A DNA stretch of 45,986 nucleotides from a virus. Where the stretch lies: IMG/VR virus record IMGVR_UViG_3300043395_002741, positions 1-45,986 of that record; one strand, given 5' to 3'. Position 1 is the stretch's first letter. Every line of letters begins with the position of its first letter. The position numbers were made by a program, and so were the translations under genes. Shown piece after piece: positions 1 to 45,986 of the stretch. The notes below the pieces were generated by a model, which did no database searches, was not told the DNA's origin, and was given only the letters and a program-made list of their open reading frames with translations.

Positions 1-17
1 GCGGGGTGATTGGGTAC

Positions 18-130
18 CCCCCTTTCGGGGGCAACCCCTCCCCGACTCCCCCCCGTACACAGGCTCCGCGAAACGCGCCGCGCTGCGGCGCGCTGCGGAG
101 CCTCCCTTCTCGGGGGGCTGCGCCCCCCGA
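18..130. other. Structured intergenic region with three hairpins
   Basis: No convincing gene occupies the first 213 bases. Three perfect inverted repeats are visible: 18-22 with 27-31; 62-69 with 95-102, enclosing a second 8-bp stem 74-81 with 85-92; and 110-118 with 122-130 (9 bp, 3-nt loop). None is followed by a T-run, so they could be terminators without a U-tract for an upstream gene (a TGA at 7-9 could be its stop) or structured leader RNA. A promoter-like motif follows at 168-195. Confidence 0.5.
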
Positions 131-167
131 ACCCCCCCTTGGCGAGCGGGGCGAGGCAGGCCCACCA

Positions 168-195
168 GAAACTCAACCGGGTGGGGGCTACACAG
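168..195 (+). promoter_or_regulatory. Promoter-like motif P1 (RAAA-N15-GCTACACAG)
   Basis: This is copy 1 of a 28-bp motif found five times upstream of replication-half transcription units. It has GAAA, 15 nt, then GCTACACAG preceded by a run of G. The -10-like hexamer is TACACA here and TATACA in the other upstream copies. It lies 19 bases before the ATG of the first gene, followed by a GAGGAGG ribosome-binding site. It should transcribe the gene at 214, the helicase and the primase. Confidence 0.6.
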
Positions 196-213
196 GGGCC
201 GAGGAGGTGGCGC

Positions 214-909
214 ATGGACGCGACCGAGGGGCTGGGTGTGGGGCTTGTGGGCGGCAGCGGGGCGGCGGTGGCCCTCGCTGCGGCGTGGGATTCTCTGCCA
301 CCGTACCCGGGACCGAGTGTGGTCCCCCCGGTGACGACACCCGACCCGCCGTTGCTGCCTGCGGACGCTGGGGACCGGGAGTGCGCGCAGCTTCTGGTGC
401 GTGCCTGGGTGGGCGCAGCGTTCGACCGTTTTGGAAAGCGATTGTGGACAGGCGGGGACGTGACCACGCGCCGGGATTATTCCACGCTGGTCAAAGCCGC
501 TGACCTCATGCGGAAAGAGCAAATCCCCCCCGCCGCGTGGGCTGCGTTCTCAATGGACTACTGGCGCAAATATACCCCCAAGGGCTGCGACCCCACCGAA
601 CCGCCCGCCGCCCGCTGGGTCTACGCAGGGAAACGCCTCGCGGAACGTGCGGGCTGGTTCAAATCCGAGTGGTGCCAATACCGAGGCGGTCGGATTCAGT
701 TGGGTGGCACCCACGCGGAGCTGCTGCGCCGATACACCCGGCTGATGCTCCTCGTTCGACAGGGCGTAGCAGTCCCCGACGCCGTGGCACAGACGTTCCC
801 CCCGCCCGCTGACGACTACGAAACCCTGGCCGCACAGGCCAGCTACGAGAACCGCAAAACACAAACCGCGCTGCGCGAGGCCGCTGCGCGTGGAGAATGG
901 CTGTGGTAA
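214..909 (+). CDS. Hypothetical protein preceding the replicative helicase
   Basis: A soluble protein of 231 residues that I do not recognise. The ATG at 214 is chosen because GAGGAGG lies just upstream and because motif P1 and the hairpins occupy the sequence before it. The N-terminus is Ala/Gly- and Pro-rich up to about residue 55. The remainder is mixed, with Trp-rich stretches (DYWRKY, WFKSEWCQY) and a C-terminal helical segment. It is the first gene of the helicase-primase unit and overlaps the helicase start by 13 bases. A replication accessory role, such as helicase loading, would fit the position but is only inference. Confidence 0.75.
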   Translation: MDATEGLGVGLVGGSGAAVALAAAWDSLPPYPGPSVVPPVTTPDPPLLPADAGDRECAQLLVRAWVGAAFDRFGKRLWTGGDVTTRRDYSTLVKAADLMRKEQIPPAAWAAFSMDYWRKYTPKGCDPTEPPAARWVYAGKRLAERAGWFKSEWCQYRGGRIQLGGTHAELLRRYTRLMLLVRQGVAVPDAVAQTFPPPADDYETLAAQASYENRKTQTALREAAARGEWLW

Positions 910-2258
910 CCAACCGCCCGACACTCTCAATCGTGACCCCCTCTGGTGCGTCAACCACCAAACGCCGGGACGCATACGAACTCGACCCGTCGTTCCTCGA
1001 CGCGGTGGCGTACCTGTGCTGCGCCTCCCCTCGGTTCTGGTCGCAGATCGGACGCGAGATCGACGCCGACCTCGTGGCCGACGACACCGCGCGGCTGGTG
1101 ATTGCCACCTGCGGGCGGTTGTCCCGTGATCTGGGGCGCGGCCCCGACTCCCCGGTGCTGGTGCTCCAGCAGATCCGCGCGGGCGTCTCGACGGGCAAAA
1201 TCGCGCACAACGACCTCGTGGCCGCGTCGGAGCTGCTCGACCGTGTGGAGGACGTGGGCGTCCCTGCCGAGGACGGCGTGATTGCCATGCTGGCCCCGAT
1301 CCTGCGCCGCAAGATGGAGGCTGACGCCCTCCAGCAGATGATTGAGGTCTACGGAAAGCGTGGTGATTTGACCGAGGTCATGGAGCTGGTTGCCAAATCC
1401 CAGCGACTCGGCAAGGTGGACCTCGACACGGGCACCCGCTTGGGGATGGGCTCGTTTTCGGAGATCGCCAAAATCCGCCAGATGCAGCGGCTCACGACCG
1501 GGGTGATCGACCTCGACATCCCGCTTGACGGTGGCCTCGGTCGCGGGTGTCTTGGTGTGGCAGTCGGTGGCCCTGGCGACGGTAAATCCATGTTCCTGTC
1601 GCACGTCGCCGCCGAGGGTTTGTGCAACGGCCTGCACGTTGTCTACGCCACGCTGGAGCTGCCCGAGGCCGTCGTGCTGGGCCGTCTCAAGGCCAACCTC
1701 ACGGGTTGCTCAATCAGCGAGATCATGGACGGGCGACACGACCGGGCGGCGCAACGGCTGGAGCAGATGCTGCCGTATCTCGGGGCGTTCACGACAAAAT
1801 ATATGACGCCGGGTGCGACGACCGTGCAGGATATTCGCATCTGGGTTGAGCGGTGCGAGGAGGCGGCGCAGCGGCCCGTTGACCTGCTGGTGGTGGACTA
1901 CGCCGACAAGCTGGGCGCGCCGAAAGAACAGAACGAGTACAACGCCATGAAAATCGTTTACGAGGGGCTGCGCCATTTCGCTGTCGAGCGGCAGCTCTGG
2001 ACCTGGACCGCCTCGCAGGCGACCCGCGCCGCGGCAAAGGATCGTGCGGACGGCGCGCGGAAACTCGATTTGAATCATATGGCCGACTCGATGCACAAGG
2101 GCCGCGTGGCAGATTTGGTTGTGTCATTGAACGCCCGCGACGAAGGCCAGCAGATGGAGTTTTATGTTGCGAAAAACCGCATCGGACGCTCGCGCGTGAC
2201 GGTCGGCCCCCTCCCCTGCGATTTCGGAACGGGTCGCATTTCCCCGGTGAACCGATGA
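897..2258 (+). CDS. DnaB-like replicative DNA helicase
   Basis: A RecA-fold replicative helicase of 453 residues that would unwind duplex DNA at the phage fork. The N-terminal half (about 25-180) is helical and divergent, as in the N-terminal domain of DnaB-type helicases. The motor follows: Walker A GGPGDGKS at 224-231, Walker B LLVVDYAD at 330-337, a sensor Gln in TASQ (residue 374), and a C-terminal VAKNRIGRS (425-433), which matches the position of the DnaB arginine-finger region. The ATG at 897 overlaps the previous gene, and the stop overlaps the primase ATG. The neighbouring primase and polymerase support replication. A KaiC/RadA-like ATPase is the alternative, but the context makes helicase much more likely. 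Confidence 0.9.
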   Translation: MAVVTNRPTLSIVTPSGASTTKRRDAYELDPSFLDAVAYLCCASPRFWSQIGREIDADLVADDTARLVIATCGRLSRDLGRGPDSPVLVLQQIRAGVSTGKIAHNDLVAASELLDRVEDVGVPAEDGVIAMLAPILRRKMEADALQQMIEVYGKRGDLTEVMELVAKSQRLGKVDLDTGTRLGMGSFSEIAKIRQMQRLTTGVIDLDIPLDGGLGRGCLGVAVGGPGDGKSMFLSHVAAEGLCNGLHVVYATLELPEAVVLGRLKANLTGCSISEIMDGRHDRAAQRLEQMLPYLGAFTTKYMTPGATTVQDIRIWVERCEEAAQRPVDLLVVDYADKLGAPKEQNEYNAMKIVYEGLRHFAVERQLWTWTASQATRAAAKDRADGARKLDLNHMADSMHKGRVADLVVSLNARDEGQQMEFYVAKNRIGRSRVTVGPLPCDFGTGRISPVNR

Positions 2259-3124
2259 GCCGCCAGCAGCGAGTCGAGGCTGCATTGGAGCAAGCCCCGT
2301 CCCCAAACGGGCAGGGGTACGCGCGCGCAAACTGTCCATTTTGCGACGAGCGCGTGGGGAAGCGGGACCGCACGCGCTGCCTGTCGATTCACGTTGTGAC
2401 TGGGTTCTACGGGTGCTTCCGCTGCGGGATCAAAGGCAAGATGAAAGACCCGCAGTATGCGGAGGTGGACGACCTGCGGGACGCTGAGACACCCGCGGTC
2501 GCCCCGCTCCAGGCGGTCGCCCCACCCGAGGGGTTCATCCCCCTGTGGCGCGACCCCTACGCAATCGACCGCGAATACGCCCCCGCTCGGCAATACTTGA
2601 AAGACCGCGGATTGACCCGGGCAAAAGCCGCCGAGTGCCAGATCGGGACCTGCCTATCGGGGCGGTACGCGGGCAGGGTGATCGTCCCGGTGCTCGACGT
2701 GGACCGGGAGACGTGGCTGGGGTTCGTCGCGCGGGATTACACTGGGCAGGCCGAGCGAAAGTACCTGTACCCAAGCGGAATGGTTCGCCACCTGTGGAAT
2801 CAAGCCGCCCTGCTTCAGCGTACCAGCGAGCCCGTGTATGTGGTCGAGGGGGTTTTCGACGCCATCGCGCATTACCCGCACGCGGTCGCCGTGCTGGGTA
2901 AACCGACCCACGAGCAGACCGCGGCCCTCGCTGCCGCGCAGCGGCCCGTGGTGGTGGTGCTCGACGGGGACGCCTGGGAGGAGGGGTGGGCGTTGGCTAT
3001 GCGCCTGCGCCTCGACGGGGCCGAGGCGGGTGCTGTGAGGTTGCCGCCCAAGATCGACCCGGACGAGGTGGACCCCTATTGGCTGTGGGAGGAGGCGCGG
3101 GCCTCCCTCGGACTGCTGCATTGA
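2255..3124 (+). CDS. DNA primase with zinc finger and TOPRIM domain
   Basis: A compact primase of 289 residues that would make RNA primers for the lagging strand. The N-terminal zinc ribbon has CPFC (Cys27, Cys30) and CFRC (Cys54, Cys57). The C-terminal half is a TOPRIM fold with the conserved Glu in VVEGVFDA (Glu198) and the acidic pair in VVVLDGDA (Asp237, Asp239). It is shorter than DnaG and lacks an obvious helicase-binding domain, as is common for phage primases. Its ATG overlaps the helicase stop (ATGA), so the two are likely translationally coupled. Assignment is confident at the family level. Confidence 0.88.
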   Translation: MSRQQRVEAALEQAPSPNGQGYARANCPFCDERVGKRDRTRCLSIHVVTGFYGCFRCGIKGKMKDPQYAEVDDLRDAETPAVAPLQAVAPPEGFIPLWRDPYAIDREYAPARQYLKDRGLTRAKAAECQIGTCLSGRYAGRVIVPVLDVDRETWLGFVARDYTGQAERKYLYPSGMVRHLWNQAALLQRTSEPVYVVEGVFDAIAHYPHAVAVLGKPTHEQTAALAAAQRPVVVVLDGDAWEEGWALAMRLRLDGAEAGAVRLPPKIDPDEVDPYWLWEEARASLGLLH

Positions 3125-3152
3125 GAAACCGCCCGAGGTGGGGGCTATACAT
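3125..3152 (+). promoter_or_regulatory. Promoter-like motif P2 (RAAA-N15-GCTATACAT)
   Basis: Copy 2 of the 28-bp motif, directly after the primase stop: GAAA, 15 nt, GCTATACAT with GGTGGGGGC in front. It is followed by the leader GGGCACGGAGACACA and the ATG at 3184. It would transcribe the gene at 3184, the polymerase and the conserved gene at 6287. Confidence 0.62.
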
Positions 3153-3183
3153 GCGCGCCCCCTTGGGCACGGAGACACAAGCC

Positions 3184-3810
3184 ATGACGCCCCTACTGAT
3201 CCGATCCCTCGACATTGACGCCCCGGTCCTCGGCCAGACCCGCCGCGTTACCTACGCAGACGGCGCGCTCGCCTTGTATGTGCCCGCTGACCAGATTGAG
3301 CTCGTGCTGGCCCTGCTGGCGGGGGTCGCCCCCGCAGGTCGCAATCCCTGCTTGGACATCCAGGTGCCCAACGAGATCGGCCCCCGCGGAACCGCGGCCC
3401 CCGCACCTGCTCCCGTCATCCCTGCCGCGTCTCCCGAGGTCGCCGCAATCGTCGCCGCAGCCTACTCGCCCCCTGCTGACGACCCCGCGCTTGAGTTCCC
3501 CCCGCGTGGCGCGTCGATGGCGGTCCCTGCCGAGCCCACCCCCGTGCTGTCGTCGCAGGAGATCGCCTCCGCACCCGCCCCCTACGCCACCCCCGAGCCC
3601 GCGGTATCGGGCGGCGTGGCCGACACCCTCCGCAACGCGACCAAGCTCGCGGAGGTCGTTGGGTATCTGGTCGAGCAGCAGGGCATTCGTGAGCTGGACG
3701 CATTGGTCGCGGAGTGCCAGCGGCTTGCCCCCGAGGTGCCGCTACTGGGCAAGATTGCCAACCTGCCCTCCCGCATCGAACGCACCCTGTCGGTGCTGGG
3801 GTTCGCATGA
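3184..3810 (+). CDS. Hypothetical Ala/Pro-rich protein upstream of DNA polymerase
   Basis: A 208-residue protein of unknown function. Three parts are visible: a beta-rich N-terminus (about 1-60), a long Pro/Ala-rich linker (about 65-140) and a helical C-terminus from about 140 containing a run rich in Leu, Ala and Glu. The ATG at 3184 is chosen because a CACGGAG ribosome-binding element and motif P2 lie just upstream; longer open frames would run back through the promoter and the primase. The stop overlaps the polymerase ATG (ATGA), which suggests co-expression and perhaps a polymerase accessory role. The latter is inference. Confidence 0.75.
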   Translation: MTPLLIRSLDIDAPVLGQTRRVTYADGALALYVPADQIELVLALLAGVAPAGRNPCLDIQVPNEIGPRGTAAPAPAPVIPAASPEVAAIVAAAYSPPADDPALEFPPRGASMAVPAEPTPVLSSQEIASAPAPYATPEPAVSGGVADTLRNATKLAEVVGYLVEQQGIRELDALVAECQRLAPEVPLLGKIANLPSRIERTLSVLGFA

Positions 3811-6290
3811 CCCCCCTGCCCCTGTATACGGGGGACGTGCGGGCGGTGGTCGAGCAGACCCCCGCCCGTGCTGTCTCTGCCGACTGCTCGGCGTGCGAAC
3901 TCGCCACGACCGCCCGCACGGTCTGCGTGCCTGGGGACGGCCCCGAGGACGCTGCTGTGCTGGTGCTGCTCCCCGGTGTGTCTGACGCTGCCGACCGCGC
4001 GGGACACGTCGTCGCAGGCCCGGTGCCCGAGTGGGTACGCCGCACGCTCGACGCGACCGCTGTGCCCGTGCGCTACGAGGCTGCGATGCGCTGCCGGGTC
4101 GGCAGCTCGGTGCCCACCGACACGGTGCTCAACGCCTGCCGCCCGTACACCTCGGGGGCACTCTCTCGACGGTCGCGGATCGTGGCTATCGGGCAGGCCG
4201 CACACCGCCTGCTCCTCGGTCGCGCCCTCCCAGCGACGGTGCGCCGAGGGATCGCCCTGCTGTCAGACGGAACCCCTGTCGTGATGCTAGGCGACCCTGT
4301 GGCTGCGATGCGGAATCGGCTACTCCGCGCGCGGTACGAGGACGACCTGCGCTGGGCACTCACCGTCGAGGCCCCAGCATCTCCTTGGGGGCTCGTGACC
4401 CAGGTGGTGGACACCGCAGAGGACGCGCAGGCGGCGTGCGACGAGGCCCGCTCGTGGCCCTGGGTCGCGCTCGACGCTGAGTGGGCGGGTGTGATTGACG
4501 ATCCCGACCACACCCTGCTGTCGATTGCCATCGGGACCGTGGGCGACCGCTCGTTCGTGTGGGACCGAGCGGGCCTCGCAGACCCCGCCACCGCGGAGCC
4601 GCTGCGCGCCCTGCTCCGCGACCGCTCGGTGACGGTCGTCGGTCACAATGCCAAAGCAGACTTCCGCGCCCTGCGCGCGTGGCTCGGCGGATGGCCGCGC
4701 GGCAAATGGACCGACACGCGAATGTTGCGGAAAGTCCAAGACGCCGAATCGTCTGGCGCGCTGGACGACCTCGCGGAGACGGTCGGGATGGGGGGTCACA
4801 AGGCCGAGGCGCGCGCCGCGCTGGAGGCCGCGAAGGCTAGGATCCGCAAGGGCGCGCGCAAAGCCGCAGCCGCAGACCTGTTTACAGACCGCAACGACTA
4901 CGGGTCGATGCCCCGCCTGTACGAGTCCCTGCCTCGGGACGTTCTGCTCCGATACAACGCGCGCGATACCGTGGCGACCGCCCGACTGTACGTCTCCGAG
5001 ACGGCTGCGCTTGCCGCCGACGACCCGGCCCTGCGCTACGTCCTGGAGGGGCTGGTCGTACCCGCCACGCTGGCGATCTGCCGGATCGAGCAGGCAGGCG
5101 TGCCCTGCGATCCCACGGGCCTCGGGGCGGTAGACGCGCTGTGGGCCGTCGAGCAGCAGCAGATTGAGCAGCGGCTGGTGACTGCCAGCCCCAACCCGTG
5201 GAAACCCGGCTCTCCCCGCGACGTGGCACGCGTGCTCTACACGGAGCTGGGGCTGAAATGCCCCGGCAAAACCGACAGCGGTGCGCCCAGCACCGACGCT
5301 GACGCCCTCGACAAACTCAAGGGGCAGCACCCGGTTGTGGACGACCTGCTCGCGTGGCGCAAGGTGTCGAAACTGCGGGGCACCTACTCGCAGGGATTGT
5401 CGTCCGAGGTGCGCCCGGACGGTCGAATCCGTGCGTCATTCCTGCTCGACGGGGCGCGTACTGGACGCCTGAGTTGTAACGCGCCAAACATGCAGAACGT
5501 GCCTCGTGGCGACACAACAAGCGGCAAGATGCTACGCGACGTGTTCGCGGCACGTCCCGGGTGGACGTTCGTGCAGGCCGACTACTCGCAGCTGGAGCTA
5601 CGGGTCGCGGCGGGCCTCGCCAAAGACGAGGAGATGATCGCCGTTTTCAAATCGGGGGTGGACTACCACCTGCGGACGGCGCAGATGATCTCGAAACAAG
5701 CCTGGGGGATCGAACCCGAGGAGGTCACCAAAGTCCACCGAACCGCCACGAAGGCAGTCAACTTTGGCCTGCTCTACGGATCAGACGACCGCTCCCTCGC
5801 AGAGACGCTGGGGGGCACGGTGGCCGACGCAGCCAAGGTGCGCGCCGCCGTGCTCGGGCGGTTCAAGGGGTTGGCGGCGTTCATCCAAGGGTGTCTGCGG
5901 GATGCCCGCACGACAGGCGGGGCGTGGACAGTCTGGCGTGGACGCAAAGCCCGCCGCCGCCCGCTGTGGGGCATCGCAGACGCGGACGAATACCTGCGCG
6001 GGCACTACGAGCGCGCATCGTGGAACACCCCGATCCAAGGCACCGGGTCGGATATTTGCCTCGACGCTCTGGTGGAGATCGTGGATTGGATCGAGGCCGA
6101 CAGCGTGCCCGCCGAGCTGGTGCTGCCGATCCACGACTCGCTAATGATTCACTGCGCCGATGATGCGCTGGACGAGGTCATCTACCAGATGCGGCGGATC
6201 ATGGAATCGCGGTGGTGCGGCGAGTGTCCGCTCGCAGTCGATGTTGAGGTCGGCAAGTCGTGGGGATCGCTTGAGAAACTGAAAAAATGA
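3807..6290 (+). CDS. Family A DNA polymerase with N-terminal UDG-like domain and 3'-5' exonuclease
   Basis: The phage replicative polymerase, 827 residues. Residues about 20-185 resemble family 4 uracil-DNA glycosylase: CSAC (Cys27, Cys30), Cys96 and Cys111 match the four iron-sulfur ligands in order and spacing, followed by RIVAIGQAAHRLLLG. However, the usual catalytic GEAPG and HP motifs are replaced (LLPGVSD; GDP at 162-164), so the domain is probably not an active glycosylase. A DEDDy exonuclease follows: DAE (223-225), N281/D285, Y383/D387. The palm has motif A ADYSQLELR (Asp592), motif B R645, K649, F653, Y657, and motif C PIHDS (His776, Asp777). The start overlaps the previous stop. 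Polymerase function is certain; the role of the UDG-like part is not. Confidence 0.95.
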   Translation: MTPLPLYTGDVRAVVEQTPARAVSADCSACELATTARTVCVPGDGPEDAAVLVLLPGVSDAADRAGHVVAGPVPEWVRRTLDATAVPVRYEAAMRCRVGSSVPTDTVLNACRPYTSGALSRRSRIVAIGQAAHRLLLGRALPATVRRGIALLSDGTPVVMLGDPVAAMRNRLLRARYEDDLRWALTVEAPASPWGLVTQVVDTAEDAQAACDEARSWPWVALDAEWAGVIDDPDHTLLSIAIGTVGDRSFVWDRAGLADPATAEPLRALLRDRSVTVVGHNAKADFRALRAWLGGWPRGKWTDTRMLRKVQDAESSGALDDLAETVGMGGHKAEARAALEAAKARIRKGARKAAAADLFTDRNDYGSMPRLYESLPRDVLLRYNARDTVATARLYVSETAALAADDPALRYVLEGLVVPATLAICRIEQAGVPCDPTGLGAVDALWAVEQQQIEQRLVTASPNPWKPGSPRDVARVLYTELGLKCPGKTDSGAPSTDADALDKLKGQHPVVDDLLAWRKVSKLRGTYSQGLSSEVRPDGRIRASFLLDGARTGRLSCNAPNMQNVPRGDTTSGKMLRDVFAARPGWTFVQADYSQLELRVAAGLAKDEEMIAVFKSGVDYHLRTAQMISKQAWGIEPEEVTKVHRTATKAVNFGLLYGSDDRSLAETLGGTVADAAKVRAAVLGRFKGLAAFIQGCLRDARTTGGAWTVWRGRKARRRPLWGIADADEYLRGHYERASWNTPIQGTGSDICLDALVEIVDWIEADSVPAELVLPIHDSLMIHCADDALDEVIYQMRRIMESRWCGECPLAVDVEVGKSWGSLEKLKK

Positions 6291-6776
6291 CGCACACATC
6301 CCCCTGGGTGCTGTCGCACCGCGCAGACCCGTGTATTCGCGCGCTTGCTGACCGCCACTACAACCGGCAAACGATAGGTTCGCCGCAGTTTGCCCCCCCC
6401 AGGTCGGTGTCTCGTGTTACGCACCCCCGACAATCTGGCGTTTTGGATTACGTCGTGGCAAAAATATGCGAAGCACCAGTGGCCGGGAGCTTGGGTCTGC
6501 TCTGCATTTCGCAACGAGGCCCCGGAAAAGTATCGGTCCAGTGAACTCATTATCGCCGCGATTTCTGCGACTCTGTGGCGGTATGGCGCGGCCCCCCCGC
6601 AGGGGATGATCACATTCGTAAACGCCGCAAAGGTGGCGCATAAGCGCGACCCCGGTCGGTGTTTTCTCCGCGCTGGGTTTACGTCTGCGGGTGTTACGCC
6701 AAAGGGGTTGTTGGTGTTTCACCTCGCGCCAGATCGTATGCCGCCCCCCGCGCCTCCCTGCGGGTTGCTGCTATGA
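6287..6776 (+). pseudogene. Conserved phage hypothetical protein, reading frame broken at a C8 run
   Basis: The ATG at 6287 overlaps the polymerase stop and begins a frame reading ADPCIRALADRHYNRQ up to GSPQFAPP, which ends at 6544. From 6390 a second frame (+1) continues with GRCLVLRTPDNLAFWITSW and runs to 6776. The halves join as one protein of about 162 residues if one C is skipped in the eight-C run at 6393-6400, giving QFAPPGRCLVL. I recognise this as a single conserved phage family of unknown function, with the continuous order HxxDPxIRxLADRHY, then PGRxLVL, then AxVCSAFRNE. Either the C-run is an indel (real or a sequencing error) or there is +1 frameshifting on CCC. Both halves look under coding constraint, so decay must be recent if it is real. 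Confidence 0.75.
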
Positions 6777-6802
6777 CGCGCGCACACCCCCGCCCCCTCA
6801 AA

Positions 6803-6830
6803 AAAACTCGCCGGGGCGGGGGCTATACAG
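6803..6830 (+). promoter_or_regulatory. Promoter-like motif P3 (RAAA-N15-GCTATACAG)
   Basis: Copy 3 of the 28-bp motif: AAAA, 15 nt, GCTATACAG preceded by GGGGCGGGG. It lies 51 bases before the GTG start at 6881. It would drive the coiled-coil gene, SSB and perhaps RecA. Confidence 0.62.
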
Positions 6831-6880
6831 GTGCGTCCCCTCGCAGGTGCGGCGGGACGGGCCAAGCCAAGGAGGCCAAC

Positions 6881-7351
6881 GTGGGAACAGAGCTCTTGCA
6901 CGACCTGTCAGTCGATCAGTACCTCGCGCAATCCGTGACGGTGGAACCGCTCCAGTTGGAGGAGGAGTTCGTTCGCCTCCCCGCCGACCTCGCCTACTGG
7001 CACGCCCGCGCTGCGGACGCCCTGCGCGAGTACCAGATGAGCAAGCTGGAGCAGGACAAGACCGAGGCGAACCTCCGCATCGTCGTGCGCGAGCACATCA
7101 TCGCAACCGGGGGCAAACCGACCGAATCGCAGGTGGAGTCGGGCGTGATGCTGCGCCCCGAATACTCCGAGGCGCGTGCCCGCACAATCGAGGCCGAGGT
7201 CGAGTACCAGCGGTTGCGCGGCGTGTGCGAGGCCGTGCGGGTCAAGCGCGATGCCCTCGTTGCCCTCGGTCAGCAAGCCCGCGCGGAAATGTCCGATCCC
7301 GTCGTTCGCCAGCAGGTCGCAGACCGCAAGGTCGGCCTGCTTTCTCGCTAG
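6881..7351 (+). CDS. Coiled-coil protein, possible UvsY-like recombination mediator
   Basis: A 156-residue, strongly helical and charged protein. The GTG at 6881 is chosen because AAGGAGG sits just upstream; a frame opening further 5' would run through the promoter motif. Residues about 35-140 form a predicted long coiled coil with a short break (TGGKPTESQVESG). It lies immediately before a gp32-like SSB and a RecA/UvsX recombinase. In T4 the mediator UvsY works with exactly those partners, so a mediator role is a reasonable inference, but I see no diagnostic motif. The alternative is a structural coiled-coil protein of unknown role. Confidence 0.75.
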   Translation: MGTELLHDLSVDQYLAQSVTVEPLQLEEEFVRLPADLAYWHARAADALREYQMSKLEQDKTEANLRIVVREHIIATGGKPTESQVESGVMLRPEYSEARARTIEAEVEYQRLRGVCEAVRVKRDALVALGQQARAEMSDPVVRQQVADRKVGLLSR

Positions 7352-7384
7352 TCATTCACGCACGCCACACAGGAGCACAACCAC

Positions 7385-8146
7385 ATGGGAAATCTGGCTC
7401 GATATGGTTCGTTCGACATCGGTGAGGCCGACAAGGCCGCAGAACAGGTCAAGTCCGGCGGTTCCAGCGATTTCATGAAGATGAAGGTCGGTCGGAACGT
7501 CGTGAGAATCCTGCCCCCCGCCCTCGGACAGCGCACGCCCTTCGTCACGGTTCACCAGCACTTCATCAAGCTGCCGACCTCCGCGAAGCCCGTTGTGTTC
7601 GCCTGCCCCCGTATGCACGACAACAAGCCGTGCCCTGCCTGCGCGCAGGCCGACAAGTTCCGCAAATCGGGCCGTTCGGAGGACCGCAGCGCCATGTTCG
7701 AGCTGCTGCCCAAGATGCGCCTGTTCGCCAACGTCATTGACCGCACCGATGGCGCGGTCAAGATCTTGGGATTCGGAAAGACCATCTACGAGCAGCTGAT
7801 CGCGCTGCGCCGTGACCAGGACGCGGGCGGGGACTACACCGACCCGGAGAGCGGATTCGACATCATCATTGAGCGCACGGGGACAGGCGCGCGCGACACG
7901 GAATACCGCGTGATGCCTGCCCGCAAGCAGTCCTCGATGGGCGACCTGTCGATCCTTGACACGCTGCCCGACCTCCAGCGATTCGCAGAGGTCAAGCCGT
8001 TGGCCGATATTGAGGCGATGCTCCGCGGCGAGGAGCCGCAGCGGCGCGACCAGGGGCGCACCTACGACGCCGAGGCTCTGCCCGCCAAGCCCCGCGGTCG
8101 GTCGGTCGAGGACGACGTGTACGGCGACAACAACTCGGGCTGGTAG
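7385..8146 (+). CDS. Single-stranded DNA-binding protein, T4 gp32-like
   Basis: A 253-residue protein expected to coat single-stranded DNA at the fork and in recombination. The N-terminal Gly/Ser-rich segment is followed by NVVRILPP (about 38-45), the start of the OB-fold in gp32-like proteins. A putative zinc site has His59, Cys74, Cys83 and Cys86 (FACPRMHDNKPCPAC). The C-terminus is acidic and ends in DDDVYGDNNSGW-like sequence, as expected for an SSB tail that recruits partners. It is followed by a strong hairpin and then RecA. The fold assignment rests on the zinc motif and the context. Confidence 0.85.
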   Translation: MGNLARYGSFDIGEADKAAEQVKSGGSSDFMKMKVGRNVVRILPPALGQRTPFVTVHQHFIKLPTSAKPVVFACPRMHDNKPCPACAQADKFRKSGRSEDRSAMFELLPKMRLFANVIDRTDGAVKILGFGKTIYEQLIALRRDQDAGGDYTDPESGFDIIIERTGTGARDTEYRVMPARKQSSMGDLSILDTLPDLQRFAEVKPLADIEAMLRGEEPQRRDQGRTYDAEALPAKPRGRSVEDDVYGDNNSGW

Positions 8147-8170
8147 GTCAATCACCACAGGCGCAAACAC

Positions 8171-8203
8171 GCGGGGCGGGTGCCGATACGGTCCCCGCCC
8201 CGC
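8171..8203 (+). terminator. Hairpin between SSB and RecA genes
   Basis: A perfect 10-bp GC stem (8171-8180 with 8194-8203) has a 13-nt loop that can add three more pairs. The following sequence is ACTTTC, not a T-run. It is either a weak terminator or a 3' stabiliser that lets SSB be made in larger amounts than RecA. The RecA ribosome-binding site AAGGGG follows directly. Confidence 0.6.
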
Positions 8204-8221
8204 ACTTTCAAGGGGTACACA

Positions 8222-9232
8222 ATGGCGAAAAAGAAGCCCGCACAACCGACCGACGTTGTTCAGACCATTCTCGACGCGCTGCACAAGGCCCACGGCGGCG
8301 ACTCCGCGCTGCGCCTGGGGGACGGCGCACCGACCGACGTGTCCGAGGTGATCCCCACCGGGGTCGAGTTGATCGACCGCCACCTGCTCGGGGTGGGCGG
8401 GTTCCCGGTTGGACGCCTCGTGGAGCTGTACGGGGAGGAAGGGACGGGCAAGTCCTCGCTGGTGTTCGCCGCAATCGCAGGGGTGCAGGCGATGGGGGGC
8501 CTCGCGGTCATGGCCGACACCGAGCAGGCCCTTTCGACCGAGCGTGCTGCGGTTTTCGGCGTGGATCTGACGCAGGTGATCCTGCTCCAACCCTCCACGC
8601 TGGAGGCCACCCTCAAGCAGTTGGAGACGACCCTACAGGCAATCCCGCAGGGTGTCGGCCCGATCCTGTTGGTGTGGGACTCGGTCGCTGCCACGCCCAC
8701 CGCGCAGGAGGTTGAGGAGGGGCTGGACAAAGGCACCGCGATGGGGGTTCGCGCCCGGGTGATTGGCCTCGGGGTGCGCGTGCTGCTGCAAATGGCCGTC
8801 GAGAAACGCGCGTGCCTTTTGTTCGTCAACCAAGTCCGCGAGAAAATCGGGCTGGTATTCGGGGACAAATGGACGACCCCCGGCGGCGCGGCAATCAAGT
8901 TCGGCGCGAGCGTGCGCCTGCAACTTATGGGGGGCAAAGCGGTCAAGGACGGCGACAAACACGTCGGCAAGATCGTCACAATACGCACCAGCAAGAACAA
9001 ACTGACCCCGCCCAACCGCACCGCGCGTGTGCGGCTTGATTACGAGACGGGCTGGAACGACTGCTGGACGACGCTGGAATACGCGAAAGACGCACAGGTG
9101 ATCGGGGATCGTGAGCGCGGCGCGAAAGCCTGGGCCAAGGCGCGACTCGGCCTCGGGTGGACAGATTCGCTCGACACCCCGCTGCCAGGGGCACCCGTGG
9201 ACGACAGCGGGGATACAGGCTCGGACGAGTAG
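8222..9232 (+). CDS. RecA/UvsX-type recombinase
   Basis: A DNA strand-exchange ATPase of 336 residues. Walker A is GEEGTGKSS (71-79), the catalytic Glu lies in DTEQA (Glu101), Walker B is ILLVWDS (148-154), and the L2 side has NQVREKIG (203-210) followed by TTPGGAAIKFGASVRLQL, a hallmark RecA segment. The ATG at 8222 is chosen because AAGGGG lies eight bases upstream and a large hairpin sits before it. It is similar in length to bacterial RecA, with a C-terminal acidic tail. With SSB, SbcCD and the coiled-coil protein it forms a T4-like recombination-dependent replication set. Confidence 0.93.
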   Translation: MAKKKPAQPTDVVQTILDALHKAHGGDSALRLGDGAPTDVSEVIPTGVELIDRHLLGVGGFPVGRLVELYGEEGTGKSSLVFAAIAGVQAMGGLAVMADTEQALSTERAAVFGVDLTQVILLQPSTLEATLKQLETTLQAIPQGVGPILLVWDSVAATPTAQEVEEGLDKGTAMGVRARVIGLGVRVLLQMAVEKRACLLFVNQVREKIGLVFGDKWTTPGGAAIKFGASVRLQLMGGKAVKDGDKHVGKIVTIRTSKNKLTPPNRTARVRLDYETGWNDCWTTLEYAKDAQVIGDRERGAKAWAKARLGLGWTDSLDTPLPGAPVDDSGDTGSDE

Positions 9233-9249
9233 ACGCCAGACACACCAAA

Positions 9250-9277
9250 AAAAGTCAACCGGGTGGGGGCTATACAG
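9250..9277 (+). promoter_or_regulatory. Promoter-like motif P4 (RAAA-N15-GCTATACAG)
   Basis: Copy 4 of the 28-bp motif: AAAA, 15 nt, GCTATACAG preceded by GGGTGGGG. It lies in the RecA-to-9328 gap, 51 bases before the start codon. It would drive the gene at 9328, SbcD and the small genes that follow. Confidence 0.65.
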
Positions 9278-9327
9278 TCACCGCCCGGTTGTTCGTTTCA
9301 CCCCATCCCACCGGGCACGGAGGCACA

Positions 9328-9867
9328 ATGCCAGTCACGCATCACCAGTACCCGTCCGACGACGTGTACGAGATCGAGATCCCCGAGGAGTTGGCCGATA
9401 CCCTGCACAACATGGCGGCAGCCACGTTGTCTGACGAGGTGCGGTATCTGCTGCCGCAGTCGGAGTGGGTGCGCGCCACCGCAACGATCCTCCTGCGCCG
9501 AGCCGCTGCGGAGTACACCGCCACCGCGCAGCCCCAGGAGGAACGTCGCGGACGTGGCCCCGCCAAAGCGCACCTGCTGGCCCCGCACAAGGACCGCGTG
9601 GTGTCGGATTTGATCAATCACCTGTCGGAAACCAAGAACGCCACCATCGGCGTGATCTCCGGATGGGTGCTCGACACCATCTGCGCGGGGTCCAACAACA
9701 ACACCTGCCCAGTCGATACCGACTACCTGGACAAATGGACGCAAAACCTCATGGTCGAGCTGCGCGCTGCCAAGATCGTGCAGATGCACGGGACGCGCGC
9801 GGGGGCGTACTACACGCTCGCTGACGTGATTCCGGCCGCCAACACCACTGCCGAAATCCCGTTCTAG
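9328..9867 (+). CDS. Hypothetical protein between RecA and SbcD
   Basis: A 179-residue protein that I do not recognise. The ATG at 9328 follows the recurring leader GGGCACGGAGGCACA and motif P4. The N-terminal third is helical, with EELADTLHNMAAATLSDE. A basic linker GRGPAKAH (about residues 76-83) follows, and the C-terminal part (about 90-165) looks like a compact alpha/beta fold with a WVLDTICAG segment and a winged-helix-like end (VQMHGTRAGAYYTL). The winged-helix suggestion is inference. The neighbours are recombination genes. Confidence 0.75.
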   Translation: MPVTHHQYPSDDVYEIEIPEELADTLHNMAAATLSDEVRYLLPQSEWVRATATILLRRAAAEYTATAQPQEERRGRGPAKAHLLAPHKDRVVSDLINHLSETKNATIGVISGWVLDTICAGSNNNTCPVDTDYLDKWTQNLMVELRAAKIVQMHGTRAGAYYTLADVIPAANTTAEIPF

Positions 9868-9880
9868 CCGAGGCCCCCCC

Positions 9881-10969
9881 ATGCGGATTGCATTCATCGC
9901 GGACGTTCACGTCGGAAACCACAAGCGCGAGGGTGGGCCTGTCGTCGCCGGGGTCAACCGCCGATGCACCCAGATTCTTGACGTGCTGCGCCGTGCGCTC
10001 ATCGCCTCCCGAGACTGCGCTGCTGTCGTGATCGCGGGCGACCTGCTCGACAGCAGCAAAACCGAGCCCCAAGTGCTCGCGGCGACCCGTGAGGTGCTGG
10101 CCGACGTGGGCGAGGTCGGATACCTGCTGCTGGGCAATCACGAGATGCAATCCGCAACCCCTGGCGACAACAGCCTGCGGGTGTTGGCCGAATCAAACGT
10201 GTGCGTGCACGAGTCTCCCCGCGCTATCCCCATGCACGGGGGGACTTTGCTGCTCGTGCCCTTCCATCCTGGGGACGCGCGCGAATGGCTCCCCGTGGCG
10301 GTGGCCGAGGTCGCCGCCCTCACAAAAGGCCCGCGCGTGCTGGCGATTCACCTGGGAATCATTGACCAGGATACCCCGCCGTTCCTGCAAAACGCTCACG
10401 ACGCAGTGCCTGTGCAACTCCTGCGGGATCTGATGCGGAAGCACGGGATCGACGCGGTGGTGGCTGGCAACTGGCACTCGCACAAAACGTGGGACGACGG
10501 AGCCATCGTGCAAATCGGCGCGCTAGTCCCGACCGGGTGGGATAATCCCGGCCTCGACGGGTACGGGTCGCTGATCGTGGTGGAAACACACGGAGATGTT
10601 GTGTCAGTTGACCGCCGAGAGATCCCCGGCCCGCGCTTTGTGGACGTGGGCAGCACGCTGACGCTGCCCCAGACCCCCGAGGGGACGCAGCTCTACGCCC
10701 GCGTTCGCGTCCCTGGTGGGGACGTGTCCGACGCCCGCTCGCGCGGGGACCAGCTGGTGTCGGCGGGGCGTGTGGCCGCGCTGGCCGTGCAGGTGGACGG
10801 CACCGAGGCTCGTATCGCTGCCCGAGAGTCCGCAGCCGCCGCCCGCAGCGCGGAGACGCTAGACGAATCGCTCGCGGGGTACGTTGCCCGCATGACTCTG
10901 CCCGTAGACGTGGACCGCGCAGCGGTACTCGCGCTGACCCGGCGATTCCTCGCAGGGGGTGCCGCTTGA
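9881..10969 (+). CDS. SbcD/gp47-like DNA repair exonuclease subunit
   Basis: A calcineurin-like metallophosphoesterase of 362 residues, the nuclease subunit of an SbcCD (T4 gp46/47, Mre11-Rad50) complex that processes DNA ends. Metal-binding motifs are DVH (Asp8, His10), AGDLLDS, GNHE, and GNWHSH further on. The C-terminal region (about 255-362) is the capping and partner-binding part. The partner ATPase is encoded at 14253, separated by nine small genes. The start is preceded by GAGGCCCCCC. The family call is firm; the exact substrate is inferred from the partner. Confidence 0.9.
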   Translation: MRIAFIADVHVGNHKREGGPVVAGVNRRCTQILDVLRRALIASRDCAAVVIAGDLLDSSKTEPQVLAATREVLADVGEVGYLLLGNHEMQSATPGDNSLRVLAESNVCVHESPRAIPMHGGTLLLVPFHPGDAREWLPVAVAEVAALTKGPRVLAIHLGIIDQDTPPFLQNAHDAVPVQLLRDLMRKHGIDAVVAGNWHSHKTWDDGAIVQIGALVPTGWDNPGLDGYGSLIVVETHGDVVSVDRREIPGPRFVDVGSTLTLPQTPEGTQLYARVRVPGGDVSDARSRGDQLVSAGRVAALAVQVDGTEARIAARESAAAARSAETLDESLAGYVARMTLPVDVDRAAVLALTRRFLAGGAA

Positions 10970-11163
10970 ACACCGACCATGTTGTGGCGCGCAGGATGCG
11001 ACCACTCGCTGAGTGCTCGGAGGTCAATGGTCTGCTGCCTTTGGAGTGCGAGAACTGCGCCGATGTCATTCACATTGGCCTGCCCATGTCCGTGCCAAAC
11101 GTCTGCGCGCTGGTAGAGGCATTTCGGCTTCTGCATAGTGACTGCGAAAAGGAGGACCAATGA
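10966..11163 (+). CDS. Small Cys-containing hypothetical protein
   Basis: A protein of 65 residues that starts most plausibly at a TTG overlapping the SbcD stop, with AGGGGG seven bases upstream. An internal ATG (10996) would give a shorter form and lacks a good ribosome-binding site. It contains a CENC pair and further Cys residues, and could bind a metal. No function is recognised. It begins a block of nine small genes inserted between the two SbcCD subunits. Confidence 0.6.
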   Translation: MNTDHVVARRMRPLAECSEVNGLLPLECENCADVIHIGLPMSVPNVCALVEAFRLLHSDCEKEDQ

Positions 11164-11348
11164 CCGAGAACCAGCGATTGCGGGAACTGCAAGAAGCCCG
11201 CGCCGCGCTGGCCGACGCCTACCGTCGCGGGGCAGAGGCGATGCGGGAGGCTGCGTCGGACGGGCTGGACTGCAATGATCCTGAGTGTTTGTGCTGTTAT
11301 GGCGGAACTGACCGTGTCCGTTCCACACCGATCCCGGAGGATAAGTAA
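11160..11348 (+). CDS. Small protein of the AYRRGAEAMREA family, copy 1
   Basis: A protein of 62 residues. Its first half is a helix, LQEARAALADAYRRGAEAM, and its second half is Cys-rich (CNDPECLCC) with an IPEDK terminus. The same helix occurs in the next two genes, and all three end in a short DK tail, so they are paralogous modules. The start overlaps the previous stop (ATGA). I have a general recollection of this helix in small phage proteins of unknown function. Confidence 0.7.
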   Translation: MTENQRLRELQEARAALADAYRRGAEAMREAASDGLDCNDPECLCCYGGTDRVRSTPIPEDK

Positions 11349-11719
11349 TGCCAAACTGGAGCGACGAGAACGGGAACTGTCATTTTGAGGTGAATGGAAT
11401 CCCCTGCTACCAAAGCCCAGATAAATGCCCAACGCACGGCGGTTCATGGGGGGCTCAGTCAAAGACCAAGAAACCGACCAAGACAACGACGGAACTGACT
11501 CGTCTTCGTCGTGAAAATGCCGACATGGCACGTGCCCTCGACGAAGCCGTCAAGATCCAGAAGAAGGCGGTTGCTGACGCCTACCGTCGCGGCGCAGAGT
11601 CGATGCGGGAGGCGGCAGCAAGGGCTTGTGAGGCATCGTCGTGGAAAAGACCCGACGAATACTTGGCGCAAGAGTGCGCCGACGACATCCGATGTCTGAA
11701 GATACCGGGGGACAAATGA
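11348..11719 (+). CDS. Small protein of the AYRRGAEAMREA family, copy 2
   Basis: A protein of 123 residues. The N-terminus (about 1-35) has HFEVNGIPCYQSPDKCPTHG, a Cys/His set that could bind zinc. A basic linker and a coiled coil follow, with the shared helix ADAYRRGAESMREAA near residue 80. The terminus, CLKIPGDK, parallels the IPEDK end of copy 1. The next gene starts inside its stop codon. Function unknown. Confidence 0.7.
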   Translation: MPNWSDENGNCHFEVNGIPCYQSPDKCPTHGGSWGAQSKTKKPTKTTTELTRLRRENADMARALDEAVKIQKKAVADAYRRGAESMREAAARACEASSWKRPDEYLAQECADDIRCLKIPGDK

Positions 11720-12132
11720 CTGAGGTTGATAAACTGAAGTGGCTGCTTGAGGAAGCGCGAGAGTTTGTGCGCCCTCTGAGTCAACCATGCATAGCGCCTA
11801 CTTGTATTGCCTGTGACTTGACCGCCCGCATCGACGCCGCGCTTGCGGAGCCAGTAACAGGCAACTGTCTCCGCTGCTGGGCGTTGAACGAGATGCGAGT
11901 CTCTGACCAGCGCAAGAACGACGAGGCCCAAACCGAACTGCGTAGTGCGTACGCGGAACTGCAAGAAGCCCGTGCCGCATTGGCCGACGCCTACCGTCGC
12001 GGGGCAGAGGCGATGCGGGGGGCGTCAATAACGGCACTTGGGAGCAGCCTGGGGTGCACGCACGCTCGGTGCTGGTCGTGCCCGTCTCCTGCGGAGACTA
12101 TTCATACCCTGCCGCTCCCGGAGGACAAATGA
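11716..12132 (+). CDS. Small protein of the AYRRGAEAMREA family, copy 3
   Basis: A protein of 138 residues, starting at the ATG that overlaps the previous stop. The N-terminal 45 residues form a helix with CIAPTCIAC. A middle segment has CLRCW, then comes ELQEARAALADAYRRGAEAM (about 85-104), nearly identical to copy 1, then a Cys/His-rich stretch and the terminus LPLPEDK. The near identity of the helix between copies 1 and 3 points to recent duplication or domain shuffling. Function unknown. Confidence 0.7.
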   Translation: MTEVDKLKWLLEEAREFVRPLSQPCIAPTCIACDLTARIDAALAEPVTGNCLRCWALNEMRVSDQRKNDEAQTELRSAYAELQEARAALADAYRRGAEAMRGASITALGSSLGCTHARCWSCPSPAETIHTLPLPEDK

Positions 12133-12380
12133 GTTACCGCGCTGGGATTGGTGGCGGGATGGCCCGCCTGGGATTCGAGCCCCGCGACCCGCATATCGTC
12201 CGCGACGGGTGCGGCATGGTCCGTCGCCTGGACGGCCGCACGTCATGGGCACCGCCCGCATGGTTCTTGAACGGGAAGCCGCCGCCGGGATGGGGCGGAA
12301 CCCGAAGCGCAGACGGCACAGCCCGCACGGACTACTGCCCGCGATGCAAACTGGCTGCGACAATCCGAATGGGTAAGTGA
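12129..12380 (+). CDS. Small CxxC hypothetical protein
   Basis: A protein of 83 residues starting at an ATG overlapping the previous stop (ATGA). It is Gly-, Arg- and Pro-rich, with WAPPAWFLNG in the middle and a C-terminal YCPRCK that could be half of a zinc site. No relative is recognised. Confidence 0.6.
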   Translation: MSYRAGIGGGMARLGFEPRDPHIVRDGCGMVRRLDGRTSWAPPAWFLNGKPPPGWGGTRSADGTARTDYCPRCKLAATIRMGK

Positions 12381-12440
12381 CCAGCAAACAACTCAAAAAG
12401 ACCACGCACCGAGCGAATTGTGCGGTGGGGGGGGTGGAAA

Positions 12441-13106
12441 ATGAGCGACACAGCATGTAAACAGGTGCGCTGGGGCTGGTACTACCAGGACAGTTCTGTA
12501 AATGCTACGTCCACCGATTTGTGGGAGATCCTGTTCGCTGCGGTTGAGGAGGCGAACGAGGACGACCGGCTTGATCGGTTGCGGGTCGGTCTGATGTGTG
12601 ATCTTTCGGTTGATGACCTGTTGACCTCTGACGATGTGATCTCGCTGGCGCAGGACGGACGACTGTCACCAGACGAAATCGTTGACGTGGTCAACGCACG
12701 CGCAGGTGAGCGAATCGCGGGAGGACACGCCTATCTCGCAACCGCTGACGCCAAGATTGCTTTTCGTCGTGTGATTCAAGCGCATACGAACGAGATCAAC
12801 GGCGCAGATGATGTGGTCCTGTGGGCTCAAGAGTACATCACGCTTGATCCGAGCACATATTGTGACGGGCGAAACCCCTTACCTATTGAGTACGTCGAGG
12901 GTGAGTGGAGGTGTGGCTGCAAGGACGTAGAGCCACCTCCTGCTGGCGCGTGTATCGTATTCACGCCCGAGCCGTCCCCCGAGACTGGCGACGTTGGTTG
13001 GTGCTGGTGGGCGTTTGGTCAGATGGGCTCCGCTCGCACGCTCATGGAGGCCAGAGAACGATGCGAGGCCATTATCTCGCGGGCACTCGGATTGGGGGAC
13101 GAATGA
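12441..13106 (+). CDS. Hypothetical acidic protein
   Basis: A protein of 221 residues, acidic, with Trp-rich ends (WGWYYQ near the start and VGWCWWAFGQMG near residue 190). The ATG at 12441 follows a G-run and GGTGGAAA. Residues about 35-80 look helical and regulator-like, but no domain is recognised. Its codons are less GC-biased than the neighbouring replication genes, as in much of this small-gene block, consistent with separate acquisition. Confidence 0.7.
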   Translation: MSDTACKQVRWGWYYQDSSVNATSTDLWEILFAAVEEANEDDRLDRLRVGLMCDLSVDDLLTSDDVISLAQDGRLSPDEIVDVVNARAGERIAGGHAYLATADAKIAFRRVIQAHTNEINGADDVVLWAQEYITLDPSTYCDGRNPLPIEYVEGEWRCGCKDVEPPPAGACIVFTPEPSPETGDVGWCWWAFGQMGSARTLMEARERCEAIISRALGLGDE

Positions 13107-13306
13107 CCCGTAAATGGAAGGGCGGCGATCGTGTGGTTGTTCGACTGGCAGACAACACGACCATTCCGGGTCGCGTGCTGCGTGCGCCCTGCGAGTGGCG
13201 AGAAGGCTGCGCCGTGACTGTGGATTGCGATGACGGCTGGCGTCGGTACGTCGAACCTGCGCGGTTGCGCCCCGAACTGCGTGTGGTGCGGGGGGGATTG
13301 GAATGA
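13103..13306 (+). CDS. Small basic hypothetical protein, beta-barrel-like
   Basis: A protein of 67 residues starting at an ATG overlapping the previous stop. Alternating hydrophobic and charged residues (DRVVVRLADNTTIPGRVL) suggest a small SH3- or KOW-like beta barrel. That is inference from the pattern only. It overlaps the next gene by four bases. Confidence 0.62.
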   Translation: MTRKWKGGDRVVVRLADNTTIPGRVLRAPCEWREGCAVTVDCDDGWRRYVEPARLRPELRVVRGGLE

Positions 13307-13551
13307 CCAGCACTCCATGTCCCTGCTGCGGTGTGCACGCCTTCCCGCCAAAGGTTCCGAGGGTCGACGAGGTGCCGTGGGGTGACTGCGCGTGCTCGGA
13401 TTCCGTGACGTGCATGGCGCACAGGCTGGGGGCGGATGACGTTCCGCCCCGACCTGCGGACGCCACACTGGCTGAGAAGGGGCAGCAAATCTACACCCGG
13501 CGGCTCAAAGACTACGCCGACCAAATGCGTCGGTTTGCGGAGTTCAAATGA
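13303..13551 (+). CDS. Small Cys-rich hypothetical protein
   Basis: A protein of 82 residues. The first half has CPCCGVH and later CACSDSVTC, enough Cys and His for one zinc site. The second half is a helix (KGQQIYTRRLKDYADQMRRF). It overlaps the genes on both sides by four bases. Unknown function. Confidence 0.65.
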   Translation: MTSTPCPCCGVHAFPPKVPRVDEVPWGDCACSDSVTCMAHRLGADDVPPRPADATLAEKGQQIYTRRLKDYADQMRRFAEFK

Positions 13552-13748
13552 CTGAGCAGGTCTATTTCGTCGAATGGGGCGACTGCTCTGCATATGTCCG
13601 CGCTGTATCGAGAGACAAGGCCAAGGCGCGGGCCATGCGTTCCGCGCGCGAAGCCGGGTACTGGAAGCCAGGGCAGTCGCTCAAGGGACTGCGGGCCATC
13701 GTCGCAACTTACGTGCCGCCGGACGCACCGGTAATGGATTGCCCATGA
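13548..13748 (+). CDS. Small hypothetical protein
   Basis: A protein of 66 residues. The sequence VYFVEWGDCSAYVRAVSRDKAKARAMRSARE suggests a short beta hairpin followed by a helix, as in small substrate- or nucleic-acid-binding folds. No relative is recognised. Translationally coupled on both sides. Confidence 0.62.
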   Translation: MTEQVYFVEWGDCSAYVRAVSRDKAKARAMRSAREAGYWKPGQSLKGLRAIVATYVPPDAPVMDCP

Positions 13749-14020
13749 CCGAAGAATACCTACAGACCCTACTGGCCCGCCGCCCCGACGACGCCGACAT
13801 CGCGGACCTCGCGGCGGCGTGGCGCAAACAGCGCGACACAATCCAGGCGTTCACCGCCCAGCAATCCGCCGACCAAGCGGCGGCACGGGCAGCGGGCCTC
13901 ACGCACGACCAGATCCGACAGGCACTCGGTGAGTACGCGGCGGGCGAGATCAGTTTCGGTCGGGTGATCGAGCTGATTCGCACCGCGGCAAAAACCTTGG
14001 CGGAAGGGGGCCATACATGA
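13745..14020 (+). CDS. Small helical hypothetical protein
   Basis: A protein of 91 residues, predicted all-helical, starting at the ATG overlapping the previous stop. It has a possible helix-turn-helix-like run (GLTHDQIRQALGEYAAGE, about 52-69). The last codons overlap a weaker copy of the promoter-like motif (P6), so the DNA may serve two roles here. Confidence 0.65.
   Translation: MTEEYLQTLLARRPDDADIADLAAAWRKQRDTIQAFTAQQSADQAAARAAGLTHDQIRQALGEYAAGEISFGRVIELIRTAAKTLAEGGHT
13991..14018 (+). promoter_or_regulatory. Weaker intragenic copy of the promoter-like motif (P6)
   Basis: AAAA, 15 nt, GCCATACAT with GGGGG in front, in the same 28-bp register as P1-P5. It lies inside the end of the 13745 gene and abuts the start at 14017. 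A transcript starting 7 or so bases after the -10 would serve the SbcC gene at 14253. It has more mismatches than the other copies, so it may be chance. Confidence 0.35.
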
Positions 14021-14256
14021 CCGGGCCACAACTGATGGACGCGGGGGGCGAGTGGATGCGGAACACGATCCTCGACCTGTTGTGGGAGCGATACGAGGAT
14101 CTACGCTCGACCAACAAGGTTGATTCGCTGACTGCTCGCACGGAGATTCGCTACCTCGCGCGCCAGATTCGTGCCCTGCCGCAGATCCACGGCGCGCCGT
14201 CGCCCCACCCGCCGATCAAGCCGCCCGCCACCGAAACCTCAAAGGACGCCGAATGA
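14017..14256 (+). CDS. Small hypothetical protein upstream of SbcC
   Basis: A protein of 79 residues. The first 55 residues look helical (WMRNTILDLLWERYEDLR), and the tail is Pro-rich. It overlaps the neighbours on both sides by four bases and is coupled to SbcC. Unknown function. Confidence 0.65.
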   Translation: MTGPQLMDAGGEWMRNTILDLLWERYEDLRSTNKVDSLTARTEIRYLARQIRALPQIHGAPSPHPPIKPPATETSKDAE

Positions 14257-15869
14257 ATATCCAGCAGATCACGCTACGAAACTTCACGACGCACAACGCG
14301 CTGACCGTCACGCTGCCGCGCACCGGGGTCGTGCTGGTCACAGGCCCCAACGGGTCGGGCAAATCCTCGCTGATCGAGGCGGTTGCGACGACGATCTGGG
14401 GCAAGACGCTGCGGGGCACGACCCCGTGGCGTCCCGACGACGCAGGGCGTGTCGAGATCACCTCCGACGTGGTGTGCGCCACCCGCACGCGGAAGGGGGC
14501 GCGAGGTGGGGTGGAGTGGCACCGCCCCGGCGAGGCCCCCGTCGAGTGGGAAACGGCGACCAAAGCCCAGGACGCACTAGAGGCGGTCGTCGGCCCGCTG
14601 GAGGTCTGGCGGCGCACGTCGGTCCTGTCGAGCGCGGACGCGGCGACGTTCACACTGGCCGCAGATGCCGACCGCAAACGCCTGCTGGAGACGCTGCTCG
14701 GGCTGGAGCGGTTCGATCCCGCGCACGAGGCGGCACGCGCGGCACTCCGCAAAGCCGAGGCCGCACTCGCTGGTGCGGAGGCCGCCGTCGCGCGCGAGCA
14801 GGGCCGGGTGCAGGCTGCGGAGGCTGCGCTCGCCCGTGCCCAGGGGATCGCGCCCCCCGAGGCAGTCCCCGAACCACCCGCCGACGCCGAGGAGCAGATG
14901 CGCCGCCTGCGTCGGCAGTCCGACGAGGCCGCAGCCGAGGCTCGCTCGATCCTGTCGGGTGCGCGTGGGGACGGGGAGCGTGTGGGGGCCGCTCGCGCAG
15001 CCGCCGAGCAGGCCACCACACGCGCGCACCGGCTGGCGTGCGGCACCTGCCCCACCTGCGCCCAGACGATCCCACCCGCGCTGGTCGAGCGTCTGGCAGG
15101 CGAGGCAAACACCCTCACCGCCAGGGCGACCGCAGCCGAGCGTGCAGCCCGAGCCGCTGCCGCTGCCGCGCAGTCGCAGGCCGACGAACTGACCGAGGAA
15201 GCGTCCCAGCTTCAGCGGCGCGCGACCGACCTGCGTCAAGCCGTGACACGGGCAGCAGACGCCCGTGGGCACGCGCAGCGGGTCGCTGCCGCAGTCGGGG
15301 AGGCACAGGCCGCGCTCGCCTCTGCGCGGGCCTTCTGCGAGGCTGCACAGGCCCCGGTTGACGCTCTGCGCCGAGAGGTCGCGGAGATCACCGCAGCCGT
15401 CCAGGTGCTCGGCACGCGCGGGGTGCGCGCCCACGTCCTCGGGTCGGCCCTCGCCGGGGTTGAGGCTGCGGCCAACGAGTGGTTGCACCGAATCTGCGGG
15501 GAGCGGCTGCGCCTCTCCCTGTCGGCCAGTACGGAGCGCAAATCCGGGGCGGTGGCCGACGCAATCGCGCTGGAGGTCGTCGGGGCTGGCGGCGGGTACG
15601 GCTACCGCGCAGCCTCGGGTGGGGAACGGCGGCGCATCGACGTTGCCCTGCTGCTGGGGCTGGCCGAGGTCGCGCAGGCCGCGCACGGTCGCACGGGTGG
15701 GACGCTGTGGCTGGATGAGGCGTTCGACGCGCTGGACTCAGACGGGGTCGCTGCTGTATGCGGCGCGCTGTCCGAGCTGGCCGAGTCGCGGTGTGTCGTG
15801 GTGGTCACGCACTCCCCCGACGTGATCGGCAACCTGCGGCCCGCCCTGCGGGTCACGATGGGGACTTGA
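14253..15869 (+). CDS. SbcC/gp46-like (Rad50-type) recombination ATPase
   Basis: The ATPase partner of the SbcD-like nuclease, 538 residues. It has Walker A TGPNGSGKSS (30-39), two long Ala-rich coiled-coil arms (about 155-260 and 280-380), a zinc-hook apex CPTC (Cys266, Cys269), the ABC signature SGGER (455-459) and Walker B LWLDEAFD (485-492). It is short for an SbcC, like T4 gp46, because the coiled coils are short. Together with SbcD it should process DNA ends for recombination-dependent replication. The family call is firm. Confidence 0.92.
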   Translation: MNIQQITLRNFTTHNALTVTLPRTGVVLVTGPNGSGKSSLIEAVATTIWGKTLRGTTPWRPDDAGRVEITSDVVCATRTRKGARGGVEWHRPGEAPVEWETATKAQDALEAVVGPLEVWRRTSVLSSADAATFTLAADADRKRLLETLLGLERFDPAHEAARAALRKAEAALAGAEAAVAREQGRVQAAEAALARAQGIAPPEAVPEPPADAEEQMRRLRRQSDEAAAEARSILSGARGDGERVGAARAAAEQATTRAHRLACGTCPTCAQTIPPALVERLAGEANTLTARATAAERAARAAAAAAQSQADELTEEASQLQRRATDLRQAVTRAADARGHAQRVAAAVGEAQAALASARAFCEAAQAPVDALRREVAEITAAVQVLGTRGVRAHVLGSALAGVEAAANEWLHRICGERLRLSLSASTERKSGAVADAIALEVVGAGGGYGYRAASGGERRRIDVALLLGLAEVAQAAHGRTGGTLWLDEAFDALDSDGVAAVCGALSELAESRCVVVVTHSPDVIGNLRPALRVTMGT

Positions 15870-17230
15870 TGTCCACGCCTGCTGTAGTGGTGCCCACTGA
15901 GATCGTTCATCGGAGTCTTGCTGACTTGATTCCATATGCGAAGAACGCGCGAACGCACTCCGCGGACCAAGTTGCGAAAATCGCAAAGTCCATGCAAGAG
16001 TTTGGCTGGACGAACCCGGTTTTGATTGATGGGGAGAACGGCATCATCGCGGGGCACGGGCGCGTGCTCGCTGCGGAGACGCTGGGGCTTCAATCTGCCC
16101 CGTGCATCGAGCTGCGGCATCTGACAGAAGCGCAGCGGCGTGCGTATATCCTCGCGGACAACCAACTCGCGCTACTGTCTGACTGGGACGAAGCTCTGCT
16201 CGCGCAAGAGGTCGCACAAATCGCCGCGGCGGGGGGCTCGCCTGTTGACCTGGGGTTTGACCTTGGCTGGCTTGATTCCGTGCTGTCTCAGCCCGAGGAC
16301 CCGCAAGTCCCATCGAACGATCCAGACGCGGTTCCCGCACTCACCGTGACACCCGTAAGCCGCACGGGTGACGTGTGGGTTCTCGGTCCCCACCGCGTAA
16401 TGTGCGGGGACTCAACCGTTCAGTCCGACGTTGACACGCTGTTGTCTGGCACGCTGTGTGATGTGTGCTGGACAGACCCGCCGTACAATGTCGCGTACAA
16501 GGGGCGCGCTGGAACGATTGCAAACGACGACATGTCTGACGCCGCCTTCAATGACTTTCTCTTGCGCGCGTACACATGCATGTTCGCTGCGCTGCGCTCG
16601 GGGGGGGCAATATATGTCGCACACGCAGACACGGAAGGGTACGCATTCCGCTCGGGATTCGCGCGTGCGGGGTTCAAACTGGCCGGTTGTCTGGTTTGGA
16701 AGAAACAATCTCTAGTATTGGGCCGCTCCGACTATCAATGGATTCACGAACCGCTGCTTTACGGGTGGAAACCCGGCGCAGCGCATCAGTGGTTTGGTGG
16801 GCGAAAGCAGACGACAGTCCTCCCCGCAGACGTGCCTGGTGTTTTGGTAGACGACGCGGGGCGGTACACACTGCAAGTTGGCGACGACATCCTGGAGATC
16901 CACGGCCCTGTGTCCTTGACGACCATGCCGACATCGGTGGTCAGTCATGCAAAACCCGCGCGGAATGGCGAGCACCCCACAATGAAGCCCGTGGGTTTGA
17001 TTGAGCGAATGCTGCGGAACTCTGCCCGCGCTGGCGATGTCGTGCTTGATTTGTTTGGTGGCTCTGGCTCCACGCTGATTGCGGCGCACAACCAAAAAAT
17101 GGCCGCGCGGTTGATGGAGCTAGACCCGCGTTTCGTGGATGTAATTGTCCGTCGATGGCAGGAGTACACGGGTTTGCGGGCGCACCACGCACAGACTGGG
17201 CGCGCGTTTGATTCATCACTGGAGGGGTAA
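15869..17230 (+). CDS. ParB-like domain fused to an adenine/cytosine-N4 DNA methyltransferase
   Basis: A 453-residue fusion. Residues about 14-138 form a ParB/Srx-like domain with GIIAGHGRVLAA (58-69) and the following YILADNQL. Residues about 165-435 form a DNA methyltransferase with the catalytic DPPY (203-206) ahead of the AdoMet-binding DLFGGSGST (394-402), the beta-class motif order. It would methylate an exocyclic amino group in DNA, perhaps to guard phage DNA against host nucleases. No cognate restriction gene lies nearby. Codons are clearly less GC-rich than the neighbours, a sign of recent transfer. The start overlaps the SbcC stop by one base (TGATG). Confidence 0.9.
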   Translation: MSTPAVVVPTEIVHRSLADLIPYAKNARTHSADQVAKIAKSMQEFGWTNPVLIDGENGIIAGHGRVLAAETLGLQSAPCIELRHLTEAQRRAYILADNQLALLSDWDEALLAQEVAQIAAAGGSPVDLGFDLGWLDSVLSQPEDPQVPSNDPDAVPALTVTPVSRTGDVWVLGPHRVMCGDSTVQSDVDTLLSGTLCDVCWTDPPYNVAYKGRAGTIANDDMSDAAFNDFLLRAYTCMFAALRSGGAIYVAHADTEGYAFRSGFARAGFKLAGCLVWKKQSLVLGRSDYQWIHEPLLYGWKPGAAHQWFGGRKQTTVLPADVPGVLVDDAGRYTLQVGDDILEIHGPVSLTTMPTSVVSHAKPARNGEHPTMKPVGLIERMLRNSARAGDVVLDLFGGSGSTLIAAHNQKMAARLMELDPRFVDVIVRRWQEYTGLRAHHAQTGRAFDSSLEG

Positions 17231-17907
17231 TGCAACGCATCGAATACGTCCGACTGAGCGCGGTGGAATGCTGGCCGCGGAACCCAAAAGCCCATGATCT
17301 GTCCGCGATCCAAGCCTCCCTGCGCCGATTCGGATTCGTCGCCCCCATCGTGCGGGACGACTCCACGGGGCGGCTGGTCGCTGGGCACGGGCGGCTGGAG
17401 GCCCTGCTCGGACTGCGCCGCACCGGGCAGACCCCACCTGCGCGCATCGAGGTCGAGGCGGACGGCGAGTGGCTAGTCCCTGTCCTCTGCGGGGTGTCGT
17501 TTGCCAACGAACGCGAGGCGGAAGCGTATTTGCTCGCCGACAATCGTCTGACCGAGGTCGGTGGGTGGGAGGAGGCCCTGCTGGTGGAGGCTCTGCGTGA
17601 CCTGCGCGACGTGGACGGCCTCGCAGGGATCGGGTGGTCGAGTCGGGAGGTGGATGCGCTGATCCGCGCTGCCGACCGCGCCGCAGCCCAGGCGGGAGAC
17701 GAGCCTGCCGACGCCCCTGCGGGCGACGATCTGCTCGACGCCAGCGGCACCGCAGACAAAGAGGTCGTGTTGCACGTCTCCACACAGGAGGACTACGTTT
17801 CCCTAGTATCCCGCCTGCAATCCGTGATGCGGGAGACGGGCGCATCTGACTTCACCGGAGCGGTCGAGCACCTGCTGGAGTTCTGGGAGGCCGACCGCAT
17901 CAAGTGA
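17230..17907 (+). CDS. ParB-like nuclease-domain protein
   Basis: A 225-residue protein with a ParB/Srx-like domain in its first half: NPKAHDLSAIQASLRRFGF, then RLVAGHGRLEA and EAYLLADNRL. This parallels the N-terminal domain of the preceding methyltransferase, so the two genes carry related ParB domains in tandem. The C-terminal third is acidic and helical with no recognised fold. It starts immediately after the methyltransferase stop. Such domains can bind or cleave DNA or hydrolyse nucleotides; which applies here is not visible. Confidence 0.82.
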   Translation: MQRIEYVRLSAVECWPRNPKAHDLSAIQASLRRFGFVAPIVRDDSTGRLVAGHGRLEALLGLRRTGQTPPARIEVEADGEWLVPVLCGVSFANEREAEAYLLADNRLTEVGGWEEALLVEALRDLRDVDGLAGIGWSSREVDALIRAADRAAAQAGDEPADAPAGDDLLDASGTADKEVVLHVSTQEDYVSLVSRLQSVMRETGASDFTGAVEHLLEFWEADRIK

Positions 17908-17915
17908 CACCCGTC

Positions 17916-17986
17916 GATTGTTGTTGCATCGTGTAGCACGCTGTGGCATAAGTCTGGACATCAAGAGGGCGCGCATGGAGCGGCCC
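17916..17986 (+). promoter_or_regulatory. 71-bp promoter-like repeat, copy A (sigma-70 type)
   Basis: This segment is 60 of 71 identical, without gaps, to 23771-23841. It contains TTGCAT, 17 nt, CATAAG, an ordinary -35/-10 geometry. The 26 bases from CATCAAGAGG to the end of the repeat are fully conserved, which suggests an operator or a conserved 5' leader. It precedes the small genes at 18015 and 18303. Confidence 0.65.
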
Positions 17987-18014
17987 TCCAAACTCAAAGC
18001 AAGGAGCACACGCC

Positions 18015-18260
18015 ATGACCGCCGCCGACCTGCGCTACATGCCCCGCAAGATGCTGACCCGCTTCGACAACTTTCTGGCCCGGCGCGACCTCGCCCGCTC
18101 GCTGATCGTCTCGCACGGGCACCAGATTGGCACGGAGAAGCGGTCGGCGTCCCACGCGGTCTGCGTGTTCTGCGCCCACTGCGGCAAGGATCTGTGGGTG
18201 TCCCCCACGGGCAGCGTGTGCGGTGACGCGCTTAACGCCCCCTGCACTGCTGCCAAGTAA
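18015..18260 (+). CDS. Small Cys-rich protein, probable early gene
   Basis: A protein of 81 residues with GCAAGGAGC as ribosome-binding site. The C-terminal half has CVFCAHCGKDLW and further Cys residues (VCGDALNAPC), a likely zinc ribbon. It lies directly behind the sigma-70-type promoter repeat and ahead of a strong terminator two genes on, in a cassette that looks like host-takeover early genes. That role is inference. Confidence 0.72.
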   Translation: MTAADLRYMPRKMLTRFDNFLARRDLARSLIVSHGHQIGTEKRSASHAVCVFCAHCGKDLWVSPTGSVCGDALNAPCTAAK

Positions 18261-18302
18261 CCACCCCGCCAAGCCCCCCAAGCCCAACAGGAGACACACA
18301 CC

Positions 18303-18560
18303 ATGAACACGCTGATTACGATCCTCGCCCGCGCCACGCTCGCCGCCTTCGCAGTCGTCATCACCTACGGCGCGCTGATCGCTCTGCTCGCCCCCTGCCG
18401 CTACCCGGACGTTTTGGGTGCGCTGGCCCACGAGGGGCAGCTGTGGGCCGCTCGGATCTCGGGCGGGGAGTTGCCCGGCGACTACGACGAGTGCTCGGCC
18501 CCCGACTCGGGCACCTACGAGCTCCCCGAGGGCGACGTGCTGCCCACGGACAACGGCTAG
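18303..18560 (+). CDS. Small membrane protein, probable early gene
   Basis: A protein of 85 residues with one N-terminal membrane segment (about 3-30, LITILARATLAAFAVVITYG) and an acidic soluble C-terminus. AGGAGACACACACC upstream is a good ribosome-binding site. It lies between the promoter repeat and the terminator at 18582. Function unknown; it is unlike a holin in position. Confidence 0.7.
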   Translation: MNTLITILARATLAAFAVVITYGALIALLAPCRYPDVLGALAHEGQLWAARISGGELPGDYDECSAPDSGTYELPEGDVLPTDNG

Positions 18561-18581
18561 GCCACCACATCACGGACAAAC

Positions 18582-18618
18582 GAGAGGGGGGATCGGCACC
18601 GGGCCGATCCCCCCTCTC
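18582..18618. terminator. Strong bidirectional terminator hairpin
   Basis: A perfect 16-bp GC-rich stem (18582-18597 with 18603-18618) and a 5-nt loop lie between the convergent small-gene cassette and the ribonucleotide reductase gene. There is no long T-run, but the position between converging genes and the stem strength support termination in both directions. Confidence 0.82.
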
Positions 18619-18641
18619 TGCTTGCGGGTCAGTCCTGCGTG

Positions 18642-20300
18642 CTACACGCCGCAGACCCCACCGACGCACCGCTCCTCGGTTTCCTCGTACACAACGCCTT
18701 CTTTGCCCGCGGCCTCACGGTAGGCTACTGGGGTGAGCGGCTGGCCCCCGCGCGCGCCGTCTGGGTAGACGGTGATCCCGCGCAGCCGGGGCAGATACCG
18801 CAGCAGGATCTCCCCGTAGATCGGCAGCAGGTCGGCGTTGTTTCCTGCCGACCCCCAGGGCGGAAGGTTGATCGTGCTGGAGATCGCCATGTCCACATAC
18901 TCCTGCACCCACGCTTGGAACGCAAGCCGCCGCTCCATGTCGAGGGCGAGCGTGGTGGCGTCCTCGATAGCGTCGGGGTCCACCCCCGCATCGACCAGAC
19001 GCTTCGCCGTGGGGTCCACGACGTACTGGTACTGCCACACGTTGTTCGGCCCGAGATACCGCCGCTTGTACGCGGCGCAGAAGATGGGTTCGATTCCCGT
19101 GGTCGTTTCTGCCAAAATCCCGATTGTGCCCGTGGGTGCAATCGCCCGCACCGCCACCGGGCGGGACAGGGAGTGCAGGTCGGCCCAGTGATCAGCCCAC
19201 GTCCGGGAGTCGTCTCGGTACACGGCGAGCCATTCCCCGAGGGCGGCGTCGGGCTGATAGCGTTTGCCACGCGCGAGCAGCCATTCGTGGAGTCCCATCA
19301 CCCCGAGGCCGAGGCGGCGGTTCTTGGCGCGTACCACGGCGACCCGATCATACGGTGTGTCCGAGTAGACGGTCCCCGCGAGCAGGAACCGCGTGGCGAT
19401 CCGCACCACCTCGCGCAGACGCTCGACCGACTCCACGCGCGCAAGGTTGATCGACCCCAGGTTGCACACGTCGCTGTCGTCCTCGCTGACGACCTCGGTG
19501 CAGGCGTTTCGCAGGGATTCTCGGCGCTTGCTGCCAAGGTTGATCGCAAAACCAGGCTCGCCGTGGCGAAACATCGCAGCCACCGTGGCGGCGTACACCC
19601 GGCGCGCCTGCTCGTGCTGTGGGTGCGCCTGGTCGGCCATCGCAGCAAAGAAATCGTCATCCAGCCCCACGCTGACGTTCGTCATGTCGAGCGGGGCATA
19701 TGCGTTGAAATCCTTGGCTTTCTGCGCCTTGATGTGCTCGGGCCAATCTTTCGCTGCCAGAAACTCGGGCACGTCGGGGTGCGACCAGACGAGGCCCGCC
19801 CAGATAGCCGAGCGGCGGTCGCCGCCCTGGCGAATCCCCCTGCCGACTTCGTTGATCATACGCATCAGCTCGACGGGGCCGCTCGCCACACCCCCGGTGC
19901 GACGAATCCTCGACCCGCGTGCGCGAACGTCCGAATACTCGACACCGATGCCAGCTCCCGTCTGGAGGGCGAGGGCGCATTTCGCCAACAGGTCGGCCCA
20001 ACCCTCGCGGGAGTCCTCGGCCCTAATCAAAGCGCAGTTATTTGTCTGGTGAAACTCTTTGCCCGACGCGTACAGATAGCGCCCACCCGGCAGGAACTCT
20101 CGGTTGGCAATCACTTCGGCAGTCTCGCGCACGGCATCGCTGTCGGGCGCGTACCCGAGCGCGCCGAGAACATGGGTCGCCACACGGATTGCCGTCTGAC
20201 CCCATTCGGTTTCCAGCAGGTTTCCTGCGTTGTCGCGCAGGGCGTATTTGTGCAGGTAGATGGAGCGCGCGAACGCGCTCATGGTGTCTTGTACTCGCAT
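18642..20300 (-). CDS. nrdJ: Class II (adenosylcobalamin-dependent) ribonucleotide reductase
   Basis: Makes deoxyribonucleotides for phage replication. It has 552 residues, reading from the ATG at 20300, which has GGAGG nine bases upstream; a longer open frame has no such site. Key residues: Cys89 in NNCAL and Cys279 in VCNLGSINL (redox pair), Asn265-x-Cys267-x-Glu269 in NACTE (radical and acid-base residues), PTGTIGILAETTTGIEP, and the C-terminal shuttle pair CVGGVC (Cys545, Cys550). No ATP cone and no NrdB or NrdG partner is visible, which fits class II. It is one of two minus-strand genes. Expression would need cobalamin from the host. Confidence 0.9.
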   Translation of the reverse strand: MRVQDTMSAFARSIYLHKYALRDNAGNLLETEWGQTAIRVATHVLGALGYAPDSDAVRETAEVIANREFLPGGRYLYASGKEFHQTNNCALIRAEDSREGWADLLAKCALALQTGAGIGVEYSDVRARGSRIRRTGGVASGPVELMRMINEVGRGIRQGGDRRSAIWAGLVWSHPDVPEFLAAKDWPEHIKAQKAKDFNAYAPLDMTNVSVGLDDDFFAAMADQAHPQHEQARRVYAATVAAMFRHGEPGFAINLGSKRRESLRNACTEVVSEDDSDVCNLGSINLARVESVERLREVVRIATRFLLAGTVYSDTPYDRVAVVRAKNRRLGLGVMGLHEWLLARGKRYQPDAALGEWLAVYRDDSRTWADHWADLHSLSRPVAVRAIAPTGTIGILAETTTGIEPIFCAAYKRRYLGPNNVWQYQYVVDPTAKRLVDAGVDPDAIEDATTLALDMERRLAFQAWVQEYVDMAISSTINLPPWGSAGNNADLLPIYGEILLRYLPRLRGITVYPDGARGGQPLTPVAYREAAGKEGVVYEETEERCVGGVCGV

Positions 20301-20316
20301 GTGGTGGTGCCTCCGA

Positions 20317-20380
20317 CCTCCCGCCGCGGGAGGGGGGCGCACCCTATCGCACGCGCACGCACCCCTGCCACGGGTGCGTG
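20317..20380. promoter_or_regulatory. Divergent intergenic region with two hairpins
   Basis: The 128-base gap between the ribonucleotide reductase start (20300, minus strand) and the gene at 20429 holds two perfect stems: 20317-20323 with 20327-20333, just upstream of the reductase ribosome-binding site, and 20356-20364 with 20372-20380. They may control reductase translation or separate divergent transcripts. The space is too short for a normal cobalamin riboswitch and no B12 box was found. Confidence 0.4.
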
Positions 20381-20428
20381 TCACGCCGTTGCGGGGGCAA
20401 GCGGCGGTGTGGTACACGCCCGCGCACC

Positions 20429-20668
20429 ATGCGCGAAATCCGCTTCTGGCACTTTGCTCTGTTGATCCTTGGTGTGTCCCTGTTCGCTGCGGGGTCGTGT
20501 ATCCGCCCCACCGCGTTCGACGGGGACGGTGCTGAGTACGCTGCGCGCCGAGACGCAGACGTGGCCCGTTGCCTGCGGTTCTGCCAGCAGGAGACGGCGC
20601 GGATTATCTGGTACGCAGACGGTGGGCAGGAGTGCGCCTGTATCGGTGGCGAGGCACTGGACCGATGA
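20429..20668 (+). CDS. Small membrane-anchored or lipoprotein-like protein
   Basis: A protein of 79 residues. Residues about 5-23 form a hydrophobic segment (FWHFALLILGVSLFAAGSC) ending in a Cys, so it is either a signal anchor or a weak lipobox (AAGSC). The rest is soluble, with four more Cys residues (CLRFC and CAC) that may form disulfides outside the membrane. It overlaps the thymidine kinase start by four bases. Function unknown. Confidence 0.65.
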   Translation: MREIRFWHFALLILGVSLFAAGSCIRPTAFDGDGAEYAARRDADVARCLRFCQQETARIIWYADGGQECACIGGEALDR

Positions 20669-21303
20669 CACTCGACGAGGACGTGATCGTGTATGTGACC
20701 CCGCCGCGCGCATCGCGGCCAACGCGCGGACAGGGTGGCGGGATGATCGAGGTGATTTGTGGGCCGATGTTCGCTGGAAAAAGCACCGAGCTGCTGCGCC
20801 GCGCGGAGCGTTTGCGCCGTGGCGGGCAGCGTGTGCTCGTCGTCTCCCCTGCGCTGGACACCCGCGCGGGCGCGGACGTGGTGCAGACACACGACGGGGC
20901 CACGCTGCCCTGCGTGCGCGTGGCCGGGGCCGAGGATCTGCGCGATGCCGTGATGACCCGGCTGGGTGAGATCGACGCCGTGTGCGTGGACGAGGTGCAG
21001 TTTTTCCCCCTCGCCGTGCTGACTGTCCTGCGGGAGATCGCGTGGTGCGGCGTGCGTGTGATCTGCGCGGGCCTCGACTTGGATTGGGCAGGTGAGCCGT
21101 TTCCGCTGACGATGCACCTCCTCGCCGTCGCGGAGAAGGTCAAGAAGCTGTCGGCGGTCTGCGCGTGCGGGGCTGACGCCGCGAAATCCTACCGACGCCA
21201 CGCCTCGACCGAGCAGGTGGTGGTCGGCGGGGCCGACGCCTACGAGGCCCGCTGCACCCGGTGCTGGGAGGACGGTCATGCCGCGCGCTCGGTCGCGTAC
21301 TGA
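20665..21303 (+). CDS. tdk: Thymidine kinase
   Basis: Phosphorylates thymidine for the dTTP pool. It has the P-loop CGPMFAGKST (32-41), the Walker B-like VCVDEVQFF, the lid-like CGVRVICAGLDLDW, and two zinc pairs (CACG and CTRC) typical of type II thymidine kinases. The ATG at 20665 overlaps the previous stop, giving 212 residues. An internal ATG at 20743, with AGGGTGG before it, would give 186 residues, nearer the usual family length, so either start is possible. With the reductase it forms a nucleotide-supply pair. Confidence 0.9.
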   Translation: MTLDEDVIVYVTPPRASRPTRGQGGGMIEVICGPMFAGKSTELLRRAERLRRGGQRVLVVSPALDTRAGADVVQTHDGATLPCVRVAGAEDLRDAVMTRLGEIDAVCVDEVQFFPLAVLTVLREIAWCGVRVICAGLDLDWAGEPFPLTMHLLAVAEKVKKLSAVCACGADAAKSYRRHASTEQVVVGGADAYEARCTRCWEDGHAARSVAY

Positions 21304-21511
21304 GTCTCTGCGGGCTGCGTATCTGCTCGGGCAGGAACGCATGCAGCGGCGGATCGTGGCCGAGTTGCTGCGCCGTGCGCGCCTCGCGCGCGAGGTGATT
21401 GGTGACGGCGCGTGGAACATCGAGCCGGGCCTCCCCGGTGCGTTGGAGCGCGCCGCCGACACCATAGCGACGTGGCCCCTGGATATTGACCCGCCCCAGG
21501 GGGTCGCGTGA
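21278..21511 (+). CDS. Small helical hypothetical protein before sigma factor
   Basis: A protein of 77 residues, Arg-rich in its first half (RMQRRIVAELLRRARLAREV) and predicted helical. It overlaps the thymidine kinase end by 26 bases and the sigma-factor start by four. The tight coupling to the sigma gene makes a regulatory partner, such as an anti-sigma factor, possible, but nothing in the sequence shows this. Confidence 0.6.
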   Translation: MPRARSRTESLRAAYLLGQERMQRRIVAELLRRARLAREVIGDGAWNIEPGLPGALERAADTIATWPLDIDPPQGVA

Positions 21512-22332
21512 GATCCCGCCAGCTCCCCCGAGCCGAGCAGCAGACCCTCCTCGCCTCATGGCGTGGTGGCGACCTGCGCTCGCGGGATCGGCTGGTCGTC
21601 GGCCTGCTCCCCCTGGTGCGATTCCGTGTGCGCTCGCTGGTCAAACAGAAACCAATCGACGACGAGCTGCGCGAGGATCTGGTGTGCGAGGGCGTCGTCG
21701 GTCTGCTGCTCGGACTGCGCCGATACGATCTCGCCCGCACCGACATCGCGCCGTTTTCGTTCGCCTCGCATTATGTGGACCTGCATATCCGCGAGGCGAT
21801 GATCCGCTTGATCCCTGCGGTTTCGTATCGAAACTACATGGCGTGGTGGCGACAGCCGAGCCGCACGCTGGAGTCGGGGGAGTCGCTAGAGGTGGCGCGC
21901 ACAGGTGGCGACGACGGGGTGCCTCTGCTCCCCCGGCTGGCTGACACGACCGACGCGCTGGACGACCTGCTGTGCGCGCGCGAGGACTCCCGCGATGCGA
22001 CCGATCTGGTGCGCGCGGCCCTCGCGGGGGAGACGCGCGAGCGCATCGACCTGTTCTTGCGGCGGTACATCTACGGGCAAACGCCCGAGCAGATCGTGGA
22101 GGCGTTCGCCGCGACGTGGCCGCACTGGTCCCGGCAGCAGGCGCGCGAGATCCCTGCGGAGATGCTGGTGCGTTTGGTGACTGCGCTCGGCGGCACCCGC
22201 GACCCTGCCGAGGTGGCCGAGCTGCTGGCGCGTGCCTACCGTGCCGACCCCGAGGCCCCGCCGCCTGTGCCTGTCGCCGTGCGGTTCGCCCTGCTCCCCG
22301 CACCCGCTGCCAAGCCCAAACGCCGACGCTGA
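21508..22332 (+). CDS. Phage-encoded sigma-70 family RNA polymerase sigma factor
   Basis: A 274-residue sigma-like protein expected to redirect host RNA polymerase. Region 2 is recognisable at about 27-105: DRLVVGLLPLVRFRVRSL, then LREDLVCEGVVGLLLGLRRYD, then FSFASHYVDLHIREAMIR, matching the region 2.1-2.4 order. A helical region 4-like segment lies at about 175-225. An unusual spacer and a basic Pro-rich tail (AKPKRRR) complete it. It starts at a GTG overlapping the previous stop. Motif P5 begins two bases after its stop, so it may control itself and the replication-half promoters. Region 4 is weak; the sigma call rests on region 2. Confidence 0.75.
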   Translation: MRSRQLPRAEQQTLLASWRGGDLRSRDRLVVGLLPLVRFRVRSLVKQKPIDDELREDLVCEGVVGLLLGLRRYDLARTDIAPFSFASHYVDLHIREAMIRLIPAVSYRNYMAWWRQPSRTLESGESLEVARTGGDDGVPLLPRLADTTDALDDLLCAREDSRDATDLVRAALAGETRERIDLFLRRYIYGQTPEQIVEAFAATWPHWSRQQAREIPAEMLVRLVTALGGTRDPAEVAELLARAYRADPEAPPPVPVAVRFALLPAPAAKPKRRR

Positions 22333-22333
22333 A

Positions 22334-22361
22334 GAAAGTGTCAGGGGTGGGGGCTATACAG
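22334..22361 (+). promoter_or_regulatory. Promoter-like motif P5 (RAAA-N15-GCTATACAG)
   Basis: Copy 5 of the 28-bp motif: GAAA, 15 nt, GCTATACAG preceded by GGGGTGGGG. It is the copy directly behind the sigma-factor gene and lies 60 bases ahead of the start at 22422. It would drive the genes at 22422-23469. Confidence 0.63.
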
Positions 22362-22421
22362 TGTCGCGCGGGCATGACGCCACGCGCACAACAGCCCGCG
22401 AGCGCGGGCAGGGAAATGACA

Positions 22422-22769
22422 ATGCGACTGCTGATTATGACCGATCCCGATGGCCGTTACTTTCTGGGCAAGACCACCCTGCGCCATGTGGACGCCGACC
22501 TGCTCTCCGCGCTGACGGATCTGCTGCGGGGTGGTGCGGTCGAGCGCGTGGTCGGGGTGGCTGACACCACCGCGGATCTGCCTGTGGACGATGCCGACCG
22601 TAGCATCACGCTCGCGCTGATGGATGCCTACGAGACGCAGACCACTCTCCCCGCCGCGCTGAAAGACCTGCGATACGCCTACCCGCAGTACGACCGCAGC
22701 GTGGATCTGATCGGTGCGCTGCTCGACCGCTGCGCGTTCCTCCCCGACCCGGCCCCCGCTGCGGAGTAG
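22422..22769 (+). CDS. Hypothetical protein
   Basis: A protein of 115 residues. The start at 22422 has AGGGA at a good distance; an ATG six bases earlier (22416) is also possible. It begins with a beta strand and turn (RLLIMTDPDGRYFLGKTTL) followed by helices, with no recognised motif. First gene after motif P5. Confidence 0.7.
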   Translation: MRLLIMTDPDGRYFLGKTTLRHVDADLLSALTDLLRGGAVERVVGVADTTADLPVDDADRSITLALMDAYETQTTLPAALKDLRYAYPQYDRSVDLIGALLDRCAFLPDPAPAAE

Positions 22770-22792
22770 AGTCCGCGCACACGGATTCGCTG

Positions 22793-22825
22793 CGGGGGCG
22801 CGGGGGATTCCCTCTCGCGCCCCCG
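22793..22825 (+). terminator. GC hairpin between small genes
   Basis: A 10-bp perfect stem (22793-22802 with 22816-22825) and a 13-nt loop lie in the 71-base gap before the gene at 22841, with no T-run. It is probably a weak terminator or RNA stabiliser; the ribosome-binding site of the next gene follows within about five bases. Confidence 0.5.
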
Positions 22826-22840
22826 TCGCACGGAGGCCCC

Positions 22841-23308
22841 ATGTTAGAATCACCGCCACGACAGCGCGACCACAACTACACCGACGAGGAAATCTCCACC
22901 GCCGATTTCGTGGAGCTCGGGACGATCCGCGACACGCTGCTGGAGCAGATCGCTACGATCCAGCGGCAGATCGCCTCGCGCGCACAGTCGAGCACGCTGT
23001 CTGCTGCCGCGTACCACGCCTGGGTGAAAACCGCGCAAAACGCGATCCACCTGCGGGAACGCCAGCTGCGAGACGTGAAAGTCCGCACCAACGCGCTGCG
23101 CCGCGAGGTGCGCGCCCAGCTCCCAGGGGGTGATGCGTTCCTGTACGACGTGACCCGGCTGATGGGGATGCTCCGACGCCTGCGCTCGGAGGGGTGCAGC
23201 CTGTCAGACACCGACGAGGAGGTCATCGTCCGACTGGAGCGCGCTATCGACGGACTGAGTTACGACTCGGGCTACGGCCCCGTGACCGTCGAGGATCTGG
23301 CACCGTGA
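22841..23308 (+). CDS. Coiled-coil hypothetical protein
   Basis: A protein of 155 residues, mostly predicted helical. Long amphipathic stretches lie at about 30-90 (LEQIATIQRQIASR and RERQLRDVKVRTNALRREV) and about 105-140. CACGGAGG lies upstream. It overlaps the next gene's GTG start by four bases. Function unknown. Confidence 0.72.
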   Translation: MLESPPRQRDHNYTDEEISTADFVELGTIRDTLLEQIATIQRQIASRAQSSTLSAAAYHAWVKTAQNAIHLRERQLRDVKVRTNALRREVRAQLPGGDAFLYDVTRLMGMLRRLRSEGCSLSDTDEEVIVRLERAIDGLSYDSGYGPVTVEDLAP

Positions 23309-23469
23309 CCGCGGAGGCCAGCACGCCCCCCGCACCCGACCGCCCTGCGTTCTCCCTCGCGGTTGCCCTGGTGACGCACCAACTCAACGACGACGAACGA
23401 CTACTGCTCGCCAATCTCTGCCGCTCCCTCGCGGGCCTCGTGCCCGAGATCGCCACCCGGCTGGAATGA
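23305..23469 (+). CDS. Small hypothetical protein (54 aa)
   Basis: A short protein that starts at a GTG overlapping the previous stop (GTGA). It has a Pro/Ala-rich N-terminus followed by two helices (FSLAVALVTHQLNDDERLLL and CRSLAGLVPEI). The overlap and the codon usage like its neighbours support a real gene. Confidence 0.55.
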   Translation: MTAEASTPPAPDRPAFSLAVALVTHQLNDDERLLLANLCRSLAGLVPEIATRLE

Positions 23470-23485
23470 CACAAAGGAACACAAA

Positions 23486-23695
23486 ATGCTCGCAGACGCC
23501 TTGTTCGTTGGCTTGCTCGTTGGTGCTGTGTGCGGGATCGCCCCGCTGATCCTCGCGCTCAAGCGAGGGCGCGACCCCTACGGGATCGGCGCGCTCGTTG
23601 CGTGTTCCATCGCGGGGGCGATCCTCGGACTGCTGCTGGCACTCCCCGTCGCTGGGATCGCCTGCGCGCTGATCCTCGCTACACGCACAGACTAG
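23486..23695 (+). CDS. Small two-pass membrane protein
   Basis: A protein of 69 residues with two hydrophobic helices (about 4-24 and 36-65) separated by a short basic loop, KRGRDPYG, which places the loop in the cytoplasm and both ends outside. It precedes a canonical terminator. A holin could look like this, but the lysis cassette appears to lie elsewhere (31075-33005). Confidence 0.68.
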   Translation: MLADALFVGLLVGAVCGIAPLILALKRGRDPYGIGALVACSIAGAILGLLLALPVAGIACALILATRTD

Positions 23696-23720
23696 TGCGG
23701 GGCTGCACCCTCCCCGCAGG

Positions 23721-23758
23721 ACCGCACGGTGGGATGGTCTCGCCGTGCGGTTTTTTTT
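23721..23758 (+). terminator. Canonical intrinsic terminator
   Basis: A 9-bp perfect stem (23721-23729 with 23743-23751) is followed by eight consecutive T. A second 7-bp hairpin (23696-23702 with 23712-23718) lies just upstream. This is the best intrinsic terminator in the window and ends the 22422-23695 unit, 13 bases ahead of the second promoter repeat. Confidence 0.93.
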
Positions 23759-23770
23759 CGACCCCCTGAA

Positions 23771-23841
23771 GATTGTTGTTGCGCGGTGTGGCGCACTCTG
23801 GCATAAGTCCACCCATCAAGAGGGCGCGCATGGAGCGGCCC
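23771..23841 (+). promoter_or_regulatory. 71-bp promoter-like repeat, copy B (sigma-70 type)
   Basis: The partner of 17916-17986. It has TTGCGC, 17 nt, CATAAG, with the same fully conserved 26 bases after it, ending in CATGGAGCGGCCC. It follows a strong terminator and precedes a run of small unknown genes (23888-25749). The placement supports an independent early promoter. Confidence 0.65.
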
Positions 23842-23847
23842 GCAACA

Positions 23848-23881
23848 CACCAAGCCAGACCGCCCCGACAGGGGCACGGAG
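23848..23881 (+). promoter_or_regulatory. Duplicated leader hairpin, copy 1
   Basis: CGCCCCGACAGGGGC forms a small hairpin directly before the CACGGAG ribosome-binding element of the 23888 gene. The same leader, from CACCAAGCCA to GGCACGGAG, recurs at 24190-24224 before the paralogous gene. The hairpin touching the ribosome-binding site could control translation. Confidence 0.5.
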
Positions 23882-23887
23882 TATCCA

Positions 23888-24160
23888 ATGACCCGCATCA
23901 ACATCCACATCGACCTCGGCTCCACCGACTCCATCCCCGAGGCCGCTCCCCGCTCGGTTGCTCGCTTGGCCGCGCTGGTCGCCCGCGACGTGCAGGCCGC
24001 TTGGCCCAAGGCCGACGTGACGGTCTCCACCGCCAAGACCCACGGGCAGGGTGGCGTCGAGGTGAGCGGACGCGAGGTGACCACCGCCGCTGTCGAGCAG
24101 ATCGTGGACGCCTGCTGGCAGTCGCAGTCCGAGTGGGTGGTCTGCCGCCGCGCCCGCTAG
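23888..24160 (+). CDS. Small protein of a tandem paralogous pair, copy 1
   Basis: A protein of 90 residues. The pattern is a beta strand (RINIHIDLG), a helix (ARLAALVARDVQAAWP), a strand (ADVTVST), a strand with VEVSGREV, a helix and a final strand (SEWVVCRR). The next gene has the same order, and AxPKADVTVST aligns with AEYPEADVSWTT, so the two are diverged duplicates. First gene behind promoter repeat B. Function unknown. Confidence 0.75.
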   Translation: MTRINIHIDLGSTDSIPEAAPRSVARLAALVARDVQAAWPKADVTVSTAKTHGQGGVEVSGREVTTAAVEQIVDACWQSQSEWVVCRRAR

Positions 24161-24189
24161 GTCACCACGCACACACAAGCCCCACCAAC

Positions 24190-24224
24190 CACCAAGCCAA
24201 GATCGCCCCGACAGGGGCACGGAG
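24190..24224 (+). promoter_or_regulatory. Duplicated leader hairpin, copy 2
   Basis: A near-identical repeat of 23848-23881, ending in GGGGCACGGAG immediately before the gene at 24232. It shows that the gene was duplicated with its translation signal. Confidence 0.5.
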
Positions 24225-24231
24225 ACTCCCA

Positions 24232-24534
24232 ATGGCCCTCTCAATCGACATCAACGTAGGTGCTGACCTGCTGCTTGCCTTCCCCGAGGCCAACACCTCC
24301 GAGTCGATGTACCGCTACGCCACGCAGCTCGACTCGATGCTCTCTGCGGAGTACCCGGAGGCCGACGTGTCCTGGACGACCCACACCCGCAGCGGGCACA
24401 CCGTGCGGATCCAGGTCGAGGACGAGATCAACGACCTGGACTGGCAGGAGCGCGATCAGATTGAGCAGAACTGCCGCGAGATCAGCAACCGCCTCTGGGA
24501 GTCCCAGACGTGGCTCGTCCTCGCTGACGCCTAG
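24232..24534 (+). CDS. Small protein of a tandem paralogous pair, copy 2
   Basis: A protein of 100 residues with the same strand-helix-strand order as the preceding gene: SIDINVG, then SMYRYATQLDSMLSAEYPEA, DVSWTT, VRIQVE, a charged helix (DWQERDQIEQNCREI) and TWLVLAD. It is more acidic than its paralogue. The ATG at 24232 follows the duplicated leader. Function unknown. Confidence 0.75.
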   Translation: MALSIDINVGADLLLAFPEANTSESMYRYATQLDSMLSAEYPEADVSWTTHTRSGHTVRIQVEDEINDLDWQERDQIEQNCREISNRLWESQTWLVLADA

Positions 24535-24558
24535 CCCACACGCCCACACGCCCACACG
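24535..24558 (+). repeat. Three tandem copies of CCCACACG
   Basis: Three uninterrupted 8-bp repeats lie just after the stop of the 24232 gene, ahead of the AGGAG of the next gene. It is probably a replication-slippage product. No function is apparent. Confidence 0.7.
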
Positions 24559-24575
24559 CCCCACAGGAGCCCCCC

Positions 24576-24863
24576 GTGACCCCCGACACCAGCACCACGA
24601 CTCTGCCCACGATCCAAACCTACGGCACCCACGTCACCACGCTGCACGCGCTAGCCCGCACCGCGCTCAACGCCTTGGAGGTTGCGCTCGTTACCGTCCA
24701 GGAGTCCGCCCCGCACCCGCGCGACTACCCGAACCGCGACGATTGGACCCGCGCCGCTGCCGAGCACGCTGCACACCTCGCTGCGCTCCACGCCGCGGTC
24801 GAGCACTACTCCCGGCACACCGCCCACGTCTACGACGCCGTCTGTGCCTACCGCTCCCGGTAG
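24576..24863 (+). CDS. Small helical hypothetical protein
   Basis: A protein of 95 residues, His- and Ala-rich and largely helical (ALARTALNALEVALVTVQES, then AAAEHAAHLAALHAAVEHY). The GTG start is preceded by AGGAG. It belongs to the small-gene run behind promoter repeat B. Unknown function. Confidence 0.7.
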   Translation: MTPDTSTTTLPTIQTYGTHVTTLHALARTALNALEVALVTVQESAPHPRDYPNRDDWTRAAAEHAAHLAALHAAVEHYSRHTAHVYDAVCAYRSR

Positions 24864-24893
24864 TCCCGCGCACGCCCTACAGGAGATCCGACC

Positions 24894-25268
24894 ATGCCCG
24901 GACATACACCCGACTCTGACGACGCCCTGCTCGCCACCGCCCATGCCGCCGCACAGACCGCCCGTGTCGATTGGCACGAGACGGAGATCGACGGGCTCTG
25001 GATCCACACCACGCTCTACGGCACCGCCCGCCTCGTGGTCCTCGACCGCGGTGGGGACGCCCCGCTGCTGACCTCCGTGACCCTACGCGCCCTCGACTCC
25101 ACCGCCACCGATCAGTCCGACGTGCAGCAGGCGACCAGCACCTGCCACGGGTTCACCCTGGACGACGCCAAGCACGCCGCCCTCGTTGATGCTCACCTCC
25201 TGTTGTTTGCCTCCAGCCCCGACATCGCAGCCGACTACTACGCCGCGCAGCACAGGGCCGAGTCGTGA
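24894..25268 (+). CDS. Hypothetical protein
   Basis: A protein of 124 residues with a strand-rich middle (WIHTTLYGTARLVVLDRGGD) and a C-terminal helix. ACAGGAG lies upstream. It overlaps the next gene by four bases. Unknown function; probable early gene by position. Confidence 0.7.
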   Translation: MPGHTPDSDDALLATAHAAAQTARVDWHETEIDGLWIHTTLYGTARLVVLDRGGDAPLLTSVTLRALDSTATDQSDVQQATSTCHGFTLDDAKHAALVDAHLLLFASSPDIAADYYAAQHRAES

Positions 25269-25465
25269 GCTGTCCCACCTGCACCGAACTGCGCCGCAAG
25301 ATCCGCACCCTCCAGCAACAAATCAAAAAGCTGCGCGCCAAAGCCGAGACGCCCTGGGAGAAGCGCGAACGGATCGCCAAGCTGCGCGCCTCTCTCGCCA
25401 AGGGACGCGCCCGCAAGAAGGCCGCTCCCGCCCCCACCCCACCTACGCCTACGCCTACGGATTGA
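25265..25465 (+). CDS. Small CxxC coiled-coil protein
   Basis: A protein of 66 residues starting at a GTG overlapping the previous stop. It begins SCPTC, continues with a basic coiled coil (ELRRKIRTLQQQIKKLRAK, then a second helix) and ends in a Pro-Thr repeat (PTPPTPTPTD). The basic charge fits nucleic-acid binding, as inference. Confidence 0.65.
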   Translation: MSCPTCTELRRKIRTLQQQIKKLRAKAETPWEKRERIAKLRASLAKGRARKKAAPAPTPPTPTPTD

Positions 25466-25498
25466 CGCCCCCCCGGTAGACACCCAAGGAATCCCCGA
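25463..25498 (+). repeat. Direct repeat flanking the 25498 gene, copy 1
   Basis: TGACGCCCC...CGGTAGAC followed, after a variable stretch, by AATCCCCGA. A second copy is at 25751-25785, so the two copies bracket exactly one gene. Copy 1 contains the upstream gene's stop codon. Confidence 0.6.
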
Positions 25499-25749
25499 TG
25501 ACTGCCCAGAACCTGCTCGTCCGAATCGAGACGACTACCGGCACAATGCACGACATCTACATGACCTCCCCGCAACTCGTGGAGCTGCGGCAGGCACTCG
25601 CCGCGTTGCAGACCACATACATCGACCTGCAACTCGCGAATGGGTCAACCCTCTACCTGTACGGCAGGCACGTTGTCTCCGTCACCAGCACCCCGCACCC
25701 GCACAGGCCCACCTCCGACGTGCGCCGCGTGACCGCCTGCGCCTACTGA
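25498..25749 (+). CDS. Small hypothetical protein flanked by direct repeats
   Basis: A protein of 83 residues: strand, turn, strand (LLVRIETTTGTMHDIYM), a helix with LVELRQALAALQTTYIDLQL, and a further strand pair (STLYLYGRHVVSVTST). It lies between two copies of a 35-36 bp direct repeat, as in a cassette that was inserted or duplicated. Unknown function. Confidence 0.65.
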   Translation: MTAQNLLVRIETTTGTMHDIYMTSPQLVELRQALAALQTTYIDLQLANGSTLYLYGRHVVSVTSTPHPHRPTSDVRRVTACAY

Positions 25750-25750
25750 G

Positions 25751-25785
25751 TGACGCCCCCCGGTAGACGCTCGCGCAATCCCCGA
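25751..25785 (+). repeat. Direct repeat flanking the 25498 gene, copy 2
   Basis: The second copy of the repeat at 25463-25498. The sequence after it has no start codon in the corresponding place, so a further gene copy may have been lost here. Confidence 0.55.
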
Positions 25786-25807
25786 CCAACACCCGCCGAC
25801 TCCCTAC

Positions 25808-25891
25808 AGACACCCCGATAGACTCCCAATCCGGGTGTCGTCGGGGTGTCTCGCTACCCTACGCACCCCCCGATTGGGTGGTCATCGGGGG
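25808..25891 (+). terminator. Two hairpins ahead of the packaging genes
   Basis: An 11-bp perfect stem (25808-25818 with 25841-25851, 22-nt loop) is followed by an 8-bp stem (25867-25874 with 25884-25891). Neither has a T-run. Together they separate the small-gene region from the terminase genes and are the likely end of early transcription. The rest of this 182-base gap holds only the ribosome-binding site TAGGAGG. Confidence 0.6.
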
Positions 25892-25931
25892 TTGCACGCC
25901 CACCACGACCCCCGCTACGGTAGGAGGCATC

Positions 25932-26645
25932 ATGGCAATCACCAAAATCTCACCGGAAATCTACACGATCCTGCTGGACGCCTACCGCAACGCTCCAGCC
26001 AGCCATCGCGCTGCTGCGCGTGCGGCACAGTGCTCTGAGAAAACAGCGACCCGCGCTTGGTCTGTCGGTTGGACTGAGACGCACGGTTGGGCACGCCCAA
26101 TCCGTGAGGTGCTGGAGGCTGAAACGCTAGAAGCCCGCGCCCAGATGCTCCAACGCGAGCAGGACGAGCGCATCGCTGCCGCCCGCAGGGAGATCGAGGC
26201 CCGCCGGGAAGCCGCGCGCAAAGCGGAGGAGGAGCGCGAGGCAGGACGGCGGCAGGCGGTCGAGGCCCGCACGCAGGAAGGGCAGATGGTGCGCCTCTCC
26301 AGGGCCAACACCTTGGGCTTGCTCGGCTCGCTGGCGAAGCTCCAGCCTGCCGTCTCCCACCTTGCCGACCAGATCCGCTCCGCAATCCTGTCCGGGGCCG
26401 TCGATCCCTCCGACGCGGCCCCGTTGCTCAAGACGGTGTCGAGCGTGGTGCGTGACGCGATCACCGCCTCGCAGATCGTCGTGGAGCTGGAGCGGCTGCA
26501 TGTGGGCAACCCGACCGCCATCATCGGGGTGCAGTCGATGGAGATGTCCGCGGACGAGGCGGTCAGAGAGATCGAGGACGCCAAGGCGGCACTGGACCGC
26601 GCGCGTGCGTTGGGGTTGTCCGTGCTCGCCGGGGGTGCGTCGTGA
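25932..26645 (+). CDS. Putative terminase small subunit
   Basis: A protein of 237 residues preceded by TAGGAGG. The N-terminus (about 8-45) looks like a helix-turn-helix (APASHRAAARAAQCSEKTATRAW), the middle (about 60-130) is a charged coiled coil rich in Arg and Glu, and the C-terminus is helical. A DNA-binding N-terminal domain, an oligomerising coiled coil and a place upstream of the large terminase are the usual features of a small terminase, which recognises the packaging site. The call rests on position and architecture, not on a diagnostic motif. Confidence 0.65.
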   Translation: MAITKISPEIYTILLDAYRNAPASHRAAARAAQCSEKTATRAWSVGWTETHGWARPIREVLEAETLEARAQMLQREQDERIAAARREIEARREAARKAEEEREAGRRQAVEARTQEGQMVRLSRANTLGLLGSLAKLQPAVSHLADQIRSAILSGAVDPSDAAPLLKTVSSVVRDAITASQIVVELERLHVGNPTAIIGVQSMEMSADEAVREIEDAKAALDRARALGLSVLAGGAS

Positions 26646-26983
26646 CCGAGCAGGATCTGACCGCAATCGAGGAGCGCGCCCACCGTGCGACTCGGTGGGT
26701 GACACCCTGGGCCGACGACGCCATGACCCGCTCACACTCAGACGCCCTCGCGCTGCTGGCTGACCTGCGTCTGGCTCGGGAGCAACTGGCCGACCTCCAA
26801 GCGATGCGCGCGCGGCTCGTCGCGCTGGTTCGCACGCTGGACGCAGCCGTGGATCTGTCCCGACAGGCTGAACGCAGGGCGCGCCGCGCGGGGGACTCCG
26901 AGGGCGCGTATTTCTCACAGGTTATGCAGGACTTTGCCGAGCAGCACCGCTTGCGCTGCCTCGCTGTGCTGGGGGAATCGTGA
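26642..26983 (+). CDS. Helical hypothetical protein between terminase genes
   Basis: A protein of 113 residues with a GTG start overlapping the previous stop. It is almost entirely helical, with ALALLADLRLAREQLADLQ and RLVALVRTLDAAVDLSRQAER as heptad-like stretches. Unknown; possibly a packaging accessory by position. Confidence 0.65.
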   Translation: MTEQDLTAIEERAHRATRWVTPWADDAMTRSHSDALALLADLRLAREQLADLQAMRARLVALVRTLDAAVDLSRQAERRARRAGDSEGAYFSQVMQDFAEQHRLRCLAVLGES

Positions 26984-27423
26984 CACTCACCGAGGCTGAG
27001 TTGGAGTTCGATAGGTTCGTCGCCACCCGCCGCGCGCAGGGCCGGGTGACCTACGGGCAGGGTCTGGAGCACACGGACGCGCGGTGGAACTGGGAGCGCA
27101 TGGCGTTGGAGGAGTTGGCCGACGCCTGCCAATACCTCGTTGCGCAGACGATTCGCTTGCAATACGCGCTGGACGAGGCCCGTGGGAACCACATCATGTT
27201 CGTGACAGGGTTGTGCAAAACCCTGGGAGTTTCGGAGTTGGACGCCGCCGGGGTGCTGTCGCGGGTGCAGTCGTTGACCCACGCCGCCGCCGACGTGCGC
27301 GAGCGCGCCGCCCGTGAAATCGACTGCGTGCGCGGGGCTGGCTGCACCGACCCGTCGTGCGACTACGCTGCGACCGCGCGCCGGATCCGACGACTGCCGA
27401 TTGGCGGGGAGGGTGGATGCTAG
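26980..27423 (+). CDS. Hypothetical protein, possible MazG-like fold
   Basis: A protein of 147 residues starting at a GTG overlapping the previous stop. The segment WNWERMALEELADACQYLVAQ resembles the first metal-binding helix (ExxE/D pattern) of all-alpha NTP pyrophosphatases of the MazG group. The second metal helix is not obvious, so the relation is uncertain. A Cys cluster (CVRGAGCTDPSC) follows near the C-terminus. It overlaps the large terminase start by seven bases. Confidence 0.6.
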   Translation: MTLTEAELEFDRFVATRRAQGRVTYGQGLEHTDARWNWERMALEELADACQYLVAQTIRLQYALDEARGNHIMFVTGLCKTLGVSELDAAGVLSRVQSLTHAAADVRERAAREIDCVRGAGCTDPSCDYAATARRIRRLPIGGEGGC

Positions 27424-29612
27424 GCATCCCGCACCAACGCCGTGAGCAGGTGTCCCGCGACATCGAGATGCTGGAACTGCGACAGCTCGCAGCGCAGGCA
27501 CGCGCAGCCCGAATCGTGCTGGCCCGCCACGACAGCGCGGAGCTGTCCGCCCTGGTGATGCGGGACGAACGCTCCCCGACGTTCACCTCGATGGTCCGCC
27601 CCACCCCCGAGCAGCAGCGTTGGCACGCGCTCGCGGGCAAGCACGACCGGTTGGTGATCTGGGCGCACGACGAGTCGGGGCGCACGGCGTTCGCTGCGGG
27701 GCGCATCCTGTGGGAGTTGGGGCACAACCCGGACTTTCGGGTGCTGGTGGTGGGACGCACGCTGCCCCTTGCCCAGATTGCTGCCCGCCTCGCTGCCCGC
27801 TACCTCGACGTGTCGCTGGAACTGCGGTCGGTGTTCCCCGGCATCCAACTAGAAACGCCCGCCACCTCCCGCACGGTCGCGGTCAAGGGGCGGCGCGGGG
27901 ACGCGCCCAACATTCAATGTGTCGGGGTGGGCGGGTCGATCCCTGTGCGGTGCGCGTTCGACCTCGTGGTGCTGGACGACTGCGTATCGGACGAGCACGC
28001 CCGCACCCCGCAGAGTCGCGCCGCCGTGTGGGAGTGGCTGCGCGGGTCGGTGCTGTCGTCCCTGTCCGACCGGGGACGTGTGCTCGCACTGGGCGTGCCG
28101 CTGCACCCAGAGGACCCGATCTCTCGTCTCGCGGCCCTGCCCGAGTACACCGTCCACCGCACGCCGATCCTCGACGCACAGGGCAACTCGGTGTGGCCTG
28201 CTCGCTGGCCGATGGAACGAATCGAGGCCCGCCGCAGGGACACCCCGGCGAACGTGTGGGCGCGTCGGATGCTGTGCCTGCCGACCAAGGCCGAATCCCT
28301 GCTCGGGGTGTCGGAACCGCTCGGCACGTTCATGGAAAGGGTGAGCGGCAACGTGCTGCGCGCCCCTCGGCACCTCGGGCCGCTGCTGTCGCTGCTGGAG
28401 CGTGCGCGGACGGAGCCTGTGCGCGCCGTCGTGTCGGCCCCTCCGCAGCACGGCAAGACCGAGCTGCTGATGCACTCGCTTGCCTGGCATCTCGCGCAAG
28501 ACCCGGAGCGCACCCACGCATATGTGACGTATGCAGGCACGCTCGCCAGCGACCGCTCACGCAAAATCCGCTCGATCACCACCGAGGCCGGGATCGAGCT
28601 CCCCGAGAAGCCAGGGGGGATGCGGCGGTGGCGCACCGCTCGCGGTGGCGGGCTGATTGCAGAAGGCGTGCGCGGGCAGCTCACGGGCAAAAGCGTAGAC
28701 GGTTTGTTGATTGTGGACGACCCCTACAAGTCCCGCGTCGAGGCCGAGTCCGTGGTGCAGCGCGAGCAGGTCTGGGGACTGTTCGCGGACGCTGCGTTGA
28801 CCCGTTTGCACCCGCGGGCCTCGGCAATCGTCGTTCACACCCGCTGGCACGAGGACGACCTCGCTGGGCGTCTTGGCAAGCAGGGTTGGGAGGTCGTCAA
28901 CCTACCCGCCGTGCTGGAGGACGGCTCGCCCCTGTGGCCCGAGCGGTACTCGGTGGACGACCTCATTCAACGGCGCGCGGCAATCGGGGAGTACTCGTGG
29001 TCCTCGCTCTACATGGGCCACCCCCGCCCCCGAGGCGGTGCGGTATTCCGCAACGTGGTCAGTTACGACCCGCAGATTCACGTTGTGCGGGCGAACCAGT
29101 GGCGAATCGCCATCGGCATCGACCTTGCCTACACGGCGCGCACCAGGGCCGACTACTCCTCGGCTGTGGTCATGGCGACCGGGGAGGACGGGCGTTGCTA
29201 CGTCCTGGAGGTGGTGCGACAGCAGGTCGAGGCCCCGCAGTTCGCCACGACCCTGCGCGCGCTGCGGCAGCGGTACGCGGGCGCGCTCCCCCGGTGGTAC
29301 GCAGCCGGGACCGAGCAGGGCGTCGTCCAGCTCATGCAGTCGATGGGTGTGGGGATCGAGGCCCTGCCGCCGAAAGGCGACAAGTTCTTGCGGGCGCAGC
29401 CTGTCGCGGCTGCGTGGAACACCGGGCGAATCCTCGTGCCGACAAATGCCTCGTGGGCCACCCCGTTCGTGGATGAGGTGCTGGCGTTCACCGGGATTGC
29501 GGACGCCCACGACGACCAGGTGGACGCGCTCGCGGCTGCATACGACGTGCTCTACCCACAGACAACAGGCGGCACCGTGCAACGGCTGACCGTGGACTTG
29601 AGGAGGCGGTAA
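27417..29612 (+). CDS. terL: Large terminase with an extra degenerate N-terminal ATPase copy
   Basis: The DNA-packaging motor and nuclease, 731 residues, much longer than a usual TerL. Residues about 320-731 form a complete TerL: Walker A APPQHGKT (341-348), Walker B LLIVDDP (430-436), the coupling segment HTRWHEDDLAGRL (474-486), and a nuclease with acidic residues Asp569 (IGIDLAY), Asp579 and the pair in AHDDQVDA (697-704). Residues about 65-290 follow the same order in degenerate form: HDESGRT (84-90) for Walker A with Lys replaced by Arg, DLVVLDD (182-188), a GVPLHPEDPISRL (226-238) counterpart of HTRWHEDDLAGRL, then SVWPARW matching SPLWPER. This looks like internal duplication or fusion. 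Confidence 0.93.
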   Translation: MLGIPHQRREQVSRDIEMLELRQLAAQARAARIVLARHDSAELSALVMRDERSPTFTSMVRPTPEQQRWHALAGKHDRLVIWAHDESGRTAFAAGRILWELGHNPDFRVLVVGRTLPLAQIAARLAARYLDVSLELRSVFPGIQLETPATSRTVAVKGRRGDAPNIQCVGVGGSIPVRCAFDLVVLDDCVSDEHARTPQSRAAVWEWLRGSVLSSLSDRGRVLALGVPLHPEDPISRLAALPEYTVHRTPILDAQGNSVWPARWPMERIEARRRDTPANVWARRMLCLPTKAESLLGVSEPLGTFMERVSGNVLRAPRHLGPLLSLLERARTEPVRAVVSAPPQHGKTELLMHSLAWHLAQDPERTHAYVTYAGTLASDRSRKIRSITTEAGIELPEKPGGMRRWRTARGGGLIAEGVRGQLTGKSVDGLLIVDDPYKSRVEAESVVQREQVWGLFADAALTRLHPRASAIVVHTRWHEDDLAGRLGKQGWEVVNLPAVLEDGSPLWPERYSVDDLIQRRAAIGEYSWSSLYMGHPRPRGGAVFRNVVSYDPQIHVVRANQWRIAIGIDLAYTARTRADYSSAVVMATGEDGRCYVLEVVRQQVEAPQFATTLRALRQRYAGALPRWYAAGTEQGVVQLMQSMGVGIEALPPKGDKFLRAQPVAAAWNTGRILVPTNASWATPFVDEVLAFTGIADAHDDQVDALAAAYDVLYPQTTGGTVQRLTVDLRRR

Positions 29613-29618
29613 ACGAGC

Positions 29619-29657
29619 AGGGGGCAACTCTCCGGGATTCCTGGAGAGTTGCCCCCT
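29619..29657. terminator. Bidirectional terminator hairpin
   Basis: A perfect 15-bp stem (29619-29633 with 29643-29657) and a 9-nt loop lie between the converging large terminase and lipoprotein genes. No T-run follows, but the strength and placement support termination on both strands. Confidence 0.85.
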
Positions 29658-29669
29658 CGACGTGCGCTG

Positions 29670-31091
29670 CTACTCCACCACCACGCTGCCCAGATAGGTC
29701 GGGTGCGCCGGTGTGCATTTCTGCCCTCGGTCGAACGCGCGGGAGTCGGTGTAGGTGGCCGAGAGCGTTTCGTCCTCGGCGTGCGGGCGGGCGATCACAA
29801 CGGTCACGGTCACGGGGGCCGCAGCAGTCGGGCGCATGTAGTTCGTCGCCACGCACACGCTGTAGGTGCCCGATACGGGGCTAACCTCCCAATAGATGTT
29901 CTCGGGGCCAGTTCCCGACGTGTCGTCGCGGTCCTGCCGCCCACCGTCTGCGGTCTGCTGCTGCCACCCAATCGAGGAACCGCGCGGGGTGGTCACCCAC
30001 ACGTCGATGTCGCCGGGGCGCGACCACGTCGAGGAGAAGCGGAGCTGCCCCGATCCGACGCAGACGCCCGCCACGCACGCCTGCCCGGTCCCGCATTGGA
30101 TGCCGCACGCGCCGCAGTTCGCCACGTCCTCGGCGGGCTGCACGCACCCGGTATCGCAGATGAGGCCCGTGCAGGTCGGGATAAGCGTGCAGACGCGCCC
30201 GTCGCCCTCGTACCCATCGAGGCACGCGCAGGAGAACGCCCCCGGGGTGTTGCTGCACGCGGCGTTGGCTCCGCACGCAGGCTCGGGGGCAGCGCACTCG
30301 TTCACATCCCCGCAGAGTCCAGCCCCGCAGGCGTACCCAGCCCCGCAGACACCACACGCGCCTCCGCACTGGTACGCCCCGCAGTCGGGAGAGCAGACCA
30401 GCACCGCGCCGTCGTCCTCGGACGCACCGAGCAGCCCGTCGTGGTTGTCGTCGGCCCCGTAGGCGAGCCGCACACCACCGCGCGAGCACACGTCGCCGGG
30501 GGTCACGGCCTCCTGTCGGAAGGAGGCTGCGGCCCCGCGCTCTCCTGTGGATCCATCGACACCGTCACGTCCGTTGGTCCCGTCCTTCCCCGCGGCTCCC
30601 TGCGCCCCCGGTGTGCCAGCAGGCCCAGCGGGACCAGCAGGACCACCCGCTCCTGTGGCCCCATCGCGACCATCCACGCCAGCAGGACCAGCAACTCCGG
30701 GTGCGCCGTTGGCTCCCGCGGGGCCAGTCTCTCCGCGCGCGCCGTCCGCTCCAGCAGGGCCAGGGCTACCATCCACGCCGTCCACGCCATCGCGTCCATC
30801 GACCCCGTCCTTCCCTGCCGCACCCGTCGCACCCTGCGGACCCGCGGCTCCTGTCTCGCCCTGCGGCCCAGTCGCCCCAGGGCACAGCGGGACCACCACG
30901 TCCACCTCAGAGTCCGACAGCACCTTGTCTTTGTCGTCGTCTAGCCCGATCTCGACCACCGTCCCTCCCGCACACTCCGCAGGGCGTGTGCGGTGCAGCG
31001 TGCTGGCCCCCGACATCACCTTGGCGGTGATCGGGTCGCCGTCGCACGCAGCAAGAACGACTAAAGACGAAAGTATGATTCCCCGCAGCAT
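29670..31091 (-). CDS. Collagen-like, EGF-containing lipoprotein
   Basis: A cell-type surface protein of 473 residues on the minus strand. GGAGG lies just upstream of the ATG at 31091. The signal peptide ends in the lipobox LAAC (Cys16). Around 40-70 and 200-235 are C..G.D.N..G.L...E..VC segments of the kind that flank collagen repeats. Residues about 71-186 are Gly-X-Y repeats ([13 protein letters not shown]), 262-301 is an EGF-like module (DVNECA to [12 protein letters not shown]), 322-345 is a NCGACG Cys repeat, and 348-470 resembles a YfaP/DUF2135 beta domain ([24 protein letters not shown]). It is not a typical virion protein. Likely a moron gene that decorates the infected cell; superinfection exclusion is a guess. 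Confidence 0.88.
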
Positions 31092-31602
31092 ATTGCCTCC
31101 ACCGACGCACCTGCGCCGCGCGCTTGTCTTAGCCGCGCTCGTGCTGTCGCCTCCCGTTGTGGCCGACGACGACAGCCCGGGGGAGATCGGGGCGTTCATC
31201 GAGATCTACCTGCCCCCGCCAAAACCCTCCGAGGCTGAGACGCCCCCACCCGTCGAGGCGACACCGCCGCAAACGGACGCGGGCGCGTTGAAGGCACCGC
31301 AACCGCAGCAACCCCCACCCGAGCAGCAAACGCCGCCCGCAGCCCCGCCAGCGGCCCCCGTTGCCCCCACGCCTGCGCTCGGCCAGCACGCAGAGGTGAC
31401 GCTGGTCCGGCTGACGGGGTGGGGCTGGTCGCGGAAGCAAGCCCGCGAGGCCCTCGACCGGGTGGTGGCGCAGCTCGTGGCGCAGGGGATGCCGCGGGAT
31501 CGAATCGAGGTCGTGACCGAGACGCAGCGGGGACGCCCCCGCGTGCGCGTGGACGTGGTGCGTGTGACGGAGGTGCCCGATGCTGTGCCAGATACCAAGT
31601 GA
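31075..31602 (+). CDS. Secreted Pro-rich protein, possible lysis-cassette member
   Basis: A protein of 175 residues with a signal peptide ([18 protein letters not shown] then DDD), a long Pro/Ala/Gln linker (about 40-105) and a charged helical C-terminal domain ([20 protein letters not shown], then [21 protein letters not shown]). It is probably periplasmic. It starts inside the 5' end of the lipoprotein gene on the other strand; the ribosome-binding site is weak, and a TTG at 31093 is an alternative. The position before a TM coiled-coil protein and a peptidase suggests a lysis role such as a spanin-like function, without direct motif support. Confidence 0.65.
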
Positions 31603-32347
31603 CCTGCTCGATGCCTCCGGGTGCGTAAAGACGGGCGACCTTCAATCGCTGGCCCTGTCGGGGTGCGAGATCCCGCAGGGCCTCTGCCTCACCGTCGAGG
31701 AGCCGCAGGCTCCACGGCGCGCACAGGAGCACCCGCTTATGCCCGATGTCGCCCCCGCCCTTTCCGCCCCGTCGCTGACCCCCGGTGGCGTGCCTGTCGC
31801 TGCCGCCCCCGTGCAGACGCAGGCCGTCGTCGCCCAACCCGCCCCCGCTCCCGCCGACCCCACCGCGCAGCTCATGGCCCTCGCGGGGCAGAAGGACGTG
31901 TCCCCAATGGCGGTCGTTGCAGGCGTTGCCGCCCTCGCAGGGTCGGGCGTCGTCCTCAAGTTCGCCAAGGATCTGTTCCAAAGCCGCAAGGAGACTGCGG
32001 AAAAGAAGGCGGAACAGGAATACGAGTTGAAGAAGATGGAGTTGGAGCAGAAGTCCAAGCAGGGCGAGGACCAGCACCAGGCGTGCGGGGTCGCCCGCGC
32101 GGCGCTGGAGGCCCGAGTCGTTGCTGCCGAGCAGCGTGCGGGTGCGCTCGACGCCCGCCTCGCCTCGACCGAGCAGTCCCTCGCGGACCTCGGCAAGCGG
32201 GCGCAGGCCGCGCTCGCCACCATCGAGGAGTCGTCGCAGGACGCCGCCAAGGTGGAAGCCCGCCTCACCGAGAAAGCCGACGCGCTCTCCAAGCGCATCA
32301 CCAAACTCGAAACCGCTGCCAAGAAGGCTGCGCCCAAGGGGAAATGA
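31580..32347 (+). CDS. Single-pass membrane coiled-coil protein, putative holin or spanin component
   Basis: A protein of 255 residues. GGAGG six bases before 31580 supports this start; an internal ATG at 31739 with AGGAG could give a shorter form. The order is a Cys-containing N-terminus, an Ala/Pro linker, one membrane segment ([21 protein letters not shown], starting near residue 113), a highly charged helix and a long coiled coil with a Lys-rich end. It lies next to the peptidase gene. A holin or inner-membrane spanin is plausible from topology; no family is recognised. Confidence 0.68.
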
Positions 32348-32348
32348 C

Positions 32349-32900
32349 ATGGCCGATCTGATGATGGACTGCCCGCGCTGCTGGGGACGTAGCAAGTCGT
32401 GCGGGCTGTGCAAGGGCGCGGGCAAGGTGCCCGACGAGCAGTTGTCCCCGCATTTCCGCCTGTCCGAGATGCTGAACAGCGGGACCGCTCGCACCAAGGG
32501 CATCCCGAACGAACCCGACGCCGAGGTGTTGGCAAACCTGCGCCTGTTGTGTGTTGAGGCGTTGGAGCCGATCCGCGCCCTCGTCGGCCCGCTCAAGATC
32601 AACAGCGGGTATCGCTCCGACCTTGTGAACCAGGCGGTAGGCGGGTCCACGACGAGCGCGCACTCCTACGGCCTCGCCGCCGACCTCAACCCGGTGAAGG
32701 GGACGTGGAAGGAACTGATGGACAAGGTGATCGCGGCCAAGATCCCGCTGGACCAGATCATCTTTGAGCACACCTGGGTCCACGTCGGCTTGCTGCACCC
32801 GACCAAGAAGAACAAGCGCGGCGACAAGCTGGCGATGTTCAAGGTCGGCGGCAAGACGACCTATGAAGCGTACAACCCGAACGACGCGCGAATCGCCTAG
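32349..32900 (+). CDS. M15-type peptidase endolysin with N-terminal DnaJ-like zinc motif
   Basis: A 183-residue peptidoglycan peptidase expected to lyse the cell. Residues 8-25 are CPRCWGRSKSCGLCKGAG, a CxxCxG pair like the DnaJ zinc repeats, unusual on an endolysin. Residues about 35-160 form the M15 (D-Ala-D-Ala carboxypeptidase-like) domain: NSGYRS, then SAHSYGLAADL (His105, Asp112) and WVHVGL (His145), the three zinc ligands. The ATG follows the previous stop by one base. No signal peptide is visible, so a holin should release it. Confidence 0.9.
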   Translation: MADLMMDCPRCWGRSKSCGLCKGAGKVPDEQLSPHFRLSEMLNSGTARTKGIPNEPDAEVLANLRLLCVEALEPIRALVGPLKINSGYRSDLVNQAVGGSTTSAHSYGLAADLNPVKGTWKELMDKVIAAKIPLDQIIFEHTWVHVGLLHPTKKNKRGDKLAMFKVGGKTTYEAYNPNDARIA

Positions 32901-32915
32901 CAATCGAGGTGTGGC

Positions 32916-33005
32916 ATGGGCATCGCCTGGGTGGTAGTCGTGACCCTCCTGCTCGCCTCCGTGACGGTGGTGGGCGTTCTCCAACCAAAGGACCGCGACG
33001 AATGA
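32916..33005 (+). CDS. 29-residue membrane miniprotein
   Basis: A very small gene between the endolysin and the next small gene. The protein is one hydrophobic helix (MGIAWVVVVTLLLASVTVVG) with a charged tail QPKDRDE, so it would sit N-out, C-in or the reverse as a single-span peptide. GAGGTGTGGC precedes the ATG, and its stop overlaps the next ATG (ATGA), as in most neighbours. It may be a holin or a lysis regulator; the size is small for either. Confidence 0.55.
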   Translation: MGIAWVVVVTLLLASVTVVGVLQPKDRDE

Positions 33006-33199
33006 CCAAGGCGATGCGCCGCCGCAGGGCGAAGCACCACTACAACGAAGCCATCAAACTCGGGGTGCGGGCCTGCGCGGCAGAGCAGCGCGGCCCGCGG
33101 TGGTATGACACCCTCCCTGGTGATTGGCGGCTAGAGGCGATGGCCGTGCGTGCGGTGCGCCGACACTGGAATCTGCTGCGCCGCCTGGGGGATATGTGA
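33002..33199 (+). CDS. Small basic protein before portal
   Basis: A protein of 65 residues, Arg/Lys-rich (TKAMRRRRAKHHYNEA) and helical. Its first codons overlap the 29-residue gene, and its stop overlaps the portal ATG by one base. DNA-binding or head-associated by charge and place, as inference only. Confidence 0.62.
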   Translation: MTKAMRRRRAKHHYNEAIKLGVRACAAEQRGPRWYDTLPGDWRLEAMAVRAVRRHWNLLRRLGDM

Positions 33200-35058
33200 T
33201 GTCGAGCGGGACCGTGGTGGATTTCAGCGTGTTCCAAAAGATCTTCGGCAAAGTGCTCGGGGGTGGGGCGGTACACGACCAGCCTGCGGTCCTGTCGGAG
33301 ATCCGACTCAAGGGGTTGTCCCCTCGGCAGCAGCGGCTCAACGCAGCGTGGGCGGTCTACCGCTGCGAGGGGTATTCTTCCTGCCGCGTGGATTGGGACG
33401 GCGGGCAGGCGATCAGCCAGATGGAATCCGAGGCGGTTCGCTCGGGGGCGTTTATTCCCCCGGGCTTCTATGACGCGGGGGCGATGCTGCCCCTGCGGTA
33501 TCGCCGCCCCTCGGCCCCCTACGCACTCGGGCGCGTGATCGTGGACCGTTTCACCTCGCTGCTGTTCTCGGATCAGCGGCACCCCCGCGTGCATGTCGAG
33601 GACGACGAGCAGACCGACGATTTCGTCGGTGCGTTGATTGAGGGATCGCGCTTCTGGGCTGCGTGGATGCAGGCCCGGATGATGGGTGGCGCGCAGGGTA
33701 CTGCCTGCGTCGGGTTCCAGTTCGTGAACGGAAAGCCCGTGCTGGAGGTCCACGACCCCCGCTGGTGTACCCCGACGTTCCGCGACCGCCACACCTGGGA
33801 GTTGTCCCGGCTGGAGATCCTGTACCAGTACCCGCGCGAGGTGCTGGACCCCGAGTCGGGCCTCGTGCGCGAGGTGCCGTTCTGGTATCGCCGTCTGATC
33901 GACGCGCAGCGTGACGTGGTGTTCAAGTCGATCCCCGTCGAGCAGGGCCTCCCGGTGTGGGAGGTCGAGTCCGAGGTGCAGCACGGCCTCGGGGAGTGCC
34001 CCGCGGTCTGGGTGCAGAACACCCCCGTGTTGGACGACATCGACGGCGACCCGGATTGCCACGGCGCGTTTGAGATGATCCACGCCATCGACATGCTGCT
34101 CGCGCAGGCGCAGACGGGCACGATTGCGAACGCCGACCCGACGCTGGTGATCTCCACCAATGCCGACCTCCCGCCCGACTTGGCGAAGGGATCCCGCGCA
34201 CCGATCAAGTTGCCGAGCGACGGGCGCGCGGAATACCTGGAGCTGGAGGGCGTTGGTGCCAAGTCGGCAAGCGAGTTGGCCGACCTGTACCGCCGCCGCG
34301 TTCTGGAGGTGACGAGCTGCGTGCTGGAGGACGGCACGGGGACTGCTGCCCGCACCGCCACCGAGATCGAGCGCGCCCACGCTGCGATGTTTGCCCGCGC
34401 CGACATGCTGCGCGAGCAATACACCGAGCGCGGGATCAAGCCGCTGCTGCACAAGATGCTCCGCGCGGCCCGCATGGTGTCCGAGGCCCGCCCCACCGAG
34501 GACGGTGGCGTGGTGCGCGGCGAGGTGCTGCTCGCCCCCAAGTTGATCCGAAACGCTGCGGGGCGGGTGATCGAGAAGCGCCGCCGCGAACCGGGGACCG
34601 GGGAGATCCTGCGCGTGGCGTGGCCCCGGTACACCGAACCGACGCTGGAGGAGGCCAAGCTCGCGGTCGAGACTGCGGTCATGGCCTTGTCGGGCAAGAT
34701 CGTGGACGACACCGCTGCGGTTGCGCTGGTTGCCCCGTACTTTGCCGAGGAGGACTCCAAGGGACTGCTCGACCGGGTGCGCGGTGCCGAGACGGCGCGC
34801 ACGCTCGCGCTGGACTCTGCGGCGTCGGGCCTCGCCCCCGGGGAGTCGCTGGGCGGCACGGAACCCCTGCCCCCTGTGGTCGCTCCGAGCGCGCCGCTGA
34901 ACGGGGCGCAGATCACGGCCCTGCTCGACATCGTGCAGCAGACCGCGCGAGGGGAACTCGACCCCGAGGTCGCGGTGCGGACAATCACGCTGTCGTTCCC
35001 CGGCATCGGTGAGGACGAAGCCCGCGCGCTGGTGGCGAAGCAGGAGCTCCCCGAGTGA
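33199..35058 (+). CDS. Portal protein
   Basis: The dodecameric channel through which DNA enters the head, 619 residues. The N-terminal half has the usual wing/clip mix of strands and helices (RFTSLLFSDQRHPRVHVED; WDGGQAISQMESE). The stem-like region lies around 290-410 (HGAFEMIHAIDMLLAQAQ, KSASELADLYRRRVLEVTSC, RTATEIERAHAAMFARADML), as in SPP1-type portals. Its position, after the terminase and before a MuF protein, supports the call. A C-terminal extension (about 500-619) is Ala/Pro-rich. The start overlaps the previous stop (TGATG). Confidence 0.88.
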   Translation: MSSGTVVDFSVFQKIFGKVLGGGAVHDQPAVLSEIRLKGLSPRQQRLNAAWAVYRCEGYSSCRVDWDGGQAISQMESEAVRSGAFIPPGFYDAGAMLPLRYRRPSAPYALGRVIVDRFTSLLFSDQRHPRVHVEDDEQTDDFVGALIEGSRFWAAWMQARMMGGAQGTACVGFQFVNGKPVLEVHDPRWCTPTFRDRHTWELSRLEILYQYPREVLDPESGLVREVPFWYRRLIDAQRDVVFKSIPVEQGLPVWEVESEVQHGLGECPAVWVQNTPVLDDIDGDPDCHGAFEMIHAIDMLLAQAQTGTIANADPTLVISTNADLPPDLAKGSRAPIKLPSDGRAEYLELEGVGAKSASELADLYRRRVLEVTSCVLEDGTGTAARTATEIERAHAAMFARADMLREQYTERGIKPLLHKMLRAARMVSEARPTEDGGVVRGEVLLAPKLIRNAAGRVIEKRRREPGTGEILRVAWPRYTEPTLEEAKLAVETAVMALSGKIVDDTAAVALVAPYFAEEDSKGLLDRVRGAETARTLALDSAASGLAPGESLGGTEPLPPVVAPSAPLNGAQITALLDIVQQTARGELDPEVAVRTITLSFPGIGEDEARALVAKQELPE

Positions 35059-35492
35059 TCCTTGCCATCGACTTTGACGGGACGCTGGTCGAGCCTGTCG
35101 CGTTCGCGGACGTGACGACCCCGCTGCGCCTCATCCCTGGGGCGCGCGAGGCGTTGCAGTCGATCAAGCGGGCAGGGCACGTCGTCATCGTCTACTCGGC
35201 GCGTGCAAATCGCGCCCTGCGGGTATCTCCGCAGCTCGACCCGCTGGTGCGCCTCGGACTGAGGCAGGTCAACGACGCTGCGTGGCTGGCTGCGCGTCCG
35301 CTCCACCAAGCGCGGTTCGACGCGATGCTTAGGTTCTGCGACCGCGAGCTGCGCGGCCTCGTGGACGTGGTGGACGACGGCGAGCAGGGCAAACCTATCG
35401 CGGACGTGTACCTGGACGACCGCGCCCTGCGATACGGACACGGGCACGACGGCAACCTGTGGAGCGACATCGCTCTGCACTACGGTGTGTGA
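35055..35492 (+). CDS. HAD-like phosphohydrolase
   Basis: A 145-residue HAD-superfamily protein. Motif I is DFDGTL (Asp6, Asp8) and later motifs include VYSARANR and ADVYLDDRAL. It could be a nucleotide or small-phosphate phosphatase. The GTG start overlaps the portal stop (GTGA). HAD proteins near head genes are known in phages but their role is usually unclear. Family assignment is firm; the substrate is unknown. Confidence 0.85.
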   Translation: MILAIDFDGTLVEPVAFADVTTPLRLIPGAREALQSIKRAGHVVIVYSARANRALRVSPQLDPLVRLGLRQVNDAAWLAARPLHQARFDAMLRFCDRELRGLVDVVDDGEQGKPIADVYLDDRALRYGHGHDGNLWSDIALHYGV

Positions 35493-35499
35493 GGAAAAA

Positions 35500-35874
35500 A
35501 TGTCACAGTTTAAGCAGTTCATGGGCGGCAAGATGACTCCGATGGAGGCCCATCGGAAATACGCTTGGGGTGGTCGCCGCTGCCAATGCGGACGCGCCCC
35601 GTCGCTTCGGATCATCTCGCTCTGCACCGAGGAGGAGTTCCGCAAGCGTGCCGACCCGCGCGTGCTGACGGCAATCCTGCTCGACAACGAGGGGACGCTC
35701 CCCACGCAGCCCACCACCTACGGCCCCATCGTGCGCCTCGGTGACAGCCTCGCGTGCAAGTCCTGCTCGCGGGAAGCCGAGCGCGCTGCCGCCAAGCTGC
35801 CCGACTGGGTGCTGGTGGAGTTCGACCGCGGCCCCAAAGAAACTCTGCAATCTGGCTCGTCTGGCGGGAGGTAG
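35500..35874 (+). CDS. Hypothetical protein with CxC and CxxC pairs
   Basis: A protein of 124 residues. The ATG at 35500 has GAGGA just before it, and an earlier GTG inside the HAD gene has no better site. CQC (about residues 29-31) and CKSC (about 88-91) may form one zinc site. The C-terminus is charged (DWVLVEFDRG). It lies in the run of small proteins between portal and capsid. Function unknown. Confidence 0.7.
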   Translation: MSQFKQFMGGKMTPMEAHRKYAWGGRRCQCGRAPSLRIISLCTEEEFRKRADPRVLTAILLDNEGTLPTQPTTYGPIVRLGDSLACKSCSREAERAAAKLPDWVLVEFDRGPKETLQSGSSGGR

Positions 35875-35877
35875 ACC

Positions 35878-36045
35878 GTGGCGCGCGAGGGAATCCCGAC
35901 CAACCAGAAACTGTGGAAACGCATCAAGGCCCAGGTCAAGGCCTCGTATACGACTTGGCCCTCGGCATATGCGTCGGGGCAGCTCGTGCGCCTGTACAAA
36001 CTGCGGGGCGGCAAGTTCCGCGCACCGAAAGCAGGGGAATCCTAA
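35878..36045 (+). CDS. 55-residue protein of the WPSAYAS type
   Basis: A short basic protein starting at a GTG with GGAGG upstream. It carries IKAQVKASYTTWPSAYASGQ and a C-terminal LYKLRGGKFRA. I recognise the K...YxxWPSAYAS...VxxY pattern from small conserved phage head-region proteins of unknown function. It overlaps the next gene by one base. Confidence 0.7.
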   Translation: MAREGIPTNQKLWKRIKAQVKASYTTWPSAYASGQLVRLYKLRGGKFRAPKAGES

Positions 36046-36311
36046 TGGGCCTCGGCAAATGGTTTGGTGAGCGGTGGGTGGACCTGTCGCGTCCCAAGGA
36101 GGGCGGCGGGTTTGAGGACTGCGGACGTTCCGAGGCGGAACGCCGCGCGTACCCCAAGTGTGTCCCTGCCTCGCGTGCCGCCCGCATGACCCCCTCGCAG
36201 ATCAAGAGCGCGATCACGCGGAAACGCCGCGCTCTGTCTGGGGAGTCGCTGTCGAAGCCGACGCCTGTATCCACGCTGGTCAAACTGCGCCGCGCCAAAG
36301 GGGGGAAGTGA
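36045..36311 (+). CDS. Conserved small protein with ERWVDLSRPKEGGG motif
   Basis: A protein of 88 residues with WVDLSRPKEGGGFEDCGR, YPKCVPASRAARMTPSQI and a C-terminal TLVKLRRAKGGK. The WVDLxRP...CGR...PKCVP order is a conserved phage family that I associate with DUF5872-like proteins. Its C-terminal KLRRAK tail recurs in the gene at 36937. Role unknown; probably a minor head or internal protein, by position. Confidence 0.75.
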   Translation: MGLGKWFGERWVDLSRPKEGGGFEDCGRSEAERRAYPKCVPASRAARMTPSQIKSAITRKRRALSGESLSKPTPVSTLVKLRRAKGGK

Positions 36312-36631
36312 TGGCCGAGGATTCATTCAAGCCACCCGAGGCTGCTGCGCGCGCTGCCGCGCACGGGCTGGAACTGCGCCGCAAGTTTGGGCGGGGCGGC
36401 ACGCCTGTCGGTGTGGCCCGCGCGCGTGACCTGTCGGGTGGGCGCAACGTCTCCCGCTCGACGGTCGCCCGCATGTCGGCGTTCGCTCGACACCTCGACC
36501 AGCCCGAGTCCTCGCCTACAGACGGAGGCCCGAGCGCGCGCGCCATCGCAATCAAACTGTGGGGCGGGCGCGCAGGGATCAACTGGGCGCAGAGCGTCAT
36601 GGCCCGCCTGCGGAAAGCGGGCAAAGCGTGA
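36311..36631 (+). CDS. Conserved basic phage protein, head region
   Basis: A protein of 106 residues with AAARAAAHGLELRRKFGRGG, VGVARARDLSGGRNVS and IKLWGGRAGINWAQSV. I recognise the order (GLELR.K.GRGGT..GVARARDL..G...S then LWGG.AG..WA) as a conserved phage family seen near prohead genes. Its helical, basic character fits DNA or capsid binding. The start overlaps the previous stop by one base. Confidence 0.72.
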   Translation: MAEDSFKPPEAAARAAAHGLELRRKFGRGGTPVGVARARDLSGGRNVSRSTVARMSAFARHLDQPESSPTDGGPSARAIAIKLWGGRAGINWAQSVMARLRKAGKA

Positions 36632-36933
36632 GCGCGGATGCGGAAATCGACACGCAGTTCTGGGCGGTTGCCGACCTGGACGACGGCCCGCGCAAGTTCG
36701 CTTGCACTAGCCTGCTGCGGAATGCACTCGGGCAGGCCCGCCGAGGCGAGTACCGCGAATGTATGGTCGTTGCGTGGGACACCAAGGGGCGACTGTCCAG
36801 CTACTGGACAGACGGCCTTCCCGCCACGCAGCGAATCGGTGCGTTAGAACTGCTCAAGGCCGAGGTGGTCGCGAATCTGAACGCAGGGTGCTCCCACGAG
36901 GACGACACCGACACCGACCCCGGAGAGGATTGA
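36628..36933 (+). CDS. Hypothetical protein, head region
   Basis: A protein of 101 residues with a GTG start overlapping the previous stop. It has a strand-rich middle (YRECMVVAWDTKGRLSSYWT), then a helix (RIGALELLKAEVVANLNA) and an acidic tail (DDTDTDPGED). Unknown function. Its place in the small head-protein run suggests a structural or assembly role. Confidence 0.68.
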   Translation: MSADAEIDTQFWAVADLDDGPRKFACTSLLRNALGQARRGEYRECMVVAWDTKGRLSSYWTDGLPATQRIGALELLKAEVVANLNAGCSHEDDTDTDPGED

Positions 36934-36936
36934 CCG

Positions 36937-37119
36937 ATGCCTGTCAAAAGTCTGGCCCAACTCCGTTATCTGTTCGCAGCGCAGAAACGTGGGGAAATCC
37001 CTGCTGGAACCGCTGAGAAGTTCGTCGCGGAGACGAGCAAGCGGAAACTTAAGGCGTTGCCCGAGCGCGTCAAAGTCCCCGGTGTGGTGAAACTGCGCCG
37101 CGCCAAGGCCAAGGGCTAG
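36937..37119 (+). CDS. Conserved small basic protein (MPVKSLAQLRYLFA)
   Basis: A protein of 60 residues. The start VKSLAQLRYLFAAQKRGEI and later KALPERVK follow a pattern that I have seen in small conserved phage head-region proteins. The tail GVVKLRRAKAKG matches the tail of the 36045 product. Basic and probably capsid- or DNA-associated; function unknown. Confidence 0.72.
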   Translation: MPVKSLAQLRYLFAAQKRGEIPAGTAEKFVAETSKRKLKALPERVKVPGVVKLRRAKAKG

Positions 37120-37123
37120 TCCG

Positions 37124-37522
37124 ATGCCGACCCCCGCATTCCTGCGATACGCGGCCACCCGCGACCGCCCTGCCGAGCCTGCCCTGTCTCCGCAGGAGGT
37201 GCGTGCGCTCGACGTGCTGCGCGCAGAGGCTGCGGCCCACGGTGCCACGCTCAAGACGGGTGGTGTCGGGGGCCTGCCCCCGTCGCTGGTGCTGGGCGTG
37301 ATGCGGCGCGATGGCTACCGTTGCCACCGCTGCGGACGCACGGACCACCCGCTCGACGTGCATCACAAGGGCGACCTCGCGCACCCCGCGTCCCGCTGGC
37401 TGTCCGCGCACGGTAAGGCGAACACGCTGCCCAACCTCGTGACCGTCTGCGCCCAGTGCCACGATGCGATCCATGCGGAGGATCGTGCCAAGGGCGGGCC
37501 TGCCGCCGCTGCGGGGTACTGA
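37124..37522 (+). CDS. HNH endonuclease
   Basis: A 132-residue nuclease with a clear HNH module: RDGYRCHRCG, DVHHKG (the catalytic His pair), NLVTVC and CHDAIH, with four Cys for structural zinc. HNH proteins beside terminase, portal and head genes are often part of packaging, but homing or accessory use is equally possible. Here it lies immediately before the MuF protein (TGATG), so it may act in head assembly or packaging. Confidence 0.9.
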   Translation: MPTPAFLRYAATRDRPAEPALSPQEVRALDVLRAEAAAHGATLKTGGVGGLPPSLVLGVMRRDGYRCHRCGRTDHPLDVHHKGDLAHPASRWLSAHGKANTLPNLVTVCAQCHDAIHAEDRAKGGPAAAAGY

Positions 37523-38577
37523 TGGCGATCATTCGAGCCGCGGACGCTGCCGCCGAGCGTCGTGTGCGCGAGGTGCTGGAGATCCACGAGCGCGCCGCGC
37601 AGCGTCTGATCGAGACGCGCGGGGTGACTGCCGTGCGCCGCCTGTACGACCAGCTGGAGGCCGAACTCGCCCGCAAACTCGACGCTCTGGTGCGCGCAGG
37701 GAAGGGCGACCGATTCACCGCTGCACAGGCCCGCGGTCTGCTCGCACAGGTGCGCGCGGCCCAGCTCGCTGCGATCCCCCGCGCGTCGAACCTGCTCGGG
37801 GAGCAGTCCCGCGAGGCGCAGATTGCGTCGGTGCGGAATCTGGTGCGCGAGGTCGCGGTGCAAGAGGCCGAGTTCAACGGCGCGACCGTGGTGCTGCCCA
37901 TCGAGGAGGCCGCGCAGTTCGCCGGGATCATTGACGCCGACCGCGCCTCGCTTCTCCGCGTCCACCGTGCGTCGTTCGCCCGCTACGGGTCCGCAGTCGT
38001 CGACGCGGTGCAGCAGCGGCTCTCCGTCGTGCTCGCCACAGGCGGGACCGCGCTCGACGCCGTGCGTGCGGTGCAGGACGAGACGGGCGCGCAGTTCTGG
38101 AGGGCGGAACGGATTGTCCGCACCGAAATGTCCTACGCCTACAACGCCGCGCATATGCGGGGGCTGGAGGCATCCCGCGACCTGCTGCCAGACATGGGGG
38201 GTCGCTGGACCGAGCGCGTGGACGATTTCACGGGCCAGCCTCTCGACAATCGCGTTGCCGCCGACTCGCTGGTGCTGCACGGGCAGGTCGCCCGCCCCGT
38301 GGGCCTCGACGCGGGACGCCTGCTCCCCGACGCCAAACAAATCGACACCACGCTCGGGGGCGAGGCACCGCTCGGTGGGTGGGAAATGCCGCGCGACAAC
38401 CGGGTCAACGCGAAACTGTGGGGGCGTCGATACTCGCAGCCCCCCAATCGCCCCAATGACCGCAGCCGCGTTGTGGCATGGCGCGCGTCATGGGGACGAC
38501 CCGGGTACGTTGTAAGGGGCGGCGAGCGTGTACCGATTACCAGCGCGGGCGCAGCAAGCCGCCTGCTGACGGAGTGA
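37522..38577 (+). CDS. MuF-like head morphogenesis protein
   Basis: A 351-residue head protein of the Mu gpF / SPP1 gp7 type. The N-terminal 200 residues are helical. The MuF core follows: AERIVRTEMSYAYNAAHM, then GGRWTERVDDFTGQPLDNRVAADSLVLHGQ. Such proteins bind the portal and enter the head in a few copies. The C-terminal 90 residues are basic. Its place after the portal and before the scaffold fits. No fused toxin domain is visible. Confidence 0.88.
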   Translation: MAIIRAADAAAERRVREVLEIHERAAQRLIETRGVTAVRRLYDQLEAELARKLDALVRAGKGDRFTAAQARGLLAQVRAAQLAAIPRASNLLGEQSREAQIASVRNLVREVAVQEAEFNGATVVLPIEEAAQFAGIIDADRASLLRVHRASFARYGSAVVDAVQQRLSVVLATGGTALDAVRAVQDETGAQFWRAERIVRTEMSYAYNAAHMRGLEASRDLLPDMGGRWTERVDDFTGQPLDNRVAADSLVLHGQVARPVGLDAGRLLPDAKQIDTTLGGEAPLGGWEMPRDNRVNAKLWGRRYSQPPNRPNDRSRVVAWRASWGRPGYVVRGGERVPITSAGAASRLLTE

Positions 38578-38581
38578 CCCG

Positions 38582-38959
38582 ATGGACGTGCAGAAACTCA
38601 AGGCATTCGCTGGGATGGCTCCCGCTCCTGTGCCGACCGAGAAAGCCGGGATGAAGCCTGCCGCCGCCTCCGCGATGCAGGAGATGATGCGGAAAGCCGT
38701 GGAAATGGCCGAGGAATCCGACGAGATCGCCTCGATGCTCCGCGGATTCGATCCTGCCGAGGACGAGGCCCCCGAGGGCGTGCTGGACATGCCGCTGTTC
38801 GAGCGCGCTGTCGCCGCCGTTGATCCCGAGGGCAAGGGCAAGGGATTTGACGAGCCGTATGCGGTGGCCCTCGCGCTGTATAAACTGATGGGCGGTCGCT
38901 GCGAAGCCTACGAGGCCGAGGAGTCCGACGAGGACGAAATCGAGGACGAGGAGGAATAA
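38582..38959 (+). CDS. Acidic hypothetical protein, head region
   Basis: A protein of 125 residues, rich in Met and Glu in the middle (AMQEMMRKAVEMAEESDEI), with a C-terminal polyacidic tail (EESDEDEIEDEEE). Its stop overlaps the next ATG by one base. The strongly acidic tail may compete with DNA on a basic surface during assembly; that is inference. Confidence 0.72.
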   Translation: MDVQKLKAFAGMAPAPVPTEKAGMKPAAASAMQEMMRKAVEMAEESDEIASMLRGFDPAEDEAPEGVLDMPLFERAVAAVDPEGKGKGFDEPYAVALALYKLMGGRCEAYEAEESDEDEIEDEEE

Positions 38960-39189
38960 TGGCCGACGATACGCTGAATGAAAAGACCGCGGCGTTCCGC
39001 GACATGCTGGTCGGACGATTCCCCCAGGGCGTCGTCGGACGTGACGCGGCCCTCCCCGAGCTGTCGCGCGCGAAGCCCACCGCCGCGCAGGAAGCCGCCA
39101 AGGGGAATCTCACCCCCGATGTGTTCCCCCGCCCGCGCCCGATCCCGGCTGGCGGCAAGCCGTTCGCTGGTCTGAAAGGAGGCCGCTGA
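38959..39189 (+). CDS. Small head-region protein with C-terminal PF tail, member 1
   Basis: A protein of 76 residues, helical at first (NEKTAAFRDMLVGRF), with an unstructured Pro-rich second half ending GGKPFAGLKGGR. The next three genes encode unrelated-looking bodies with the same kind of tail (PF-x-x-L then Gly/Lys), suggesting a shared binding partner. The start overlaps the previous stop by one base. Confidence 0.72.
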   Translation: MADDTLNEKTAAFRDMLVGRFPQGVVGRDAALPELSRAKPTAAQEAAKGNLTPDVFPRPRPIPAGGKPFAGLKGGR

Positions 39190-39422
39190 TGTTCAACGGA
39201 ATCAAGAATATGCCGATTCGCACCTCGCGCACGCAGGCCGAGAGCATCGGCACCGCCTCCGGGATGCTGTCCACGCCCGATTACGACGCGCAGGCTGGCG
39301 TCCCTGCGGGTTCGCCCGTGGGTTCTCCCGGCCAGCACTACGCCGACCCTGCCGCTGGTCTGGGCACGCTGCCCAAAACCCCCGTGGCGCAATCTGTCCC
39401 GTTCCGCCTCGGCGGCGGATAG
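39189..39422 (+). CDS. Small head-region protein with C-terminal PF tail, member 2
   Basis: A protein of 77 residues, low-complexity and Gly/Pro/Ser-rich, with no obvious fold; it ends VAQSVPFRLGGG. The tail matches members 1, 3 and 4. Its start overlaps the previous stop by one base. Function unknown. Confidence 0.7.
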   Translation: MFNGIKNMPIRTSRTQAESIGTASGMLSTPDYDAQAGVPAGSPVGSPGQHYADPAAGLGTLPKTPVAQSVPFRLGGG

Positions 39423-39431
39423 GAGTTCAAC

Positions 39432-39614
39432 GTGAGCCACCGCCCCAGCTACGAGTACGTTCTGGAAGCCGAGAAGAACAAGTCCTGCCCCACGGTCGCG
39501 TGCTATTACGACGCGCACTACGGACAATACGCCCCCATCCCTGCCCCTGCTTCGCAGCCCGCGAAGCTGCTGGGCCAGCCCAAGCCCTTCGCCGCCCTCA
39601 TGGGCGGGAAGTAG
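39432..39614 (+). CDS. Small head-region protein with C-terminal PF tail, member 3
   Basis: A protein of 60 residues, Tyr-rich (SYEYVLEAEKNK; YYDAHYGQYAP), ending QPKPFAALMGGK. GTG start with AGGAG upstream. The tail is close to that of member 1 (KPFAGLKGG). Function unknown. Confidence 0.7.
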   Translation: MSHRPSYEYVLEAEKNKSCPTVACYYDAHYGQYAPIPAPASQPAKLLGQPKPFAALMGGK

Positions 39615-39622
39615 GAGTCCCC

Positions 39623-39796
39623 ATGCTCACGCAGATTGCTCAGTCCGCCCCCCAGGGGAACGTCATGGCCGAGGTCGTCAAGGCCGAGGGATCGTATGTC
39701 GGCAACGTGCCCGCCACGCCGTCGCTGGGCGAGCTGACCGCCGCTGCCTCGATGCCGATGGCCCCGGCCCCCGCGCCCTTCAAGCTCAAGGGCTAA
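39623..39796 (+). CDS. Small head-region protein with C-terminal PF tail, member 4
   Basis: A protein of 57 residues, Ala/Pro/Met-rich, ending in APAPFKLKG. GGAG lies seven bases before the ATG. It closes the set of four genes with a shared tail and precedes two probable decoration proteins. Confidence 0.68.
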   Translation: MLTQIAQSAPQGNVMAEVVKAEGSYVGNVPATPSLGELTAAASMPMAPAPAPFKLKG

Positions 39797-39799
39797 TCA

Positions 39800-40195
39800 A
39801 TGAGCCTCGTATCCACCCCGAGCACGGTTCGCCTCGCAGGTTCGCTCACGATCCAGCCAACGCTGCCGATTGCGGGCGGCACCGAGTCTGCCGTGCAGGT
39901 GGACGAGGTGTTGACCGCTAAGAGCGTGTCGGAGCAGGTGTTTACTCTCGCAGCGAGCGGCGCGCAGTTGCTCGCAACGACGACCCTGCTCAACTCGGAC
40001 GCTTCGCTTGTGTTCGTACAGGCGACCGGGTCGGTGTCCGTATCGGATCAACCATCGGGTAGCGTTCTGAAGGCAACTGGCACGTTCATCGTCGTATCTC
40101 GCGCGAACAACTCGTACTCAAACGGGTTGCTCGTGACAAACAACAGCAGTACCACCCCCGTCACCGTGCGCGTCATTCTCGCCGCGCTTCAGTAG
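39800..40195 (+). CDS. Putative head decoration protein 1
   Basis: A 131-residue, beta-rich protein without Cys or coiled coil: alternating Val/Thr/Ser patterns (VRLAGSLTIQPTLPI; LVFVQATGSVSVSD; PVTVRVILAALQ). The composition and position, just before the scaffold and capsid genes, fit a surface or fibre-like virion protein. No direct motif; inference. Confidence 0.65.
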   Translation: MSLVSTPSTVRLAGSLTIQPTLPIAGGTESAVQVDEVLTAKSVSEQVFTLAASGAQLLATTTLLNSDASLVFVQATGSVSVSDQPSGSVLKATGTFIVVSRANNSYSNGLLVTNNSSTTPVTVRVILAALQ

Positions 40196-40206
40196 GAGTT
40201 CCCGCC

Positions 40207-40506
40207 ATGTCCATCACCGTCACCAAGCAGCACATCGGCACGGAAATGATCAAGGTTTCCGCCGTCGTTTCCCAGGCTTCCGGCACCACCATCACGCTCG
40301 ACCAGGAGCCCTTGTTCATCCAGTCGGTGCGCGTCACCGCTGGCGGCTCGGTCGGCCTGTACTGCGTCTCGGACGCCGCTGGCGCGGTTGTGGACGTGGG
40401 CAGCGAGGTCGGTGTGTGCAAGCTCGACGGCAAGGTGCTGACGTTCAACAGCGCGCTCACGGGCGCGGTGATCGTGTACGTCTGCGCCGCTGGCGAGCTG
40501 AAGTAA
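40207..40506 (+). CDS. Putative head decoration protein 2
   Basis: A 99-residue, beta-rich protein (SITVTKQHIGTEMIKVSAVV, then SVRVTAGGSVGLYCV and AVIVYVCAAGELK). AGGAG precedes it. Like its neighbour it looks like a small structural beta protein; a decoration or head-stabilising role is inferred from context. Confidence 0.65.
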   Translation: MSITVTKQHIGTEMIKVSAVVSQASGTTITLDQEPLFIQSVRVTAGGSVGLYCVSDAAGAVVDVGSEVGVCKLDGKVLTFNSALTGAVIVYVCAAGELK

Positions 40507-40531
40507 TCTCTCGCCCTGAGCGAATCCCTTG

Positions 40532-40564
40532 GCCCCCTGCGTGAATCGTCCCCGCGCAGGGGGC
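40532..40564 (+). terminator. Hairpin terminator before the scaffold gene
   Basis: A perfect 10-bp stem (40532-40541 with 40555-40564) with a 13-nt loop, followed by TTCCTCCC. It lies in the 137-base gap between the second decoration gene and the scaffold. Apart from the ribosome-binding region before 40644 I see nothing else there. Confidence 0.65.
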
Positions 40565-40643
40565 TTCCTCCCAATCGGGACACCTGCACAGACGGAGTGC
40601 CGCCACGCATACGCGGAGCGGTAAATCCACGGAGAATGGCACC

Positions 40644-41498
40644 ATGTCTGACGTGATGAGTTCTACCCCCGAAACGCTTGTGAGCAGCGGAGATCAAATC
40701 GCTGCCGCCACGGCTCCCACGCCCGTTGCCCCTCCCGCAAACACGTTGCCCGTCGAGGCTGCGACTGCTGCGGATGGCAAGGTCGTGAGCGTCCCGACGA
40801 GCGCGTTTGCCAAGATCAAGCAGGAAGCGACCGAAAAGGGCCGCAAGACTGCGCTGTCTGAGATCGAGGCAAAGGCGAAAACGCTCGGGTTCGATTCGGT
40901 GGACGAAATGTGGTCGGCTCTGTCGGCGGCGTCTGCTGCTGCTGCTGGTGGAGAGGCCCCCGCGGCCCCCGCACCCGCCCCGACCAAGGCGGAAGCCAAG
41001 CCCACGGCCAAGGCCGAGGCGAAGCCTTCTGCTGGAAAACAGGACGAGGCGCACGTCCTCCGCGTGGCTCGGGAGATCGAGCGCGCGCGCAAAGATGCCG
41101 AGAAGGCCGCACGCGAGGCCCGCAAATACAAGGCCGAGCTGGAGAAGAAGCAGGCCGAATCGGAGATGCGCGAAATGGCGATGAAGTTCGGCGTGCGCGA
41201 GCACCTCGACTTTACGCTGCACCTGCTGGAGTCCGACCTGCGCGGTATGTCGGAGGAGCAGTTGTCGAAGTTCGACGAGACGGAATGGTTCGGGAAGTTG
41301 CGCGCATCCCGCCCGTACCTGTTCGGTGAGCAGCGAATCCCCGCAACCACGGGAACCGCCGGGGGCAACGCGCCCAAGGCCCCGGGTGCTGGTGATACTG
41401 CTGCCGCTGCTGGGGCCTCGGGAATGTTCGACGGGATGCGCTCGTCGGCGCAAGATTTCAAGTCGCGGTTGGCTGCACTCGGCCTCCGCGGGGCGTGA
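40644..41498 (+). CDS. Scaffolding protein
   Basis: A 284-residue internal scaffold for prohead assembly. It has a Ser/Ala/Pro-rich N-terminus, a Lys/Ala/Pro linker, a charged coiled coil (REIERARKDAEKAAREARK, about 138-178), then the segment EETEWFGKLRASRPYLFGE-like (DETEWFGKLRASRPYLFG), and a Gly/Ala-rich C-terminus with a basic helix. Disordered, helical and charged with a basic end, directly before the capsid gene: the usual scaffold profile. Confidence 0.85.
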   Translation: MSDVMSSTPETLVSSGDQIAAATAPTPVAPPANTLPVEAATAADGKVVSVPTSAFAKIKQEATEKGRKTALSEIEAKAKTLGFDSVDEMWSALSAASAAAAGGEAPAAPAPAPTKAEAKPTAKAEAKPSAGKQDEAHVLRVAREIERARKDAEKAAREARKYKAELEKKQAESEMREMAMKFGVREHLDFTLHLLESDLRGMSEEQLSKFDETEWFGKLRASRPYLFGEQRIPATTGTAGGNAPKAPGAGDTAAAAGASGMFDGMRSSAQDFKSRLAALGLRGA

Positions 41499-41523
41499 TA
41501 CAGACACGCCGCGACAATCCATT

Positions 41524-41586
41524 GACGCACCCATTTCTAGGGCCGTGGGTGCGTCCTCGCCCGCAAGGCGCGGGCAACCACGGCCC
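41524..41586 (+). promoter_or_regulatory. Mutually exclusive hairpins upstream of the capsid gene
   Basis: Hairpin I pairs 41524-41533 with 41546-41555 (10 bp). Hairpin II pairs 41540-41548 with 41578-41586 (9 bp) and encloses a third stem, 41559-41564 with 41570-41575. The 3' arm of I and the 5' arm of II share 41546-41548, so only one can form. The ribosome-binding site AGGAGG (41594-41599) of the major capsid gene follows. This resembles an attenuator or a translation switch. Confidence 0.55.
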
Positions 41587-41604
41587 GAATAGCAGGAGGC
41601 CACG

Positions 41605-43020
41605 ATGGCCGATTTCAGCGTGATCGCACAGACTCCCGTCGTGCGCGCTCTTGTCCAGGAAAACCTGTTGCAGCGGGCTTTCCACGATTCTCTGTTCCCC
41701 CGTATGCTGTTCCGCGGCGAGGCCGAGGTCAGCGAGTGGAACGGCAACCTGGGCGACACCATGATTTTCAGCGGTGTTGGCTTGATGCCCAAGTCCGCGA
41801 AGCCCCTCGCCCCGACCGAGGATCCGCTCCCCCAGACGTTCGCCGCCGAGCAGTGGTCGAGCCAACTCAATATGTACGCTGGTTCGATTGACACCCACAT
41901 GCCCACCAGCGCGAACGCCATCGCTGACCTGTTCCTCCGCAACGCCCAGCAGCTGGGCCTCATGGCGGCGCAGTCGGTGAACACCCTCGCCCGTGACCGC
42001 ATGTACAACGCGGCGATGTCGGGCAGCACCGTTCACGACAGCGCGTCTCCCGTGACGGGCACCAGCATCGCCGTCAAGCGGTTGAACGGTCTGACCAAGG
42101 CGCGCCGCCCCGGCGTGTCGGGTGCCTCGCAGGTGCGTTTCGAGGCCGTGAGCCCCGGCAACCCGCTGCCCGTGCTCGTGTGGACGGGATCGGCCTACGC
42201 CTCGCGGAACATCGTGGGCTACACCAGCGTCGTGGCTGGTGACGAGATCGGACCGGGAACGATCACGCTTGACAGCTCGGTTACCGCGGGTGCTCGCGGT
42301 GCTGTGCTCGCCTACGACCGCAGCGTGCAGATCTACGCCGACGCGACCGCGACCGACACCATCGACTCGCTGACCGCGACCGACGTGCTGACGTTCAAGC
42401 AGATCCGCAGCGCGGTGTCGCGTTTCCGCATCCAGAACGTGCCCGAGTTCGCTGACGGGACGTTCCACATGCACTTGGATCCCGTGTCGGAGAGCCAGCT
42501 CTACGATACGACCGAGTTCCAGCGGCTCAACACGTCGATCCCCGATTATTACATGTACAAGCAGTTTGCCATTGGCACCCTGCTGGGCGTGAGCTTCTTC
42601 CGCAACACCGAGGCTCCTCTCCCCGAGACTGTCACGGGCGGCGGCACCAGCAACGCCACCGAGTCGTTCTCGCAGGAAGATCCGTTCGGAGGCGAGATCT
42701 GGAACGCTGCGGACGTGAAAATCCACCGCGCCCTGCTCGTGGGCCAGAAGGGTCTGCACGAGTACTACCAGAATCCCGCCCTGTACCTGTCCGACGCCGG
42801 GCTGAATGGCAAGATGGGGTCGTTCTCGATCACCAACAACGGTATCGAGGTGTTCGCCGACCGAATCTCGCTGGTGCTGCGCGCCCCGTTGAACCGCCTC
42901 CAGGACCAGGTGACCGCCACCTACAAGTACGTCGGCGATTTCGTGGTTCGCACCGACGCCTCGGTGGGTGACGCTGCTCGGTACAAGCGCGTGTGTTCGA
43001 TTGCCCACGCGGGCGAGTAA
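41605..43020 (+). CDS. Major capsid protein
   Basis: A 471-residue head subunit, by far the likeliest capsid gene from its position after the scaffold. AGGAGG lies six bases before the ATG. The sequence has a helical N-arm (PVVRALVQENLLQRAFHD), a beta-rich body and conserved-looking segments such as HMHLDPVSESQLYD, YMYKQFAIGTLLGVSF and FSITNNGIEVFADRISLVLR. The order suggests an HK97-fold capsid of the N4-gp56-like type, with no obvious propeptide. The fold subtype is inference; the role is firm. Confidence 0.9.
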   Translation: MADFSVIAQTPVVRALVQENLLQRAFHDSLFPRMLFRGEAEVSEWNGNLGDTMIFSGVGLMPKSAKPLAPTEDPLPQTFAAEQWSSQLNMYAGSIDTHMPTSANAIADLFLRNAQQLGLMAAQSVNTLARDRMYNAAMSGSTVHDSASPVTGTSIAVKRLNGLTKARRPGVSGASQVRFEAVSPGNPLPVLVWTGSAYASRNIVGYTSVVAGDEIGPGTITLDSSVTAGARGAVLAYDRSVQIYADATATDTIDSLTATDVLTFKQIRSAVSRFRIQNVPEFADGTFHMHLDPVSESQLYDTTEFQRLNTSIPDYYMYKQFAIGTLLGVSFFRNTEAPLPETVTGGGTSNATESFSQEDPFGGEIWNAADVKIHRALLVGQKGLHEYYQNPALYLSDAGLNGKMGSFSITNNGIEVFADRISLVLRAPLNRLQDQVTATYKYVGDFVVRTDASVGDAARYKRVCSIAHAGE

Positions 43021-43034
43021 TCCGCTACGGTGAC

Positions 43035-43068
43035 CACGGGGCTGGCGTGCAAATGACGCGGCCCCGTG
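43035..43068 (+). terminator. Hairpin after the capsid gene
   Basis: An 8-bp stem (43035-43042 with 43061-43068) contains a further 4-bp stem (43045-43048 with 43056-43059) and starts 14 bases after the capsid stop. It has no T-run. It is probably a partial terminator or 3' stabiliser for the abundant capsid mRNA. Confidence 0.6.
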
Positions 43069-43080
43069 AGTCACGATAGG

Positions 43081-43130
43081 GCGGGCGGTCTGTGAGCGGC
43101 GTTGGTGGACGCCGACAGACCCCCGCCCGC
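43081..43130 (+). other. Long hairpin abutting the tRNA
   Basis: GCGGGC (43081-43086) pairs with GCCCGC (43125-43130), TCTGT (43089-43093) with ACAGA (43115-43119), and GGCGT (43098-43102) with ACGCC (43109-43113). The hairpin ends four bases before the tRNA 5' end. It may act as a terminator or guide tRNA 5' processing. Confidence 0.55.
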
Positions 43131-43134
43131 TACT

Positions 43135-43221
43135 GGAGGGGTGCCCGAGCGGTCAAAGGGAGCAGACTGTAAATCTGCCGGTCATCGGCCTACGTTGGTT
43201 CAAATCCGACCCCCTCCACCA
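43135..43221 (+). tRNA. tRNA-Tyr (anticodon GTA)
   Basis: All arms can be drawn. Acceptor stem GGAGGGG (43135-43141) with CCCCTCC (43211-43217), the anticodon stem GCAGA/TCTGC around the loop CTGTAAA, a long variable arm (type II, as in bacterial tyrosine tRNAs), T-arm GTTGG/CCGAC with loop TTCAAAT, discriminator A and an encoded CCA (43219-43221). The anticodon GTA reads UAC/UAU. It is the only tRNA I find and lies between the capsid gene and the head-completion genes. Confidence 0.97.
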
Positions 43222-43314
43222 CGAACGAGTCACGAATCGGTCCCCGCTGCACCTGTGGTGCGGTTATCGACCCCGCAAGGGTTGAGGTGGACTGTTCGGG
43301 GTGAGGACTGCGGG

Positions 43315-43581
43315 ATGCGGTCTAGCAACCACCCCGGTTGGAGTTGGGTCTGTGATCCGACTCCGTTTCGGGGCAATCCCGGCGTTCGCTACGGCGACCG
43401 CCTGGGTATCCAGCCCCGGTTTGACCTGCGAGCCTGTTGGTTTGCGGACGTGATGACAATCTGGTGTGCGAGGATCGCTGAGTGCGTGAGTTGCACCGTC
43501 GATTGTCGGATGTGCGGTGCGATGCCGTGTCTGAGGCTCGCGGACGACCTGCGTCAATGGTCGGTTCGCCTCGGGTACTAG
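43315..43581 (+). CDS. Cys/Trp-rich hypothetical protein
   Basis: A possible protein of 88 residues, from the ATG at 43315. It is rich in Trp and Cys (CWFADVMTIWCARIAECVSC, then CRMCGAMPC), enough for zinc binding. A weak GAGG lies upstream. The same DNA holds two strong stems (43297-43303 with 43339-43345; 43346-43353 with 43363-43370), so it could also be a structured RNA. A longer open frame would run back through the tRNA and is rejected. Codon usage is weaker than in its neighbours. Confidence 0.45.
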   Translation: MRSSNHPGWSWVCDPTPFRGNPGVRYGDRLGIQPRFDLRACWFADVMTIWCARIAECVSCTVDCRMCGAMPCLRLADDLRQWSVRLGY

Positions 43582-43614
43582 GGATCGCGCCGCGTCGTTT
43601 TTTCTGGAGGCAAC

Positions 43615-43917
43615 ATGGCACGTCGCAAAGCACCGACCGCAGAGGCCGCACCGCTGGAGTTTGCGGGTGAGGTGGCCCCTTCGCTGGTCGAGCAACCTAC
43701 CGACGCCCACAGCCCCCCTAGCGGCCCTGTTTCGACCCCTGTGGCCGAGGCTGCGCCTGCGTTTGTCGGTTGGGAGGTCGTCGCGGACTGTGCGGTGACC
43801 CAATACGGGGTGCGGCAGGTGTTCGCAGCGGGGCGGCGGTTCCCCGCGAGCGACTACAGCCAGCTTGACATCGACATCTGGACACGGCTGGGCGCGAAGT
43901 TCGCGCGGGTGGGGTAG
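43615..43917 (+). CDS. Hypothetical protein, head-tail region
   Basis: A protein of 100 residues with CTGGAGG upstream. The first half is Ala/Pro-rich and disordered. The second half (about 50-100) looks compact (FVGWEVVADCAVTQYGVRQV, then FPASDYSQLDIDIWTRLGAKF). The next gene starts three bases after its stop. Unknown; a small structural or accessory protein by position. Confidence 0.68.
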   Translation: MARRKAPTAEAAPLEFAGEVAPSLVEQPTDAHSPPSGPVSTPVAEAAPAFVGWEVVADCAVTQYGVRQVFAAGRRFPASDYSQLDIDIWTRLGAKFARVG

Positions 43918-43920
43918 CAC

Positions 43921-44340
43921 ATGGCTCTGAGTGCCGAGGAAAAGGCCCGCACGCGCTACCATCTGGGCTACCCCAACGTCACCCGCATGACGACCCTGTT
44001 TGCCAACGTCCCTGCGGCGCGGCAGACCGGGTTCCTGCTTGAGCAGGCGATGGATGTGCTGCTCCCGGACGGCGAGGCTTTGGTGCGGGATCTGATCTGC
44101 AAGCTGGATCGGATCGACTGCCAGCTGATCGAGGCCGCGGAACGGATGCAAGCGGCGGCGGTGGGCAACCTCAAGATGCGCGAGGACGAGCAGGGCGCGT
44201 TGGAGCAGCTCTACCAGCGGTTCGGATTCCGCCTCGCGGACGTGCTGGGGGTGCCTGTTTACCCGCTGTCGCGCCGCTACCAGACCAACCTCACGGGTGG
44301 GACTACGCCGACCGCGGGCAACCTGCGGGTGCTGCACTAG
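43921..44340 (+). CDS. Putative head-tail connector (adaptor) protein
   Basis: A 139-residue, mainly helical protein: KARTRYHLGYPNVTRMTTL, then GFLLEQAMDVLL and VRDLICKLDRIDCQLIEAA, with a C-terminal loop region. Small all-alpha proteins right after the capsid gene are usually the head-tail connector or adaptor. This one lacks a sequence motif that I can name. Confidence 0.68.
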   Translation: MALSAEEKARTRYHLGYPNVTRMTTLFANVPAARQTGFLLEQAMDVLLPDGEALVRDLICKLDRIDCQLIEAAERMQAAAVGNLKMREDEQGALEQLYQRFGFRLADVLGVPVYPLSRRYQTNLTGGTTPTAGNLRVLH

Positions 44341-44349
44341 GAGGCCACC

Positions 44350-44886
44350 GTGTCCTGCGCTACGCCCCGCGACCCGTACCGCCCGCTGACCGCCGACGAG
44401 CTGTCGCGCACGCTGACGCAGCGACTGATCCCTGTGGCAGACCGAATCCGCGCGGTGGGTGTGCGTCTCGGCACGCGCACCTACGAGGTGCGGATCGTGC
44501 GGACGGCGTGGACCGGGGAATACCGCGGCGAGGGCATGGAGTATGTGGTCGAGGAGTACCCGCTGACCCCGACGCCCCTGGTGGACGGCCTCGATGGCAT
44601 CCAGCAGAGCACGCAGGACGTGGGCCAGATCGAGCAGGGCACCGTGCGCGTGTCGGAAATCTCGGGACGCTACAGCGCGGATTTCCTGCGTGGTTGGGGT
44701 GTGAACAGCCAGCCCCCAGCGCAGAACGAGCAGGTCTACTACGAGATCCGATACCCGACCGCAGACGGTGACGGGGTGCGTCGTCGGTTCACTTTGCGCG
44801 CGGGGCCTGCGTATGTGGCCGACCGTGCCGAGTGGCAGATGTCGCTTGAGAAGCAGATCGCCGACCGCGCACCCGAGGGGTACTGA
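44350..44886 (+). CDS. Putative head-closure or neck protein
   Basis: A 178-residue, beta-rich protein with a GTG start and AGGAGG upstream. It has a helical N-terminus (RPLTADELSRTLTQRLIPV) and strand pairs (RTYEVRIVRTAWTGEYRGE; YYEIRYPTADG; RRFTLRAGPAYV). The position after the connector and before an HK97 gp10-like gene suggests head closure. Its stop overlaps the next ATG by one base. Confidence 0.62.
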   Translation: MSCATPRDPYRPLTADELSRTLTQRLIPVADRIRAVGVRLGTRTYEVRIVRTAWTGEYRGEGMEYVVEEYPLTPTPLVDGLDGIQQSTQDVGQIEQGTVRVSEISGRYSADFLRGWGVNSQPPAQNEQVYYEIRYPTADGDGVRRRFTLRAGPAYVADRAEWQMSLEKQIADRAPEGY

Positions 44887-45386
44887 TGGCCGTCGTCCGC
44901 ATGGACATCGGGGATCTGACCCGCGCCCAGCAACGGCTCGCGGACCAGTTCCCGCGTGCGATCCTTGCGGGGCTGGAGTCTGTGTCGGGGTTCGTCGAGC
45001 AGGAGTTGGTTGCAGAGTCTCGGCAAAAAGCCTTCTACAACGGCGACTACACGCGCGGGTGGACTCGGGACCGGGCGCACGCCTACGGGCGCGGCTACCG
45101 CGTGCGGGTGTTCAACCCCATCGCCTACGCGGGCGTAATCGAGATGGGGCGCAGGGCTGGACGCCCACCCCCGCCTGCCGACGCGATCCGCGGGTGGGTG
45201 CAGCGTGTGCTCGCCCCGCCGATGGACCAGCTGGAGCGCATGGTCAACCGGGTGCGCTGGGGGATCGCCCGCAAGGGCACCCCGGGCAAGCGGATCATGG
45301 GATCGACCATCGACCGAATCAGCGGGCAGGTGCCTCGCATCCTCGCTGACGAACTGCTCGACGCCATGCGTCGGGCGAACAGGTGA
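44886..45386 (+). CDS. HK97 gp10-like neck or tail-completion protein
   Basis: A 166-residue protein. Features of the HK97 gp10 group are a helical N-terminus (QRLADQFPRAILAGLESVSG), SRQKAFYNGDYTRGW, and the strand-turn segment YRVRVFNPIAYAGVIEMGRR, followed by a Pro-rich loop and a C-terminal helix. These proteins join neck and tail. The family call is based on the overall pattern and the order of genes. Confidence 0.75.
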   Translation: MAVVRMDIGDLTRAQQRLADQFPRAILAGLESVSGFVEQELVAESRQKAFYNGDYTRGWTRDRAHAYGRGYRVRVFNPIAYAGVIEMGRRAGRPPPPADAIRGWVQRVLAPPMDQLERMVNRVRWGIARKGTPGKRIMGSTIDRISGQVPRILADELLDAMRRANR

Positions 45387-45390
45387 CCTA

Positions 45391-45986
45391 ATGGCGTCCT
45401 GCCCCCCACGCCCCGCACCGATCAGCCCCTCGTGGGACGGCCCAGGGCCGTTCCTGTACGGAGGCACCGACGTTGTGCCTGTGTTGCGGACAGGAGCCGT
45501 ACCGACACCGACTGCGCGGCAGGAGTGCGATGCGCGGACTGCGATCACCCGCGGGCTGGCACGCTACCTCGCAGGGCTAGAGGTGCAGGGCAACGCGGGG
45601 CGCGTGCTGACATTCGGCGGGCGCGTGGGCGAGTCCTGGGCCGATCCCGAGATCCAAGCGCAGTTCCCCTCGGCGGTCGTGCTTGGCGTTGGCCCCGCGC
45701 AGTACGACGCCTCGCGGCTCGTCCCCTCGGCGGTGGGGCAGCTCGCGCTTCCCGATGGGCGCGCGATCCTCGCATCCAGCGAGCTGTCCATGACTGTCGC
45801 CCTCGACGTGTGGGCGACCGATTCGCGTGCGCGGGCTGCGCTCGTGGCGGGGCTGGAGTCTGCGCTGTCCCCCGTGGAGTGGCGGTATGGGCTGCTGCTC
45901 GACCTGCCATTTTATTTTGGGGCGCGGGCGTCATATGAACCGCAATCGGTCGAGTACCAGGACAGCGAGGACGGGGCGACCCGGCG
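45391..45986 (+). CDS. Tail or head-completion protein, cut by the window end
   Basis: An open frame starting at the ATG 45391, four bases after the previous stop, and running off the window at 45986 (at least 198 residues). The visible part has a Pro-rich start, a helical stretch (RQECDARTAITRGLARYLAGL), a beta-rich middle and a segment VEWRYGLLLDLPFYFGARASY. It follows the gp10-like gene, where a tail-terminator or completion protein is expected. Function uncertain; the 3' end is missing. Confidence 0.68.
   Translation, partial: MASCPPRPAPISPSWDGPGPFLYGGTDVVPVLRTGAVPTPTARQECDARTAITRGLARYLAGLEVQGNAGRVLTFGGRVGESWADPEIQAQFPSAVVLGVGPAQYDASRLVPSAVGQLALPDGRAILASSELSMTVALDVWATDSRARAALVAGLESALSPVEWRYGLLLDLPFYFGARASYEPQSVEYQDSEDGATR

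Follow-up and report, generated by a model that had tools for sequence, protein, structure and literature searches.

A phage of an uncultured group encodes a large terminase (TerL) in which a degenerate ATPase domain is fused in front of an intact motor protein. The gene lies at 27417..29612 (+) of IMG/VR virus record IMGVR_UViG_3300043395_002741, whose 45,986 nucleotides were analyzed as a whole (hereafter the window), and its 731-residue product comprises, in order, a degenerate ATPase, an active ATPase, and a nuclease. An old TerL ATPase domain is fused before a complete TerL, and the chances appear about evenly balanced that it serves there as a pseudo-ATPase, adding a tier to the motor. 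In the accepted picture, a terminase motor is a homomeric ring whose subunits each combine an ATPase domain with a nuclease domain (vestigial in some cases), and an extra ATPase tier would alter this two-tier (ATPase and nuclease) ring. A conserved fused pseudo-ATPase would, if true, amount to a natural experiment showing what share of the ring has to hydrolyze ATP, and would inform how inactive domains aid DNA grip and ring coordination and how dead enzyme domains turn structural. The effects of a removable extra tier on force, processivity, and termination would be measurable.

The open reading frame starts with ATG, contains no internal stops, and has a coding-type third-position GC content (GC3 0.85). 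It begins before the preceding gene has ended, and a Shine-Dalgarno sequence (GGAGG, 27408..27412, +) was assigned from the context of the ATG. A short form holding the second copy alone, made from an internal start, was considered and rejected: Met285 and Met306 are available, and a convincing Shine-Dalgarno sequence is absent at both. The initial annotation had described the C-terminal region as a complete TerL, and residues ~300–731 are indeed a complete large terminase with ATPase and nuclease. Pfam placed Terminase_6N at residues 340–544 and Terminase_6C at 566–709 (E=3e-9), and this part by itself matched PHROG_38 (terminase large subunit) with E=1e-80. The intact ATPase domain (residues 300–545, 28314..29051, +), assigned from Terminase_6N and invariant Walker residues, contains Walker A APPQHGKT (residues 341–348, 28437..28460, +) and Walker B LLIVDDP (residues 430–436, 28704..28724, +). 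Across 28 aligned sequences, Walker A Lys347 and Walker B Asp434/Asp435 are invariant, as are Asp569, Asp579, Asp699, Asp700, and Asp703 of the RNase H-like nuclease domain (residues 566–709, 29112..29543, +; assigned from Terminase_6C and these acidic residues). With its Walker A/B and nuclease acids intact, the second copy is a normal PHROG_38-type terminase (Terminase_6N plus Terminase_6C). Unlike the aligned single-copy members, which have one ATPase and roughly 430–520 aa, the full protein carries an extra degenerate ATPase in front.

A Pfam search of the N-terminal part gave no match. PHROG_38 matched residues 22–287 (E=6.9e-32) through the same profile region as the C-terminal copy. We compared profiles of five N-terminal copies and 30 active TerLs using hhalign, and the resulting match (probability 98.6, E=7.7e-16, 201 columns) indicates a similarity far beyond chance. 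The repeated motif order initially noticed by eye survived this profile–profile alignment, with each named pair in register: HDESGRT/PPQHGKT, LVVLDD/LLIVDDP, VWEW/VWGL, HPEDPISRL/HEDDLAGRL, and SVWPARW/SPLWPERY. The best solved sequence relatives of the first copy were the PhiV-1 and T7 terminases (PhiV-1 TerL 8dgc, E=1e-4). In the full-length model, a monomer with pTM 0.52 in which the mutual placement of domains lies outside the prediction, both copies follow a common order of elements: strand, Walker A helix, strand, helix, strand, Walker B strand, long helix, strand, short helix, strand, and two lid helices. This model informs the first copy almost only from tandem proteins, because single-copy rows align to the second. 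A separate AlphaFold model of residues 1–305, whose alignment included single-copy relatives too, reached pLDDT 81 and pTM 0.80. Its N-terminal domain matched PhiV-1 TerL 8dgc first among PDB folds (TM 0.73), followed by the P74-26, HK97, T4, and D6E terminases, in agreement with the terminase-type ASCE fold that the repeated motifs had led the annotation to expect. The second ATPase starts at the point where the nuclease of an ordinary TerL would begin. Profiles and models together indicate that the first copy is a TerL ATPase domain, with core and lid, lacking the nuclease. It is closest in sequence and predicted fold to T7-like TerL (DNA maturase B; PhiV-1 8dgc), with which it shares an LGTP-type motif III, but unlike these proteins, which combine a single active ATPase with a nuclease, it has neither the Walker A Lys nor a nuclease.

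The degenerate domain follows a poorly conserved helical tail (residues 1–64, 27417..27608, +; helices 6–38 and 40–52 in the model of residues 1–305) that is 22–38% identical between the two distant lineages. The domain itself spans residues 65–290 (27609..28286, +), and a linker of about 10 residues (~290–300, 28284..28316, +), placed by low pLDDT (<50 for residues 278–298 in the full-length model), connects the two ATPase copies. Of the boundaries proposed initially, that of the first copy (about 65–290) was retained, and that of the second ATPase was shifted from 335–535 to about 300–545.

The Walker A motif of the first copy, WAHDESGRT (residues 82–90, 27660..27686, +), carries Arg89 in place of Lys and an invariant Asp85 in the loop. 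The initially reported Lys-to-Arg change recurs in 5/5 distinct tandem proteins as WAHD[EQ]SGR[TS], with the invariant Asp four residues before the Arg. At this position, Lys was found in 93/93 TerL ATPase matches that covered it (loci then in the sample). The first copy lacks the Walker A lysine expected of an active ATPase and retains the Walker B acids in a Walker B-like DLVVLDD (residues 182–188, 27960..27980, +), where D187 and D188 are invariant. Motif III keeps its His and Asp, and in the window the sensor-like motif has Val instead of Thr. A lambda-type deviant Walker A, with Lys early in the loop, was rejected, as the loop holds no Lys at all. In HK97, the Walker A substitution K60A abolishes both ATPase activity and packaging (PMC9410871). 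Segments picked from known motifs (Walker A, Walker B, and motif III) are conserved above the remainder of the N-terminal copy (25/32 versus 81/194 identical positions, p=2e-4). Judged by its sequence, the first copy likely does not hydrolyze ATP and is a pseudo-ATPase. Because conservation is higher in the pocket than elsewhere in the domain, the first copy could conceivably bind nucleotide without turning it over, and the conserved pocket together with the Walker B acids would also permit slow ATPase activity. Regarding the annotated pseudo-ATPase joined to the motor, homology, predicted fold, loss of the Lys, and the intact motifs of the second copy uphold a degenerate copy fused to an intact motor; the pseudo-ATPase character is the part deduced from sequence, and the altered motor stoichiometry or regulation that the annotation proposed would be a hypothetical consequence.

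The same fusion, with the same Lys-to-Arg change, occurs in syntenic positions in six further IMG/VR contigs from several metagenomes. L002 and L003 are identical in this region, L004 and L007 encode an identical protein, and the tandem proteins comprise five distinct sequences in three lineages including the window, the other two being 84% and ~57% identical to it. First copies share 78% and ~47% identity among lineages (about 45–50% for the distant ones), compared with 92% and 74% for the second ATPase, and the N-terminal copy changes 2–3 times faster than the motor copy. Its dN/dS was 0.32 between the window and L002 and 0.10–0.20 inside the L004 group; values against distant lineages (0.57–0.67) are uninformative, as dS is near saturation. 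These patterns indicate purifying selection on the N-terminal copy, and its maintenance suggests that the phage uses it. Between L006 and L004, the ATPase copies are 96–99% identical and the nuclease domain 82%, as would result from an exchange of the nuclease end by recombination.

A fused second ATPase was seen in no other phage terminase examined. The tandem occurred in 6/248 related TerL loci from IMG/VR, all inside this clade, in a sample drawn with several queries, biased toward their relatives, and with a few loci representing the same contig twice. In this sample, the search for one- and two-copy homologues envisaged by the initial annotation showed the tandem in this clade only, with a single-copy protein, L009, as the nearest relative outside. 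The first 80 loci contained no unfused gene for the first copy. Among the matching places listed from 50,697 phage records there was no tandem TerL: in only five records of named phages does the match reach 80% of the query or more, and the listed matches with high coverage all span <1.4 kb, corresponding to one ATPase domain matched twice. Two scans of bacterial and archaeal genomes, with sensitivity limited by a pattern step, likewise yielded no tandem homologues, and a search of the open-licence literature turned up no description of a tandem or pseudo-ATPase TerL. BFVD contains several very long TerLs (820–1160 aa), which are likely due to inteins and may include a second, unrelated tandem.

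The single-copy TerL of L009 is 57% identical to the second copy, and the second copies cluster with it in the tree. The first copies branch apart from the single-copy relatives as a single deep clade (100/98) with long branches, and the two ATPase copies share ~24% identity. In AU tests on a tree that took in T7-like rows, a clade uniting N- and C-terminal copies was rejected (p=0.0006), and one uniting both copies with the single-copy sister L009, which would reflect an origin shortly before the L009 split, was not rejected (p=0.056), although long branches limit the test. Derivation of the first copy from the second by a recent internal duplication was rejected on the former result (p=0.0006). 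The simple recent tandem duplication implied by the initial annotation is doubtful and probably wrong, because the copies are only ~24% identical and their sister relation is rejected. By these comparisons the first copy is old and divergent, and it could be an ancient duplicate that evolved fast or a fragment derived from a different terminase.

F1 alpha/beta and double-ring AAA+ proteins such as NSF and p97 pair a hydrolyzing ring or subunit with a supporting ATPase-fold partner that is less active or inactive. The tandem TerL would resemble these in working principle only, as they belong to other families and terminase rings are pentameric. In our proposed mechanism, the second copy would be the working motor and nuclease, and the first copy, having lost the basic P-loop residues for hydrolysis, would act as a pseudo-ATPase. 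Five chains would stack as three tiers, with a pseudo-ATPase ring at the DNA entry, the active ATPase ring in the middle, and the nuclease ring at the portal. This stacking is proposed because the first copy ends after its lid and because of the arrangement in HK97, in which the nuclease ring is turned toward the portal and lies under it, with the N-terminal ATPases below that ring (PMC10359639). From the HK97 orientation and the short linker, we infer by analogy that the pentameric motor carries an extra non-hydrolyzing tier where DNA enters. Such a tier would make the DNA channel longer and could be a passive DNA grip, a ring-stabilizing clamp, or a docking face for the small terminase. In phi29, the vestigial nuclease still binds DNA and its tier was kept after catalysis was lost, so that gp16 likewise retains a degenerate terminase domain in the motor (PMC7672431). 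Unlike in phi29, where the nuclease degenerated, here a degenerate ATPase domain was added. More tentatively, and with chances somewhat below even, we hypothesize a three-tier motor in which a pseudo-ATPase pentamer, linked subunit by subunit to the hydrolyzing ring, grips the entering DNA and sets how the ring is assembled, how it keeps hold of DNA, or how its subunits fire in turn.

Alternatively, the first copy could bind ATP and hydrolyze it very slowly, forming a nucleotide-dependent regulatory ring (an initiation or termination switch) and not a dead structure. We regard this as unlikely, albeit worth serious weight: the Walker B Asp-Asp is invariant, GR[TS] is retained, and the motif segments are significantly more conserved than the rest. 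In other P-loop ATPases, moreover, a Lys-to-Arg change often leaves nucleotide binding in place and blocks turnover. Against such a switch, the acidic Asp85 and Glu/Gln86 occupy positions where active TerLs have Pro/Gln/Arg, the loop offers no other basic residue, and the sensor-like Thr is replaced by Val in the window.

A role mainly in recognition, with the first copy docking the small terminase or marking packaging starts without forming a ring on DNA, is less likely again. A candidate small terminase is encoded at 25878..26645 (+), proposed from its position and conservation; it has an HTH-like N-terminus by eye and a charged helical middle and matched no named family, and counterparts precede terL in the L002/L003, L004/L007, and L006 contigs. 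Its product is unlike the HTH protein upstream of terL in single-copy L009, and the position of the first copy would be on the DNA-entry side. The 2–3 times faster evolution of the N-terminal copy would also suit a partner-matching module. However, a separate small-terminase candidate already exists, and a recognition module would have no evident reason to keep an ATPase fold.

Avs-type defence binds TerL, and the first copy might be a decoy or shield against such host terminase sensors. Its closest structural match, PhiV-1 terminase 8dgc, was solved in complex with Avs3, and the N-terminal copy evolves fast, but a fused decoy would be recognized itself and likeness to 8dgc is expected of any T7-like ATPase domain, which makes this reading very improbable. 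Slightly less credible still, and disfavoured, is a roleless remnant, left when a terminase fragment in decay was fused by chance: the catalytic Lys is lost and evolution is faster than in the second copy, but frame and motifs are kept over lineages ~45–50% identical in the domain, dN/dS is well below 1 in close pairs, and the motif segments are preferentially conserved. An assembly or sequencing chimera, conceivable for a window that is a single contig, is refuted by six other contigs, drawn from several metagenomes, that show the same fusion with synteny, and has a negligible probability.

The carriers of the tandem TerL are a small group of uncultured phages. A portal protein gene (33124..35058, +; PHROG_104, E=2.5e-7) is kept downstream of terL in the tandem contigs and is followed by head genes, among them the major head protein at 41605. 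The portal had two matches, both distant, in the 50,697 phage records, which therefore hold no close cultured member of the group. Beside it, a gene at 35055–35492, kept in the tandem group, matched a PHROG annotated as phosphoheptose isomerase (E=2e-13) and showed weak similarity to a HAD-type hydrolase. The interval between terL and portal (29670–33100 in the window) varies in content between contigs. Adjoining terL, 29670–31199 (-) encodes a lipoprotein-like product (LAACDGD) with collagen repeats (PF01391, 2e-17), calcium-binding EGF (4e-9), and DUF7151; this collagen/EGF gene lies downstream of terL in the window, L002, and single-copy L009. Elsewhere in the window, 15758–17230 encodes a DNA methyltransferase (PHROG_498, E=8e-157) to which a ParB-like domain is fused at the N-terminus. 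Ribonucleotide reductase lies between terL and portal in L005 and L008 and at 18642–20417 (-) in the window, where 20569–21303 encodes a thymidine kinase (PF00265, 9e-48); together, the two enzymes suggest phage-carried nucleotide metabolism.
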